DNA of 51,487 nt from Lachnospiraceae bacterium (GTDB lineage: Bacteria; Bacillota; Clostridia; Lachnospirales; Lachnospiraceae): contig JAFZNO010000054.1 in the NCBI GenBank assembly GCA_017552985.1, forward strand, positions 1 to 51,487, given 5' to 3'. Under the pieces are notes generated by a model. The model was not told the DNA's origin. It searched no databases and saw nothing but the letters and a program-made list of their open reading frames with translations. Within the stretch, counting starts at the first letter, position 1. Each line of letters begins with the position of its first letter. Below, piece by piece: positions 1 to 51,487 of the stretch. The translations under genes and the position numbers were made by a program.

Positions 1-2348
1 ATGAGGTGTGTTGCCAGGGCAAAGAGCCATGCCACTGCGAACTGCCAGAAGATTACTCCTACAGCCCATTTTTGGCCAAGTTCCCGCTTTATTGAGGCGA
101 TTGCCGCAACGCATGGCGTGTAGAGCAGGCTGAACACGAGAATTGAAACAGCAGACAGCGCTGTAATTGCAGTCTGTATTCCGCCGTTGTACAAAATTTC
201 GAGCGTAGACACCACACTCTCCTTTGCCATAAATCCGCTGATCAGCGCCGTGGAAATTCTCCAGTCGCCAAATCCAAGGGGTGCAAACAGCGGAGCGATC
301 AGTCCGGCGATTCCCGCAAGAATGCTGTCCTTGGAATCTGCTACCACGCTGAGTCTCAAATTGAACGTCTGCAGGAACCAGATCACCATGGTCGCAAGGA
401 AGATCACCGTAAACGCCCTCTGCAAAAAGTCCTTTGCCTTTTCCCATAGGAGCTGCATTACGTTTTTCCAACCGGGCAGCCTGTAATTTGGAAGCTCCAT
501 CACGAACGGCACCGCCTCGCCTTGGAACAAGGTACCCTTAAACACCAGCGCCGTGACTATGCCGACGAGGATCCCGAGGAAATACAGTCCCACCATGATC
601 AGGCCTGCATGCTTCGGGAAAAAAGTTGCCGTAAAAAATCCATAAATGGGAAGCTTCGCGGAACAGCTCATAAATGGCGTGAGCAGGATCGTCATCTTTC
701 TGTCACGCTCCGAAGGAAGCGTTCTGGTGGCCATCACGCCAGGCACCGTACAGCCAAAACCGATCAGCATGGGCACGATACTTCGTCCCGAAAGTCCGAT
801 CTTTCTAAGAAGCTTATCCATGATAAACGCTACGCGCGCCATGTATCCCGTGTCCTCTAAGAGCGACAGGAAGAAAAACAGCGTCACGATCACGGGCAGA
901 AAGCTAAGAACGCTTCCGACGCCGGCAAAGATGCCATCCAACACCAGCGAGCTCACGGTTTCATTGACGTTCCACGCCGCAAAGGCTCCTGCGGTCAACT
1001 CCGTCAGCCAATCAACCATGTTTTCCAAGATTCCTTGTAAAAAGGCCCCAATGACGTTAAACGTCAGATAAAACACTAATGCCATGATCAGTGCAAAGGA
1101 GGGAATGCCAGTATACTTCCCGGTAAGGATCTTGTCGATCTTCGTGCTGCGCTCGTGTTCCTTACTCTCCCTTGGCTTTACCACGGTTTCCTTCACTAGC
1201 TTTTCTATGAACAAAAAACGCATGTCAGCGATGGCCGCCGCCCGGTCCAGACCGCGCTCCTGCTCCATCTGGCTGATAACATGCTCCAGCATTTCCTTTT
1301 CATTCTGGTCGAGTTTCAAAGCATTTAACACGTGCTCATCGCCCTCCACCAGTTTTGTCGCAGCAAATCTTACGGGAATCCCCGCCATTTTTGCGTGATC
1401 CTCGATCAGATGAATAATGCCGTGAAGACATCTGTGTACGGCTCCGCCGTGATCCTCTGCGTCACAAAAGTCATTACGTCCAGGTCTCTCCTGATACTTT
1501 GCGACGTGGAGTGCATGCGTTATAAGCTCATCCACGCCTTCATTCTTTGCCGCCGAGATTGGTACCACGGGAATGCCCAACGCCGCTTCCATGCGGTTTA
1601 CGTCGATGGAGCCTCCGTTTCCCCGCACCTCATCCATCATATTCAAGGCCAGCACCATTGGAACCTCAAGCTCCATCAGCTGCATGGTCAGATAAAGATT
1701 TCTTTCAATGTTTGTGGCATCCACAATGTTGATGATGCCAGTGGGCTTTTCATGAATGACAAACTGTCTGGTCACGATCTCCTCACTGCTGTAGGGCGAC
1801 AGGGAATAAATTCCCGGGAGATCCGTGATCTCCGTATTCGCCATGCCTTTGATCGCGCCGCTCTTCCGGTCCACGGTCACGCCAGGGAAATTTCCCACGT
1901 GCTGATTGGAACCCGTAAGCTGGTTAAACAGCGTTGTCTTACCACAGTTTTGGTTTCCCGCCAAGGCAAACGTCAGCACGGTTCCTTCCGGCAGCGGCGT
2001 TTCCCCTTTCTTGACGTGATACTTTCCGCCCTCGCCAAGGCCAGGATGCTCCACCTTCTTTTTCCGCGTTTTTCCCGGACGTTCGCCTTCCTTTTCATTC
2101 AGCTTCTGTGAATTTTCGGTTTTTTTCTCCCTGACGGAGATCTGCTCCGCATCTGCAAGTCTTAACGTGAGTTCATATCCGTGGATCCTCACTTCAACGG
2201 GATCACCCATCGGTGCGTATTTTACCACGGTTACCTTTGTGCCTGGCAAGAGGCCCATGTCCAGCAAATGCTGCCGTAGCGCACCTTCTCCCTTAACTTC
2301 CGTAATCTCAGCAGAGCTTCCGATCTCCAGTTCCCTTAGCGTCATCAT
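1..2348 (-). CDS. feoB: FeoA-FeoB fusion ferrous iron transporter (C-terminus cut by window)
   Basis: This protein imports Fe(II) across the cytoplasmic membrane. Residues about 1-75 form a FeoA-like SH3 domain (starting MMTLRELEIGSSAEITEV). A charged linker of about 50 residues leads to a FeoB G domain in the same uninterrupted frame. The GTPase motifs are visible: G1 GNQNCGKT (about 131-138), G2 NFPGVTV (about 153), G3 DLPG (about 176), G4 NMMD (about 236) and G5 SAAKNEG. The Gate and membrane segments follow (GFGCTVPGVMATRTL, YTPCVAAIASIKREL). The last membrane helices lie beyond the window start. Translation begins at one of two adjacent ATGs. It sits 38 bases behind an ABC-2 permease gene and is probably read through from it. 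FeoA-FeoB fusions are known in some bacteria. The identity is near certain. Confidence 0.95.
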   Translation of the reverse strand, partial: MMTLRELEIGSSAEITEVKGEGALRQHLLDMGLLPGTKVTVVKYAPMGDPVEVRIHGYELTLRLADAEQISVREKKTENSQKLNEKEGERPGKTRKKKVEHPGLGEGGKYHVKKGETPLPEGTVLTFALAGNQNCGKTTLFNQLTGSNQHVGNFPGVTVDRKSGAIKGMANTEITDLPGIYSLSPYSSEEIVTRQFVIHEKPTGIINIVDATNIERNLYLTMQLMELEVPMVLALNMMDEVRGNGGSIDVNRMEAALGIPVVPISAAKNEGVDELITHALHVAKYQERPGRNDFCDAEDHGGAVHRCLHGIIHLIEDHAKMAGIPVRFAATKLVEGDEHVLNALKLDQNEKEMLEHVISQMEQERGLDRAAAIADMRFLFIEKLVKETVVKPRESKEHERSTKIDKILTGKYTGIPSFALIMALVFYLTFNVIGAFLQGILENMVDWLTELTAGAFAAWNVNETVSSLVLDGIFAGVGSVLSFLPVIVTLFFFLSLLEDTGYMARVAFIMDKLLRKIGLSGRSIVPMLIGFGCTVPGVMATRTLPSERDRKMTILLTPFMSCSAKLPIYGFFTATFFPKHAGLIMVGLYFLGILVGIVTALVFKGTLFQGEAVPFVMELPNYRLPGWKNVMQLLWEKAKDFLQRAFTVIFLATMVIWFLQTFNLRLSVVADSKDSILAGIAGLIAPLFAPLGFGDWRISTALISGFMAKESVVSTLEILYNGGIQTAITALSAVSILVFSLLYTPCVAAIASIKRELGQKWAVGVIFWQFAVAWLFALATHL

Positions 2349-2386
2349 TGAACCATTCCATTCCCATCACCGAAGCCGCAAACTCT

Positions 2387-3508
2387 CTATCGGCGATTTT
2401 TGATTTGATTTAAAAGTACACAGGCAAAGAATCCCGCCACAACGTAAATGCCCATGTATTTTAAGTACCCTACGCCATGCAGGGCTTTTAAATATAAATA
2501 TGGCGGCAACAGACTCTGCAGCGCCCAATACTTCCGAATGTTGATAAAAATGGGGCAGAACGCGATCATGAGAAGCGTCATGACTGGAATCAAAACGCCA
2601 ATCCCTTCCATTCTCTTTACGAGCAAGCCAATCACATTACAAAAGCATGCGACCATAAGAAGAAGCAGCAGCAACAGCAATAATTCCTGCCCAAAATGAT
2701 CAAGCACGCCCAGAATCTTGCACGCTACCAGATAGATCACGCCGCCGTTAAACAAAACGACTGCCTGCAGGCCGAAAGAATACAAGATTCTTTTTCTTCC
2801 GGGAATGGCATCAAAAAGTCCATTGATCTCATCCTGCTTTTGATACAGAATGCCCGCGAATCCCGAAAGCACCAGCCATATGGCCAACAATCCGCGGATT
2901 GGCGCCATAAAGTAATTCTCCCCTGTGTCTTCCGTTCCATCCAGATATTCTGCCTGGAAAAGATTTCCTGTCCGTTGGATGCGTTCAAAGCGTTCCAGTA
3001 GTTCTTCTTTTTCCGGCACGTTCCCGTCAAGCTTTCTGTTGACGTATTCTACGTATACCTGATATGCCAATTCCGGAAAGATCCTGCTGCACAGCACCTC
3101 GCGCGTAAACGTCAGCGCCACGTCATCCTCTCTCTCCACAACTCTGGCAACGGGCTTTACCGTCCTCTTTTCAGCAAGCTTTACCAGCTCCCCTTCCAGA
3201 TTCTCCGGAAGAATCCAGACGGCATCCACGGTCTTTCCCGTCAGGGCTTTTAGCGCCTCTTCCTCGGTCTCGTAACGCAGAAAGCGAAGAACGCTTTTTT
3301 CTTCCATTAAGCGCCCAAGCAAAACGTCTGAAAGACTCCCTTCCTCCGCAGGCGTATACAGTCCAATGGTCACCATTCCTGCTTCCTGGGAAGCAGCCTG
3401 TCGGAGGCCAAAAACCAAAAACGGAACGATCAAGAGCACGGCGACGTAACTTATTTTTTTCAGAAGCCTCTTTTCGGTAAGAAGGCACCAAACCATCATC
3501 CGCCTCAT
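2387..3508 (-). CDS. ABC-2 type permease, second subunit
   Basis: This is a 373-residue membrane protein of an ABC-2 type exporter. One N-terminal helix (about 20-34) is followed by a large extracytoplasmic domain of about 165 residues. About five helices then cluster at the C-terminus, including a run of leucines (GQELLLLLLLLLMVACF). This one-plus-five layout is typical of ABC-2 membrane subunits of the YhgE/Pip or drug-export kind. Its start codon directly follows the stop of the upstream permease at 3509, so the two are translationally coupled and probably form a heterodimer with the ATPase at 4732-5379. The substrate cannot be read from the sequence. Confidence 0.8.
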   Translation of the reverse strand: MRRMMVWCLLTEKRLLKKISYVAVLLIVPFLVFGLRQAASQEAGMVTIGLYTPAEEGSLSDVLLGRLMEEKSVLRFLRYETEEEALKALTGKTVDAVWILPENLEGELVKLAEKRTVKPVARVVEREDDVALTFTREVLCSRIFPELAYQVYVEYVNRKLDGNVPEKEELLERFERIQRTGNLFQAEYLDGTEDTGENYFMAPIRGLLAIWLVLSGFAGILYQKQDEINGLFDAIPGRKRILYSFGLQAVVLFNGGVIYLVACKILGVLDHFGQELLLLLLLLLMVACFCNVIGLLVKRMEGIGVLIPVMTLLMIAFCPIFINIRKYWALQSLLPPYLYLKALHGVGYLKYMGIYVVAGFFACVLLNQIKNRR

Positions 3509-4735
3509 CTATCCGTTTTCCCTCTCGATCACGCGTTTTCTCATCAATACCGACAATACCAAAAATACAGTCACGTAAAGGCATCCCAGCCCCAACGCCA
3601 TCCCGCTCCGCTCATCAATCATGGCACCCGTGAATCCCTCCAGGGCCACTCCCGTCGGCAACACGCTTCCCACAAAGGCTATGCCCTCCGGGAAAAATGA
3701 GGCGGGATAAATATATCCTGACACGTATCCCATGCCGATCACGCCCAAAAATTGGAGCAGCAGATTCGCCACGGGATTGCGAACCGTTTCGTAAATCATA
3801 AAATGCATGGCTGAGATCATGATCAAGATGGGCACCAAGGCCTTTAGGATCTCGTCCATATAAATCTTTGTTTTCAGAAAAGCAAAGCTCTTTGTGGCAA
3901 TGCCAACACCTATTAGGGGCAGGAATACGCACGCCATCATCATAAGCAGATAAACGCCATACTCGCAGAGCACCTGTGCGGCGGCACCAATTCCCCTCAT
4001 TTTCATCCATTTTCCAATATCCTCATTTCTCTTTAGGAAAAAGGATGCACTGCTAATGCCAAACAAAAAACAAAACAATAGCACGACTGCGCAGAAATAA
4101 TATTGCCGCATGAGCAAGCCTTTGGAAAGGCCCAACTCCGTAAGTTCAGCGAGTTTTGTCCTCGCAAGCACGTCTTCGATCAACTGTAGATTGATCTCGT
4201 CCGTCCACTCTCCAAGCTGCGATGCGTCGCCATAATCATAGATCACGTCCTGAAAGGAATAAATGGAACCCTGGGCACTCGTCACCAGCTTTGAGACGAC
4301 GACCGCCAGTTCATCCATCAAATACCCGCCGATTCCTTTCTGTCCTTCCGATGCAACATAAGTGATCGGCACGTCGTTCCGTCCATAGATCAGGGAATCC
4401 AAAAAATCCTCCGGCACCTTGACGTACGCAGTGATCGTATTATTGCGAAAGGCCTGCCGTGCCTCTTCCTCCGTCATGGGGATAAAATCCACCATAAACC
4501 TGGAAACGTCCAGGGTCTGGATGGCATAAATGCCAAATCCCAGATAGGTGTCGTCGATCTTTCCAACTACGCCAATCTGATATTTTTGCTGTCTTTCCGC
4601 AAGCGGTCCCTGATTTAAAAGGAACCATGCCGCCGCGCCAAGACACGCAAATAAAAGCATTGCAGTAGGGAATACGCCTACTGCAAGCTTTAAGGTTCTC
4701 TTTAGTTGTACGCTAAAATATTTTAGGTATCTCAT
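3509..4735 (-). CDS. ABC-2 type permease, first subunit
   Basis: This 408-residue membrane protein has the same plan as its neighbour. A first helix at about 17-40 (LAVGVFPTAMLLFACLGAAA) leads into an extracytoplasmic domain of about 170 residues. A C-terminal block of about six helices follows, ending in a basic tail (MRKRVIERENG). It overlaps the ATPase gene upstream by 4 bases (ATGA) and abuts the second permease, so the three genes form one cassette. It is probably an export system for a lipid, peptide or drug. There is no signature that decides the substrate. Confidence 0.8.
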   Translation of the reverse strand: MRYLKYFSVQLKRTLKLAVGVFPTAMLLFACLGAAAWFLLNQGPLAERQQKYQIGVVGKIDDTYLGFGIYAIQTLDVSRFMVDFIPMTEEEARQAFRNNTITAYVKVPEDFLDSLIYGRNDVPITYVASEGQKGIGGYLMDELAVVVSKLVTSAQGSIYSFQDVIYDYGDASQLGEWTDEINLQLIEDVLARTKLAELTELGLSKGLLMRQYYFCAVVLLFCFLFGISSASFFLKRNEDIGKWMKMRGIGAAAQVLCEYGVYLLMMMACVFLPLIGVGIATKSFAFLKTKIYMDEILKALVPILIMISAMHFMIYETVRNPVANLLLQFLGVIGMGYVSGYIYPASFFPEGIAFVGSVLPTGVALEGFTGAMIDERSGMALGLGCLYVTVFLVLSVLMRKRVIERENG

Positions 4736-5379
4736 TTAATCCACTGAGCGAGCTTACGCAAGTCGCCGTCATACTGCCATTCCGTTAGTTTACCGTCCTT
4801 GATCACGTAACGTTTGTCACAAAGCTCGATCTCATGAACGTCATGGGTAGCCAATAAGATCAGCCCGCCATTTTTCTTAAATTCCTCAAGATATGCGTAA
4901 ATGTTGTCCTTGCACGCTATGTCAAGGGCAGCCGTAGGTTCATCCATCAAAAGGATCTTGGGTGAACCGGATACGGCACATCCGATCGATAAGCGTTTCT
5001 TCATGCCGCCCGACATCTTCCGGACTGGCACTTTCAGGAATTCATCTACGCCAAGAAGCTTCAGGACGCCGCTTTCAAGTTCTTTCTTCAGGCTTTGGGA
5101 ATCATACCAAAGCTTCAGATTATCCTTTGCGGACAACTCCTCAAAAAGAGGCGTTCCCTGGGGAACGTAGCCTATGCAGCTCTTCTCCCCTCCCGTCACT
5201 TCAAAGCTTCCGGAATCCGCACGAACGATTCCGGCCAGAATGGATAACAGCGTTGATTTTCCGCATCCGTTCCCGCCCAGAATCCCCACGCAGGTACCTT
5301 CGTCGGCGCTGAAGCTGATGCCGTCGAGCACCAGCTTCTTGCCGTATTTTTTTCTAAGATCTTTGATCTCAAGTTTCAT
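4732..5379 (-). CDS. ABC transporter ATP-binding protein
   Basis: This is the cytoplasmic ATPase subunit of the export cassette, 215 residues. Walker A is GGNGCGKST (residues 35-43), the Q-loop is near GYVPQ, the signature is MSGGMKKR, Walker B is ILLMDEPTAALD and the H-loop is LLATHD. The short length, with no C-terminal regulatory domain, fits the CcmA/NatA type of exporter ATPases. A ribosome-binding site (AGGAT) lies about 7 bases before the ATG. Upstream, 23 bases separate it from the zinc-ribbon gene. Downstream it overlaps the first permease by 4 bases. Confidence 0.92.
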   Translation of the reverse strand: MKLEIKDLRKKYGKKLVLDGISFSADEGTCVGILGGNGCGKSTLLSILAGIVRADSGSFEVTGGEKSCIGYVPQGTPLFEELSAKDNLKLWYDSQSLKKELESGVLKLLGVDEFLKVPVRKMSGGMKKRLSIGCAVSGSPKILLMDEPTAALDIACKDNIYAYLEEFKKNGGLILLATHDVHEIELCDKRYVIKDGKLTEWQYDGDLRKLAQWIK

Positions 5380-5402
5380 GTTCCATCCTGAAGTCTAAAC
5401 TA

Positions 5403-7418
5403 TTAGTATAAGTCTATCTCATCCATTGCCTGCTCAATGTACTGCTCAGCCATGGAAACCCACTCTTCAGGAAGGTTTGCCTTCCTAAGGTTGTCAAGAA
5501 TTGCCTTGTAGTTCAAGCTCTTTACAAAGTCTTTCAATTCCTCCTCGTCATACTCTCCGTCAGCAGAGATGGCAATGTAGGAGCTAGGCATGGAAACGTC
5601 CTCGCCCTTACCGGTGGAACCCTCAAACTCCAAGGAGATGATCTCGCTGCCGGCATCTAAGATCGTGAGGGCAAGCTTGTGAGAATCCATCGTCATGTTG
5701 CCAGAGATACGGATCTGAGGCTCTAAATTAGCAACCAGCGCATATACGGGTGAATCTTCGCTGCCGCTCATAGCTTGCTGGATCAACTGCTTCAGGTTCA
5801 CGTCGCTGCCTGCCTTAAAGGTAAAGCTTCCAGCGAACTCGCCTTTTTCTGCAGCCTTCAAGTCATAATCTTCCACGTCAACAGCCAAAACGTTCTGACC
5901 TGCAACCTTTAACTTAAAGTCACCGTTAAACTTATTGCTCTTTTCAGTACCGTTACCAACGATGGATACGTCAGAATCCTCATCAGGAGTCTTAACGGAA
6001 ATCTCAACGCCTACCTTGTCGCCCTTGCGTGCAACGCCATACTTCATGCTAACGGTTTCGCCATTATTCTTGATGGTGATGGCTCTTCCAATGATCTTGC
6101 CGTCACCGTCAACGTAAGCTTCAATAACAAGCTTTTCGATCTCGATCTCTTCAACGTGAGCCTCAACTTCTTCCAATCCTTCAATGAACTGATTGTATGC
6201 TTCTTCACTGTCAATGCTTTCGTCGTAGTCCTTCATGGAATCACAGAACTGCTCCAGCATCTTCTTAACGTCCTTATCCTTCTTCAGCTCTTTGATCACT
6301 GCGCTGACAATCTTCTGAACGTCCTTGGACTTCAGTTCCATGGTAAGCTGCGTGCAATCCTGCGTTACGTCGCCTGCTTCCAGCTTAGCCTTATCCTTCT
6401 GCATTTCCTCAACCTGATCTATAACGATCTGGTAATACTTCAGCGCCAGCTTCTCAACTTCTTTTGCGTCAGGACAAGCTTTTGCCATCTCTTCGAACAT
6501 GCCGTAAACCTGTTCCATCTGCTCAGCCATCTGTTCGTAGCTGTAAGCGTCACCAAAAGAAATGCCTACGAACTTCTCAGAAAGCTCAGGAATGGATGCG
6601 AAAGCCTGACCTTCCTTTATGTCAAGCATCATAATTGCGTTTGCAATCGTCACGTCATTCAGGATCGGAGCAAACACCAGCTTCATCTGGGTATCCTTCA
6701 CGGTGCCGGTATAGGAGATGCCTACGCTGTCAAGCCAAGACAGGTCTACGCCTGCGGACTTTGCAAGGGCAGTGAAATCCTTACCGCGGGAACCAAGCCT
6801 GATCTTCATCGTCTCAGAAATGGACACGTTCTCGCTCTTGATCTGGTCAAGTACCTTTGTAACTGCCTCAGCGCCGGTACCATTGGTCAGAGCCGTCAGG
6901 TTCTTCTTCTCTACGTATGCATAATAATCCTTGGGTTTGTCAAAAGTCTTATGGATCGCATGGCTGACCTTGTCACGTGCCATAAAGGCAATACCGCCAA
7001 TGAGTACAACAATGGCAGCAACGGCTGCGATCACAATGCCCAGACCCTTTCCGCCCTTCTTACTCTGCTGGGGCTCCTCAGGAATCGGAGACCATGAGGG
7101 AGCAACGGGTGCGGGTTGTACGGGTGCTGCCGGTGCAGGCGCTTCCTGTACGGGCGCTGCGTAGCTTTCAGGTACCGCGTAGCTTTCCGGTGCTGCGTAG
7201 CTTGCCGGGGCTGCATAATTCTCAGGTGCGGCATAGGTTGCCGCGGGTGCTTCGGGAGCAACGGGCGCTGCAGGAATCACGGGTTCAGCGGGCATAACGG
7301 GCTCGGAAATCTTGATTGCTTCCGGCGCGTTCACGCCCTCTGCCTGAATCGGCGTTCCGCAGGCGGCACAAAACTTTGCTCCATCAGGAATTACTTTTCC
7401 ACAATTTAAACAGAACAT
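5403..7418 (-). CDS. zinc-ribbon single-pass membrane protein with large C-terminal domain
   Basis: This is a 671-residue protein of unknown function. It starts with a zinc ribbon (FCLNCGKVIPDGAKFCAACG, two CxxC pairs). An Ala/Pro/Tyr-rich linker with six-residue repeats of YAAPES type follows, then one membrane helix (GLGIVIAAVAAIVVLIGGIA), then about 500 acidic residues with no family I recognise. The ribbon should be cytoplasmic and the large domain outside. I chose the ATG at 7418 because AGGGGA sits just upstream and the ribbon begins at once; a reading from 7490 would add 24 residues overlapping the tmRNA terminator hairpin. It may be co-transcribed with the ABC cassette and feoAB. Such zinc_ribbon_2 plus helix proteins are common in Firmicutes and rarely characterised. 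Confidence 0.75.
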   Translation of the reverse strand: MFCLNCGKVIPDGAKFCAACGTPIQAEGVNAPEAIKISEPVMPAEPVIPAAPVAPEAPAATYAAPENYAAPASYAAPESYAVPESYAAPVQEAPAPAAPVQPAPVAPSWSPIPEEPQQSKKGGKGLGIVIAAVAAIVVLIGGIAFMARDKVSHAIHKTFDKPKDYYAYVEKKNLTALTNGTGAEAVTKVLDQIKSENVSISETMKIRLGSRGKDFTALAKSAGVDLSWLDSVGISYTGTVKDTQMKLVFAPILNDVTIANAIMMLDIKEGQAFASIPELSEKFVGISFGDAYSYEQMAEQMEQVYGMFEEMAKACPDAKEVEKLALKYYQIVIDQVEEMQKDKAKLEAGDVTQDCTQLTMELKSKDVQKIVSAVIKELKKDKDVKKMLEQFCDSMKDYDESIDSEEAYNQFIEGLEEVEAHVEEIEIEKLVIEAYVDGDGKIIGRAITIKNNGETVSMKYGVARKGDKVGVEISVKTPDEDSDVSIVGNGTEKSNKFNGDFKLKVAGQNVLAVDVEDYDLKAAEKGEFAGSFTFKAGSDVNLKQLIQQAMSGSEDSPVYALVANLEPQIRISGNMTMDSHKLALTILDAGSEIISLEFEGSTGKGEDVSMPSSYIAISADGEYDEEELKDFVKSLNYKAILDNLRKANLPEEWVSMAEQYIEQAMDEIDLY
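7159..7239 (-). repeat. 18-bp tandem repeats coding the YAAPES linker
   Basis: About four and a half units of 18 bases code for six-residue repeats (YAAPES, YAVPES, YAAPEN) in the zinc-ribbon protein linker. The units differ by several substitutions, so the array is not freshly duplicated. It probably makes a flexible stalk between the ribbon and the membrane helix. Confidence 0.7.
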
Positions 7419-7467
7419 TCTTTTTCCCCTACTTTCTTTTGAATCTTTGGTGAATAGCATCAAGACA

Positions 7468-7495
7468 AATCCATGGTGATCCTTTTCCATGGATT
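7468..7495 (-). terminator. probable ssrA terminator hairpin
   Basis: A nine-base-pair stem (AATCCATGG with CCATGGATT) with a ten-base loop lies 10 bases beyond the tmRNA 3' end. On the minus strand it is followed by TGTCTTG, a weak U-tract, so termination may be partial. Confidence 0.55.
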
Positions 7496-7504
7496 CATCT
7501 TCAG

Positions 7505-7884
7505 TGGACTAGACGGGAGTCGAACCCGTGTCCAAAAGCCCATTCCCTGTCCTTCTACTATCATAGTTCATTTTCTCCGGAACCCGAAGTTCCCCGTTCC
7601 CTCCCAAGGCAGAAAATGAACAATCTGCCAGGCTTGGTAGCTTCATGTTACGCCCACGCGTTCAAAGCTTTGCGCGCGTCGTTTCTCACAATCATGATGC
7701 CCCGGCCCCACCGTGTGAGTGCGATGGGCGGGACAAGCCGCCCTAGGGCGACGTCATCCACAGCTTACGCTGCGAATGCTAACTGAGTATTATCTTCAGC
7801 GTTTATATTTAGGTTGTCATTTAACGCATGACGTGCGGATAGCTTCTCCAGCTGCAAGACCCCTGTCGAAACCTTTACTAGCCC
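7505..7884 (-). ncRNA. ssrA: transfer-messenger RNA (tmRNA)
   Basis: tmRNA rescues stalled ribosomes with SmpB. The mature 5' end GGGCTAG (7884-7878) pairs with the 3' end CTAGTCC (7512-7506), including the G3-U pair typical of tmRNA. The TTTCGACAGGGGT of the 5' tRNA-like half and the T-arm GGTTCGACTCCC of the 3' half are both present. The tag reading frame ends in EDNTQLAFAA followed by TAA (7767-7765); upstream it reads NDNLNINA, and the exact resume codon is uncertain. The CCA end is not encoded, since the discriminator A is followed by CT. It lies directly after smpB with its own promoter. Confidence 0.95.
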
Positions 7885-7930
7885 TTGAATATGAAATTAT
7901 ATGATAGGCATACTTCCTCTATCATATGTA

Positions 7931-7959
7931 AGTATAACTTTTTTTCTGCTTTTCGTCAA
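7931..7959 (-). promoter_or_regulatory. ssrA promoter
   Basis: TTGACG, 17 bases, TATACT on the minus strand is a near-consensus sigma-A promoter. The -35 box overlaps the smpB stop codon. Transcription would start about 40 bases before the mature tmRNA end, leaving a leader with an ATATGATAG/CTATCATAT hairpin that RNase P would remove. Confidence 0.8.
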
Positions 7960-8429
7960 TATCCATTCATTTTAACCTTGAATTCCTTCTCCGCCTCACG
8001 GAGCTGATCCTTCTTGGCAATGCTCTCTCGCTTGTCGTAAAGTTTCTTGCCTCGCGCCAATCCGATCTCAACCTTTACCTTCCCGTCGTTAAAATATACT
8101 TCCAACGGCACCAGGGTATACCCCTTTTCTTTTATCCGGCCCATCAGCTTGTTGATTTCGGCACGGTGCAAAAGAAGCTTCTTTACGCGGAGAGGATCCT
8201 TGTTGAACAGGTTTCCCTTTTCATAAGGGCTTACGTGCATGCCGTAAACGTAAACCTCTCCGTTCTCAATGCGGATGAAGCTCTCCTTAATGCTGCACTT
8301 GCCAAGGCGCATGGATTTCACCTCCGTGCCGTGCAGCGCAATGCCCGCCTCATATTTTTCATCGATAAAGTAGTCATGATACGCCTTTTTATTATTTGCG
8401 ATCAGTTTTCTAGGCTCTTTCTTGCTCAT
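7956..8429 (-). CDS. smpB: SsrA-binding protein SmpB
   Basis: This small basic protein binds tmRNA and delivers it to stalled ribosomes. The 157 residues match the usual family length. Visible family features include [48 protein letters not shown], the [12 protein letters not shown]-type segment ([15 protein letters not shown]) and the basic tail. I chose the ATG at 8429 because AAGGAG lies 6 bases upstream; earlier starts add non-family residues. The gene overlaps the 3' end of rnr by 20 bases, which suggests coupled translation. Its stop codon lies inside the -35 box of the ssrA promoter. Confidence 0.97.
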
Positions 8430-10428
8430 TCCCTTCTCCTTCATAAAGCGAAAAATCAATGGTTCTGGCCGCCTCGTCGCAGGCATCCGCGACCACCCTT
8501 ACGGGCATTCCAAGCTGAAACCGCCTTCCAGTGGCCTCTCCCACCATGTCACCTGATTTTTCCTCAAAGAAATAATAATCTCCCGGAAGCTTTGCCACGT
8601 GGATCATGCCCTCCACGGTATTTAAGAGCTCCACGTACAATCCCCATCCGGTAACCCCTGAGATCACGCCGTCAAAGACTTCTCCCAGTCTCTGCGACAT
8701 ATATTGTACTTTCTTTAGCTTATCCACCTCGCGCTCCGCCTCGTCAGCCCGCCTCTCCAGTTTGGAGGATTGCTCGGCCACGCCGGGCAGGATCTCGCGG
8801 TAATGCGCCATTTTTTCCTCCGTCAGCCTGCCGCGCAGCTGGTCCCGGATAATACGATGGATCTGTAAGTCCGGATACCTGCGGATTGGCGACGTGAAAT
8901 GGCAATAATACTTGCATGCAAGTCCGAAATGCCCGCTGCAATAATCACTGTACTTTGCCTGTTGCATGCTTCGCAGTACCATTCTGCTGATCATGGCCTC
9001 CTCCGGCGTTCCCTGGATCTTATCCAACAGCTTTTGAATCTCCTTCGGATGGATTTCCCCGCTACCCACCTTATTCCCAAAGCGGTCTGTCGTCTTTAAG
9101 GAATATCCCATGTTGCTGATCATGCCGGAGAGTCTTGCAAATCGTTCTTCCTCCGGCGCCCCGTGCACGCGGTAGACAAATGGGGCCTCCATCCAATAAA
9201 AATGCTCCGCGACGGTTTCATTTGCCGCAAGCATGAAATCCTCTATGATCCTCGTCGCCTCATTTCTGTCATAGGGTCCGACGTAGGAAGGCATTCCCGC
9301 CTCGTCCAGCAAGATCTGGCACTCCGGCAGGTCAAAGTCAATGCCGCCGCGCTCACGCCTTCTCGCCCGAAGCAGTCCCGCAAGCTTTTCCATCAGGCGG
9401 AAATCCTCTAACAGATACGCGTATTTCCGGTATTCTTCCCTCAAAACGGCCTGTTCGTCCGCCAGAAGTTCCTTCACTACCGCATAACTCATTCTCTGGT
9501 CCACGTTGATCACGGATTCCGTGATCTCATGGTCCAGGATCTCGCCCTTTTCATTGATCTTCATCAGACAGCTCAGCGCCAGCCTGTCCTCTCCGGCATT
9601 CAGGGAACAAATGCCGTTACAGAGTACGTGGGGCAACATGGGGATCACTCGATCCACCAGGTAAACGCTGGTTCCCCTGCGCTTTGCTTCCTTATCCAGC
9701 GCGGAATTCTCCTGCACGTAATTTGACACGTCCGCGATGTGTACGCCCAAATGGTAATACGTTCCATCATAAGATATGCTGACGGCATCATCCAAATCCT
9801 TTGCGTCCTCTCCATCGATTGTGACCATCCGGAGTCCCCGCAGGTCTCTCCTGCCCAGGCAATCCGCCTCAGAGACAGGCTTTGCCACCCTGGCGGCCTG
9901 ATTCAGGACGGCCTCCTCAAATTCCATCGGAATTTCAAGCCCCCTGACAATCGACAAGATATCCACGCCCGGATCATTTACGTGCCCCAGGATCTCCGTG
10001 ATCTTCCCCTCAGGACTCCGGAAGCCCGAGACGGGATTCCGGCTGCCATAATCCGTGATCTCCACGACAACCTTATGCCCGGATACCGCGCCCTTAGAGA
10101 ACTCACCGGGGACAAAAACGTCTTGGCTTAATCTAACGGCATCCGGAATGACAAATCCAAAATGCGTGTTCTTCGCCTGATCAAAGGTACCGATCAAGTG
10201 CGTGATCCCATGACTTACAATCCTTACAACCTTAGCCGTACGCCTTTGTCCTCTTTTGGCACCCGCATCCGGCAGGATCTCCACCACGTCTTCATGGAAC
10301 GCATTTCCCGTCTGATCGGCGGGAATATAAAAATCTTCCGGATATCCGTCTACCGTCACAAATCCAAATCCCTTGGAATGAGCGGTAAACTTTCCGGCAA
10401 GTAGTTCACTATTCTTAATTTTACTCAC
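8410..10428 (-). CDS. rnr: ribonuclease R
   Basis: This is a 3'-to-5' processive exoribonuclease of the RNB family that degrades structured RNA and works with SmpB-tmRNA in mRNA quality control. The 672 residues show an N-terminal cold-shock-like OB region ([17 protein letters not shown]). The RNB catalytic core follows, with [16 protein letters not shown] carrying the metal-binding aspartates, then [13 protein letters not shown] near its end. A C-terminal S1 domain starts near [20 protein letters not shown]. It is slightly short because the lysine-rich tail is missing. It lies between secG and smpB in the classic Firmicutes order, although a terminator hairpin separates it from secG. Confidence 0.97.
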
Positions 10429-10459
10429 TTTACAAACTCCATGTTTCTACAAAAAGCGC

Positions 10460-10490
10460 GAAAAAAAACACCCTTTTGCAAGAGTGTTTT
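10460..10490 (-). terminator. intrinsic terminator or attenuator between secG and rnr
   Basis: An 11-base-pair stem (AAAACACTCTT with AAGGGTGTTTT, loop GCAA) is followed by an eight-base T-tract on the minus strand. It would end secG transcripts; rnr then needs read-through or its own promoter. Confidence 0.8.
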
Positions 10491-10498
10491 CATGATCC

Positions 10499-10738
10499 TT
10501 AAATCACGTTCAGGTTTAACGCCACCGTCAGCGCCAAGAAGCAGACTGCCAAAACCTTTGTGATCTTAACGAGCATGCCTTCCATGGAACGGCCTTTATT
10601 CTTGCCCCAGTAGCTCTCTGCCGCGCCGCTGATGGAACCAAGTCCCTGCGCCTTGCCTTCCTGCATCAAAACCAAAATAACCAATGCAACACTCACGATA
10701 ATATATAAAATTGATAAGATAATTCTGATCGCGCCCAT
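10499..10738 (-). CDS. secG: preprotein translocase subunit SecG
   Basis: This is a small subunit of the SecYEG channel in the cytoplasmic membrane. The 79 residues hold two membrane helices (about 4-23 and 56-77) with the family loop LMQEGKAQGLGSISGAAESYWGKNKGR between them. A strong ribosome-binding site (TAGGAGGT) lies 5-6 bases before the ATG. It is the first gene of the secG-rnr-smpB-ssrA group, with its own promoter at 10769-10797. Confidence 0.96.
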   Translation of the reverse strand: MGAIRIILSILYIIVSVALVILVLMQEGKAQGLGSISGAAESYWGKNKGRSMEGMLVKITKVLAVCFLALTVALNLNVI

Positions 10739-10768
10739 TTTTTACCTCCTAAGCTATAAGCGAATGTT

Positions 10769-10797
10769 ATTGTAACACGTTGTTCTTGCGATTTCAA
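10769..10797 (-). promoter_or_regulatory. secG promoter
   Basis: TTGAAA, 17 bases, TACAAT on the minus strand fits a sigma-A promoter 30 bases before the secG ATG. It overlaps the divergent yqeG promoter, so the two may compete for RNA polymerase. Confidence 0.75.
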
Positions 10798-10814
10798 CTG
10801 TTTTTTGCTATGAT
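10786..10814 (+). promoter_or_regulatory. yqeG promoter
   Basis: TTGCGA, 17 bases, TATGAT on the plus strand lies 34 bases before the chosen yqeG start, overlapping the divergent secG promoter. Confidence 0.6.
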
Positions 10815-10848
10815 TATTACAATATTTCTAAGAAGCGAGGAATTCTCC

Positions 10849-11364
10849 ATGTTTTTGGACCGTTTTTATCCCGATCACGAAGTGGATTCGGCTTATTCCA
10901 TCGACTATTCTGCCCAGTTTGCGGACGGCAAGCGTGCCATCATTTACGACGTAGACAACACGCTGGTACCCCACGGCGCGCCTGCAGACGAACGGGCCAA
11001 GGCCCTGTTTGCCACTCTCCATTCCCTGGGGTTTCGCACGCTCCTTCTCTCCAACAATAAGGAGCCGCGCGTAAAATCCTTCAGCGACGCCGTTGGCAGC
11101 ACCTATATTTACAAAGCCGGAAAGCCAGGCCAGGCCGGTTATCTCCGCGCCATGCAAAAGCTGGGCTCCACTCCGGCGACCACGCTCTTTGTCGGCGACC
11201 AGCTCTTCACGGACGTATGGGGTGCCAAAAAGGCCGGCATCGAAACCTACCTTGTAAAGCCCATCCATCCCAAGGAAGAGATCCAGATCGTACTCAAGCG
11301 CCGCCTGGAGCGCATCGTACTTCACTTCTATCACAAAAACGTGTCACGGGGACGTGTCTCCTGA
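10849..11364 (+). CDS. YqeG family HAD phosphatase
   Basis: This is a 171-residue HAD-superfamily phosphatase of the YqeG (IIIA) type; the substrate is uncertain. Motif I is IIYDVDNTLV, motif II is LLLSNNKEPR, motif III is near the lysine of GKPGQAGYLRAM and motif IV is FVGDQLFTDVWGAKKAGI. I chose the ATG at 10849 because GAGG lies upstream and the family N-terminus (MFLDRFYPD) starts here; the ATG at 10780 would lie upstream of the promoter -10 box. The last seven codons and the stop fall inside a palindromic repeat (11341-11367), so the native C-terminus may have been replaced by repeat sequence. In many Firmicutes yqeG precedes yqeH and aroE, but here it stands alone. Confidence 0.9.
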   Translation: MFLDRFYPDHEVDSAYSIDYSAQFADGKRAIIYDVDNTLVPHGAPADERAKALFATLHSLGFRTLLLSNNKEPRVKSFSDAVGSTYIYKAGKPGQAGYLRAMQKLGSTPATTLFVGDQLFTDVWGAKKAGIETYLVKPIHPKEEIQIVLKRRLERIVLHFYHKNVSRGRVS

Positions 11365-11406
11365 CACGTTTTTTGTGTCATGGGGACGTGTCTCTTGACA
11401 CGTTTT
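11337..11406 (+). repeat. tandem REP-like palindromes that also form a double terminator
   Basis: Two 27-base copies (11341-11367 and 11375-11401) sit 34 bases apart. Each starts GTGTCA, ends TGACAC and holds GGGGACGTGTCTC in between; they differ at two positions. With flanking AAC and GTT each folds into a stem followed by a T-run on the plus strand, so each could terminate yqeG. Similar GTGTCA-type elements are found scattered in Lachnospiraceae genomes, which I recall rather than tested. The first copy supplies the yqeG stop codon. Confidence 0.8.
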
Positions 11407-11413
11407 TGTTCTT

Positions 11414-12094
11414 CTATTGCTTGTTATAATATTTTATGCCGCTGTCTGGCAGGAAGTAGGTTCGCAGGTATCCGTCCGTGGAAACCACCACAAACTCATT
11501 GGTCTCCTCCAGATAGTAAATGTCATCCCCGTCTTCCTTTTCAATCTTGTGAAGCGCGTCCGGATTTGCGACCACTGCCGCAGCTGCCGCTTCATAATCC
11601 TTGGCATTGGCAAATCCCATGTCCTTACCGTGCTTCTCATAATGCTGGTCTAACAATTTCTTGCTTCGAAACTTTAAGGCCGTTTCCGCCGCTGCCGTAT
11701 TTTCCGGCTTCGGGGTTGCCGTAACCTTCGGCGTGGCCGTTGGCTTTGGCGTGGCCGTCGGTTTTGCCGTCTTTTCCGGCTTGGGCGTCGCCGTTGCCTT
11801 CGGCGTGGCGGTTGGCTTCTCCGTCGGTTTTACCGTCGCCGTAGGCTTAGGCGTCGGTTTCTCCGTCTTCTCCGGCTTAGGCGTCGCTGCCTTCGCCAAC
11901 TCCTCCGACGATCCCTCCGGCTCCACGGTTTCCAGGTTAACAACGTCCGGTTCCGCAGTCTCGAGCGTTACGACGTCCTGTTCGCTTCCGCCTCCGATCA
12001 GCCGGTCAAACAGAGGCGATCGGATAAACAACAGAAGGAGCACCAACAGGACCGTCACCACGGACCCTAATATCTTTTTGTTTTTGCCACTCAT
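11414..12094 (-). CDS. membrane-anchored protein with TPKP stalk and possible BECR-like C-terminal domain
   Basis: This 226-residue protein is the last gene of the AAA+ operon, 12 bases after the zinc-ribbon gene. A cytoplasmic MSGKNKK start leads to one membrane helix (about 9-24), an acidic segment, then about 70 residues of Thr/Pro/Lys/Ala repeats (TPKPTATPK, TEKPTATPKA) that form a stalk. The last 85 residues are a compact domain with LLDQHYEKHGKDMGF, a helix, then DDIYYLEETNEFVVV and GYLRTYFLP. The H-x3-H helix followed by a beta hairpin ending in a Thr is the pattern of BECR-fold RNases and toxin domains. That is an inference from pattern alone. The function is unknown. Confidence 0.75.
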   Translation of the reverse strand: MSGKNKKILGSVVTVLLVLLLLFIRSPLFDRLIGGGSEQDVVTLETAEPDVVNLETVEPEGSSEELAKAATPKPEKTEKPTPKPTATVKPTEKPTATPKATATPKPEKTAKPTATPKPTATPKVTATPKPENTAAAETALKFRSKKLLDQHYEKHGKDMGFANAKDYEAAAAAVVANPDALHKIEKEDGDDIYYLEETNEFVVVSTDGYLRTYFLPDSGIKYYNKQ

Positions 12095-12106
12095 CTTCCA
12101 ATCCTC

Positions 12107-13408
12107 TTACTGTTGCTTCGGCTTCTCCCGCTTTTCCGTCTTGCTGTACAGGAAGTTATCCTCGCGTCTTCCAAGCACTACGGAATTCTTATCCATATAG
12201 GCGCTTGCCGTGGTCTTCTGATGCACCGTATTCATGGAGCTCACCAAAGTTCCAACGCGAATGCCTCCCACAACGCCGGAGATCAAGATGCCTACGATCT
12301 CACGGACGATGTTGATCCCACCCTCAAAACCAATCGCAATGATCACGTTCGCAACCACAAGAGCGATCGCCATAGCGATGACAAACTGGATCACGGCCTT
12401 CTTCTTGTCGATGGGCAGGGCGCCAACCAGTTTACCCGTCTGACCGTTGATTCCAAATACGTATTTCTTTTCCTCATATTCCGTCGTCATCATCCAGACG
12501 GGCAGCATTGCATATTCCGCCCTGGCATTGGACAGATTGATCTTTTCGGAAGTCGCCTTGACCTCCTTATACTCAGAAACCTCCTGGCGCAGCCTGTCGC
12601 GGAACGAATTCTCAACGCGCTCGTTCGCCCTGGGCCTTGCGTCCACCTCCTGCACGTCGTATCGGTCTGCGAGATATCCGCTAAAGTAAGCTGCGTCATA
12701 TTGTACTGCCTTGCTCAAATCAAAAGGCTCAATGGAATCCATGACCGCGTCATCCATCTTCGTGGATGCGTCCACGGGAATCCTCTGGAAATCCATGGCT
12801 CCGCTGCGGATCATGCGATAATGATCCTTCTTCTCGTATTTGTATTGTGCGTCTTCCCAGTTCTGCGTCTTTACGCCCTCATAGAAAATCGTTCCGTCCG
12901 CATGACAGCTGTAAAGCCAGAAAGGAACGTACAGACCAGTGATGGAATCGATCCTGTTTCTGTCAACGAAGGCATCCGGCAAAAGAACTTTGCCCTTCGT
13001 AAACTCATTCAGCGCGTTCTTTGCCTTTTCCTTGGTGATGATAAAAGGCAGAACCACGTCCGGACGATACATGCCTTCAAACGAGGTCTTGATAATGGAG
13101 AAATTACCACAGTACGGACATTCCGTGGCAGCCGTGTTCTCGTCAGCCACCATCTGCGCGCCACAGTCAGGACAACTGTAACCCGTGATCTTGCCGTCTT
13201 CATCCGTGATCATGGAGGAGGAAGAACTGGAAGTCTGCCAGTTCATGTCCGACCCGCCCGCCATCTCTTCCTTTGCCTTTTCCTCGGCAATAATCTGCTC
13301 CATGGCGAACGTAGACTCACAGTAAGGACAGCTCATCATTTCCTTTTCGCCGTCATAAACCAATTTTGCACCACAACATGGACAAGTAAACTGATTCAGA
13401 TCTTTCAT
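12107..13408 (-). CDS. double zinc-ribbon membrane protein (TFIIB-type ribbon)
   Basis: This is a 433-residue protein. Two zinc ribbons fill the N-terminus: CPCC at residue about 9 with CPYC near 28, then CPDC with CPYC between about 74 and 97. A soluble domain of about 220 residues follows (YVPFWLYSCHADG, YEEKKYVFGINGQTGKLVG). Two C-terminal membrane helices (VIQFVIAMAIALVVANVIIA and IVGILISGVVGGI) then lead to a short tail. Such proteins are often annotated as TFIIB-type zinc ribbon-containing. They are probably membrane-tethered cytoplasmic factors; no catalytic motif is visible. It follows the TelA-like gene by 18 bases in the same operon. Confidence 0.8.
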   Translation of the reverse strand: MKDLNQFTCPCCGAKLVYDGEKEMMSCPYCESTFAMEQIIAEEKAKEEMAGGSDMNWQTSSSSSSMITDEDGKITGYSCPDCGAQMVADENTAATECPYCGNFSIIKTSFEGMYRPDVVLPFIITKEKAKNALNEFTKGKVLLPDAFVDRNRIDSITGLYVPFWLYSCHADGTIFYEGVKTQNWEDAQYKYEKKDHYRMIRSGAMDFQRIPVDASTKMDDAVMDSIEPFDLSKAVQYDAAYFSGYLADRYDVQEVDARPRANERVENSFRDRLRQEVSEYKEVKATSEKINLSNARAEYAMLPVWMMTTEYEEKKYVFGINGQTGKLVGALPIDKKKAVIQFVIAMAIALVVANVIIAIGFEGGINIVREIVGILISGVVGGIRVGTLVSSMNTVHQKTTASAYMDKNSVVLGRREDNFLYSKTEKREKPKQQ

Positions 13409-13426
13409 CCTTCGTTTCCCCCAATA

Positions 13427-14179
13427 TTAGTTTGTATGATTTCTCGCCGTAAACAGCGAACCAAAACCACCATTCATTTTACCACGTTTGCTTCCTGGTT
13501 GCAAAGACAACGTGAGCTCATCTTCGGCATCATCCCATCCGTCGCAAAGCTTTTCCATTTCCTTGACGCTGTTTCGGATCAGTGCCTTCGTCTCGTTTAC
13601 GGTCTTCTGGCCCGTATCCATGGAAATGCGGTTACTCACCAGCGGGATTAGATTCATTTGCACGTTCCAAATTTTCTCGGCAATCGAAAAACAGTTATCT
13701 TCCGCGAGCTTAAGCTGCGGCGAAAAGCTTCTCGCCACGGCCTGGGTCGTTCTCAGCTCCTGCGTTCTCTTTTTCAGCGTGCTCTCAAGGGCATCCCCCG
13801 CATCCTTTTCCAGAGCCGCCTTCTTAAATCCGGTCTTGGAAAACGTATCCGCATCCTGAATCTTTCCATCAATCTCCAGAAGATAAACCTCGTTGACTTC
13901 ACGAAGCTCCTTTAGAAGATTACCTTCCTTCAAAAGGTCAATGCGGATTTCCAAAAAGCGCCGCCGGATCTCGTCCAGACGTTGCTCCATCTGTAACGTG
14001 GTGCGTACGTCCGCGTCACTCGCCATGGCAAGGATCTCATCAAAGAACCCAAAGACCTCCGAGAAATCCCGCTGCTTCATAATGTCCGCCGAAACCTTAT
14101 TTAATTCAGCTATTTTTTGTTGTACGCCAAGTCCATAATTTAATATGGACGATACATCCTTTACGTCAATGCCGTTCAT
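13427..14179 (-). CDS. TelA-like (toxic anion resistance family) protein, short form
   Basis: This 250-residue, mostly helical cytoplasmic protein resembles the TelA/KlaA family. The segments LLKEGNLLKELREVNEVYLLEIDGKI and AEKIWNVQMNLIPLVSNRISM match the positions where TelA proteins carry their conserved Asn-x3-Tyr/Phe and Gln-x3-Leu-Ile-Pro-Leu signatures. TelA proteins are usually over 320 residues, so this is a short version lacking part of the helical N-terminus. TelA was linked to tellurite resistance, and family members recur with stress AAA+ systems. The start overlaps the upstream gene by 4 bases (ATGA), showing tight coupling. The family call is by eye. Confidence 0.6.
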   Translation of the reverse strand: MNGIDVKDVSSILNYGLGVQQKIAELNKVSADIMKQRDFSEVFGFFDEILAMASDADVRTTLQMEQRLDEIRRRFLEIRIDLLKEGNLLKELREVNEVYLLEIDGKIQDADTFSKTGFKKAALEKDAGDALESTLKKRTQELRTTQAVARSFSPQLKLAEDNCFSIAEKIWNVQMNLIPLVSNRISMDTGQKTVNETKALIRNSVKEMEKLCDGWDDAEDELTLSLQPGSKRGKMNGGFGSLFTARNHTN

Positions 14180-15078
14180 CTATACTCCTTCGCGTAATCC
14201 GAGTATTTCGGTACCTTGATCTCTTTCGTCAGATGCAAATATTCGAAAAATGCGTCTGCGTCCCTGTATAAATTCCTTCCACGGATCCCAATCTCATGCG
14301 GTGACTGGATCAGGATCTTGTCTTCCCCAATGTTTAAACACTTTCTCACCAGCTTCTCCGGCAGGACGCCTCCGTAACCCACGCCCCATTTCTCGTGGAA
14401 CGGCATGGATTCCTTCACCCTGACCAAAAGCCGCCGGATAAATTCCTTTCCGCAGAGCGGATAATAGCATTTACCCACGTTCAGCACTTCTCCTGGCTTT
14501 TTCAACTGGATGTCCGCAATAAAGATCTCATTGTACAGGCTGCTGGCTTCAAACGCATACAGGTTCACGCCAATGCTGTGCTGTTCAAACAAACTGATCA
14601 GATTGAGGGTCAAAATGCCGCGGTGACGGATCTCATTCTCCGTTGTGTCGCCGCTGTAAGCCAAGTTTATGTAGACGTCTATAAACTTCTTCTCCTTGGC
14701 CTTATCCAACCGGTACATGGTCTTTGGCGTTCCCGCCACAAAGTTCGGCACGTTCGGTCTCGAACCCACGATGGCAGGAACGGATCTTCGCACGTTCTGC
14801 GCCTTAACGTTCGTCTTCTCCAAATCCTTTTTCAGCTGCATGAACAAAGGAAAACCTTCCGCGTATCCGCCGTGGCAATACGCGATCGCCTGTTCCAGCG
14901 GAGCGCCGGCAAATTTCTCCGGCATGTAAAGACTCTTTTGCGACGGGAAAATACGCTCATTCACCGGCGGGTCCGACTTTAGGTAAAGTTCTAGTTCCGT
15001 CAGGGAATGAAAGTCTATCCGGTAGACGTTATATAAATTGTTGTCATCCGAAAACGGATACGTAGGCCTTACCTGCAT
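14176..15078 (-). CDS. unknown protein, possible VWA-like partner of the AAA+ ATPase
   Basis: This 300-residue soluble protein shares a 1-base overlap with the AAA+ gene (TAATG) and a 4-base overlap with the TelA-like gene. The N-terminal half has HSLTELELYLKSDPP and AIAYCHGGYAEG. The middle has KFIDVYINLAYSGDTTENEI, then RHRGILTLNLISLFEQHSIG and VNLYAFEAS, a strand-helix-strand pattern like a von Willebrand A core. No MIDAS DxSxS motif is visible. Similar pairs of an AAA+ ATPase with a partner of this layout (DUF7192-like) occur in phages and plasmids, as I recall. MoxR/CbbQ ATPases usually work on VWA partners, so a client-handling role is a reasonable guess. Confidence 0.5.
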   Translation of the reverse strand: MQVRPTYPFSDDNNLYNVYRIDFHSLTELELYLKSDPPVNERIFPSQKSLYMPEKFAGAPLEQAIAYCHGGYAEGFPLFMQLKKDLEKTNVKAQNVRRSVPAIVGSRPNVPNFVAGTPKTMYRLDKAKEKKFIDVYINLAYSGDTTENEIRHRGILTLNLISLFEQHSIGVNLYAFEASSLYNEIFIADIQLKKPGEVLNVGKCYYPLCGKEFIRRLLVRVKESMPFHEKWGVGYGGVLPEKLVRKCLNIGEDKILIQSPHEIGIRGRNLYRDADAFFEYLHLTKEIKVPKYSDYAKEYR

Positions 15079-17342
15079 TACGTTCTCTTACCTCTTTTTC
15101 TAATGCGTTCCACTTCATCTGCAAAAATCTGATAAATGCCATACGACAAGTCACTTTTCTTGATCAGCTTAGCGAGTTCTTCCTTCAGGAAGCCAAGGTA
15201 TTCCGGCTCCTTCGTCTGAACAAACTCATAATTCATGATCTTTTGCGGCGTAAAACTTGTGTCATCCATATATCTCTTGATTCTGAATGCGTCTCTTGTC
15301 GTGAAGATACCCTGTGCCGGCACGCCGCAGGCTTCCTCCCAGCGATCCGTCGCCTTACGGAAGGCGCAGGCAAACTCGAACCAGTCAGGATAGTTGGACA
15401 AAATGGCTTGCTCCACGCGGTTGTCATAATCCACGTACACGGGGATCATACGCTGCTGGACGGACTCCTCGATCTTTTCACGAGTGCTGTAATTGACGTC
15501 CGCACCGCTTCCGTCCGTGTTACCTGCCGCGATCACGCGGAAATTCGCGTGTCTCTCCACGCGCTCACCGCCCGGGAAGCAATAGTTGGACCGCTCCTGA
15601 TTTGACAGGAAGGAGTTCAACTTGACGGTAGCCTTGGCATTACCATTGTCCAACTCATCGCAGAATGCGATGCCGCCGTATTTATACAAGCGATAAAAAT
15701 TGGACTCACTGTAATCTCCCATGGCCGTCACGTAGCCAAGGATGTCATATTCCTCATTGATGTAACCAATATCAGAACAATCCAGGCCCAGGATCTCACC
15801 GATCTGGTTTACCATGAAGGTTTTTCCACAGCCGGAAGGTCCGATCAAATAAGGATTGACGTTTTCCATGACTGCCGTGATCACGTCGTCAAAGGCTTCG
15901 TGGAAAATTTCACCCTCCTCCATCCTTCTCTTTTTCTCCGCCTGAACCATGGCATAACGCTCCGTAAAAGGAATCCTTCTGTCGAGAAGAGGATTCACGG
16001 GCGGAATAATCCGGTGTTCCTTCTTTGCAGCTGCTGCAGAAGATACTTGAACGGATGCCTGCGCGCCCGTCCCGCTGACTGCCGCCTTGTATTCTTCGGA
16101 GCGGCTCTTCGCGCCCTTCGTCGGAGCCTGTACGGCCTCCTGCTGCGCCGGCGCCTCAGCTTCCTGAACGTTCACGGATTCTTTTTGCAATCTCTCGATC
16201 ATGGAATCGTTCAGCATGGTAAGCTTTTCGATCTTTTGAAGAATGGCCTCGTCCATGCGGGAGTTTTCCACAAATTTCTGGATCTTGTCGTCATCCTCCG
16301 CCACCTTGCGAAGTCTTTTGATCACGCCGTCCGCATCCCTTCCGATCGCAGCTATGTCAGCCGATGCCGTAGCCGTGATCGCCTTCGCCTGGGACTTGTA
16401 CTTCGTGAGTTCTGATTCCGCCTCAGAGAACATCTGCTTTAAGAACAGATCCTTTTCCATCAGAATGGATTTCCTTTGGATCTCCTCGCATTCCCTCATG
16501 GCGTCTTCCAAAGCAGTCTTGGCATTCTCCGTCTTTGCATCCAGATAGTCAGACATATTCTGCTGGATCGTCTTAGACTTTCCGTCCATTTCATCCGTGA
16601 TGCGTTTGATCTTCTGGCACCTGCGGTCCAAGAGTTCCAACAGGTTCTTGCCGTTTTCGATCGTGAGTTCCGCCTTGCTGACGTTCTTTTCCACCTCTGC
16701 CAGTCTCACCGGATCCACGTCATAAACGCCATTGTTCTTGCGCAGCTTCGCTATCTCATCCTGCATGACTGCATCATAATTGCTCAGCCTTGTTACGTTC
16801 AGGCGGCCAACCACCTTTAACAGATTAGCCAGATAGCCCATGTCTTCCACAAAGTATTCCCTTGCTTCCAGTCCATAAATGCGGATCTTGTCAAAAATGG
16901 GCTTTGAGTTCTTAAGGTTGTTGATCACCTGCGCGATGCACAGGTAATTCTTTTTGTCACTGAAGGTGGAATACAGGCCTAAGTCAAACAATTCCTTTGC
17001 GATCAGGCCGTCGATTCCGATCAACGCCTTAAAGATGGCAACCGTATTGTCAAAATCAGGCGTCTTTTCTCCCAGAATGAAAAGATCACTATAGACGGCT
17101 TCCGCGTTATGGATCAGCCCGGGTAACGCACTCGCAAGGCGCGTGCCCTGCCGGATGGTCTCCACCACCTCCACGTACAACATCAGCGGCTTTATGTCCG
17201 GCGTGCTTTTCCCGTCTCTGATCCTGTCCAGCTCAAGAATCAGGGTTTCTATGTCTTCCGACTTTTTATATCTCTTTAAACCATCAATGACCTTTCCAAG
17301 TCTTCTCTGCGCTTCCGCTTTATTTTCCCAATAATTTGCCAT
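15078..17342 (-). CDS. MoxR/CbbQ-type AAA+ ATPase with long coiled-coil N-terminal half
   Basis: This is a 754-residue protein. Residues about 1-400 are helical and coiled-coil-rich (KRYKKSEDIETLILELDRI, repeated Lys/Glu heptads). A variable, charged linker of about 70 residues follows. The C-terminal AAA+ module has Walker A GPSGCGKT (501-508), Walker B GIAFCDELDN (D562-E563), sensor 1 RVIAAGNTDGSG and an arginine-finger region VQQRMIPVYVDYD. This is the MoxR/CbbQ/GvpN branch of chaperone-like ATPases. I chose the ATG at 17342, 5 bases after the previous stop and with GGGGAAT upstream; the ATG at 17384 would give a 37-base overlap. It is the core of the operon. Confidence 0.85.
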   Translation of the reverse strand: MANYWENKAEAQRRLGKVIDGLKRYKKSEDIETLILELDRIRDGKSTPDIKPLMLYVEVVETIRQGTRLASALPGLIHNAEAVYSDLFILGEKTPDFDNTVAIFKALIGIDGLIAKELFDLGLYSTFSDKKNYLCIAQVINNLKNSKPIFDKIRIYGLEAREYFVEDMGYLANLLKVVGRLNVTRLSNYDAVMQDEIAKLRKNNGVYDVDPVRLAEVEKNVSKAELTIENGKNLLELLDRRCQKIKRITDEMDGKSKTIQQNMSDYLDAKTENAKTALEDAMRECEEIQRKSILMEKDLFLKQMFSEAESELTKYKSQAKAITATASADIAAIGRDADGVIKRLRKVAEDDDKIQKFVENSRMDEAILQKIEKLTMLNDSMIERLQKESVNVQEAEAPAQQEAVQAPTKGAKSRSEEYKAAVSGTGAQASVQVSSAAAAKKEHRIIPPVNPLLDRRIPFTERYAMVQAEKKRRMEEGEIFHEAFDDVITAVMENVNPYLIGPSGCGKTFMVNQIGEILGLDCSDIGYINEEYDILGYVTAMGDYSESNFYRLYKYGGIAFCDELDNGNAKATVKLNSFLSNQERSNYCFPGGERVERHANFRVIAAGNTDGSGADVNYSTREKIEESVQQRMIPVYVDYDNRVEQAILSNYPDWFEFACAFRKATDRWEEACGVPAQGIFTTRDAFRIKRYMDDTSFTPQKIMNYEFVQTKEPEYLGFLKEELAKLIKKSDLSYGIYQIFADEVERIRKRGKRT

Positions 17343-17347
17343 CTCTC

Positions 17348-18448
17348 TTATTCCCCTGCATATTCCAATTTTCTTAGGTAACACCTGTCGGCATATTCCG
17401 CCGCATATCTTGCGGACCTGGGATATTCCATGTCAAGGAACCGTAGCTCCGTGACGTCTTCCCTCTCATAAAACCGAAAGGCAAATTGACCAAACAACGT
17501 GTCTTCTCCGCCCTGGATCGAAAGCTTTTTGATACATACGCCGCGGCTGATCGTGATGCCAAGTCCGTCGTTCGAATAGACCAGATACGCTTTCCCGTCT
17601 GCCACGGCCTTGTAGACGTATCCGCCCCACGGTATCACCGACGCCTTCCATTCAGCGTTTTCTCCTGCCGTCAGCTTTCTGACGCATTCCGTCGGTGAAC
17701 CCCACGGTGCTTCCTCCAGCTCCCGGTTGATCTCGATCAACGTCTGATCCTGATCCTTCAGCACGTGGGAAAACGTCATTTTCTCTCCCCGTACGTTGAT
17801 CCTCAGGGTCCCCTGATAACAATAGTATTGATCGTAATACGTCGCCGCGATCCCGTCCATCCCAAAGGAAACGTTGACCTTTAAGACGTTTCCGGGCTTT
17901 AGTACGTTGCAGACCGTAACGTCATAAACGTCTCCGGCCATCAGGCTGATCCGGTACGGAAATCTATGCTGCTTACCGCCGGTCACCCCGCTCAGGATTC
18001 CTTTATCAAACCATTGCTGCACAAGTTCATCAAATTGAATGGCACCTTCATCTCCGCCATATAACGCTTTCATGGCGTAAGTGACGACCGGCATGACGTA
18101 GACGTAGGTAAAAGCCTTTGGCAAAAACTTCGGTTCCTCGTTCTCCTCATATTCCGGCAAGCGTTCCATCAGGTCTTCCCTGCAAAATTCATTTGCCTCC
18201 CCAAGGATCCGTTTGGTCTCGTCATCCGTGATGATCTCGCCTGTTTCAGCCTCCTCTTCATATACCTTCGCGATCCGGTCCAGCAATGCCGGAAAATATC
18301 TGTCCGCACTGCAATAATTCATGGTCTCGTCCGCATAATAGACCATCAGGCCCATGAGGGGCGTCTCCCCCTCAAACAGCGGATAGATCTTGACCATTTT
18401 TAAATCCCGGATGGTCTGAATCTGATTTAGTATTTCATTTCCGACCAT
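17348..18448 (-). CDS. unknown soluble protein, AAA+ operon
   Basis: I do not recognise this 366-residue protein. It has no signal peptide or membrane helix. The N-terminal third is acidic and helical (VYEEEAETGEIITDDETKRI). The C-terminal two thirds look beta-rich with many aromatic residues (YDQYYCYQGTLRINV, IPWGGYVYKAVADGKAYLVY, GITISRGVCIKKL). The ATG at 18448 has a perfect AGGAGG 5-7 bases upstream, better than the ATG at 18463. It overlaps the end of rlmD by 14 bases and ends 5 bases before the AAA+ ATPase gene, so it probably acts with that ATPase as an adaptor or substrate-side component. Confidence 0.7.
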   Translation of the reverse strand: MVGNEILNQIQTIRDLKMVKIYPLFEGETPLMGLMVYYADETMNYCSADRYFPALLDRIAKVYEEEAETGEIITDDETKRILGEANEFCREDLMERLPEYEENEEPKFLPKAFTYVYVMPVVTYAMKALYGGDEGAIQFDELVQQWFDKGILSGVTGGKQHRFPYRISLMAGDVYDVTVCNVLKPGNVLKVNVSFGMDGIAATYYDQYYCYQGTLRINVRGEKMTFSHVLKDQDQTLIEINRELEEAPWGSPTECVRKLTAGENAEWKASVIPWGGYVYKAVADGKAYLVYSNDGLGITISRGVCIKKLSIQGGEDTLFGQFAFRFYEREDVTELRFLDMEYPRSARYAAEYADRCYLRKLEYAGE

Positions 18449-19901
18449 TTTCTCCTCCTGCATTCTTACTGATCAGGCAAATCGTCTCCACGTTGGCCGT
18501 CCACGGAAATTGATCCACGGCCGTTGCCCTCTCAACCTCGTAACCGCGTGCCCTAAATAGTGCAAGATCGTTTACCAGACTGGAAAGCTTACAGGAAACA
18601 TAGACAAGATGCTCCACGCCGTAATCCAAAATCTTTGGAAGCGCCTTGGGATGAATGCCTTCCCTCGGCGGATCCAATATGATAAAGTCTGGCTTTTCCG
18701 CGATCTCCGGAAGTGCCTTCAAAACATCCCCCGCGATAAACTCACAGTTCTCCAAATGATTCGCCGCGGCGCTTCTCCTGGCTGCTTCCACTGCCTCCTC
18801 CACGATCTCAACGCCGATCACCTTTTTCGCCACGGGCGACATTAACTGGGTAATGGTTCCCGTTCCCGAATAAAGATCAAACACCACCGGTTTTTCTTTT
18901 TTCTCAACACCGCCTTCGTCCAAAGCCCCTGCGGAATATCCCGCCTCTTCCACGTATCTTTGCACCGTGCGATAGATTACTTCGGCACCTGCGGAATTCG
19001 TCTGGAAGAAGGAAAACGTGCTCACTTGGAAATCCAATCCCAGGAGCTTTTCCCCGAACCCGTCCGCGCCATATAAAACATCCATGCGGTCACACTTTAC
19101 CACGTCCGCGGTCGAATCATTCAAAACGTGCAAAATGCCGGCAAATCTTCCTTCCAGGCATTCTTTTCCGTCTTCCTTTTGGGTCAGAGCCAAAAGCCGC
19201 TGCGTAAATCCCTGGATCAGTTCCTGATCATCAGGGATCTGCGTCGTCGTCACAAGGGCGACTAAAATGGCGTTCTCCGCCTTACTCTTCCTGACCAGGA
19301 GATGTCTTAGCCAACCTTGATGCGTCATGCGGTGAAAAAAGGGCGTCCCTTTCTCAGCGAAGTATTCCCGGACCGTCCTAAGGATCAAACGGTAATCCCC
19401 GTCGACAATGAGACAGTCCTCCACGGGAACGACGTCAAAAAAGCTGCCGCGCTTATGCATTCCAAGCGTCAACGGACCATCCTTATATTCATTCCCGAAG
19501 GTAAACTCCATCTTATTGCGGTACTCGTAATGACAAGGACTTTCCTGCACGCCTTCGAACACGTACTCCGTGCCTTGTCCTGCCAGCGCCTGATCCAGCG
19601 CGCTCTTTACCTGCTCCTCCTTGATGGCCTTCTGGGATTCGTATCCCAAAGAGAGATAGGTACATCCACCGCAGATGCCAAACCGCTCGCAAACCTTTCC
19701 CGTTTCCAACGGCGATCTCTCAAGGACCTCCAGCAGTCTTCCTTCCATCCGGTCCTTTCCGGACTTCGTGATGCTCCCCCGTATCTTCTGACCGGGAAGA
19801 ACGTTTTTGATCGTTACGTAACCTTCTCCGGTCCTCACAATGCCCTTATTGGGGTACTTTACCCGCTCAACGGTTCCTTCAAAGATCGTCCCCTTCTTCA
19901 A
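18435..19901 (-). CDS. rlmD: 23S rRNA (uracil-5-)-methyltransferase, RlmD/TrmA family
   Basis: This SAM-dependent enzyme methylates uracil C5 in rRNA or tRNA. The 488 residues show an N-terminal TRAM domain (GTVERVKYPNKGIVR) and three cysteines of the [4Fe-4S] site in CERFGICGGC. The methyltransferase motifs are VFDLYSGTGTITQL, FIILDPPREG with the catalytic region, and LVYVSCKLSSLVNDL. The usual YVSCNP is YVSCKL here. I chose a TTG start at 19901 because AGGAGGAG lies 6 bases upstream and the TRAM domain begins there. The longer ATG reading from 19982 would run through a terminator hairpin. It heads the gene run ending at 11414. Firmicutes RlmCD-type dual specificity is possible. Confidence 0.9.
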   Translation of the reverse strand: MKKGTIFEGTVERVKYPNKGIVRTGEGYVTIKNVLPGQKIRGSITKSGKDRMEGRLLEVLERSPLETGKVCERFGICGGCTYLSLGYESQKAIKEEQVKSALDQALAGQGTEYVFEGVQESPCHYEYRNKMEFTFGNEYKDGPLTLGMHKRGSFFDVVPVEDCLIVDGDYRLILRTVREYFAEKGTPFFHRMTHQGWLRHLLVRKSKAENAILVALVTTTQIPDDQELIQGFTQRLLALTQKEDGKECLEGRFAGILHVLNDSTADVVKCDRMDVLYGADGFGEKLLGLDFQVSTFSFFQTNSAGAEVIYRTVQRYVEEAGYSAGALDEGGVEKKEKPVVFDLYSGTGTITQLMSPVAKKVIGVEIVEEAVEAARRSAAANHLENCEFIAGDVLKALPEIAEKPDFIILDPPREGIHPKALPKILDYGVEHLVYVSCKLSSLVNDLALFRARGYEVERATAVDQFPWTANVETICLISKNAGGENGRK

Positions 19902-19926
19902 GCCTGACTCCTCCTGCCAACATACT

Positions 19927-19964
19927 AAAAAGCCTGATTCCGGCCATAAGGTCAAAATCAGGCT
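19927..19964 (-). terminator. terminator before rlmD
   Basis: A nine-base-pair stem (AGCCTGATT with AATCAGGCT) is followed by a T-tract on the minus strand. It ends the small acidic membrane protein gene and argues against an rlmD start upstream of it. Confidence 0.8.
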
Positions 19965-20021
19965 TCCTTCTTTTTCGCGCAAAACCTAAAACTTAGCCGC
20001 GAAAACTAAGCCGTGCTCTCC

Positions 20022-20351
20022 TTACTCCTCGTCCTCGTAAAGGGAATCATCGTCCTCGTCTTCTTCTGCCTCGATCTCGTCAAATTCCTCATCGAAATCG
20101 TCATCAAAATCATCCAGATAATCGGGAGTGAAATAACGGTAAATGGCATAGCAAATGCCTGCTACGGCCGCAACAACGCCGATGATGGCAAGAACCCAGA
20201 GCAAAACGTTAAACTTCTTTTCCTCCTCTTCTTCCTCCTTCACGGCTACCTTCTTTCCAAGGAGCTTATAAAGCTTTGCAAGCTCTTCGTCCTTCTTTGC
20301 AAGAAGTGCTTCAATTTTCTGCTTGTCAACGTATTTCTCAAATCTGTTCAT
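20022..20351 (-). CDS. small membrane protein with acidic tail
   Basis: This 109-residue protein of unknown function has three parts. A basic helical N-terminus (KYVDKQKIEALLAKKDEELAKL) and a Glu-run lead to one membrane helix (FNVLLWVLAIIGVVAAVAGI). It ends in a very acidic tail (DDFDDDFDEEFDEIEAEEDE). AAGGA lies before the ATG. It is flanked by a terminator downstream. The 130-base gap between it and pcrA is AT-rich and holds no gene that I can see; the promoter is probably there but no clear pair of boxes stands out. Confidence 0.7.
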   Translation of the reverse strand: MNRFEKYVDKQKIEALLAKKDEELAKLYKLLGKKVAVKEEEEEEKKFNVLLWVLAIIGVVAAVAGICYAIYRYFTPDYLDDFDDDFDEEFDEIEAEEDEDDDSLYEDEE

Positions 20352-20481
20352 AACACTCTCGTCCTTTCTTGTATTTTTCTCTTTTCCGGAGAGAACGCTA
20401 AGCTAATTCTCACCCCAAATAATAGCAATCCCACAATCAAGGATATTTTAACACGTTTTCAAAAAAAATTCCATATATTTC

Positions 20482-22818
20482 TTAAGATAACTTTAATTTT
20501 GCAAAAGAAGCGTACATAACGCGTTCTCCCGCGCCGTCAAAATCCACGGTCACCTTGTAATCCCTGGGTTCCTCCACGATTGCCTTTACGGTTCCCTCGC
20601 CGTATTTCACGTGCTTCACCCGGTCTCCCACCCCATATTCCGGCGCCTCCTTTGCGGCGGGATCCATTCCCTTCTTCAGTCCCGACAGAGCGCTTAATTT
20701 GTTGGACTGCTGCGCGATGAATGGCTTCACCTCATTTGGCGTCTTTTTCGGTTTTGAAGATGCCCAGGGTCTCTCACCCAGCTGACTTCCGCCATATCCG
20801 GAGCGGTTACCTCCGAATAGTTCACTGCGGCCTCCCCTGCCAACGGAAATACCGAAGATCTCAGGATCCACGCGTCTGGAACCCGATGGCGTTTCCTGGT
20901 CTAAGAGATCCTTGGGAATTTCCCTGACAAAACGGCTCAGCGGATTGTACTGCGTCTCTCCGCGGATCATCCTGGATTTCGCGCAGGTCAGAGTCAGCTC
21001 CCGCATGGCACGCGTGATCCCCACGTAGGCAAGCCGCCTCTCCTCCTCCAGATCCTCATTGTCATCCGAAGTGATGGTCATGTAGCTTGGGAAAAGTCCG
21101 TCCTCCATGCCCGCAAGGTACACGTAGGGAAATTCCAGTCCCTTTGCCCCGTGCAACGTCATGAGGAGTACTCTGTTTTCCGCATCCTCCACGTTGTCCA
21201 GATCCGTCACCAGCGCGATCTCCTCAAGGAACTCCGAAAGCAGGATTTCGTCATGAGTCTCTTCATACCCCGTCGCCTTTGAGATCAGTTCGTCAATGTT
21301 GGACAGACGATCCTCCGCACTCTCCTCATCCTGTTCCATCAGATATTCCGCATAATTCGTCCGCTCCATGACGGCGCTGATCAGGTCAACGATGCCATAG
21401 GATTCCTGCCCGGAGCGAAGCACTTTGATCATGTTGACAAACTCGCGGATCTTTACTGCCGCCTTGCCAAGTCCCGGGACGCGGTCCGCCTCGCACATGG
21501 CGTCAAAAAGCGTCAATCCCATGGACTGGGCATAGGTCGCAACCTTTTCCAGACTGGCCGCGCCAATGCTCCGCTTAGGCACGTTGATGATGCGCCTTAG
21601 CGCCACCTCATCCCGTCCGTTATCGATTGTTTTCAGATATGCCAATACGTCCTTGATCTCGGCCCTGGAATAAAAGTTCACGCCGCCAACCACGTTGTAG
21701 GGAATGCCCTCCACCACCATGCGCTCTTCCAAAAGTCTCGACTGCGCATTGGTCCGGTACAGGACCGCAAAATCGCCGTAGGACGCGCCTTCCTTCCGGA
21801 TCCTCCGGACAATGTCATCCGCAATGAATTCCGCTTCCTCATAAGCGTTTTCCAACTGTCTGAAATGAACCTGGTCGCCCGGTCCCTCGCTGGTCCAAAG
21901 CGCCTTGCTCTTTCTTCCCACGTTATTGCGGATAACGGCATTCGCCGCATCCAAAATGTTCTGCGTTGAACGGTAATTCTGCTCCAGCTTGATGACCGTC
22001 GCCTCGGGGTAATGAAATTCAAAATCCAAGATATTCCGGATGTTCGCGCCCCGGAATTTATAGATGCTCTGGTCGTCATCACCCACCACGCACAGATTCC
22101 TGTCACGGTCCGCAAGGAGCCTGATCAGCTCAAACTGTGCCGTGTTGGTATCCTGGTATTCGTCGACCATGATATACTTAAAGCGGTCCTGATAATACTT
22201 CAGCACGTCAGGCTGCGTCTTAAACAATTCCACGGCCATCACGATGATGTCGTCAAAGTCCAGCGCATTGCTTGCCTTCAGGCTTTCCTGATATTCCCGG
22301 TAAACCTTTGCTATGGTAGTTTTCCGGAAATCCCCCACGGCCGCTATTTCATATTCCCTGACACTGATCAGCTCATCCTTCGCCGCAGAGATATAATTCA
22401 GGAGCGTTTTTTCTGAGAGCTGCTTTGTATCCACGTTCAGTCGTTTGCATATGCCCTTCATCACCGTCTTCTGGTCATCCGCGTCGTAGATGGTGAAATT
22501 TGTGCCAAAGCCCAATCTGTCAATAAATCTGCGCAGGATCCGGACACAGGTGGAGTGAAAGGTGCTGACCCAGATCTGGTCTGCGCCAAAACCAACCAGC
22601 TTGTCAACCCTCTCCCGCATCTCTCCCGCCGCCTTATTCGTAAACGTTATGGCAAGAATGTTCCAGGGATTCACCCCCATCTCCTCGATGAGATAGACAA
22701 TGCGGTGAGTCAAAACGCGGGTTTTTCCGGAGCCCGCTCCCGCCAGAATCAAAAGGGGGCCGTCCGTAGTCTGGACAGCCTCCTTCTGCTGTGGATTTAA
22801 GGTATCATAAATACTCAT
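20482..22818 (-). CDS. pcrA: ATP-dependent DNA helicase PcrA (UvrD family)
   Basis: This superfamily 1A 3'-to-5' DNA helicase serves nucleotide excision repair and rolling-circle replication and removes proteins from DNA. The 778 residues carry the Q-motif LNPQQKEAV, Walker A GAGSGKT (27-33), motif II VDEYQDTN, motif III GDDDQSIYKFRGA, motif IV EQNYRST, motif V TLHGAKGLEFPYVYLAGMEDG and motif VI VGITRAM. The C-terminus carries the small KHVKYGEGTVKAI domain that binds RNA polymerase. It starts 22 bases after the potD stop with no terminator between, so it may share transcripts with the pot operon. Confidence 0.97.
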   Translation of the reverse strand: MSIYDTLNPQQKEAVQTTDGPLLILAGAGSGKTRVLTHRIVYLIEEMGVNPWNILAITFTNKAAGEMRERVDKLVGFGADQIWVSTFHSTCVRILRRFIDRLGFGTNFTIYDADDQKTVMKGICKRLNVDTKQLSEKTLLNYISAAKDELISVREYEIAAVGDFRKTTIAKVYREYQESLKASNALDFDDIIVMAVELFKTQPDVLKYYQDRFKYIMVDEYQDTNTAQFELIRLLADRDRNLCVVGDDDQSIYKFRGANIRNILDFEFHYPEATVIKLEQNYRSTQNILDAANAVIRNNVGRKSKALWTSEGPGDQVHFRQLENAYEEAEFIADDIVRRIRKEGASYGDFAVLYRTNAQSRLLEERMVVEGIPYNVVGGVNFYSRAEIKDVLAYLKTIDNGRDEVALRRIINVPKRSIGAASLEKVATYAQSMGLTLFDAMCEADRVPGLGKAAVKIREFVNMIKVLRSGQESYGIVDLISAVMERTNYAEYLMEQDEESAEDRLSNIDELISKATGYEETHDEILLSEFLEEIALVTDLDNVEDAENRVLLMTLHGAKGLEFPYVYLAGMEDGLFPSYMTITSDDNEDLEEERRLAYVGITRAMRELTLTCAKSRMIRGETQYNPLSRFVREIPKDLLDQETPSGSRRVDPEIFGISVGRGGRSELFGGNRSGYGGSQLGERPWASSKPKKTPNEVKPFIAQQSNKLSALSGLKKGMDPAAKEAPEYGVGDRVKHVKYGEGTVKAIVEEPRDYKVTVDFDGAGERVMYASFAKLKLS

Positions 22819-22839
22819 TCTAAATCTTTCCTATCTTAG

Positions 22840-24291
22840 TTACTTATCGAACGTTTCGTGAAGCCAGTTTTGGAGGTCGAAGCAACGGACGTTGGTCCAC
22901 ATGCGGTTGATCCGCTCGTTTCCATCATTGTCGAAGCATGCCATGACGGCACTGCGGTCCACCACGTCCTGGCTGGGATACTGGGCATATAATTGTCTGC
23001 GCGTCTGATCCTCCGTCGTCAGGATCACGGCCTCCTTATCCTCGCCGAAGAAATAAGTCACGTCATATTCTACCAGATCCTCAGGATCTTCCTCCTCAGG
23101 ATCCGCGCCGTAGGTATCCTCCACGAACTCAAGGATCACGTCGCTGTCGCCTCCGGAGATCACGGAGGTATAACCGATGTACGTCATGTTGCGGACTGCG
23201 TTCTCCGGCATGGAGACAAAGTTCACAAAAGCTTCCGCTGCCTGCTGCTTTCTGGAATCTTCACTGATTCCCTTCTTTAGCATCACCCAACCGTCAAACC
23301 AAAGGTTTGTGGACTCTGTCGGAACGGCATAGCACAGTTCCACCTCATCTTCCTCTGCCTGATCCATGGTATACACGGCGTCTCCGGACCACTGCTGGTT
23401 GGCAACCACCTTTCCCGTCACCATGTCTGCCTTTCCGCTGTCAGTCTCGAAGGAATAAACGTTGCGCTTGATGGCGCTTAGAATCTCTTCCGTGGCATCC
23501 ACGGTCTCCTGATCCGTGCGGTTTAAGCAGGCATACAATGCATCTGAATAGTTCTCTTTCTCAAGGAAATCCTGTGCGGTGATCTCGTCATAATACTGGA
23601 TGCTCACCGCCGCAAAGAATGCGTCACGGACGCTGTCCTTGATGGTGATGCGCTTGTCTAAGCTCTTATCCATCAAGATTTTCCATGAGGACGCTTGTTC
23701 TTCCGTCACTTCCTCAGGATTATATACGATGCCAAGGGTTCCCCACATGTAACCTGCCGCATATTCATTCAGTTTGTGCCCATCAATTGCAAGGCCGTCA
23801 TAAACTTGCGCGATGAACGGTGACACGCCGTTCTCGTAGTAATTCTCTTCCTTATCCTTGTCATGAAATCCTTCGGAATAGGGCTCCAGCATTCCCTCCC
23901 GCAGCATCTTCATGATCATGTATTCCGAGGGACAAACCAGGTCATAGACGTCGCCGATGGTGATCTGATTATACAGCTCCTCGTTCGTGCCGAAGGTCGA
24001 ATACTCCACCTTCACCTTTTGACCATAGGTTTCATAATACCAAGTCTCAAAATCCTCAACAAGGCTACTCTCAGGGCAAAGGATCGTTCCGTCGGAAAAC
24101 TCGATACCGTCCTCTTCGTCCCAATCACCCTCATCAATGTATTCCTCCCAGTTGGCCACGCGCAAGACCACGACGTCTCCGTCGCTTGCGCCGCCGCATC
24201 CCGAAAGTCCAACCGTCATGCCCATTGCCAGCGTGAGCGCAATGCCCGTCCCAAGCATTCTTTTTATCAAATGAACTTTTGTTCTTTTCAC
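22840..24291 (-). CDS. potD: spermidine/putrescine-binding lipoprotein PotD
   Basis: This is the extracellular substrate-binding subunit of a polyamine ABC importer. A lipoprotein signal peptide ends in the lipobox LSGC, after which the mature protein begins GGASDGDVVVLRVANWEEYI, the usual PotD opening. It is a type II periplasmic-binding fold of 483 residues, about 130 longer than E. coli PotD. The extra length lies in acidic insertions (EGDWDEEDGIEF, DPEEEDPEDLVEY). I chose a GTG start at 24291, with AAGGAT upstream, because it places the signal peptide correctly and leaves a 55-base gap after potC. The ATG at 24390 would overlap potC. Confidence 0.92.
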   Translation of the reverse strand: MKRTKVHLIKRMLGTGIALTLAMGMTVGLSGCGGASDGDVVVLRVANWEEYIDEGDWDEEDGIEFSDGTILCPESSLVEDFETWYYETYGQKVKVEYSTFGTNEELYNQITIGDVYDLVCPSEYMIMKMLREGMLEPYSEGFHDKDKEENYYENGVSPFIAQVYDGLAIDGHKLNEYAAGYMWGTLGIVYNPEEVTEEQASSWKILMDKSLDKRITIKDSVRDAFFAAVSIQYYDEITAQDFLEKENYSDALYACLNRTDQETVDATEEILSAIKRNVYSFETDSGKADMVTGKVVANQQWSGDAVYTMDQAEEDEVELCYAVPTESTNLWFDGWVMLKKGISEDSRKQQAAEAFVNFVSMPENAVRNMTYIGYTSVISGGDSDVILEFVEDTYGADPEEEDPEDLVEYDVTYFFGEDKEAVILTTEDQTRRQLYAQYPSQDVVDRSAVMACFDNDGNERINRMWTNVRCFDLQNWLHETFDK

Positions 24292-24346
24292 GGTTTCATC
24301 CTTCCCATCAGCCCGGCCGGCATCCAGCCGCCAAGGCGATACGTTA

Positions 24347-25135
24347 CTATCGGCTCTCTTCCTTGTTGCCCACGCGGTTTGCCAGGACAACGATCAAAAC
24401 CACCACCACAAAAATAATTGTGGAAAGCGCCCAGAGCGCCGTCTTGATCGAAGTTTGCGAACCCTTTGTTGCGTTCACCACGTAGGTACTGATCGTATCA
24501 AAGGTTGCCGGCTTCGTGTACGTTGCGATGAAATAATCATCCAGGGACAGCGTGATCGCCGTCATAAAGCCTGACGTAATTCCAGGTACGATCTGGGGGA
24601 TCGTTACCTTCCACAGGGCCTGTGCCTGCGTACAGCCCAGATCCATGGCTGCCTCGTACAGATTGTGATCCATCTTTTTCAGCCTGGGGATCACGGAAAG
24701 ATACACAAAGGGCACGCAGAGCGCCGTCTGGCCGATCACCAGGGGAAGAAAGGTATCCTTCCTTACGTGAAAGATCACGATCATGAGAATGCATACGGAA
24801 AAGCCCGTCACCACGTCCGCGTTTACCACCGGCACCTGATTGCTCAGTTCGATTGCCTTCCGAACCCTCTTATGGGAATAAAAGCTTCCGATGGCTCCCA
24901 CCGTTCCAAGGAGGGTGGACAAAAGTGCCACTCCAACCGCCAGGATCAACGTCCCAATGATCATGCCCGTCAGCTCCGGCGTCGTAAAGAGCGTCTTGTA
25001 ATTTTCCAGGGAAAACTCCCTAACGGTTCCGATCATGGTCGCGCTGGTAAAGCTATAAAATGCAAGGATCAGAATTGGCGCGTACAGGAATGCCAAAACC
25101 AACCAGATCCAGATGTTCCGAATCGCTTTTTTCAT
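24347..25135 (-). CDS. potC: spermidine/putrescine ABC transporter permease PotC
   Basis: This is one of the two membrane channel subunits of the polyamine importer. The 262 residues hold six membrane helices. The cytoplasmic coupling loop EAAMDLGCTQAQALWKVTIP is of the EAA type and contacts PotA. An ATG with GGAGG upstream starts it 46 bases after potB. Confidence 0.94.
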   Translation of the reverse strand: MKKAIRNIWIWLVLAFLYAPILILAFYSFTSATMIGTVREFSLENYKTLFTTPELTGMIIGTLILAVGVALLSTLLGTVGAIGSFYSHKRVRKAIELSNQVPVVNADVVTGFSVCILMIVIFHVRKDTFLPLVIGQTALCVPFVYLSVIPRLKKMDHNLYEAAMDLGCTQAQALWKVTIPQIVPGITSGFMTAITLSLDDYFIATYTKPATFDTISTYVVNATKGSQTSIKTALWALSTIIFVVVVLIVVLANRVGNKEESR

Positions 25136-25181
25136 CTATTTCTCCTCCGAACCATACTTCGTCAGTCCAATCACGCCCAAC

Positions 25182-25985
25182 TTATTTCATCGCGCCCACT
25201 CTGCCGTCCGTCTCCCCTTCCGTGTAGCGGCTCGACAATGCCGTGATCAGGCAGATGATCAGTAACAGAATGATGGAGATCACGGATCCGTTGTGCCAGT
25301 CATACGCGCTGAAATAACTTCCGATCAGGCTGCCCATGATAAACGTGCTGTTGTAAACCATGTCAAGCACCACGTAGTTGGTCATGGAAGGCAGGAACAC
25401 CATGGTGACGCCGCTGACAATGCCCGGCACGGAAAGCGGCAAGATCACCTTCAGGAAAACGTGATGCTTCTTTGCGCCAAGGTCCTGCGCCGCCTCTATA
25501 AAGCTGTCATCCAGCTTCGTGAGCGTATTATACAAGGGCATGATCATAAAGGGCAAAAAGTCGTACACCATGCAGATGATGGTGTTTGCGAAGGGATGGA
25601 ACGCCAGGTTCCCCTCGATCAGCGTCAGTATTTCTTTAAGTGCCGTGATCCTAAGCGTGAAATTGATCCACATGGGAAGCACGAAGAGCAAAAGGAGCGC
25701 GTCCCCCGACTTCAGCCCCGTCTTGGACAATACGTATGCCGTTGGATACGCGATCAAAAGACAGATCACCGTAGTCACCAGGGCAATGACAATGCTGTAA
25801 AGCAAAGTGCCAACCGTCTTTCCGCTGCGGAAAAACGCAACGTAATTTGCCAGGGAAAAATGACCATCCTCATTTGTGAAGGCATAAAATACTACCACCA
25901 ACAGCGGCAGGATCACAAAAAGGAGTAAGAATATGGCGTATGGGATCGCCAATTGTTTTCTTTGAAAACCATGTTTTTGTTTCAA
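25182..25985 (-). CDS. potB: spermidine/putrescine ABC transporter permease PotB
   Basis: This is the partner channel subunit of PotC. The 267 residues hold six helices and the EAA loop EAAQDLGAKKHHVFLKVILP. The first helix follows a basic N-terminus (MKQKHGFQRKQLAIPYAIFL). A GGAGG-type ribosome-binding site lies in the 16-base gap after potA, so the two genes are co-translated. Confidence 0.94.
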   Translation of the reverse strand: MKQKHGFQRKQLAIPYAIFLLLFVILPLLVVVFYAFTNEDGHFSLANYVAFFRSGKTVGTLLYSIVIALVTTVICLLIAYPTAYVLSKTGLKSGDALLLLFVLPMWINFTLRITALKEILTLIEGNLAFHPFANTIICMVYDFLPFMIMPLYNTLTKLDDSFIEAAQDLGAKKHHVFLKVILPLSVPGIVSGVTMVFLPSMTNYVVLDMVYNSTFIMGSLIGSYFSAYDWHNGSVISIILLLIICLITALSSRYTEGETDGRVGAMK

Positions 25986-26001
25986 CCTATTATCCTCCGG
26001 C

Positions 26002-27465
26002 TTACGCTTTCTTTAGTTCAAAGCTAAACTTCTCCATGGGAACGCTGATGCTGACGTGATCCTCATTGTTCCACAGATACTCGTCATTGACAATGTAATC
26101 CTCCTCGGATTCACTTCTGACGCGGTAACGATAATGGTCATCCATGTAAATGAAGTTAAAGATGTCACCTGCAACGAAGCCTGCTTCCGCATCATCACTG
26201 AGCGTGGCATCCTCGGGTGCAAAGGAAGCGATGACCTTCTTGCCCTCCCACGCGATCTCCTTGCCTTCCGCATCCAGAAGTTTTCCGTTTTCCGTCTTGC
26301 ATCCCAGGAAAACCTGACCCGCGGGCACTCTGAGGGAAAAGTCCTCGAACACGACGCGAAGTCCGATCTCGGGCTCGTATTCCGTGATCTCACCTTCATA
26401 GTGATTGATCGAAGTATCGTAAGGAATGATGTGAATGCTGTCGGGTGCAAGGTCAAGCCCAACCTTCTCACCAATCTGATAAGATTTCAGGTTGTGAATT
26501 TCAATTTCAGCCTTGTCCGTCTTAACGTTCGTCACATAGAAAATCCCCTTGAAGTCACAGGACAAAACCTCTCCCTGGATCCTTCCCTCACCGGCCTTCG
26601 TGATCTCCACGTCCTCCGGGCGGACGACTGCGTCGATCACGGTATCCACCGCATAATCATCCACGCATTCGAACACGGCGCCGCCAAACTCCACCAGTTT
26701 CTTTCCTACCATCTTCCCGTTGAAGATGTTGCTCTCACCGATAAAGTCCGCAACAAACAGGTTCTTGGGCTCATTGTAAATGTCCTCAGGCGTGCCGATC
26801 TGCTGTACGTCACCGTCAGACATGACCACCACCTTGTCAGACATGGTTAGCGCTTCTTCCTGGTCATGGGTAACAAAAATAAACGTGATGCCAAGCTTCT
26901 TGTGCATCTCCTTCAACTCGATCTGCATCTCCTTGCGCATCTTTGCGTCCAAGGCGCTCAGGGATTCGTCCAAGAGCAACACTTCAGGCTCATTGACAAT
27001 GGCGCGTGCAATGGCGATTCTCTGCTGCTGGCCGCCGGAAAGCGTGCTGATGCTGCGCTTTTCAAAGCCCTCCAGGTCTACCATCTCCAAAACCTTCTTT
27101 ACCTTCTCATCCTGGGTCTTCTTATCCACGCCCTTGATCTTCAGGCCAAAGGTAATGTTGTCATATACGTTCAGATGAGGAAACAGGGCATACTTTTGGA
27201 AGACCGTGTTGATCGGTCTTTCATTGGGCGGCAGGTTGCTAATGTCCTTGCCATTCAGCAACAGTTCGCCGGAGGTCGGTTTTTCAAAGCCGCCGATCAT
27301 GCGAAGGATCGTCGTCTTGCCGCAACCGGACGGACCAAGGAGGGTCACAAACTCTCCCTTTTTGATCTCCAGGCTCAGATCCTCAATTACCGTCACGCCA
27401 TCCTCGAACACCTTTTTTACGTGCTTTAATTCTATCAGCGTATCCTTCGTATTTTCCAATGTCAT
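26002..27465 (-). CDS. potA: spermidine/putrescine ABC transporter ATPase PotA, with long C-terminal extension
   Basis: This ATPase drives polyamine import. Walker A is GPSGCGKTT (about 43-51), the signature is LSGGQQQRIAIARA and Walker B is VLLLDESLSALD, as in E. coli PotA. The Q-loop region is NTVFQKYALFPH. After the ATPase domain a TOBE-like region (VRPEDVEIT, about 288) is normal. The protein runs to 487 residues, roughly 110-130 more than usual, and ends in a second beta-rich segment (about 365-487: GLRVVFEDFSLRVPAGQ, FNFIYMDDHYRYRVRSE). That extension may be a second TOBE-like regulatory domain. It heads the potABCD operon, with a promoter at 27499-27527. Confidence 0.93.
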   Translation of the reverse strand: MTLENTKDTLIELKHVKKVFEDGVTVIEDLSLEIKKGEFVTLLGPSGCGKTTILRMIGGFEKPTSGELLLNGKDISNLPPNERPINTVFQKYALFPHLNVYDNITFGLKIKGVDKKTQDEKVKKVLEMVDLEGFEKRSISTLSGGQQQRIAIARAIVNEPEVLLLDESLSALDAKMRKEMQIELKEMHKKLGITFIFVTHDQEEALTMSDKVVVMSDGDVQQIGTPEDIYNEPKNLFVADFIGESNIFNGKMVGKKLVEFGGAVFECVDDYAVDTVIDAVVRPEDVEITKAGEGRIQGEVLSCDFKGIFYVTNVKTDKAEIEIHNLKSYQIGEKVGLDLAPDSIHIIPYDTSINHYEGEITEYEPEIGLRVVFEDFSLRVPAGQVFLGCKTENGKLLDAEGKEIAWEGKKVIASFAPEDATLSDDAEAGFVAGDIFNFIYMDDHYRYRVRSESEEDYIVNDEYLWNNEDHVSISVPMEKFSFELKKA

Positions 27466-27498
27466 TTCCTCCTGGATTTTTTATCAAAATCACAGATT

Positions 27499-27527
27499 AT
27501 ATTATCATTTTTTTCAAGGTAGCACAA
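27499..27527 (-). promoter_or_regulatory. possible potA promoter
   Basis: TTGTGC, 17 bases, TAATAT on the minus strand lies 33 bases before the potA ATG. A TATAAT 3 bases further along could be an alternative -10 box. It faces away from the HTH regulator gene, 24 bases from that gene's promoter. Confidence 0.5.
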
Positions 27528-27551
27528 TCCTAAAATTATGATAATTACGTA

Positions 27552-27580
27552 TTTACAAGTTTTCGAATTCAAGGTACAAT
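27552..27580 (+). promoter_or_regulatory. promoter of the HTH regulator gene
   Basis: TTTACA, 17 bases, TACAAT on the plus strand is close to consensus, 57 bases before the chosen start. Confidence 0.7.
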
Positions 27581-27636
27581 GATAAGTGATTGTGATTACT
27601 GAAAAATCGTTTTATGGGCGGAGGTTACGAGGGAGA

Positions 27637-28125
27637 ATGGGAAAGAAAGCTACAAAAGCTGCTGACAACATGTACTATCAGGCCAGGTGCGAAGCGGCCG
27701 AAAAAAATGAAGATTATTCCAGCCGCGAGAAAGCTGCGGAACTGATCGGCATTGACAGGACCAGACTTGCAAGAATCGAACTGGACGCGATCATGCCCTA
27801 TCCTGAAGAGGTAAAGGCAATGGCGGAAGCATATAACACGCCTGAGCTCTGCAATTCCTACTGTGCCAGGGAGTGTCCCCTCGGCAAGGGAACCGTTCAG
27901 GAAGTCGAGATCGATGACTTTGACCGTTTGGCCCTGAAGGTACTTGGTTCCTTAAAGGACATCGAAAACATTCGCGCCACTTTGATCTCCATTTCCGAGG
28001 ACGGCGTCGTTCAGGAATGGGAACGAAAGGATTTCCAAGGAATCCTTGACTCCTTGGACAAAATCAGCGCCAATGCCAACGCATTAAAGATCTGGGCCAT
28101 GAAAAACATCAAAATTAAAGAGTGA
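27637..28125 (+). CDS. XRE-type HTH transcriptional regulator
   Basis: This 162-residue protein has an N-terminal helix-turn-helix (SSREKAAELIGIDRTRLARIE, about 28-48). Next come VKAMAEAYNTPELC and the cysteine cluster CNSYCARECPLG (four Cys) that could bind a metal or cluster. A C-terminal helical region (ILDSLDKISANANALKIW) may dimerise. I chose the ATG at 27637, which has GAGGGAG directly upstream. It is divergent from potABCD and so may control polyamine uptake, but this is only an inference from position. The stop codon lies within the shared terminator stem. Confidence 0.8.
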   Translation: MGKKATKAADNMYYQARCEAAEKNEDYSSREKAAELIGIDRTRLARIELDAIMPYPEEVKAMAEAYNTPELCNSYCARECPLGKGTVQEVEIDDFDRLALKVLGSLKDIENIRATLISISEDGVVQEWERKDFQGILDSLDKISANANALKIWAMKNIKIKE

Positions 28126-28146
28126 TCGCTTAGCGATCACTCTTTT
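28117..28146. terminator. bidirectional terminator shared by convergent genes
   Basis: A perfect 13-base-pair stem (AAAGAGTGATCGC, loop TTA) is followed by TTTGTTTTTTT on the plus strand. On the minus strand the stem is followed by TAATTTTG, which is weaker. Each arm contains the last codons and the stop (KE-stop) of the gene reading into it. Confidence 0.85.
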
Positions 28147-28766
28147 GTTTTTTTCGTTTCTTTTTTCGTTTCCCCTTGCTTCGAGATCTCATCGATCATC
28201 TTCTCGATCATAAGCTTCTTTACGTAGACGTCATAACTCAGCATGCAGATAAAAGCAAACTTCTGAAGAAATTCCTTCCCGCTCTCAGGTGCATCCCCAA
28301 ACGTTGTCTCCGCCTCGCGGAACTTACTGATCACGTCCTCCTTCAGTCCTTCCAGCTGCCCTTTTTCAAGCCTTAAAACCTCCCGGTACACGCTCTCTAA
28401 GTTAAATTCTTCCCCGCAGTCAAAGTAATCTCTCGTGATGGGATCCAAAAGCTTTTGAATGTCACCGATGGAAAGAATGCCTTTGTAATAGTAAATAAAG
28501 ATCAAGAGAAGAATGTGTTCTTTCGAATACTTCTTCTTGATCGGCGGCGGGATCAGATCATTCTTCGCGTAATTGTTGATCATGGTCTTCGTCAGGATCC
28601 TGTCGTTTCCCGGCGTTCTCACCGTGGCACGAAGACGCTTGTCCATAAAGCTGGTTACCTGATCCATGTATAGGTCAATCCCCGGAATGTCCTCCGGTTC
28701 AATGTACGTTATTCTCTCTAAGCTGGCAAGAATGCTGCCCAGCAGGTCATCTCCATTGATCGTCAT
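28137..28766 (-). CDS. DUF1836 family protein
   Basis: This 209-residue protein of the DUF1836 family is widespread in Firmicutes and of unknown role. It has a MerR-like winged-helix part: ILTKTMINNYAKNDLIPPPIKKKYSKEHI, here as the segments LTKTMINNYAKNDLIPPP and KKYSKEHILLLIFIYYYKGI, then LSIGDIQKLLDPI. The C-terminal half is helical, and a Lys/Glu/Thr tail (GETKKETKKTKE) ends it. I chose the ATG at 28766, with GGGAGG 8 bases upstream, over a GTG at 28775. It converges on the HTH regulator gene. Confidence 0.85.
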   Translation of the reverse strand: MTINGDDLLGSILASLERITYIEPEDIPGIDLYMDQVTSFMDKRLRATVRTPGNDRILTKTMINNYAKNDLIPPPIKKKYSKEHILLLIFIYYYKGILSIGDIQKLLDPITRDYFDCGEEFNLESVYREVLRLEKGQLEGLKEDVISKFREAETTFGDAPESGKEFLQKFAFICMLSYDVYVKKLMIEKMIDEISKQGETKKETKKTKE

Positions 28767-28859
28767 AGTGGGCACCTCCCACTTGTATTATATAGTATTC
28801 GAAACGACGTGGCAAGAATTTTGTTTCTCTTTTTTTCCGTTTTCCGCCTCAGTTAGGTC

Positions 28860-28888
28860 TTTACTTTCAGACTTTAGTATGCTAAAAT
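28860..28888 (+). promoter_or_regulatory. promoter of the YerC-like gene
   Basis: TTTACT, 17 bases, TAAAAT on the plus strand, 51 bases before the start codon. The 5' leader then contains AAGCGAAGCTTT, a small palindrome just before the ribosome-binding site. Confidence 0.6.
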
Positions 28889-28939
28889 ACAGTTGTGTAA
28901 AACTTTACAGTATCAAAGCGAAGCTTTGGAGGAAAAATC

Positions 28940-29230
28940 ATGAATAAGAAAATCAAAACGGAAGCCGTTGATTCTTTATTTGATGCCATTTTAACCTTAA
29001 AGGACAGAAACGAATGCTATGCCTTTTTTGAGGATCTTTGCACGGTGAACGAATTGCTCTCCCTGTCCCAGCGCTTCGAAGTTGCATCCATGCTCCGGGA
29101 TCATAAGACCTATCTGGACATCGCTGAAAAGACGGGCGCTTCCACCGCAACCATCAGCCGCGTCAATCGTTCCTTAAACTATGGCAATGACGGATATGAA
29201 CTCGTATTCAACCGCCTGCCCCAGAAATAA
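28940..29230 (+). CDS. YerC/YecD family TrpR-like protein
   Basis: This 96-residue helical protein of the TrpR superfamily shows the family pattern ECYAFFEDLCTVNELLSLSQRFEVASML. It continues with the DNA-reading helix-turn-helix YLDIAEKTGASTATISRVNRSL. TrpR senses tryptophan in enterobacteria; YerC-like proteins of Firmicutes have no assigned ligand. GGAGG lies 7 bases before the ATG. The relationship to the flanking genes is unclear. Confidence 0.9.
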   Translation: MNKKIKTEAVDSLFDAILTLKDRNECYAFFEDLCTVNELLSLSQRFEVASMLRDHKTYLDIAEKTGASTATISRVNRSLNYGNDGYELVFNRLPQK

Positions 29231-29269
29231 AATTTTCGTAACTTTTATATAGTACCTTTTCCGAAAGGA

Positions 29270-30019
29270 TCAGCCTTTGATCTCGATCAAGTCCAACGGA
29301 TTTACGTAATTTCCGTCCAACATGATCTGATATCCAACGCTGGTCCCTTTTTCATCGATCAAAAAGAGCGCCGTACCCAGAAAAACCTCATCTCCGCGCT
29401 TTACAAAGGGAGTACCCTGATTGCGGTAAATGGTAACGTATCCATTTCCGTGATCCACCCAAACATTATGTCCGTATTCAACGTCGTCATTCACCGCGAT
29501 GACGGTTCCCCTTGCGGAAGCGATCACCATGGTACCCGGAAGTGCGGTTATCTTTGCGGAGGGCCTGTCAATCCCAGTTGTTTCAATGTCCGTAGCAGAA
29601 CCATTGATGGGAAATCCCGTGGGAACGCTGAGCTTCTCCAGTTCTTCCGTCAGCTTCTTTTCACTCTCCACCTTTTCGTTTAACGTCGTGGACAAAACCT
29701 CGACCTCGTTCTCCAAAGTCTGGATCTCCTGATTCAGCTGCTGCTCCTTCCGTTCCATGGCAGCCTTCACCCGGTCTTTTTCCGCCGTCAGTTCTTCCAT
29801 TGCGTGAAGCTGCTGATTGCTTTTATCTATGGCAGCCTGCCAGATCCTTTCCTCGTAAAACAAATACCCGAGTAATGCGCCAAAGACTGCAAAAAGGACG
29901 ATCATGATCAAACCTAAGACCCAGGTCCGGATCTTAAATTGTCGTACGTTTGCGTCTACGGCATCTGAAGTCACGATGATCACGTGGTTCGTCGTATGCT
30001 TCTGCTTACTTCCTTCCAT
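29270..30019 (-). CDS. membrane-anchored coiled-coil protein with degenerate LytM (M23) domain
   Basis: This 249-residue protein has a cytoplasmic N-terminus and one membrane helix (about 32-53, TWVLGLIMIVLFAVFGALLG). A coiled coil of about 80 residues follows (EELTAEKDRVKAAMERKEQQ), then a LytM fold. The LytM part reads YGHNVWVDHGNGYVTIYRN and SVGYQIMLDGNYVNPLDLI. In active M23 peptidases the first is preceded by HxxxD and the second reads HLHFE; here the HxH is replaced by GYQIM, so zinc binding is lost. It resembles non-catalytic EnvC/NlpD or SpoIIQ-like proteins that scaffold or activate other hydrolases. It lies just after hisA (45-base gap). Confidence 0.8.
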   Translation of the reverse strand: MEGSKQKHTTNHVIIVTSDAVDANVRQFKIRTWVLGLIMIVLFAVFGALLGYLFYEERIWQAAIDKSNQQLHAMEELTAEKDRVKAAMERKEQQLNQEIQTLENEVEVLSTTLNEKVESEKKLTEELEKLSVPTGFPINGSATDIETTGIDRPSAKITALPGTMVIASARGTVIAVNDDVEYGHNVWVDHGNGYVTIYRNQGTPFVKRGDEVFLGTALFLIDEKGTSVGYQIMLDGNYVNPLDLIEIKG

Positions 30020-30063
30020 TTGTTTTCCTCCTGCCGACAGGCAATCAAGATAAATGAACCAAT

Positions 30064-30855
30064 CTAATTTATATCGGCAAATTTCTTACATTCTTTTAGT
30101 ATTTTCTTCCATGACAGCTTTCCGCCAAACAAATCCAAAGCGCTGCCAACCGTCACGTTCAGCCGGCCCTTCGCCAATTCGCCCACCAGCCGTACGTCCT
30201 CATAGGAATGCACGCCGCCCGCGTACGTCATGGGAATCCCTTCATACTGTCCTAGCATCTTTGCCAGATCCTGCTCAATTCCGCCGTTTTTCCCTTCCAC
30301 GTCAACCGCGTGGATCAAAAACTCATCGCAATACGCTGAGAGCCGGTCTAGCAACTCCGTTGAAACCTTCTCTTTCGTCAGTTTCTGCCATCTGTCCGTC
30401 ACGACAAAATACTCGTCCCCGACCCTGCGACAGCTGACGTCCAATACCAGTCTTTGTTTTCCTACGACTTTTTTCAGTTCCTCCAGCCGGTCATACCGGA
30501 TCACGCCGTCCTGAAAAACATAGGAGGTTACAATCACGTGGGATGCACCTGCATCCAAAAATTCTCTAGCATTATCGCTCCGGATGCCGCCTCCAACCTG
30601 AAGTCCGCCCGGCCACGCGGAAAGCGCCTTTTTTGCCTGCGCCTTCGTCGCCTCGTAGTACTCGCTGCCAACGGCGTTTAACAGGATCACGTGTCCTCCC
30701 CGGACGTTAGCCTCCCGATAAAGCCTTGCATAATAATCAGCATCCCGCGTGGCAACAAAATTCTCCGCCGCCTGATCTCCCTGATCCTGCAGACTCGAGC
30801 CAACGATCTGCTTTACCTTTCCGTTATGTACGTCAATGCATGGCCTAAATTCCAC
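30064..30855 (-). CDS. hisA: eukaryotic-type HisA (ProFAR isomerase)
   Basis: This is a histidine biosynthesis enzyme, phosphoribosylformimino-5-aminoimidazole carboxamide ribotide isomerase, of the type found in plants and fungi (HIS6). The (beta/alpha)8 barrel of 263 residues shows FRPCIDVHNGKVKQIVG with the first catalytic Asp, LQVGGGIRSDNA, VLDVSCRRVGDEYFV and a second catalytic-side region IHAVDVEGKNGGIEQDL. It closes with MTYAGGVHSYEDV and the phosphate loop LNVTVGSALDLFGG. The start is GTG with GGGAGGG about 9 bases upstream. No other his gene is nearby. This lineage is known in a scattered set of bacteria. Confidence 0.9.
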   Translation of the reverse strand: MEFRPCIDVHNGKVKQIVGSSLQDQGDQAAENFVATRDADYYARLYREANVRGGHVILLNAVGSEYYEATKAQAKKALSAWPGGLQVGGGIRSDNAREFLDAGASHVIVTSYVFQDGVIRYDRLEELKKVVGKQRLVLDVSCRRVGDEYFVVTDRWQKLTKEKVSTELLDRLSAYCDEFLIHAVDVEGKNGGIEQDLAKMLGQYEGIPMTYAGGVHSYEDVRLVGELAKGRLNVTVGSALDLFGGKLSWKKILKECKKFADIN

Positions 30856-30887
30856 TAAAATGACCCTCCCTTTTATAAAACGATTTT

Positions 30888-30916
30888 ATTATACCAAATA
30901 ACGTCGTTTTTGAAAA
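30888..30916 (-). promoter_or_regulatory. hisA promoter
   Basis: A perfect TATAAT with an extended TGG in front and a weak -35 box (TTTTCA) 17 bases upstream on the minus strand, 33 bases before the GTG start. Confidence 0.65.
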
Positions 30917-30967
30917 GAACGAAATCTACGTATACTTTACGTAAATCATTGCATACTAGCATAAAGA

Positions 30968-31026
30968 CCTGCGTCAGCATCACTTTCGCAGGCCGCGGTT
31001 TCACTTACGTCCAAGAAAAGTGATGC
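30968..31026 (+). promoter_or_regulatory. leader with pseudoknot potential before a lipoprotein gene
   Basis: On the plus strand CCTGCG (30968-30973) can pair with CGCAGG (30987-30992). The loop contains GCATCACTTT (30977-30986), which is perfectly complementary over 10 bases to AAAGTGATGC (31017-31026), 7 bases before the ribosome-binding site GAGGAAAA. Both pairings together would make an H-type pseudoknot. This is a paper fold only. It could be a translation control element or chance. Confidence 0.4.
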
Positions 31027-31046
31027 AGAAACGAGGAAAACCGATT

Positions 31047-31421
31047 ATGAAAAAGAAAAGATTACTCATCCTTGGTCTGACGTTATGCTTTTTATGCTTT
31101 GCAGGTGCATGTACGACAGGCAACGCAGACGGCGGAACAAACTCCGGAGACCTGGCAGGAACGCACTCTCCCCTGCCGGGGAATGACTATCTTGACAAGG
31201 GCGGTGCCAATCCCACCGATAATATTTCCATTGTCAATCCCGACGTAACGCTTCCCTCAGAGACCCTTTTGCCGGATACCGACGATGGTGCGATCGGCGA
31301 CCTGGGCGAGGACCTCAAAAGCGGCGCTGAGGAGCTGATCCATGACGCAGGCGACGCCCTTGACGACGTTGATAATCTCGGCGGCACCACCGGTCATTCG
31401 GCGGGCACAAACGCCCGTTAG
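31047..31421 (+). CDS. small Asp/Gly-rich lipoprotein
   Basis: This 124-residue lipoprotein of unknown function has a basic start and hydrophobic core (MKKKRLLILGLTLCFLCFAG) that end in the lipobox FAGAC. The mature part is low-complexity, rich in Gly, Asp, Asn and Thr (TTGNADGGTNSGDLAGTH, DDGAIGDLGEDLKSGAEELI), with no recognised domain. I chose the ATG at 31047, which has GAGGAAAA upstream; the ATG at 31020 would add nine polar residues. It is a single gene with a possibly structured leader and a terminator downstream. Confidence 0.75.
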   Translation: MKKKRLLILGLTLCFLCFAGACTTGNADGGTNSGDLAGTHSPLPGNDYLDKGGANPTDNISIVNPDVTLPSETLLPDTDDGAIGDLGEDLKSGAEELIHDAGDALDDVDNLGGTTGHSAGTNAR

Positions 31422-31448
31422 GCATTCGCGGGACCGGCGCCAAATAAA

Positions 31449-31485
31449 AAAAGGAGGCCACGCAAGTTCATGCCAGCCTCCTTTT
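31449..31485. terminator. bidirectional terminator between lipoprotein gene and dapB
   Basis: A 10-base-pair stem (AAAAGGAGGC with GCCTCCTTTT) with a 17-base loop is flanked by an A-run and a T-run. It should end both the plus-strand lipoprotein transcript and the minus-strand dapA-dapB transcript. Confidence 0.85.
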
Positions 31486-31502
31486 ATAAGTCATTATTCG
31501 CT

Positions 31503-32270
31503 TTAAGAAAGAATTCCTTCGATCACGTCGCCCATGTTGTAAAAGCCAGGGCCCTTACCTGCCAGGAATTTAGCTGCCTGTACGGCTCCCTTCCCAAACA
31601 CGGCCTTGGAATATGCGGAATGAGAAAACGTGATGACTTCATCCTCACCCGCGAAGATCACGTCGTGGTCACCAACGATGGTGCCGCCGCGAACCGCACT
31701 GATGCCGATCTCTTTCTGCGGGCGCTTTTGTCTTCTGGAGCTTCTGTCATACACGTATTCATACTCGTTGTTAAGCTCCTCATTGATGGAATCCGCCAGC
31801 GCAAGTGCCGTGCCGCTAGGAGCGTCCAGCTTCAAGTTGTGGTGTTTTTCCACGATCTCTATGTCGAAGCCTGCAGGTGCAAGAACGCTTGCCGCATCCT
31901 TCAGCATCTTAAGAAGCAGGTTGATTCCAAGGGACATGTTTGCTGACTTAAGGATCGCCACCTTCTTGGAAGCTTCCTCCACCTTTGCCAACTGACTCTG
32001 ACTAAGTCCCGTCGTGCAAAGCACGCAGGGAAGATTCTTCTCAATGCAGTAGTCCAACATGTCCTCCACATCCATGGGACTGGCAAAATCAATCAGGCAA
32101 TCCGCCTCTACGTCACAATCCCAAACCTTTGGGAATACCGGATAGGGATTTCTTCCTTCATCTCTCAAGTCAATTCCCGCAACCATTTCCGTCTCAGGAT
32201 CCGCAGCGACAATGCCGCTGATGCTCTGACCCATTTTGCCGTTACAGCCGCGCATTATGATTCGTACCAT
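31503..32270 (-). CDS. dapB: 4-hydroxy-tetrahydrodipicolinate reductase
   Basis: This enzyme reduces the DapA product with NAD(P)H in lysine and diaminopimelate synthesis. The 255 residues start with the nucleotide-binding loop MRGCNGKMGQSI. The family motif EIVEKHHNLKLDAPSGTALAL contains the catalytic HH and Lys region, and ISAVRGGTIVGDHDVIFAG follows. The ATG at 32270 is chosen because AGAGG lies 7 bases upstream; the ATG at 32276 would sit too close. It is 55 bases after dapA, in a dapA-dapB unit under a lysine riboswitch. Confidence 0.96.
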   Translation of the reverse strand: MVRIIMRGCNGKMGQSISGIVAADPETEMVAGIDLRDEGRNPYPVFPKVWDCDVEADCLIDFASPMDVEDMLDYCIEKNLPCVLCTTGLSQSQLAKVEEASKKVAILKSANMSLGINLLLKMLKDAASVLAPAGFDIEIVEKHHNLKLDAPSGTALALADSINEELNNEYEYVYDRSSRRQKRPQKEIGISAVRGGTIVGDHDVIFAGEDEVITFSHSAYSKAVFGKGAVQAAKFLAGKGPGFYNMGDVIEGILS

Positions 32271-32325
32271 ATTCATTCCTCTCTCTCGTAACAATGCATC
32301 CCCGCGGGGACGTCCTTGAAAACAG

Positions 32326-33210
32326 TTAGATCAGTCCGTAATTCTTCATGGACTCGCGCAGTCTCTCTTCGTTCTTGGGCTCGATCTCAGAAAGCGGCAT
32401 GCGCAGGGGGCCTGCCTCAAAACCGATCATGGAAACGGCCTTCTTTACGGGGATGGGATTCACCTCACAGAAGAGGGATCCGCAGAGATCCAAAGCTTCC
32501 AACTGGAGTCTGCAGCTCTCCTTCACGTCGCCCTCCAGGAATTTTGCACAAATGTCATGGGTCTGTCTGGGCGCCACGTTGGAAAGAACGGAGATAACGC
32601 CAAGTCCGCCCAATGCCATGATGGGAACGATCTGATCGTCATTGCCGGAATAAATGTCAACGCATCCCTTGGCCTTTGCGGCGAGCTGTGCGATCTGGCT
32701 AATGTTTCCGCTTGCTTCCTTCACGCCGACAATGTTCTCCACGTCCTTGCAAAGTCTGACGATGGTGTCCGGCATCAGATTGCAGCCCGTTCTTCCGGGA
32801 ACGTTATACAAAATAATGGGAATCTTTACGGTATCAGCGATTGCCTTAAAATGTGCATACAAGCCGTTCTGCGTCGCCTTATTGTAATAAGGAGTTACCA
32901 GAAGAAGTCCGTCAACGCCGTACTTCTCAGCTTCCGTGGAAAGATAGATCGCCGTCTCGGTGCTGTTAGAACCGGTTCCCGCGATCACGGGAATGCGGTG
33001 ATTCACAACCTCAGCACAATACTTGATCACGTCCAGATGCTCCTCATGGGAAAGGGTGGACGCCTCACCCGTGGTACCACATACGACGATCGCATCCGTA
33101 CCGTTCTCGATCTGGAACTCGATGAGCTTTCGGAATTCCTCATAATTTACGCTTCCATCCTGATGCATGGGCGTAACGATTGCAACTGCTGCTCCTTTAA
33201 AAATTGCCAT
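32326..33210 (-). CDS. dapA: 4-hydroxy-tetrahydrodipicolinate synthase
   Basis: This Schiff-base aldolase joins pyruvate and aspartate semialdehyde, the committed step to lysine and peptidoglycan diaminopimelate. The 294 residues are the usual length. CGTTGEASTLSHEEH is the phosphate-like binding motif. LYNVPGRTG carries the catalytic Tyr region, and GVKEASGNISQ holds the Schiff-base Lys. I chose the ATG at 33210 because GAAGGAGG lies 5-6 bases upstream and MAIFKGAAVAIVTPM is the standard N-terminus. Expression is controlled by the upstream lysine riboswitch and terminator. Confidence 0.97.
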   Translation of the reverse strand: MAIFKGAAVAIVTPMHQDGSVNYEEFRKLIEFQIENGTDAIVVCGTTGEASTLSHEEHLDVIKYCAEVVNHRIPVIAGTGSNSTETAIYLSTEAEKYGVDGLLLVTPYYNKATQNGLYAHFKAIADTVKIPIILYNVPGRTGCNLMPDTIVRLCKDVENIVGVKEASGNISQIAQLAAKAKGCVDIYSGNDDQIVPIMALGGLGVISVLSNVAPRQTHDICAKFLEGDVKESCRLQLEALDLCGSLFCEVNPIPVKKAVSMIGFEAGPLRMPLSEIEPKNEERLRESMKNYGLI

Positions 33211-33312
33211 TTCTTCCTCCTTCTTGCCTGATTCTTCAGGCATCTGTGCCATACAACGTTTCTTTTCGTATTATATGATGGCTCGTCATGCTTTGCGCTT
33301 ACGGTTTAAAAC

Positions 33313-33345
33313 AAAAAACCTGTAGGCGTAAAAGCGCCGACAGGT
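33313..33345 (-). terminator. riboswitch-controlled terminator before dapA
   Basis: On the minus strand ACCTGT-C-GGCG pairs with CGCC-T-ACAGGT and is followed by TTTTTTG. It sits between the lysine aptamer and the dapA start and is the expected off-switch when lysine is bound. Confidence 0.8.
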
Positions 33346-33378
33346 GAAATAAAAGCATAATAAAAATCTACTTTTTTA

Positions 33379-33550
33379 CCCGATAGCGCCCCATCCGCTT
33401 TCACGGATGACAGTCACGCGGCTCTTAACCTCGTGCCCAAGGCCTGGACCCTCAGGAGATCCACCCTTTCGGCATTTTTTCCTTTCCCTCTTCTTCGCCT
33501 GCGCCTGCCGCATCCAAAGAGCTACTGATAAAAAATGCAACCTCTATCAT
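33379..33550 (-). ncRNA. lysine riboswitch (L box) aptamer
   Basis: On the minus strand the order GATAGAGGTTGC, AGTAGCTCTTTGG, GAAGAGGGAAAGG, ATGCCGAAAGG, then CTGTCATCCG, a short loop, CGGATGGGGCGCTATC matches the B. subtilis lysC L-box layout (GATAGAGGTGC, AGTATGCCTTTGG, GCCGAAG, CTGTCA, GGGCTATC). It lies upstream of dapA and is followed by a terminator hairpin. The outer limits are approximate. Confidence 0.88.
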
Positions 33551-33562
33551 CAATACACGTGT

Positions 33563-33591
33563 ATCATAACACCAACTTTTTCTTACGTCAA
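33563..33591 (-). promoter_or_regulatory. promoter of the riboswitch-dapA-dapB unit
   Basis: TTGACG, 17 bases, TATGAT on the minus strand is near consensus and places the start of transcription just before the aptamer. It begins only 9 bases after the stop of the upstream adenosyltransferase gene. Confidence 0.82.
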
Positions 33592-33599
33592 CCTATTTC

Positions 33600-34097
33600 T
33601 TACTCCCAGATCTTGAATTTGATGGTCTCGATCTTGGACACCTCATCCGCCTTAAAACAGATCTCGTCCTTCAGGCTGATCCCGGTCAGGATAATGCTGG
33701 TCTCCTCCCTGGCATCGATCAGGGCGATCAATTCTTCCGCGGTAATGATCTCATTTTCCACAAGGCCAAGTACCTCGTCTAAGATCAGCAGGTCGCATTC
33801 ACCCGTGCACAGAACCTTCTTGGCATAATTCAACCCGTTCCGGATGTTTCTGCACTCCTCCTGCTTTTGCTCTTCCGTCAGATTCTCAAAGCTTTGGTCC
33901 GACTTTTCGAAACAAAACAGCATGACTTCAGGCTCAAGGCGTTTTACGAACTGAGAACTCTTTAACCCCTTGCCCTTCAAAAATTGGATGATCACCACGC
34001 GCTTACCCGAATCAGCCGCCTGAATGGCCCTGCCAATGGCTGCTGACGTCTTCCCGCGTCCTTCTCCCGTAAATATCGTTACCAAACCTTTGCTCAT
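33600..34097 (-). CDS. cobO: corrinoid adenosyltransferase (CobO/BtuR family)
   Basis: This ATP:co(I)rrinoid adenosyltransferase forms the adenosyl ligand of coenzyme B12. The 165 residues show the P-loop FTGEGRGKTSAAIGRA (usual TGNGKGKT), then VVIIQFLKG, the downstream NGLNYAK and the Walker-B-like LLILDEVLGLVEN, as in BtuR/CobO. I chose the ATG at 34097 with GAGGA just upstream. It stands alone; no other cobalamin genes are in the window, so it may serve salvage. Confidence 0.9.
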   Translation of the reverse strand: MSKGLVTIFTGEGRGKTSAAIGRAIQAADSGKRVVIIQFLKGKGLKSSQFVKRLEPEVMLFCFEKSDQSFENLTEEQKQEECRNIRNGLNYAKKVLCTGECDLLILDEVLGLVENEIITAEELIALIDAREETSIILTGISLKDEICFKADEVSKIETIKFKIWE

Positions 34098-34195
34098 GTA
34101 TCCTCGCATTCTACTGACCGTCGATCAGATTCCAAACAACGTTCACGTCAGCATTATATCAAACAATCGCTCTGTTTGCAACCCAAAACGATTTA

Positions 34196-34849
34196 CTAAA
34201 GTTCCCCGCCGTCAACCTGCTCCCGTACGCATAATTCAAGCTTACTCACGGAAACTTCAAATGCCACGCGTTTTTCCACGGTTTCCTCATCCAGCTTTTT
34301 TACGTATTCCCTGCTCTGGATCCGTCCCCAGATCATACAGCGGTCGCCCACCTGAAAGCCCCCGGCATACCTTGCATTTCTCCCCCAACAAATGCAGGGA
34401 ATGTAATCCGATTTCCCATATGGCCTGTTCACGGCCAAAAGCACGTCTGCGATCTCCCTCCCCAGCGGCGTCTTTCTGTAGATGGGCGGTTTGCACACGT
34501 AACCATCCAAAAAGATCTGATTGCTTTTCGCGCTCTCCTCCACTTCATCCACAAATTCCATTTCTCTTGCAAACACGGAAAGCACCAGTCTGTTTCTTCT
34601 CTCCTCGTGTCTGTTATAAGACCGGAACTGTCCCGTGACGCATATGAGCGCCCCCTTGTAATCCACGTTTACGTCGATCAATCTCTCTGACGTCATTACC
34701 GGAATCACGTCATAACTGTCACTCAGCCTTTGTACCTTCACGTCCATCACGTAGAAGCCTTCTCCAAAAATCTCATGGCTAAAGGTAAAATCACTTACGA
34801 TCTCCCCCATCACCGTCACTTGGTTGTTTTCTATCACCTTATCCGTCAC
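34196..34849 (-). CDS. tandem OB-fold single-stranded-DNA-binding-like protein
   Basis: This 217-residue protein looks like two SSB-type OB folds in tandem. The first spans about residues 8-105 (VTVMGEIVSDFTFSHEIFGE to RNRLVLSVFAREMEF). The second spans about 112-208 (IFLDGYVCKPPIYRKTPLG, IADVLLAVNRPYG, DYIPCICWGRNARYAGGF, GDRCMIWGRIQSREY) and is the more SSB-like. There is no acidic SSB tail. The start is GTG with AAGGGAG upstream. Such paralogues are known in Clostridia next to housekeeping SSB; the role in DNA metabolism is not established. Confidence 0.8.
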   Translation of the reverse strand: MTDKVIENNQVTVMGEIVSDFTFSHEIFGEGFYVMDVKVQRLSDSYDVIPVMTSERLIDVNVDYKGALICVTGQFRSYNRHEERRNRLVLSVFAREMEFVDEVEESAKSNQIFLDGYVCKPPIYRKTPLGREIADVLLAVNRPYGKSDYIPCICWGRNARYAGGFQVGDRCMIWGRIQSREYVKKLDEETVEKRVAFEVSVSKLELCVREQVDGGEL

Positions 34850-35071
34850 CGTTGTTTCTCCCTTCTTCCTCGCATTGCTTTTTATGGATCGTTTCTTTAC
34901 GTTCCTGATTCACAATATTATTTATACACTACTTTTCCCGTCGATAAAACTGAATCCCGTCGCATTATCCTGACGTAAATCGCCAATACTTCTCCTTCTC
35001 CCCGCGTCTTTTTAAAAATCTTGACGTATGCCGTCAAAAATCACCTTCCGAAAAATTTCTATATTTCATGC

Positions 35072-35100
35072 TTGAATCCGAAAAAAAATAGTGCTATACT
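35072..35100 (+). promoter_or_regulatory. typA promoter
   Basis: TTGAAT, 17 bases, TATACT on the plus strand. The leader of about 70 bases that follows has a small hairpin (GCTCC with GGAGC, 35140-35155). The rest of the 330-base gap between the SSB-like gene and typA is AT-rich and shows no gene. Confidence 0.75.
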
Positions 35101-35179
35101 GATACAGTTTGAAAAAAGTGCCATTTTTAGGGATTTGTGAGCTCCTGCCGGGAGCCCGGAGATGAAAGGATTTGAATTT

Positions 35180-37012
35180 ATGAAACAAAAAAGAGAAGAC
35201 GTCAGAAACATAGCGATCATTGCCCACGTTGATCACGGCAAGACCACTTTGGTAGATGAACTTTTAAAGCAAAGCGGCGTGTTCCGTGCCGGCCAGGAAG
35301 TTGCCGAGCGCGTCATGGATTCCAACGACATCGAGCGTGAGCGCGGCATCACCATTCTGTCAAAGAACACGGCAGTTACCTACAAGGGAACCAAGATCAA
35401 CATTATCGACACCCCTGGCCACGCGGATTTCGGCGGCGAGGTAGAGCGCGTGCTGAAAATGGTAAACGGCGTTATCCTTGTGGTGGATGCATTTGAGGGT
35501 GCCATGCCCCAGACGAAGTTCGTGCTTCGCAAGGCACTGGAATTAAAGCTTCCCGTGATCGTCTGCATCAATAAGATCGACCGTCCCGAGGCTCGTCCTG
35601 ACGAAGTTGTGGACGAAGTGCTTGAGCTCTTCCTGGAACTGGATGCGGATGATTCCCAACTTGACTGTCCCTTCGTCTTCGCTTCCGCAAAGGCCGGCAT
35701 TGCCTCCCTCGAGGCTGAGACGCCCGGCACCAGTATGGAACCTCTGTTCGAGACCATCTTAAACTACATTCCCGCTCCCGAGGGAGATCCGGACGCGGGT
35801 ACACAGGTGCTCATCAGCACCATCGATTACAATGAATACGTTGGACGCATCGGCGTCGGCAAGGTAGACAACGGTTCCATCAAAGTGAACCAGGAGGTTG
35901 TCATCTGCAACCACCACGAGCCTGACAAACAGATCAAGGTGAAGGTTAGCAAGCTCTATGAGTTTGACGGTCTGAACAAGGTTGAGGTTAAAGAGGCAGG
36001 CATCGGATCCATCGTTGCCATCTCCGGCATCTCCGACATCCACATCGGCGATACCCTCTGCTCTCCTGAAAGCGTATTGCCCATCCCCTTCCAGAAGATC
36101 AGTGAGCCTACCATCGCCATGCATTTCATGGTAAACGACTCTCCCCTGGCAGGTCAGGAAGGCAAGTACGTTACCAGCCGTCACCTTCGCGAGCGTCTCT
36201 TCAAGGAGCTCAATACCGACGTATCCCTTCGCGTGGAAGAAACCGAGGATACGGATTGCTTTAAGGTGAGTGGACGCGGTGAGCTTCACCTGTCCGTTTT
36301 GATCGAAAACATGCGCCGTGAAGGCTTTGAATTCGCAGTAAGTAAGGCAGAGGTTCTCTATCATCAGGATGAGAAGGGAAAGCTTCTTGAGCCCATGGAG
36401 CTTGCCTACATCGACGTTCCGAATGACTATGCGGGCGCCGTGATTGAAAAGCTTGGCCAGAGAAAGGGTGAACTTCGCAACATGGGAAGCATCACCGGCG
36501 GCACCTATACCAGACTAGAGTTTTCCATTCCTGCAAGAGGCCTCATCGGCTACCGCGGGGAATTCTTGACTGACACCAAGGGCAACGGCATCTTGAACAC
36601 CGTGTATGACGGTTATGCTCCTTACAAGGGTGACATCCAGTACAGAAAGCAAGGAAGCCTCATCGCATTCGAAGCAGGCGAAGCCATTACTTACGGCCTC
36701 TTCAATGCACAGGAGCGTGGCCTCCTCTTCATTGGACCCGGAGAAAAGGTTTATTCCGGCATGGTCGTTGGACAGACCGGCCGCAGCGAGGACATCGAGA
36801 TCAACGTCTGCAAGAAAAAGCAGCTGACCAACACTCGTTCCTCTTCCGCCGACGAAGCCCTTCGCCTTGTTCCGCCCAAGATCCTTTCGTTGGAACAGGC
36901 TTTGGACTTTATCGACACGGACGAGCTCTTGGAGGTAACGCCCAAGAACCTCCGGATCAGAAAGAAAATCCTGGATCCCACGCTCCGCAAGCGTGCAAGC
37001 TTCAAGAAATAA
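35180..37012 (+). CDS. typA: ribosome-associated translational GTPase TypA/BipA
   Basis: This translation-factor GTPase binds ribosomes and supports assembly and growth under stress. The 610 residues match the family. The G domain shows G1 [10 protein letters not shown]2 ERGITI, G3 [11 protein letters not shown]4 [10 protein letters not shown] and G5 FASAKAG. Domain II, EF-G-like domains III and V, and the TypA-specific C-terminal part follow ([20 protein letters not shown]). I chose the ATG at 35180, giving the conserved start [14 protein letters not shown]; the ATG at 35162 adds six residues. It has its own promoter and a terminator. Confidence 0.97.
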
Positions 37013-37027
37013 CGTGAAGTAAAAAAT

Positions 37028-37072
37028 AATAGGCCAGAGGACAAAACCATCCTTTGGCCTATTTCTTTTTTT
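37028..37072. terminator. bidirectional terminator after typA
   Basis: The stem AATAGGCCA with TGGCCTATT is extended inward by AGGA/TCCT and followed by TCTTTTTTT on the plus strand. On the minus strand ATTTTTT follows. It ends typA and the convergent acyltransferase gene, whose last codons overlap it. Confidence 0.88.
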
Positions 37073-38189
37073 GAAAAGCTTTGGGGAAATCTTTTATGCC
37101 GCGCTCTGCAAAGAGACAAGTACTTCCAACGAAAATGCAGAGAACCGTCTCCACAAGATAAAACAGAAAATGGGAATGCACAAAACGTAATACAAATGCA
37201 TTCGTCAGTTCAAACACAAAAAGATGAGTTAACCAAACGTATACCGACGTCTTTCCCAGGCGTTCCAACGGCATTTCCAGCCATTTCACGCCGTTCAGGC
37301 AAAGGAGTATGCCCGTGACAAAGACGGGAACAAACAAAAAATCATGTTTTGCGTAAGCCGGTGAATCCGCAAGCCATATTCTGACGGTCCCCACAAGGAA
37401 TAGCAAAAAGGCGCCGAGGAATAGCCTCATTACGTATCGCAGGGAGTTTAGCTTCTCGAAGATCCATTCAAACGCGTGAAGCTTTGCCGCAAAATACCCC
37501 ATAAAACACGTCAGCACAAATGCGATCCGGATTACGTCAAGGAACTGATGAAAGGCCGCTCCCACGTTTGGAGAAACAATGGCCGCGATGACAAAGATGC
37601 CGCCGGTCAAAACCAAAAGCACCGAAACGATCCGCTCCGCCGCCTCCTGCCATCCCTTGCCAAGTACGCTTCCATTCTTCTCTCTTTTCCAGATTGCCTT
37701 CAGGAATCGCAGGAAAGCCTCCGCCATCGCCAAAAACAGGAGCATCAGAACGTACTGCTGCACGTACCAGAAAGCACCGTTATAGCTGCTGCTGATACAG
37801 AAAAAATTCTGCAGGAATTCCTTAAGTTCAAAGGTCTTCCTCCCCAGGGAAAACAGGCACCCCATGAAGAGCAGGAAGATCACCCAATAACGGATCAAAA
37901 ACTGCAGGATCTGACTTAGGCCAATTGCCATCGCCGGGCCTTCTTTCCGCTCCATAACCCTGCACATTCCATATCCGGTTACAAAGGCAAAAATACCTAC
38001 GCAGATCTTTCCAAACCAGGCAAATCTGACGACCCATTCAGGACTCCAAAAGGCAAGTCTTTCTCCGTAGATCGCAAGATCATTAAAAAAGTGATGGTAG
38101 ATCAGCAGAAGGATTGCCAAGCCTTGAAGCTGCGATGATTGTTGTTTTGAAATTCCCGGCCCGGTACCGGTTTTCCTTTTTTCTGACAT
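37059..38189 (-). CDS. acyltransferase 3 family membrane protein
   Basis: This 376-residue integral membrane protein of the acyltransferase 3 (OafA/NodX) family transfers acyl groups to cell-surface sugars or lipids. The N-terminal QLQGLAILLLIYHHFFND matches the family opening, with the HH near the first helix. About ten membrane helices follow, with YVQQYVLMLLFLAM and GKTSVYVWLTHLFVFE near conserved positions. The ATG at 38189 has TGGAG 7 bases upstream. The acceptor is unknown. Its neighbour upstream is the glucosidase/glycosyltransferase group, suggesting a cell-envelope role. Confidence 0.85.
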   Translation of the reverse strand: MSEKRKTGTGPGISKQQSSQLQGLAILLLIYHHFFNDLAIYGERLAFWSPEWVVRFAWFGKICVGIFAFVTGYGMCRVMERKEGPAMAIGLSQILQFLIRYWVIFLLFMGCLFSLGRKTFELKEFLQNFFCISSSYNGAFWYVQQYVLMLLFLAMAEAFLRFLKAIWKREKNGSVLGKGWQEAAERIVSVLLVLTGGIFVIAAIVSPNVGAAFHQFLDVIRIAFVLTCFMGYFAAKLHAFEWIFEKLNSLRYVMRLFLGAFLLFLVGTVRIWLADSPAYAKHDFLFVPVFVTGILLCLNGVKWLEMPLERLGKTSVYVWLTHLFVFELTNAFVLRFVHSHFLFYLVETVLCIFVGSTCLFAERGIKDFPKAFQKKK

Positions 38190-38239
38190 GATTTACTCCA
38201 TAATAAATCTTTTTCATCTGCCGCATTCGCTTCGAAAAT

Positions 38240-39913
38240 TCACTGTACCCGGTAAATCCTCGCTTCGTAAGGCCGAAACCACCCCTGCTCGCCCTCCGGC
38301 AATCCGTCCAGCCTTCCGGACGAATGACTTCCGCGGGGATAATTGCAAAGAAGGAGTTTTCGTTTTTTCCCTACATATTCTTTGGGTAGTTTTATCCTTA
38401 CGGGCTTATCCGAGAAGGAACAAATGATCAGACAGGAAACGTCACACAGTCGCCTCTCATAAACGTAGACTTGCGGGTTATTTGGGAAAAACTCCCGATA
38501 GCTCCCCCACAGTAGTACGTTACTGCTCTTTCGAAGCTTCAAACACTTTCGATAAAAATTCAAAATACTGTAGGGATCCTTCTCCTCTGCCTCCACGTTC
38601 ACGCCATTCTCATAATTGGGATTGACATAAAACCATGGCTCTTTCCTGGAAAATCCGGCATAACGACCGCCAGTCCATTGCATGGGCGTTCTGGAAGAAT
38701 CCCTGCTGGAATGCCAGATGCGCTCCAGCCTTTTCTCGATGGAATCCTTTAAGTGATAACGGTTAAAATTGGTCAGGGAGCTGACGTCAACGTAATCGCT
38801 GATGGATTTCAGCCGGATGTTCATCATGCCGATTTCCTGACCCTGATATACAAAGGGTGTTCCCTGCTGGAAAAGATAGCTCATTGCCAGCATTGTGCCG
38901 CTGGCGCGCCAATACTTTTCATCTCCGTAACGGCTGATCACCCTGGGATGATCGTGATTTTCCAAATACAAGGCATTCCACGCCCTGCCATTTAAGGCTT
39001 TCTGCCATTTTGTGAAGGCCTTCTTCAGTTTCACAAGCGAGAATGGCCTATGCACGTATTCCGTATAAATACAGTCCGCCATCATGTGATCAAAGGAAAA
39101 CATCATGTCGAGGCTCTTCTTTGGTCCCGTAAGATATTTTAGCGCCGACTTCACCGTGGTGAGCGGACCTTCGCCGAGCTGGAAGCAGTCATACTGACTG
39201 CAGACCTCGCGGAATTCCTCCATGTACTCATAAATGTGAGGACCGTCCTTATAATACGGCAGTCCGTTTACCGCGGGAAGGAAAGGCAGTCCGTTCGGCA
39301 GCTTCTCATGCTTGGATATGAAATTGATCACGTCCTCGCGGAAGCCGTCCACGCCCATGTCCAGCCAAAACCTCAGAATGCTTTTTACTTCCTCGCGGAC
39401 CTTCGGGTTATCCATGTTGAGGTCTGGCTGCTTTTTTGCAAAAATGTGGAGATAGTATTGCTTTCTGACCTTGTCATACTCCCAGGCCTTTCCTTCAAAC
39501 AGGGAGTCCCAGTTGTTGGGCTTGTCACGCCAAATGTAATAGTCACTGTAGGGATTATCCTTCCCCTTGCGGCTCTCCTGGAACCAGGGATGTTCGTCGG
39601 ACGTGTGGTTCACCACCAGATCCATGATCACTTTGAGCCCTAATTCATGCGCCCTGTCCAATACCTTCTTAAGCTGACCCAGGTCGCCGTAATCCGGATG
39701 AATGTTTTTGTAATCAGAAATGTCATAGCCAAAATCAGCATTGGGTGAGGGATAGATGGGCGAGAACCATATGCCGTCCACGCCGAGGGACTTAATATAT
39801 TCCAGCTTCTCATAAACGCCGTACAGGTCTCCGATCCCGTCTCCGTTCCCATCCTTAAAGCTTCTGATCCAGATTTGATAAAAGGACTTCTCCTTATACC
39901 AATCGCCATTCAT
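38240..39913 (-). CDS. GH13 oligo-1,6-glucosidase-like alpha-glucosidase
   Basis: This cytoplasmic alpha-glucosidase of glycoside hydrolase family 13 has 557 residues and no signal peptide. It carries the metal-binding loop DGNGDGIGDL (21-30), DLVVNHTS, the nucleophile in GFREDVINF (D194), the acid/base in QLGEGP (E248) and the third acid in LENHDHPR. Val after the nucleophile is the residue linked to alpha-1,6 preference (isomaltose, panose) as opposed to Ala in alpha-1,4 enzymes. I chose the ATG at 39913 because AAGG lies 8 bases upstream. It starts 21 bases after the GT4 glycosyltransferase gene, and the two may act on related glucans. Confidence 0.9.
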   Translation of the reverse strand: MNGDWYKEKSFYQIWIRSFKDGNGDGIGDLYGVYEKLEYIKSLGVDGIWFSPIYPSPNADFGYDISDYKNIHPDYGDLGQLKKVLDRAHELGLKVIMDLVVNHTSDEHPWFQESRKGKDNPYSDYYIWRDKPNNWDSLFEGKAWEYDKVRKQYYLHIFAKKQPDLNMDNPKVREEVKSILRFWLDMGVDGFREDVINFISKHEKLPNGLPFLPAVNGLPYYKDGPHIYEYMEEFREVCSQYDCFQLGEGPLTTVKSALKYLTGPKKSLDMMFSFDHMMADCIYTEYVHRPFSLVKLKKAFTKWQKALNGRAWNALYLENHDHPRVISRYGDEKYWRASGTMLAMSYLFQQGTPFVYQGQEIGMMNIRLKSISDYVDVSSLTNFNRYHLKDSIEKRLERIWHSSRDSSRTPMQWTGGRYAGFSRKEPWFYVNPNYENGVNVEAEEKDPYSILNFYRKCLKLRKSSNVLLWGSYREFFPNNPQVYVYERRLCDVSCLIICSFSDKPVRIKLPKEYVGKKRKLLLCNYPRGSHSSGRLDGLPEGEQGWFRPYEARIYRVQ

Positions 39914-39934
39914 TTCAAACACCTTCTTTTGAAT

Positions 39935-41494
39935 TTATTTTGTAACGTCCTGCATCCAGGACTTTACGTTCTCCTTCGCTTCATGCAGCTGATCTGCAAG
40001 GCTCTCCTTCGCCTCCTGTACGCGGTCCGTAAAACTTTCCTTTGCACCCTGCACCCGGTCGGTAAAGCTTTCCTTCGCTTCCTGCACCCGGTCGGTAAAG
40101 CTTTCCTTCGCTTCCTGCATGCGGTCCACGATGCTCTCCTTCGTCTCCTTGACGCCGGCAACCAACATGTCCTTTGTCTCCGTCACGTTATCCTTCGCCT
40201 CCGACACGTTCTCCAGCATGCCCTCATACCAGCGTTTCGGCGCATGAAATGCCTTTTCCGTCGCGGCAACGAGCCCTGCTGCCACGTTCAGAAAATGATC
40301 AGACGTCTGATATTTGCGCTCCGTCATGGAACAGCTTTTATGGAGGTCGATCACCTCTCCGTAACGGTCTACGGCCATTCTCACCGCACTCTCCCAAGAA
40401 AGATAAATCTCATCCATGGCATTCTGTCCCACTTGACGCACGCGATCCAGATCCTTGCATGCCTCGCGCAGACATTCCGCCATGCTCCCGGCATTTTCAT
40501 CGATCAAATATCCGTTTCGCCTGTCCGTAATGCCCTCCGCGGCGCAGGACCCCTTGATCAGCACGCTCGCGATCCCGCATGCCGCCGCCTCGCGGACCAC
40601 AAGGCCATTCGTGTCATAAGTTGACGGGAATAAAAATAAGTCTGCTCTCGTATTCCAGGCGCGAAGCACGTTTCTGTCATAGATGGCCCCGGTAAAGAAT
40701 ATCTGATTCTCCAGCCCGAGTTCCTTCGTCTTTTCCTTTAATTCTTCCGCGTCCGGACCACTCCCCACGAAGACCATGCGGAAGTCCATGCCCTCATCCT
40801 TTAGAAGCTTCATGCAATCCAGGATTAACGGCAGTCCCTTATATTTTATGATTCTTCCGACAAATAAAAAGACCGGCACGCCCTCCGGCAGGTCATAGCC
40901 CTTGGTGGCCTCGCGCACGCCTGCGTCATCAACTCTTCCCTTCGCGAAATCCACGCCGTTTGGCATGACGCGATATCGTCCCTCATAGCCAAGAGACTTT
41001 AGATTCTCGCCGGCACCGTTGCTCACCACCCATATTTCATCGCAGGCAGAAATATTGTCCACCAGCGTCTTGATGCTCTCTTTTTGGATAAATTTCGCTT
41101 TAACTGCCCTGGCAATGTCCACGTCAAATTTCGTGTGATACGTAAAAATGATGGGAGCATCCGTCTCCTCCCGAAGCATTCTGGCCATCAAAGTTGAAGA
41201 AACGGGACAATGACTGTGGATCACGTCCGGCCGGAAGGCCTTCATGTCCTCTACCGCACCGGTGGCGAATGGATTCCCCGCGCGATATCCGCTGACGATC
41301 CCAGTGGTATCAATGCTTTGATAAGGAATGACCGGATAGGGATATTTGTCATAGGTTTCATTTGGATAGCGCGGCGTTCCCACCATGGGCTCCGCCAGTC
41401 CCTGTTCCTTCATGATCCTTGCATAATTCATTACAACGTTCACCACGCCGTCGATCACGGGCGGAAACGAATCATTTAGCAGCGTCACTCTCAT
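39935..41494 (-). CDS. GT4 glycosyltransferase with 11-residue-repeat C-terminal tail
   Basis: This is a 519-residue retaining glycosyltransferase of the GT-B fold. The N-terminal acceptor domain opens MRVTLLNDSFPPVIDGVVNV. The donor domain has VFLFVGRIIKYKGL, VFVGSGPDAEEL and DTNGLVVREAAACGIASVLI. The last 150 residues are not enzymatic. A helical linker is followed by six copies of an 11-residue unit (QEAKESFTDRV), giving an amphipathic, LEA- or apolipoprotein-like tail. Such a tail could hold the enzyme on membrane lipid, so a glycolipid product (such as diacylglycerol glucosides) is plausible. I chose the ATG at 41494, with AGGAGG 11 bases upstream; it overlaps the previous gene by 23 bases. 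Confidence 0.85.
   Translation of the reverse strand: MRVTLLNDSFPPVIDGVVNVVMNYARIMKEQGLAEPMVGTPRYPNETYDKYPYPVIPYQSIDTTGIVSGYRAGNPFATGAVEDMKAFRPDVIHSHCPVSSTLMARMLREETDAPIIFTYHTKFDVDIARAVKAKFIQKESIKTLVDNISACDEIWVVSNGAGENLKSLGYEGRYRVMPNGVDFAKGRVDDAGVREATKGYDLPEGVPVFLFVGRIIKYKGLPLILDCMKLLKDEGMDFRMVFVGSGPDAEELKEKTKELGLENQIFFTGAIYDRNVLRAWNTRADLFLFPSTYDTNGLVVREAAACGIASVLIKGSCAAEGITDRRNGYLIDENAGSMAECLREACKDLDRVRQVGQNAMDEIYLSWESAVRMAVDRYGEVIDLHKSCSMTERKYQTSDHFLNVAAGLVAATEKAFHAPKRWYEGMLENVSEAKDNVTETKDMLVAGVKETKESIVDRMQEAKESFTDRVQEAKESFTDRVQGAKESFTDRVQEAKESLADQLHEAKENVKSWMQDVTK
39953..40150 (-). repeat. six 33-bp tandem repeats in the glycosyltransferase tail
   Basis: Six in-frame units of 33 bases each code an 11-residue repeat. 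The units at 40052-40084 and 40085-40117 are identical in DNA, and the next one differs slightly, which points to recent duplication by slippage. Copy number may vary between strains. Confidence 0.9.
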
Positions 41495-42545
41495 TTCCGG
41501 AGTCACCCTCCTCTTCTTCCCAGACGCCTGGGCCATACCACATTTTTACCTGCTCCTGCTCGGCCTCGTTCTTATCAACGTGCTTTTTCAGAGCCTGTAT
41601 CATCTTATAACATTCATCAATTTTAACCGACGTCGTTCTAAGCAGGAATAGATCTGAGATCTTACGGGCAAGGGTGGAACCGGAATTAACAAATCCGCTC
41701 CAAAACCAATAGGGACTCATGAAGATCAAATATGCGCCAATCACGACGCCAATCGTCAGCATGTAAATGATCGTTGCCATGGACATTAGAATGCTTACTG
41801 CAATCACAAGCAAACCGCAAAACAACAGCGCAGCTCCTACCAGGCAGGATTTCCAGGATTCCTTCTGTTCCTTCTCGTAAATCTTTAAGTTCTCCTGTTC
41901 CTTCACCAATCGCTTTTCCAGATCAAAGCCTTTGCCAAAATAACATTCCTTATATTTCTGAGAATCCGTAAAGGGCCGGACGTAAACGACCTTAATGCCG
42001 CCGATGGTAACAAACAGTATGAGGCTGGTGATCAAAAACACAACGGCCATAATGCGGAAAAAGTACAAATCTCCCGCCGTCGTCTGATCGATCACCAAGT
42101 CCCGCACCACCTTACCCGGGTCGAAATCCGCAAGCCCCTTCTCATACCACGCCGTTCCAAACTCCAGCTTGCGATTGACGCGGCCCGTGAGATGAAGGGT
42201 CTGGTTAATCCCTTTTGTAAAACGCTCCATCTGTGAAATTGTTTTTGGATCCGAGATGCCCACCCTGATCCAGGTATTCTCGTCAAAAGGTATGGTAAAG
42301 TATTCAAAGGTTTTCGCCCCGTTACTTGAGCTGGCGCAGACGCTCCCGTATTTCCCAATGATCACGGAACTAATGTCAAATCTCACGTAAGTTCCCTGTT
42401 TCAAATCACTGAGTTCTGACACGCGCAAAGGCCTTGCAAGCTTAAGCCGCGCGTCACCGATAAAATAAGCCGCCCACATGGCCAAGGAAAGGATAAACGT
42501 CATTAACGTGATCAATATGTGCTTCGATGCCTGATATCTTTTCAT
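41472..42545 (-). CDS. unknown four-helix membrane protein
   Basis: I do not recognise this 357-residue protein. It has a first helix (about 11-29), an extracytoplasmic beta-rich domain of about 130 residues (GTYVRFDISSVIIGKYGSV, TWIRVGISDPKT) and a second helix (ALVVFLITSLILFVTIGGI-like segment at about 170). A charged cytoplasmic loop leads to a pair of helices (LVGAALLFCGLLVIAVSILM, TIIYMLTIGVVIGAYLIFM). The acidic C-terminal tail (GVWEEEEGDSGNESDAAK) follows a short helix. It overlaps the glycosyltransferase gene by 23 bases and probably shares its transcript. It sits where spo0A follows spoIVB in many sporeformers. Confidence 0.7.
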   Translation of the reverse strand: MKRYQASKHILITLMTFILSLAMWAAYFIGDARLKLARPLRVSELSDLKQGTYVRFDISSVIIGKYGSVCASSSNGAKTFEYFTIPFDENTWIRVGISDPKTISQMERFTKGINQTLHLTGRVNRKLEFGTAWYEKGLADFDPGKVVRDLVIDQTTAGDLYFFRIMAVVFLITSLILFVTIGGIKVVYVRPFTDSQKYKECYFGKGFDLEKRLVKEQENLKIYEKEQKESWKSCLVGAALLFCGLLVIAVSILMSMATIIYMLTIGVVIGAYLIFMSPYWFWSGFVNSGSTLARKISDLFLLRTTSVKIDECYKMIQALKKHVDKNEAEQEQVKMWYGPGVWEEEEGDSGNESDAAK

Positions 42546-42618
42546 GCCATTTCCCCCATTCTTATTCTATTTTAGTTTCATCTTTCCCATAAGTCAATGG
42601 AAAGAGGGGAAGTCTCTT

Positions 42619-43878
42619 TCAAGAATTCCCCTCTTCCAACATACTCTCTATAAAAATCCCATATCCCTTCTCCGGAGAGCTCACCAAAACGTGTGTCACG
42701 GCCCCAATGATCTTGCCATTTTGCAAAATGGGAGAGCCGCTCATTCCCTGTATGATGCCGCCCGTGCGCCGAAGGAGCTCTGGATCCGTCACTTTGAGCT
42801 CTATGCCACGCCCCGTGCCATCCTGCTTTAGCCGCACCTTTGTGATCTCGATCTCAAAGGTTTCAACTTGATCCTCCAACGTACAGAGCACCTGTGCCGG
42901 TCCCAGTTCAATTTCCTGCTTCAAACCTATGGGAACTGCATCTGCCGTTGCAAGACTTTTCCCAGCGTCATTACAAACGCCGTAAACGCCAAGGTCGCTG
43001 TTTTCGCGGATTTCTCCCAGCGCAAATCCTTCGTCATAAATGATCCTTCCCGTTATTTCGCCTGGATCTCCATGTTTTCCCCTTCGAAGCTTTACGATCT
43101 TTGTCTGAAAGAGCGTTCCTCCCTTGACCTGCATGACCGTACCCGTATCCACGTCCGCTATGCCATGTCCCAATGCCCCAAATTTCCCGTCCGCATCAAC
43201 GTACGTCAACGTGCCAACGCCTTGCAGGTTATCCCTCACCCAGATTCCTGCCTTGTATTTATGCCCCTGGTTCCGGACAGGGGTGATCTCCACTTCCCGC
43301 ATGCTTCCATCCCTCTCCACGGTGATGGTTAACGTTTTTCCGCCGGATTCTTCGATCCGCCTGATCAAATCATCTTTTCCGTTCAATGCCACGCCGTCAA
43401 TCGCCATCAGATAATCTCCCGCTTTCACAAGATCTTTTGCCGGCTCAGCCTTCTCATCATTCTCCGTGACGAATTCGGCCGTTCCCACCACCAACACTCC
43501 CTTTCCCTGCAGATAAACGCCAATCGGGATTCCCATGGGGATCAATTCCTCATCTCCTATCACCCGGAGGTCGACCTTCTTCAACGGAATAAATCCAAAG
43601 AGCCTAACCTCCATGTCATATCTGTCTTGCCCTGCCGGTCGCATCGTGACTGGTCTGGAAAGATCCAATGCCACGACGTCCTCGGAATCCTCGCTTTCAT
43701 TCCATCCAAAAAAAGCCGCCCTCACCTCTCCCGTTGCCGGGACTCCCAGATCGATCCTTTGGATCTGATCTGCGCGAAAGTAAAGGGTTGACGGGATGCG
43801 TGCAGTGACGTTCCATAGCATGGCGCAGGTCAGCGCCAGCGCCGTAAACAACAAAATACCCGTAAAAAGCTTTCTCAT
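42619..43878 (-). CDS. spoIVB: SpoIVB sporulation signalling serine protease
   Basis: In sporulation SpoIVB is secreted from the forespore and cleaves SpoIVFA to activate pro-sigma-K processing. The 419 residues have an N-terminal membrane anchor (about 4-22) and a PDZ domain (about 120-215: LVKAGDYLMAIDGVALNGKDD). The S55 protease domain has its catalytic His in FGALGHGIAD and catalytic Ser in IIQGMSGSPI. The ATG at 43878 has GGGAGGA 6 bases upstream. It follows recN after a terminator. A long inverted repeat overlaps its 3' end (42599-42641) but lacks a T-tract. Confidence 0.95.
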   Translation of the reverse strand: MRKLFTGILLFTALALTCAMLWNVTARIPSTLYFRADQIQRIDLGVPATGEVRAAFFGWNESEDSEDVVALDLSRPVTMRPAGQDRYDMEVRLFGFIPLKKVDLRVIGDEELIPMGIPIGVYLQGKGVLVVGTAEFVTENDEKAEPAKDLVKAGDYLMAIDGVALNGKDDLIRRIEESGGKTLTITVERDGSMREVEITPVRNQGHKYKAGIWVRDNLQGVGTLTYVDADGKFGALGHGIADVDTGTVMQVKGGTLFQTKIVKLRRGKHGDPGEITGRIIYDEGFALGEIRENSDLGVYGVCNDAGKSLATADAVPIGLKQEIELGPAQVLCTLEDQVETFEIEITKVRLKQDGTGRGIELKVTDPELLRRTGGIIQGMSGSPILQNGKIIGAVTHVLVSSPEKGYGIFIESMLEEGNS

Positions 43879-43901
43879 CCCAATCCTCCCATCCATGCAA
43901 T

Positions 43902-43933
43902 AAAAAAGAAGGACGCTGTATTCGCGTCCTTCT
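43902..43933 (-). terminator. recN terminator
   Basis: The stem GAAGGACGC with GCGTCCTTC (loop GAATACA) is followed by TTTTTTATT on the minus strand. It separates recN from spoIVB, which then needs its own start signal or read-through. Confidence 0.85.
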
Positions 43934-43973
43934 CAGTATTACCGTATCCTTTGTTTTTATTCACCCTGGAAAA

Positions 43974-45650
43974 TCACTTTTCTTCTTTTTGTTCCATTGC
44001 CTGTTTCCGCATTTCAACCGCGTTGGAAACCGCCGCTTCAGAAAGCCCGTCGCTGCCAAGGAGTCTTGCCAGTTCCCCGATGGCTTCCTGGTCCGTAAGG
44101 AGCCTTACGTCCGTCACCGTGCTGTTTCCGTCCGTATTCTTTTCGATCAGATAGTGTGAATCCGCCATGGCTGCGATCTGCGGAAGATGCGTGATGCAGA
44201 TTACCTGATGCGCGCCGGATACCTTGCCGAGCTGTTTTGACACCTGCCATGCCGTCCTGCCGCTGATTCCCGCATCAATCTCATCGAAGATCAGAGCATC
44301 CACCTCGTCCCGTTTTGCCAGAACGGTTTTTATCGCAAGCATGATCCTGGAAAGCTCGCCGCCGCTTGCCACCATGCCAAGAGGGCGTCTCTCCTCTCCC
44401 GGATTTGTTGAGATCAAAAACTCTACGTCATCACAACCCTTCTGCGTCGGCTCTTCCAATGCTTCCAAGTGAATCTCAAAATCCACCTTGAGGAAATTCA
44501 ATTGCTCCAAAGCTTCCGTGAGAAGACCCGTCAGGGTCTTGGCGTTCTTTTTGCGGATTTTTGTAAGCTTCTCGCAGGCTTCCCCGAGCTTTTTACGCTC
44601 CGCAGCAAGCTTTGCAGTGAGCCCGGCCAGATAGGCGTCATAGTCCGCCAGTTTATCTAAATATTCCCGTCTCTTCGCGCCGTACGCGATCACGTCCTCC
44701 AAGGAATTACCATATTTCTCCTTAAGACGGTTGATCAGATTCAGTCTCTCCTCCGTCTCATGAAAGGCTTCCTCGTCGAAAGTGGCATCCTCCATGTAGT
44801 CCGCCAGATCCCTGTTATAATCTGCAAGAAGGCTGTCCACCTCCGCAAGCTGCTCCTCCAGTTCGGCAAGACGCTTGTCATACCCCGTAACGCTGCTAAG
44901 GGCCCTAAGTCCCCTGCTGAGCGCACTTCCCGCGCCGTCACTTCCCGTAAAGGAGTAACTCTCGCCCAGTGCTTCCATGATCTTTTGACTGTTGACCATG
45001 CGGCGGTAGTTCTCTTCCAGTTCTTCGTCTTCCCCGGTGCGAAGGTTCGCATCCTCTATCTCGCGGACCTCGTATTCCGCCAGAGCCTGTTCCCTGGCCC
45101 GCTCCTTCTCGTCGAGGTTCTCTTCGCCCAGCTTTTTCTCCGTGGCCTTCCATTCCTGATAAGCCTTTGCCACCCCGGCTCCCGCCTCCTCGGCATCCTT
45201 GCCGCCAAAGGCATCCAAAATCTCTAAATGCTTTTTCTTATGGAGCAGGGATTGATGCTCATGCTGTCCGTGCACGTCGATCAATACCTCAGCCAGCTCC
45301 TTCACCTGTTTTGCGGTGACCACCTCGCCATTGATCCTGAAAACGCTTTTTCCAACCTGCATCTTGCGGCTGATCAAGACGCTGTCGTCCTCCTGCGTTT
45401 CCAGCTCCATGTCCTGAAGCCGGCGCGTCACGTTTTCGTTGCCGGAAAAGCTGAGCTCCACCAGGGCCTGCTCCGCGCCTTTGCGCAGCATTTCCTTCTC
45501 AAATTTCGCCCCCAGGGCAAGATTCACGGACCCAAGAAGCAGAGACTTTCCCGCGCCGGTTTCACCGGTCAGAACGTTGAGTCCCTCCCCAAAGGTCACT
45601 TCCGTTTCCTCCATCAGCGCCAGATTTTTCACGTGTAAGCTTTGTAACAT
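43974..45650 (-). CDS. recN: DNA repair protein RecN
   Basis: This SMC-like ATPase acts early in double-strand-break repair. The 558 residues show Walker A GETGAGKS (29-36) and a DVHGQHEHQSLL Q-loop region. Two coiled-coil arms flank about residues 160-370. The ABC signature is ASGGELSRIMLAIK, Walker B is LIFDEIDAGISG, and the H-loop region is VICITHLPQIAA. It lies 40 bases after argR, in the standard Firmicutes order argR-recN-spoIVB, with a clear terminator after it. Confidence 0.97.
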   Translation of the reverse strand: MLQSLHVKNLALMEETEVTFGEGLNVLTGETGAGKSLLLGSVNLALGAKFEKEMLRKGAEQALVELSFSGNENVTRRLQDMELETQEDDSVLISRKMQVGKSVFRINGEVVTAKQVKELAEVLIDVHGQHEHQSLLHKKKHLEILDAFGGKDAEEAGAGVAKAYQEWKATEKKLGEENLDEKERAREQALAEYEVREIEDANLRTGEDEELEENYRRMVNSQKIMEALGESYSFTGSDGAGSALSRGLRALSSVTGYDKRLAELEEQLAEVDSLLADYNRDLADYMEDATFDEEAFHETEERLNLINRLKEKYGNSLEDVIAYGAKRREYLDKLADYDAYLAGLTAKLAAERKKLGEACEKLTKIRKKNAKTLTGLLTEALEQLNFLKVDFEIHLEALEEPTQKGCDDVEFLISTNPGEERRPLGMVASGGELSRIMLAIKTVLAKRDEVDALIFDEIDAGISGRTAWQVSKQLGKVSGAHQVICITHLPQIAAMADSHYLIEKNTDGNSTVTDVRLLTDQEAIGELARLLGSDGLSEAAVSNAVEMRKQAMEQKEEK

Positions 45651-45690
45651 GTTTCCTCCTTCTGCCGCCTTCTTTGAATCCCCTAATCAC

Positions 45691-46152
45691 TTAACCCATG
45701 ATCTCGTTCATCTGATTCATTAATTGCCTGGTTTCTTCCACGGTCCTGACTGCCACCATGATGGTGTCATCCCCGGCGATGCATCCCACCACCTCCGGAA
45801 ATTGCAGGGCGTCGATCGCCATGGCTACGGCCATGGCCATTCCCGAAACCGTTTTTATAACAAGGATGTTCTGTGCCATGTCCATGGAGACAAAGCCATC
45901 CCTCAGTACCCTCACGAACTTCTCATTGGCCCTCTCCCCGCCCTCGCGGTGAAAGGCAACGTAGCGCTGCTTTCCGCCTGCCATTCCGTCCACGGAAAGC
46001 TTGGAAAGCTTTAATTCCCTGATGTCACGGGAGAGCGTCGCCTGCGTTACCTGGATTCCCTCCTGAGCGAGATAATCCCGAAGCTGCTCCTGGGTTTCCA
46101 CCTCATACTTCTCTATGATTTCCAAAATCCTTCGCTGTCTGATCTTTTTCAT
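45691..46152 (-). CDS. argR: arginine repressor ArgR/AhrC
   Basis: This hexameric arginine-sensing regulator represses arginine synthesis and activates its breakdown. The 153 residues have the winged helix-turn-helix at the N-terminus (TQEQLRDYLAQEGIQVTQAT, then LSRDIRELKLSKL). The C-terminal arginine-binding trimer domain holds EVVGCIAGDDTIMVAVRT with the GDD motif that reads arginine. It is translated from an ATG 17 bases after nadK. Confidence 0.97.
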   Translation of the reverse strand: MKKIRQRRILEIIEKYEVETQEQLRDYLAQEGIQVTQATLSRDIRELKLSKLSVDGMAGGKQRYVAFHREGGERANEKFVRVLRDGFVSMDMAQNILVIKTVSGMAMAVAMAIDALQFPEVVGCIAGDDTIMVAVRTVEETRQLMNQMNEIMG

Positions 46153-46169
46153 GTTTCTCTTGGTTCACC

Positions 46170-47024
46170 TCAATCCTTCATCTTCTGATGCAGTGCGTCC
46201 AGAAAGCTTACCTTGCTCAGCTGAATGAATTCCGCACTCTCTGCGCTTTTGCGGATGGTGATGCGATCCCCCGTCGTCATAAAGAAGGAATTGGCACCGT
46301 CCAGGGTCGCCATGACCGTTTGTTCCTTTCCTTCCCTTCCCATCGGGATTTCAATCTCGATCTCATCTTCCGAAGAAAGAATAATGCTTCTTTGATTCAG
46401 CGAGTGTGGACAGATGGGCGTGAGCATCAAAAGCTTTGCTCCCGGCTCCACCAACGGTCCGCCCGCAGACAAATTATACCCCGTAGATCCCGTGGGCGTC
46501 GTCACGATCATGCCGTCTGCCTGATATTCATGCAGGAAAGAGCCATTGACAAAAATACGAAGCAGGATCACCCGCAGGGGACCGCTTCTGGAGATCACCA
46601 CGTCATTTAACGCCAGTCCTTCCCTGACTTCACCGTCGTGGAGCATTGCTTTCCCTTGGAGCAACATGCGGCTCTCCTTCCGGAAATCTCCTTCGATCAG
46701 GCGATCCAGCGCAGGCTCAAAGCTTGCCATTTCGATCTGCGTCATGAAGCCCAGCGTACCCAGGTTCACGCCGATCAGCGGCACGTGAACGTGAATGGTT
46801 TCCCTGGCCGCCTGTAAAACGGTACCGTCCCCGCCAAGCACCAGGATCAGATCAATGTCTTCCGGGATGCAGGATTCCAGGCATTCCCCGCTTTTCCAGT
46901 CTTTGTCCACGATCAGAAGGCTGACTTCCTGTCCCTTGGACTCCAAATAGTCCTTGATCCGATTGGTCGCCCGCAGCTGTGGATCCTTAAATTTATTCGA
47001 ATAGATCAGAAATCGTTTTCCCAT
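46170..47024 (-). CDS. nadK: NAD kinase
   Basis: This enzyme phosphorylates NAD to NADP, using ATP or polyphosphate. The 284 residues show the GGDGT motif at 64-68 (LVLGGDGTVLQAAR), the NAD-binding GVNLGTLGFMTQI and TPTGSTGYNLSAGGPLV. It belongs to the conserved tlyA-nadK-argR-recN gene run, starting 41 bases after tlyA. Confidence 0.97.
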   Translation of the reverse strand: MGKRFLIYSNKFKDPQLRATNRIKDYLESKGQEVSLLIVDKDWKSGECLESCIPEDIDLILVLGGDGTVLQAARETIHVHVPLIGVNLGTLGFMTQIEMASFEPALDRLIEGDFRKESRMLLQGKAMLHDGEVREGLALNDVVISRSGPLRVILLRIFVNGSFLHEYQADGMIVTTPTGSTGYNLSAGGPLVEPGAKLLMLTPICPHSLNQRSIILSSEDEIEIEIPMGREGKEQTVMATLDGANSFFMTTGDRITIRKSAESAEFIQLSKVSFLDALHQKMKD

Positions 47025-47065
47025 GGTTCACTCCTTTTCGCACGGCTCCTCGCATCAGTCCTTTT

Positions 47066-47947
47066 CTATAGCGCGTGCGAATTCTCCACGATCCAGGCAA
47101 TGGTCTGCTTCCACTGCTCAGATGAGGAAAGCCCTTTTTTCTCTGAGATCACCGTTGCAAGAAGCTCCTCCGCCTCCCGCTCCGTGAGCGAAGAGACGCT
47201 ATCTTCCGGCTCTGCCTCTTTTTTCAGATAAACCAGATATTCTATGTTTCCTTCCGGTCCCTTGATGGGCGAATACTCCAATCCCATGACGGAAAAGCCC
47301 GTCAGGTCAGCAAAATCGATCACCTTCTCGATCACCTCGCGATGCGTGGAAAGCTCACGGACGACGCCATTCTTTCCCACCTTCTCGCGTCCCGCCTCAA
47401 ACTGCGGTTTGATCAGGCAGACCATCTCTCCCCCGACCTTCAACAGATTCCTCGCGGGGATCAGAATCTTCGTCAGCGAGATAAAGCTTACGTCCACGCT
47501 GACAAAATCAAGTTTATCCGGCACGTCCTCAGGTTTCAGGTAACGGAAGTTAGTCTGTTCCATGCAGACGACCCGCTCATCGTTACGAAGCTTCCAATCC
47601 AGCTGTCCATGGCCCACGTCCACGGAATAAACGCGGCTTGCGCCATTTTGCAACATGCAGTCCGTAAAGCCTCCCGTGGATGCACCCACGTCCATGCAGG
47701 TCTTTCCCTCCAACGGGAATTTCCAAGTCTGCATGGCCTTCTCAAGCTTTAAGCCCCCGCGGCTTACGTACTTTAGGGTATTGCCCCGCACTTCCAGCTT
47801 ACACTTCGTAAGGTCGAAGGTCGTGCCTGCCTTATCTTCCTTTTGTCCGTTGACGTAGACGTTGCCCGACATGATAATGGCTTTCGCCTTTTCCCTTGAG
47901 GATGCGTAACCTTGCTCCACCAGGATTACGTCAAGTCGCTCCTTCAT
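47066..47947 (-). CDS. tlyA: TlyA family rRNA 2'-O-methyltransferase
   Basis: This is a SAM-dependent ribose methyltransferase of the TlyA/hemolysin A family, which modifies 16S and 23S rRNA in mycobacteria. The 293 residues have an S4 RNA-binding domain (RLDVILVEQGYASSREKAKA, MSGNVYVNG). An FtsJ-like domain with the SAM-binding DVGASTGGFTDCMLQNGA follows, then VSVDVSFISLTKIL. I chose the ATG at 47947, which overlaps the dxs stop by 4 bases (ATGA). The two genes are translationally coupled. Confidence 0.95.
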   Translation of the reverse strand: MKERLDVILVEQGYASSREKAKAIIMSGNVYVNGQKEDKAGTTFDLTKCKLEVRGNTLKYVSRGGLKLEKAMQTWKFPLEGKTCMDVGASTGGFTDCMLQNGASRVYSVDVGHGQLDWKLRNDERVVCMEQTNFRYLKPEDVPDKLDFVSVDVSFISLTKILIPARNLLKVGGEMVCLIKPQFEAGREKVGKNGVVRELSTHREVIEKVIDFADLTGFSVMGLEYSPIKGPEGNIEYLVYLKKEAEPEDSVSSLTEREAEELLATVISEKKGLSSSEQWKQTIAWIVENSHAL

Positions 47948-49803
47948 GTGTTCAATGCCTCCCAAATCTGATCGCGGATCCCTTTCGGATCTACGCCAAG
48001 CTTCTCCTTCAAAACGTCCACGTTTCCATGCTCCACGTAAGCATCCGGTAACGCGATGGGCAAGATCTTATTCTTCAGTCCCCGGGAGTTTGCCACCTCC
48101 AGGATCTTCTCTCCAAAGCCGCCACAGGCAACGTTCTCCTCCATCGTTACGATCAGGGAGTGATCCTTTGCCGCCTCCAGGAGCGCCTCTTCATCGATGG
48201 GCTTTGCAAACCTTGCGTTGATCAGGCTCACGCGTACGCCCTGTTCCTTTAACAATTCCCGCACTTTCACGGCCTCTTCCACCATGCCGCCCAGTGCAAA
48301 AATGGCAACGCCGTCCTCACGGTAGATCCATTCTGCCTTACCAAGTTCGATGGGCGCGCGATGTTCTTCCAGCCCTGCGTATGCCGTACCACGCGGATAG
48401 CGGATCGCAATGGGACCGTCAAAATTCATTGCGAACTGCATCATGTCGGCGAGTTCCCATTTATTCTTGGGTGCACACACGTGCATGTTCGGAATGCCAG
48501 TCAAATAAGTCAGGTCAAAGATGCCTTGATGCGTCTCTCCGTCACTTCCCACAAGACCTGCGCGGTCTATGGCAAAGACAACGGGCAGATTCTGCAAGCA
48601 AACGTCATGCAGGATCTGATCATATGCCCTTTGCAGGAACGAGGAATACACGGCAACGACGGGCTTCATGCCACCCACGGCAAGGCCTGCCGCAAATGTC
48701 ACCGCATGCTGCTCCGCGATTCCCACGTCATAAAAGCGATCCGGAAATTCCGAGCGAAAACGTTTCAGTCCCGTTCCGTCCGGCATGGCTGCCGTGATGG
48801 CCACCAGGTTGGAATGTTTCTCCGCCAGGGAACAGATCATGGTGGAAAATACGTCCGTATAGCACGGCTCAGTCTTTTGTTTCAACAGCTTTCCCGTTTC
48901 AATGTCAAAGGGCTCCGTGCCGTGAAATCTGGCAGGATGCTTCTCCGCAGGAAGGAATCCTTTGCCTTTTTTCGTAATGGCGTGAATGAGCACCGGACCT
49001 TCTACTCTCTGGGCCGCGCGGATCACGTTCACCATGGCCTGCACGTCGTGTCCGTCCACCGGTCCAAGGTACTTAATGCCCATGTCCTCAAAGAACATGC
49101 CGGGGATCACAAGCGTTTTCAAACTGCTTTTCAGTCTCCGGATGCCCTTGATCACCTGATTACCCTTGGCGCTTCCAAGCAATGCGTTGTAAATGCCTTC
49201 CTTTAGGTCAAGATACCCATCCGCAGTACGGATATTGTTTAGATATTTGCTCACGCCACCCACGTTCTCCGAGATGGACATGTTGTTATCGTTCAGAATG
49301 ACGATGAAATTCGTCTCCAGCTTTGCTGCATTGTTCAGCGCTTCATATGCCATGCCTCCCGTAAGGGAGCCATCACCAATCACGGAAACGATGGTTTGCT
49401 TCTCTCCCCTGTGATCCCTCGCCATGACAAGGCCCAGACCTGCTGAGATGGAAGTAGAACTGTGTCCCGTATCAAAACAGTCACAGCAACTCTCCTTCCG
49501 CTTCGGGAATCCGCTCATTCCATGATATTGTCTAAGTGCGTCAAATCCATCCTTCCGACCTGACAGGATCTTATGCGTGTACGCCTGATGACCCACGTCC
49601 CAAATAATCTTATCCTGCGGCAGATCCAGCGCCAGATGCAACGCCATGGTCAGCTCCACGGCTCCAAGATTTGAGCCAAGGTGTCCGCCCGTCACGCTGA
49701 TCTTTTGGATCAGGAAATCCCGGATTTCCTGGGCAAGTGCCGGATAATCCGCCGGATCGATCTTCTTTATGTCATTGACGTTCTCTATTTTCTCCAGGTA
49801 CAT
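47944..49803 (-). CDS. dxs: 1-deoxy-D-xylulose-5-phosphate synthase
   Basis: This thiamine-diphosphate enzyme condenses pyruvate and glyceraldehyde 3-phosphate, the first step of the MEP isoprenoid pathway. The 619 residues show GHQAYTHKILSGR, the diphosphate-binding GDGSLTGGMAYEALNNA with the Mg-binding Asp and Asn, DRAGLVGSDGETHQG and the transketolase C-domain. The ATG at 49803 has AGAGG about 10 bases upstream. It lies between ispA and tlyA as in many Firmicutes, with 24 bases separating it from ispA. Confidence 0.97.
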   Translation of the reverse strand: MYLEKIENVNDIKKIDPADYPALAQEIRDFLIQKISVTGGHLGSNLGAVELTMALHLALDLPQDKIIWDVGHQAYTHKILSGRKDGFDALRQYHGMSGFPKRKESCCDCFDTGHSSTSISAGLGLVMARDHRGEKQTIVSVIGDGSLTGGMAYEALNNAAKLETNFIVILNDNNMSISENVGGVSKYLNNIRTADGYLDLKEGIYNALLGSAKGNQVIKGIRRLKSSLKTLVIPGMFFEDMGIKYLGPVDGHDVQAMVNVIRAAQRVEGPVLIHAITKKGKGFLPAEKHPARFHGTEPFDIETGKLLKQKTEPCYTDVFSTMICSLAEKHSNLVAITAAMPDGTGLKRFRSEFPDRFYDVGIAEQHAVTFAAGLAVGGMKPVVAVYSSFLQRAYDQILHDVCLQNLPVVFAIDRAGLVGSDGETHQGIFDLTYLTGIPNMHVCAPKNKWELADMMQFAMNFDGPIAIRYPRGTAYAGLEEHRAPIELGKAEWIYREDGVAIFALGGMVEEAVKVRELLKEQGVRVSLINARFAKPIDEEALLEAAKDHSLIVTMEENVACGGFGEKILEVANSRGLKNKILPIALPDAYVEHGNVDVLKEKLGVDPKGIRDQIWEALNT

Positions 49804-49827
49804 TACCAAAAAACCTCTTTTACAACA

Positions 49828-50781
49828 CTATTTTTTTCTGTAGATCAAGTGAAGGATCAGCTCCTCCAAAAAGGCGTGATCACCCGGAAGCTCATGCAAA
49901 AGCGCTGCTGCTTCCTCGGAGAGTCTTGCGACCTCCTGCTTTGACTTTTCAAGTCCGCAAAGCGTTACGTAGGTCTCCTTACCGCTCTGTGCGTCGCTTC
50001 CCACGCTCTTTCCAAGCTCCTTGCTGTCCCCGATCACGTCAAGCACGTCATCCTGGATTTGGAAAGCAATGCCCACCTTTCTTGCGATCTGCAGAACCTT
50101 GTTGATCTCTTCCTCGCCGGCGCCGGAAAACATTGCGCCGATTCCCATGGCCGCTTCGATCAGTGCCGCGGTCTTCTTCTCATGAATGAACAGAATCTTG
50201 TCCATGTCCATTGGAAGATTTTTCTTCTCCGCCTCCACGTCCGCAACCTGTCCGCCAAGCATGCCGTCTATGCCGGCCTTCTTTGCCAGCATCTCGCCGC
50301 ATCCCGCGATCCTGCCTTTTTCCTCAAGGGATTTATCGGAAGAAAGGGTTCTGCAGATCTCGGAAAAAGCAATCTCAAACGCACTGTTCATCAAGGCGTC
50401 ACCGGCCAGGACCGCCATGCCGTCTCCGTAGACCTTCCAAGTGGTCTCTTTTCCCCTGCGGTATTCGTCATTGTCCATCGCCGGCAGGTCATCATGCACC
50501 AGGGAATAGGTGTGGATCATCTCCAGCGCCGTCATAAATTCCCCGAGGGACGTCTGTCCGCTATTCCCTTCCCGGCAAAGGAGCTGATACGTCTCCCGCA
50601 TCAGCAGGGGTCGTAGACGTTTTCCGCCCGCCATAAAACTATATTCCATGGCTTCCAAGATCGTATGAACGTAAGGAAGCTCATCTTTTTCTTTTAAGTA
50701 TCGCCCTAACGTTCCGGAAATCACTTGTTGCACTTCTGCCGTTTTCTTCCCAAGCATTTCCTGAAAGCTTTTTTCTTCCAT
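49828..50781 (-). CDS. ispA: farnesyl diphosphate synthase (polyprenyl synthetase)
   Basis: This enzyme makes farnesyl or geranyl diphosphate from IPP and DMAPP for undecaprenyl-phosphate and quinone synthesis. The 317 residues show the first Asp-rich motif VHDDLPAMDND, RRGKETTWK and the second motif FQIQDDVLDVIGD. YSLVHDD has a Tyr-Ser before the first motif, as in short-chain synthases. The ATG at 50781, 4 bases after xseB, has GGAGG upstream within the xseB end. Earlier starts overlap xseB and are not needed. Confidence 0.96.
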   Translation of the reverse strand: MEEKSFQEMLGKKTAEVQQVISGTLGRYLKEKDELPYVHTILEAMEYSFMAGGKRLRPLLMRETYQLLCREGNSGQTSLGEFMTALEMIHTYSLVHDDLPAMDNDEYRRGKETTWKVYGDGMAVLAGDALMNSAFEIAFSEICRTLSSDKSLEEKGRIAGCGEMLAKKAGIDGMLGGQVADVEAEKKNLPMDMDKILFIHEKKTAALIEAAMGIGAMFSGAGEEEINKVLQIARKVGIAFQIQDDVLDVIGDSKELGKSVGSDAQSGKETYVTLCGLEKSKQEVARLSEEAAALLHELPGDHAFLEELILHLIYRKK

Positions 50782-50785
50782 TCCT

Positions 50786-51019
50786 TTATGCCTCCACGTC
50801 GTCTGCGTCCAGTTCCTCAAGCTCTCCGTCACCACTCAGAACCAGAACCTTCTTTTCAACGCGGTCTATCTGGTCGTTGCACTGTTTCAGAAGCGTTACT
50901 CCCTCACTGTAGGCGTGAAAGGCATCCTCCAAAGAGACGTCCGCGTCCGCCAGAACTCCAATCAGTTCTTCCAATTTATCAAAATTCTCTTCCAAGCTGA
51001 CTTCTTTCTTTTCTTCCAT
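50786..51019 (-). CDS. xseB: exonuclease VII small subunit
   Basis: This is the small subunit of the single-strand-specific exonuclease VII; several XseB chains coat one XseA. The 77 residues form the usual helical hairpin (SLEENFDKLEELIGVLAD, VSLEDAFHAYSEGVTLLKQC) with an acidic C-terminal tail. It is 17 bases after xseA. If xseA is truly broken, this subunit would have no large-subunit partner from this locus. Confidence 0.95.
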   Translation of the reverse strand: MEEKKEVSLEENFDKLEELIGVLADADVSLEDAFHAYSEGVTLLKQCNDQIDRVEKKVLVLSGDGELEELDADDVEA

Positions 51020-51036
51020 ACCAATCTCCCTATGGT

Positions 51037-51487
51037 TTAGGCCTTCTCATTTGAGAGTGCGGCGGGCGTTAGGTCCGTCACCTTGGCCTCGATCTTTCCG
51101 TCCCTTACGTTGATCTTGATCAGATCTCCCTTTTGTACTTGGGAGACAGACCGCACGTTTTTGCCCTCATCATTTTCCACGTAAGAATAACCGCTTGAAA
51201 GCTTCTCTAGCGGGGACAGCCCCTTCATTTTCGTTACGTAAAGCTCAAGAGTATGTCTTTTCGTCGTGAGAAGCTTTCTCATCTCACCATTTAGCCTGTC
51301 CTGTAACTGAGCGTGATGCTGGCGGTATCCGCGGATCCTTGCCGCAGGATTCACCATACCAATCTGGCGCTTTAGCCTTTCAAGCACGCCTCGCTTTCTG
51401 TCGATCGCGCGATTGATCCCCGAATTCAGCGCCATCCCGTAGGATGCCATTTTCTCCGTCAGTTACCGCACGTCCCACACCGCAAGC
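51037..51487 (-). pseudogene. xseA: exonuclease VII large subunit, C-terminal part with in-frame stop
   Basis: The C-terminal 137 residues match XseA (LERLKRQIGMVNPAARIRGY, GLSPLEKLSSGYSYVENDEG). Reading the same frame back to the window edge gives LAVWDVR, then TAA (51465-51463), then LTEKMASYG. In intact XseA proteins the segment AELAVxD and a helix continue without a break here, and the stop stands where a Gln (CAA) would fit. So the gene looks interrupted by one transition, or the sequence has an error. A new start at the ATG of 51450 would give only the C-terminal fragment, without the catalytic domain. The N-terminal part lies outside the window. Confidence 0.7.

Follow-up and report, generated by a model that had tools for sequence, protein, structure and literature searches.

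A conserved four-gene operon of Lachnospiraceae joins a MoxR-class ATPase, a DUF7192 protein and a TelA-family protein in a putative remodelling system

Results

Organization of the locus

The window, that is, the whole stretch of DNA analysed here, comprises 51,487 nucleotides of a Lachnospiraceae bacterium. ORF reading of the window revealed six ORFs, A to F, which all lie on the minus strand and run from 18448 to 11414, together with a repeat element beyond the last of them:

Gene A, 17348..18448, minus strand: soluble protein of 366 aa with helices first and many beta strands after; first gene of the core
Gene B, 15078..17342, minus strand: AAA+ ATPase of 754 aa
Gene C, 14176..15078, minus strand: DUF7192 protein of 300 aa, probable degenerate vWA-like partner of B
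Gene D, 13427..14179, minus strand: shortened TelA-family protein of 250 aa
Gene E, 12107..13408, minus strand: protein of 433 aa, lineage-specific neighbour outside the core
Gene F, 11414..12094, minus strand: protein of 226 aa, lineage-specific neighbour outside the core
Hairpin element, 11346..11409, no strand assigned: two tandem hairpin copies with T runs after them, located between F and the convergent HAD-hydrolase gene

The genes are packed as tightly as the initial annotation had described (gaps of 5-18 and overlaps of 1-4 bases), with a gap of 5 bases between A and B, overlaps of 1 base between B and C and of 4 bases between C and D, and gaps of 18 and 12 bases between D and E and between E and F, respectively. 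The ATG of B lies at 17342, and the analyses were run on 15078-17345, i.e. with one extra upstream codon. A Pfam scan of the flanking ORFs identified a methyltransferase and a HAD hydrolase on either side of the unit. The start codon of A falls within the 3' end of the methyltransferase ORF (14-base overlap, 18435-18448), an arrangement that suggests translational coupling, and because of this position the operon transcript may begin further upstream; in a related locus, L003, the two genes are separated by 53 bases. The ribosome site of A is likewise inside the last codons of the methyltransferase ORF (18435-18448).

At the other end, the tandem element reads GGGGACGTGTCTC...GACACGTTTTT (11346-11409), with a hairpin of 13 pairs at 11380-11409. 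Its pattern has 11 matches in the genome at up to 2 mismatches, compared with 0 for the reversed control pattern, and judged by its sequence the element is a dispersed terminator-like repeat.

Comparison of the window with L003 indicated purifying selection on all six genes (dN/dS 0.028-0.155), while dS was saturated in 3 of the 6 genes in the comparison with L005. A simple hydropathy scan predicted no membrane segment in A to D of the window, and nothing in the six proteins exceeded the cut-offs of an NCBIfam scan.

Genes A to D form a conserved unit

We collected related loci from a contig scan with C, which gave 8, and from a draw of family genomes, which added 3 (G067, G486 and G672); 9 more came from the window's genus besides the window's own and 3 more from the genus of G067. 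From these 23 fetched loci we retained 19 which, with the window, make up a set of 20. One member each of the pairs L004/L075, L006/L076 and L010/L077 was left out as the same contig, judged by length, and so was L007, whose contig starts within B and shows only the end of B, C and D. L079, missed by the ORF caller, was read by tblastn instead. Search profiles were built on at most nine of the loci, and L078 to L086 were not used in them.

In all 20 of these Lachnospiraceae loci, whose contigs span the unit, A, B, C and D are consecutive, in the same order and on the same strand. The neighbours differ: by eye, the core lies beside hydrogenase-like genes in L008 and L009, scpA/scpB-like genes in L010, polC-/htpG-like genes in L020, L021 and L084-L086, an EF-G-like gene in L022, and others elsewhere. 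Since the neighbours change among loci, the four genes move together as one block. Pairwise protein distances of A to D across seven loci correlate with r of 0.73 to 0.95, and 2 to 24 out of 5040 permutations reached such values; we read such correlated distances as shared history, not interaction.

The unit, carried by some bacteria of the gut and rumen, is rare. The core is present in 10 of 101 genomes of the window's genus and in 5 of 6 of the genus of G067. In larger draws of genomes, which overlap one another and include many incomplete genomes, B occurs in 4 of 397 family genomes, all 4 with the complete A-B-C-D set. C has matches in 2 of 150 genomes from the family, 2 of 391 from the class and 1 of 299 from the phylum by profile, likewise 1 of 299 by the Pfam family PF23822, which had no match in 14 control genomes. 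One of the two class-level matches is on a short, phage-like contig with, by our reading, recA-like, deaminase and resolvase-like ORFs. A-B-C-D is thus a real, rare and conserved four-gene system with a patchy distribution, and the earlier proposal holds in that a MoxR-class ATPase is conserved together with a TelA-family protein and a possible vWA-like partner.

In the excluded locus L007, an IS200-like transposase ORF (by eye, 142-612) precedes the B fragment at the start of the contig, and for this reason B may be interrupted there or the contig misassembled.

Genes E and F are lineage-specific neighbours

Gene E carries two N-terminal CxxC zinc-ribbon-like motifs, with zinc-ribbon Pfam matches below threshold only (around residues 3-40 and 77-102), and hydrophobic segments at its C-terminus, where hydropathy gave two overlapping stretches (335-368 and 365-392). 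Gene F has one hydrophobic N-terminal stretch (4-34), a stalk rich in Pro, Thr and Lys and a small C-terminal region, with no credible Pfam match. PADLOC models matched E at E 1.4e-4 and F at 9.3e-5, through the zinc ribbon and low complexity.

Both genes adjoin the core in 5 of the 20 loci only (the window, L003, L004, L005 and L006). E-type genes are common in their own right: 104 of 150 family genomes have matches, some with several copies, and the window's own genome gives five; most of the family genomes that bear them have no C, judging from its frequency in a similar draw (2 of 150). All four genomes that we opened because they hold the closest relatives of E (55-59% identity) have the gene elsewhere, apart from the core and F, and we therefore regard E-F as a lineage-specific addition to the transcript. 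On these grounds we rejected a single six-gene system as the initial annotation had framed it. A conserved gene order across Lachnospiraceae, which it named as support for a system, is seen for the four core genes and is confined to those five loci for all six, and separation of the genes in relatives, which it regarded as contrary to a system, applies to E and F and not to A to D. The membrane-linked character that it assigned to the machine came from E and F, and weakens because both fall outside the core.

E might be a relative of B. subtilis YdjG, from the pspA-ydjGHI operon; zinc ribbons go unmentioned in the available passages of the paper on that operon. Two further ORFs immediately precede the core in L083, from the same genus (805-2017), one of 263 aa that is zinc-ribbon-like but distinct from E and one that is small and hydrophobic, so zinc-ribbon neighbours may recur.

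The ATPase B and its probable partner C

B consists of a helical N-terminal half (about residues 1-400) followed by a C-terminal AAA module of the CobS/MoxR type. It matches AAA_5 in Pfam (36.1 bits, cut-off 22) and phrog_249, annotated as 'porphyrin biosynthesis' (CobS-like), in PHROGs (E 1.2e-34). Walker A, Walker B and sensor-1 are all present: GPSGCGKT and FCDELD in 15 of 15 members and the sensor-1 motif AAGNT in 14 of 15. A helix-2 insert and a pre-sensor-2 insert are given as features of the MoxR/CobS clade in the available text of PMC13036017. Searched by sequence against solved structures, B gave a single match, to a fly helicase (E 0.0016), and its best PADLOC matches (mad8, E 0.0018; DruC, 0.016) were not convincing.

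C belongs to DUF7192 (PF23822, 64.7 bits, cut-off 27), a family whose threshold is exceeded by all 5 core C proteins scanned, and to phrog_1909 (E 2.7e-23). Its best structural neighbour is the vWA domain of NorD, a weak match from a low-confidence model. C lacks the canonical MIDAS motif DxSxS: at the corresponding position, which we placed ourselves without a residue-level structural alignment, nine core and four phage proteins read N/D-x-A/T/S/G-x-variable. Two cysteines, C204 and C209, are invariant in 9 of 9 proteins. C is probably a degenerate vWA-like partner of B. By sequence, its best match among solved structures was a penicillin-binding protein (E 0.05), which we took as chance. We found no paper on DUF7192 in the open-access literature searched.

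In the collections searched, the closest relatives of C outside the core are phage proteins: tblastn with C against 50,697 phage records matched 260, of which 236 come from phages with Staphylococcus in their name. Scans of viral contigs that used the alignments of C and B turned up no relative. In 4 of 4 phages opened, the genes for the ATPase and the DUF7192 protein are adjacent or one small ORF apart; they adjoin in Staph1N and the Enterococcus phage, a small ORF separates them in Lactobacillus phage 3-521, and in Mycobacterium phage LeBron gp127 (DUF7192, 246.7 bits) adjoins gp128 (AAA_5 ATPase). Our profiles score these phage proteins at 85-120 bits for B and 19-79 bits for C. The phage ATPases lack the N-terminal half of B in the alignment, and no relative of A or D was found in the four phage stretches opened. 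Sequence comparison thus indicates that the B-C pair shares ancestry with the phage ATPase-DUF7192 pair. LeBron has a second DUF7192-like gene, gp120, which was the original match and has no ATPase beside it (the two genes were examined at L060 2825-5164 and L039 3722-4564).

Two cysteines of B, C506 and C562, are kept in all aligned bacterial members, and none of the three phage ATPases in the alignment has them. C506 lies in Walker A and C562 beside Walker B (window 15823-15830 and 15655-15672). In NorQ, a Cys46-Cys68 disulphide is reported to block ATP binding; 3 of 7 members lack C523 of B, the closest in spacing to the second NorQ cysteine. A redox switch acting through the invariant P-loop cysteine of B would be, by analogy, a speculation.

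A shortened TelA and a protein without known family

D is a marginal member of the TelA family in the window (PF05816, 30.5 bits against a cut-off of 30; 18.4 in the genome search with the same family). Genes in the same position reach 228 bits (also 212 and 204), and PF05816 is above cut-off in 9 of 11 D proteins scanned, those of L010 (20.3) and L078 (26.3) falling below. The window's genome also encodes a separate full-length TelA (416 bits) that adjoins an XpaC-type PF10112 gene. In a midpoint-rooted tree with long branches flagged, the window's D falls inside a supported group of seven short TelAs, and the full-length TelA joins L022 and L080-L083 with weak support (85/87); because of the rooting and the long branches, we claim no direction of descent. 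In Listeria, mutation of the TelA gene is reported to heighten sensitivity to nisin and tellurite (PMC12791056), and TelA in jumbo phages is proposed to act against superinfecting phages (PMC7824862).

A is gene 1 of the unit in 20 of 20 loci. It matches no family above cut-off in Pfam, NCBIfam or PADLOC and none credibly in PHROGs, and its predicted structure (pLDDT 68.7) has no Foldseek match at E <= 0.001.

Discussion

Comparison with known systems places the core closest to pairs of a MoxR-class AAA+ protein and a vWA protein. Like NorQ-NorD, B-C sets a MoxR-class AAA+ beside a protein that best matches the NorD vWA domain; unlike it, the core lacks nitric oxide reductase genes, C lacks DxSxS, TelA and A are extra conserved members and the N-terminal half of B is long and helical. 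The phage CobS-CobT-like pairs (phrog_249 with phrog_1909/DUF7192) have the families of B and C in common with the core, but no homologue of A or TelA in the loci opened. MoxR-vWA ternary conflict systems, in the sections available of PMC7159879, also combine the pair with a dedicated further component, and some of their vWA domains likewise lack the metal-binding aspartates; however, their effector domains were not seen in the six proteins, A has no family match, and bpMoxR (PF20030, of the beta-propeller subsystem), the only subsystem model applied, did not match B at E <= 1. The XpaC-TelA pair has the TelA family in common with D, but D is shorter and linked to an ATPase rather than an XpaC gene, PF10112 being without a match among the six proteins and the genome's own pair lying elsewhere. 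TelA is also the element shared with Ter stress systems, which the initial annotation had brought up; a wider likeness is not supported, as the scans gave no TerC, TerD, TerB or further Ter gene, either among the six or in the ten flanking ORFs covered (E <= 1e-5). No PADLOC model of known anti-phage defence matched the six proteins convincingly. The composition had been regarded as new, and indeed we found no description of the four-gene set in the open-access literature searched, with further background from parts of PMC8581546, PMC8651126 and PMC9976466. Most likely, A-B-C-D is a variant of MoxR-vWA machines with a TelA and DUF7192 combination for which we found no description.

Gene order, homologies, motifs and selection lead us to propose, with somewhat more confidence than doubt, that A-B-C-D is a dedicated AAA+ remodelling machine with B as ring, C as adaptor and D and A as client or partner. 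PMC13036017 describes NorQ as a hexamer with a pore that the finger of NorD enters, and proposes that ATP turnover twists NorD together with its client. We infer by analogy that B would form a CobS/MoxR-type ring driven by ATP, that C, a vWA-like adaptor whose metal site is degenerate, would dock on it as NorD does on NorQ, and that the ATP cycle of the ring would pull or twist a bound client. The client or partner would most likely be D, a TelA specialised for the system; alternatively D, with A, could anchor the action. A would be a second, system-specific partner, and, by analogy with TelA elsewhere, envelope-stress tolerance may be the outcome. The transcript of one lineage would also carry the unrelated zinc-ribbon/membrane pair E-F.

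The unit could instead be a domesticated phage module in which the B-C pair keeps the phage-related job that it has in phages (for instance assembly, host takeover or interference against incoming phages), with TelA and A as later additions. The 260 phage records that hold the nearest outside relatives of C, the phage-like contig of the only other match to C in the 391 class genomes, the patchy distribution of the core and the role proposed for TelA in jumbo phages in the accessible part of PMC7824862 are consistent with it, but the core sits between housekeeping-looking genes (by Pfam for the window flanks, by eye elsewhere) and has no convincing PADLOC match, and we regard this origin of the function as unlikely. 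Still less probable is a chaperone for cofactor or metal insertion, like CobS-CobT or NorQ-NorD, that acts on a metalloenzyme encoded elsewhere with D as a scaffold only. The CobS-like character of B (phrog_249), the NorD match of C and its invariant C204 and C209 (9 of 9) point that way; against it, the conserved set contains no metalloenzyme or cofactor gene, an iron-only hydrogenase-like gene lies just upstream of the core in L008 and L009 (by eye) but not in the other settings, and the conserved TelA would be left unexplained. A six-gene membrane-linked machine with E and F as integral parts is very improbable, for even though E and F come after D on one strand at successive gaps of 18 and 12 bases, stay adjacent in the window and L003 to L006 and are conserved (dN/dS of E 0.028, window against L003), the core stands with no adjoining E or F in 15 of 20 loci, and E-type genes stand elsewhere without F beside them in 4 of 4 genomes opened.

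Returning to the dedicated AAA+ remodelling machine, we advance its most specific form tentatively and with more doubt than confidence: the operon may encode a self-contained MoxR/vWA-like machine that remodels a specialised TelA at the membrane surface and is built around the ATPase-DUF7192 pair shared with tailed phages. If this is true, TelA proteins can be clients of AAA+ rings and DUF7192 is a new class of AAA+ adaptor in bacteria and phages. The operon ties together TelA, which is widespread and whose mechanism is unexplained, the phage protein family DUF7192 and the MoxR-vWA principle. Should B-C act on D, the 'porphyrin biosynthesis' label of phages would be misleading for DUF7192-linked ATPases, and this small four-gene system would offer a tractable model for the action of TelA.
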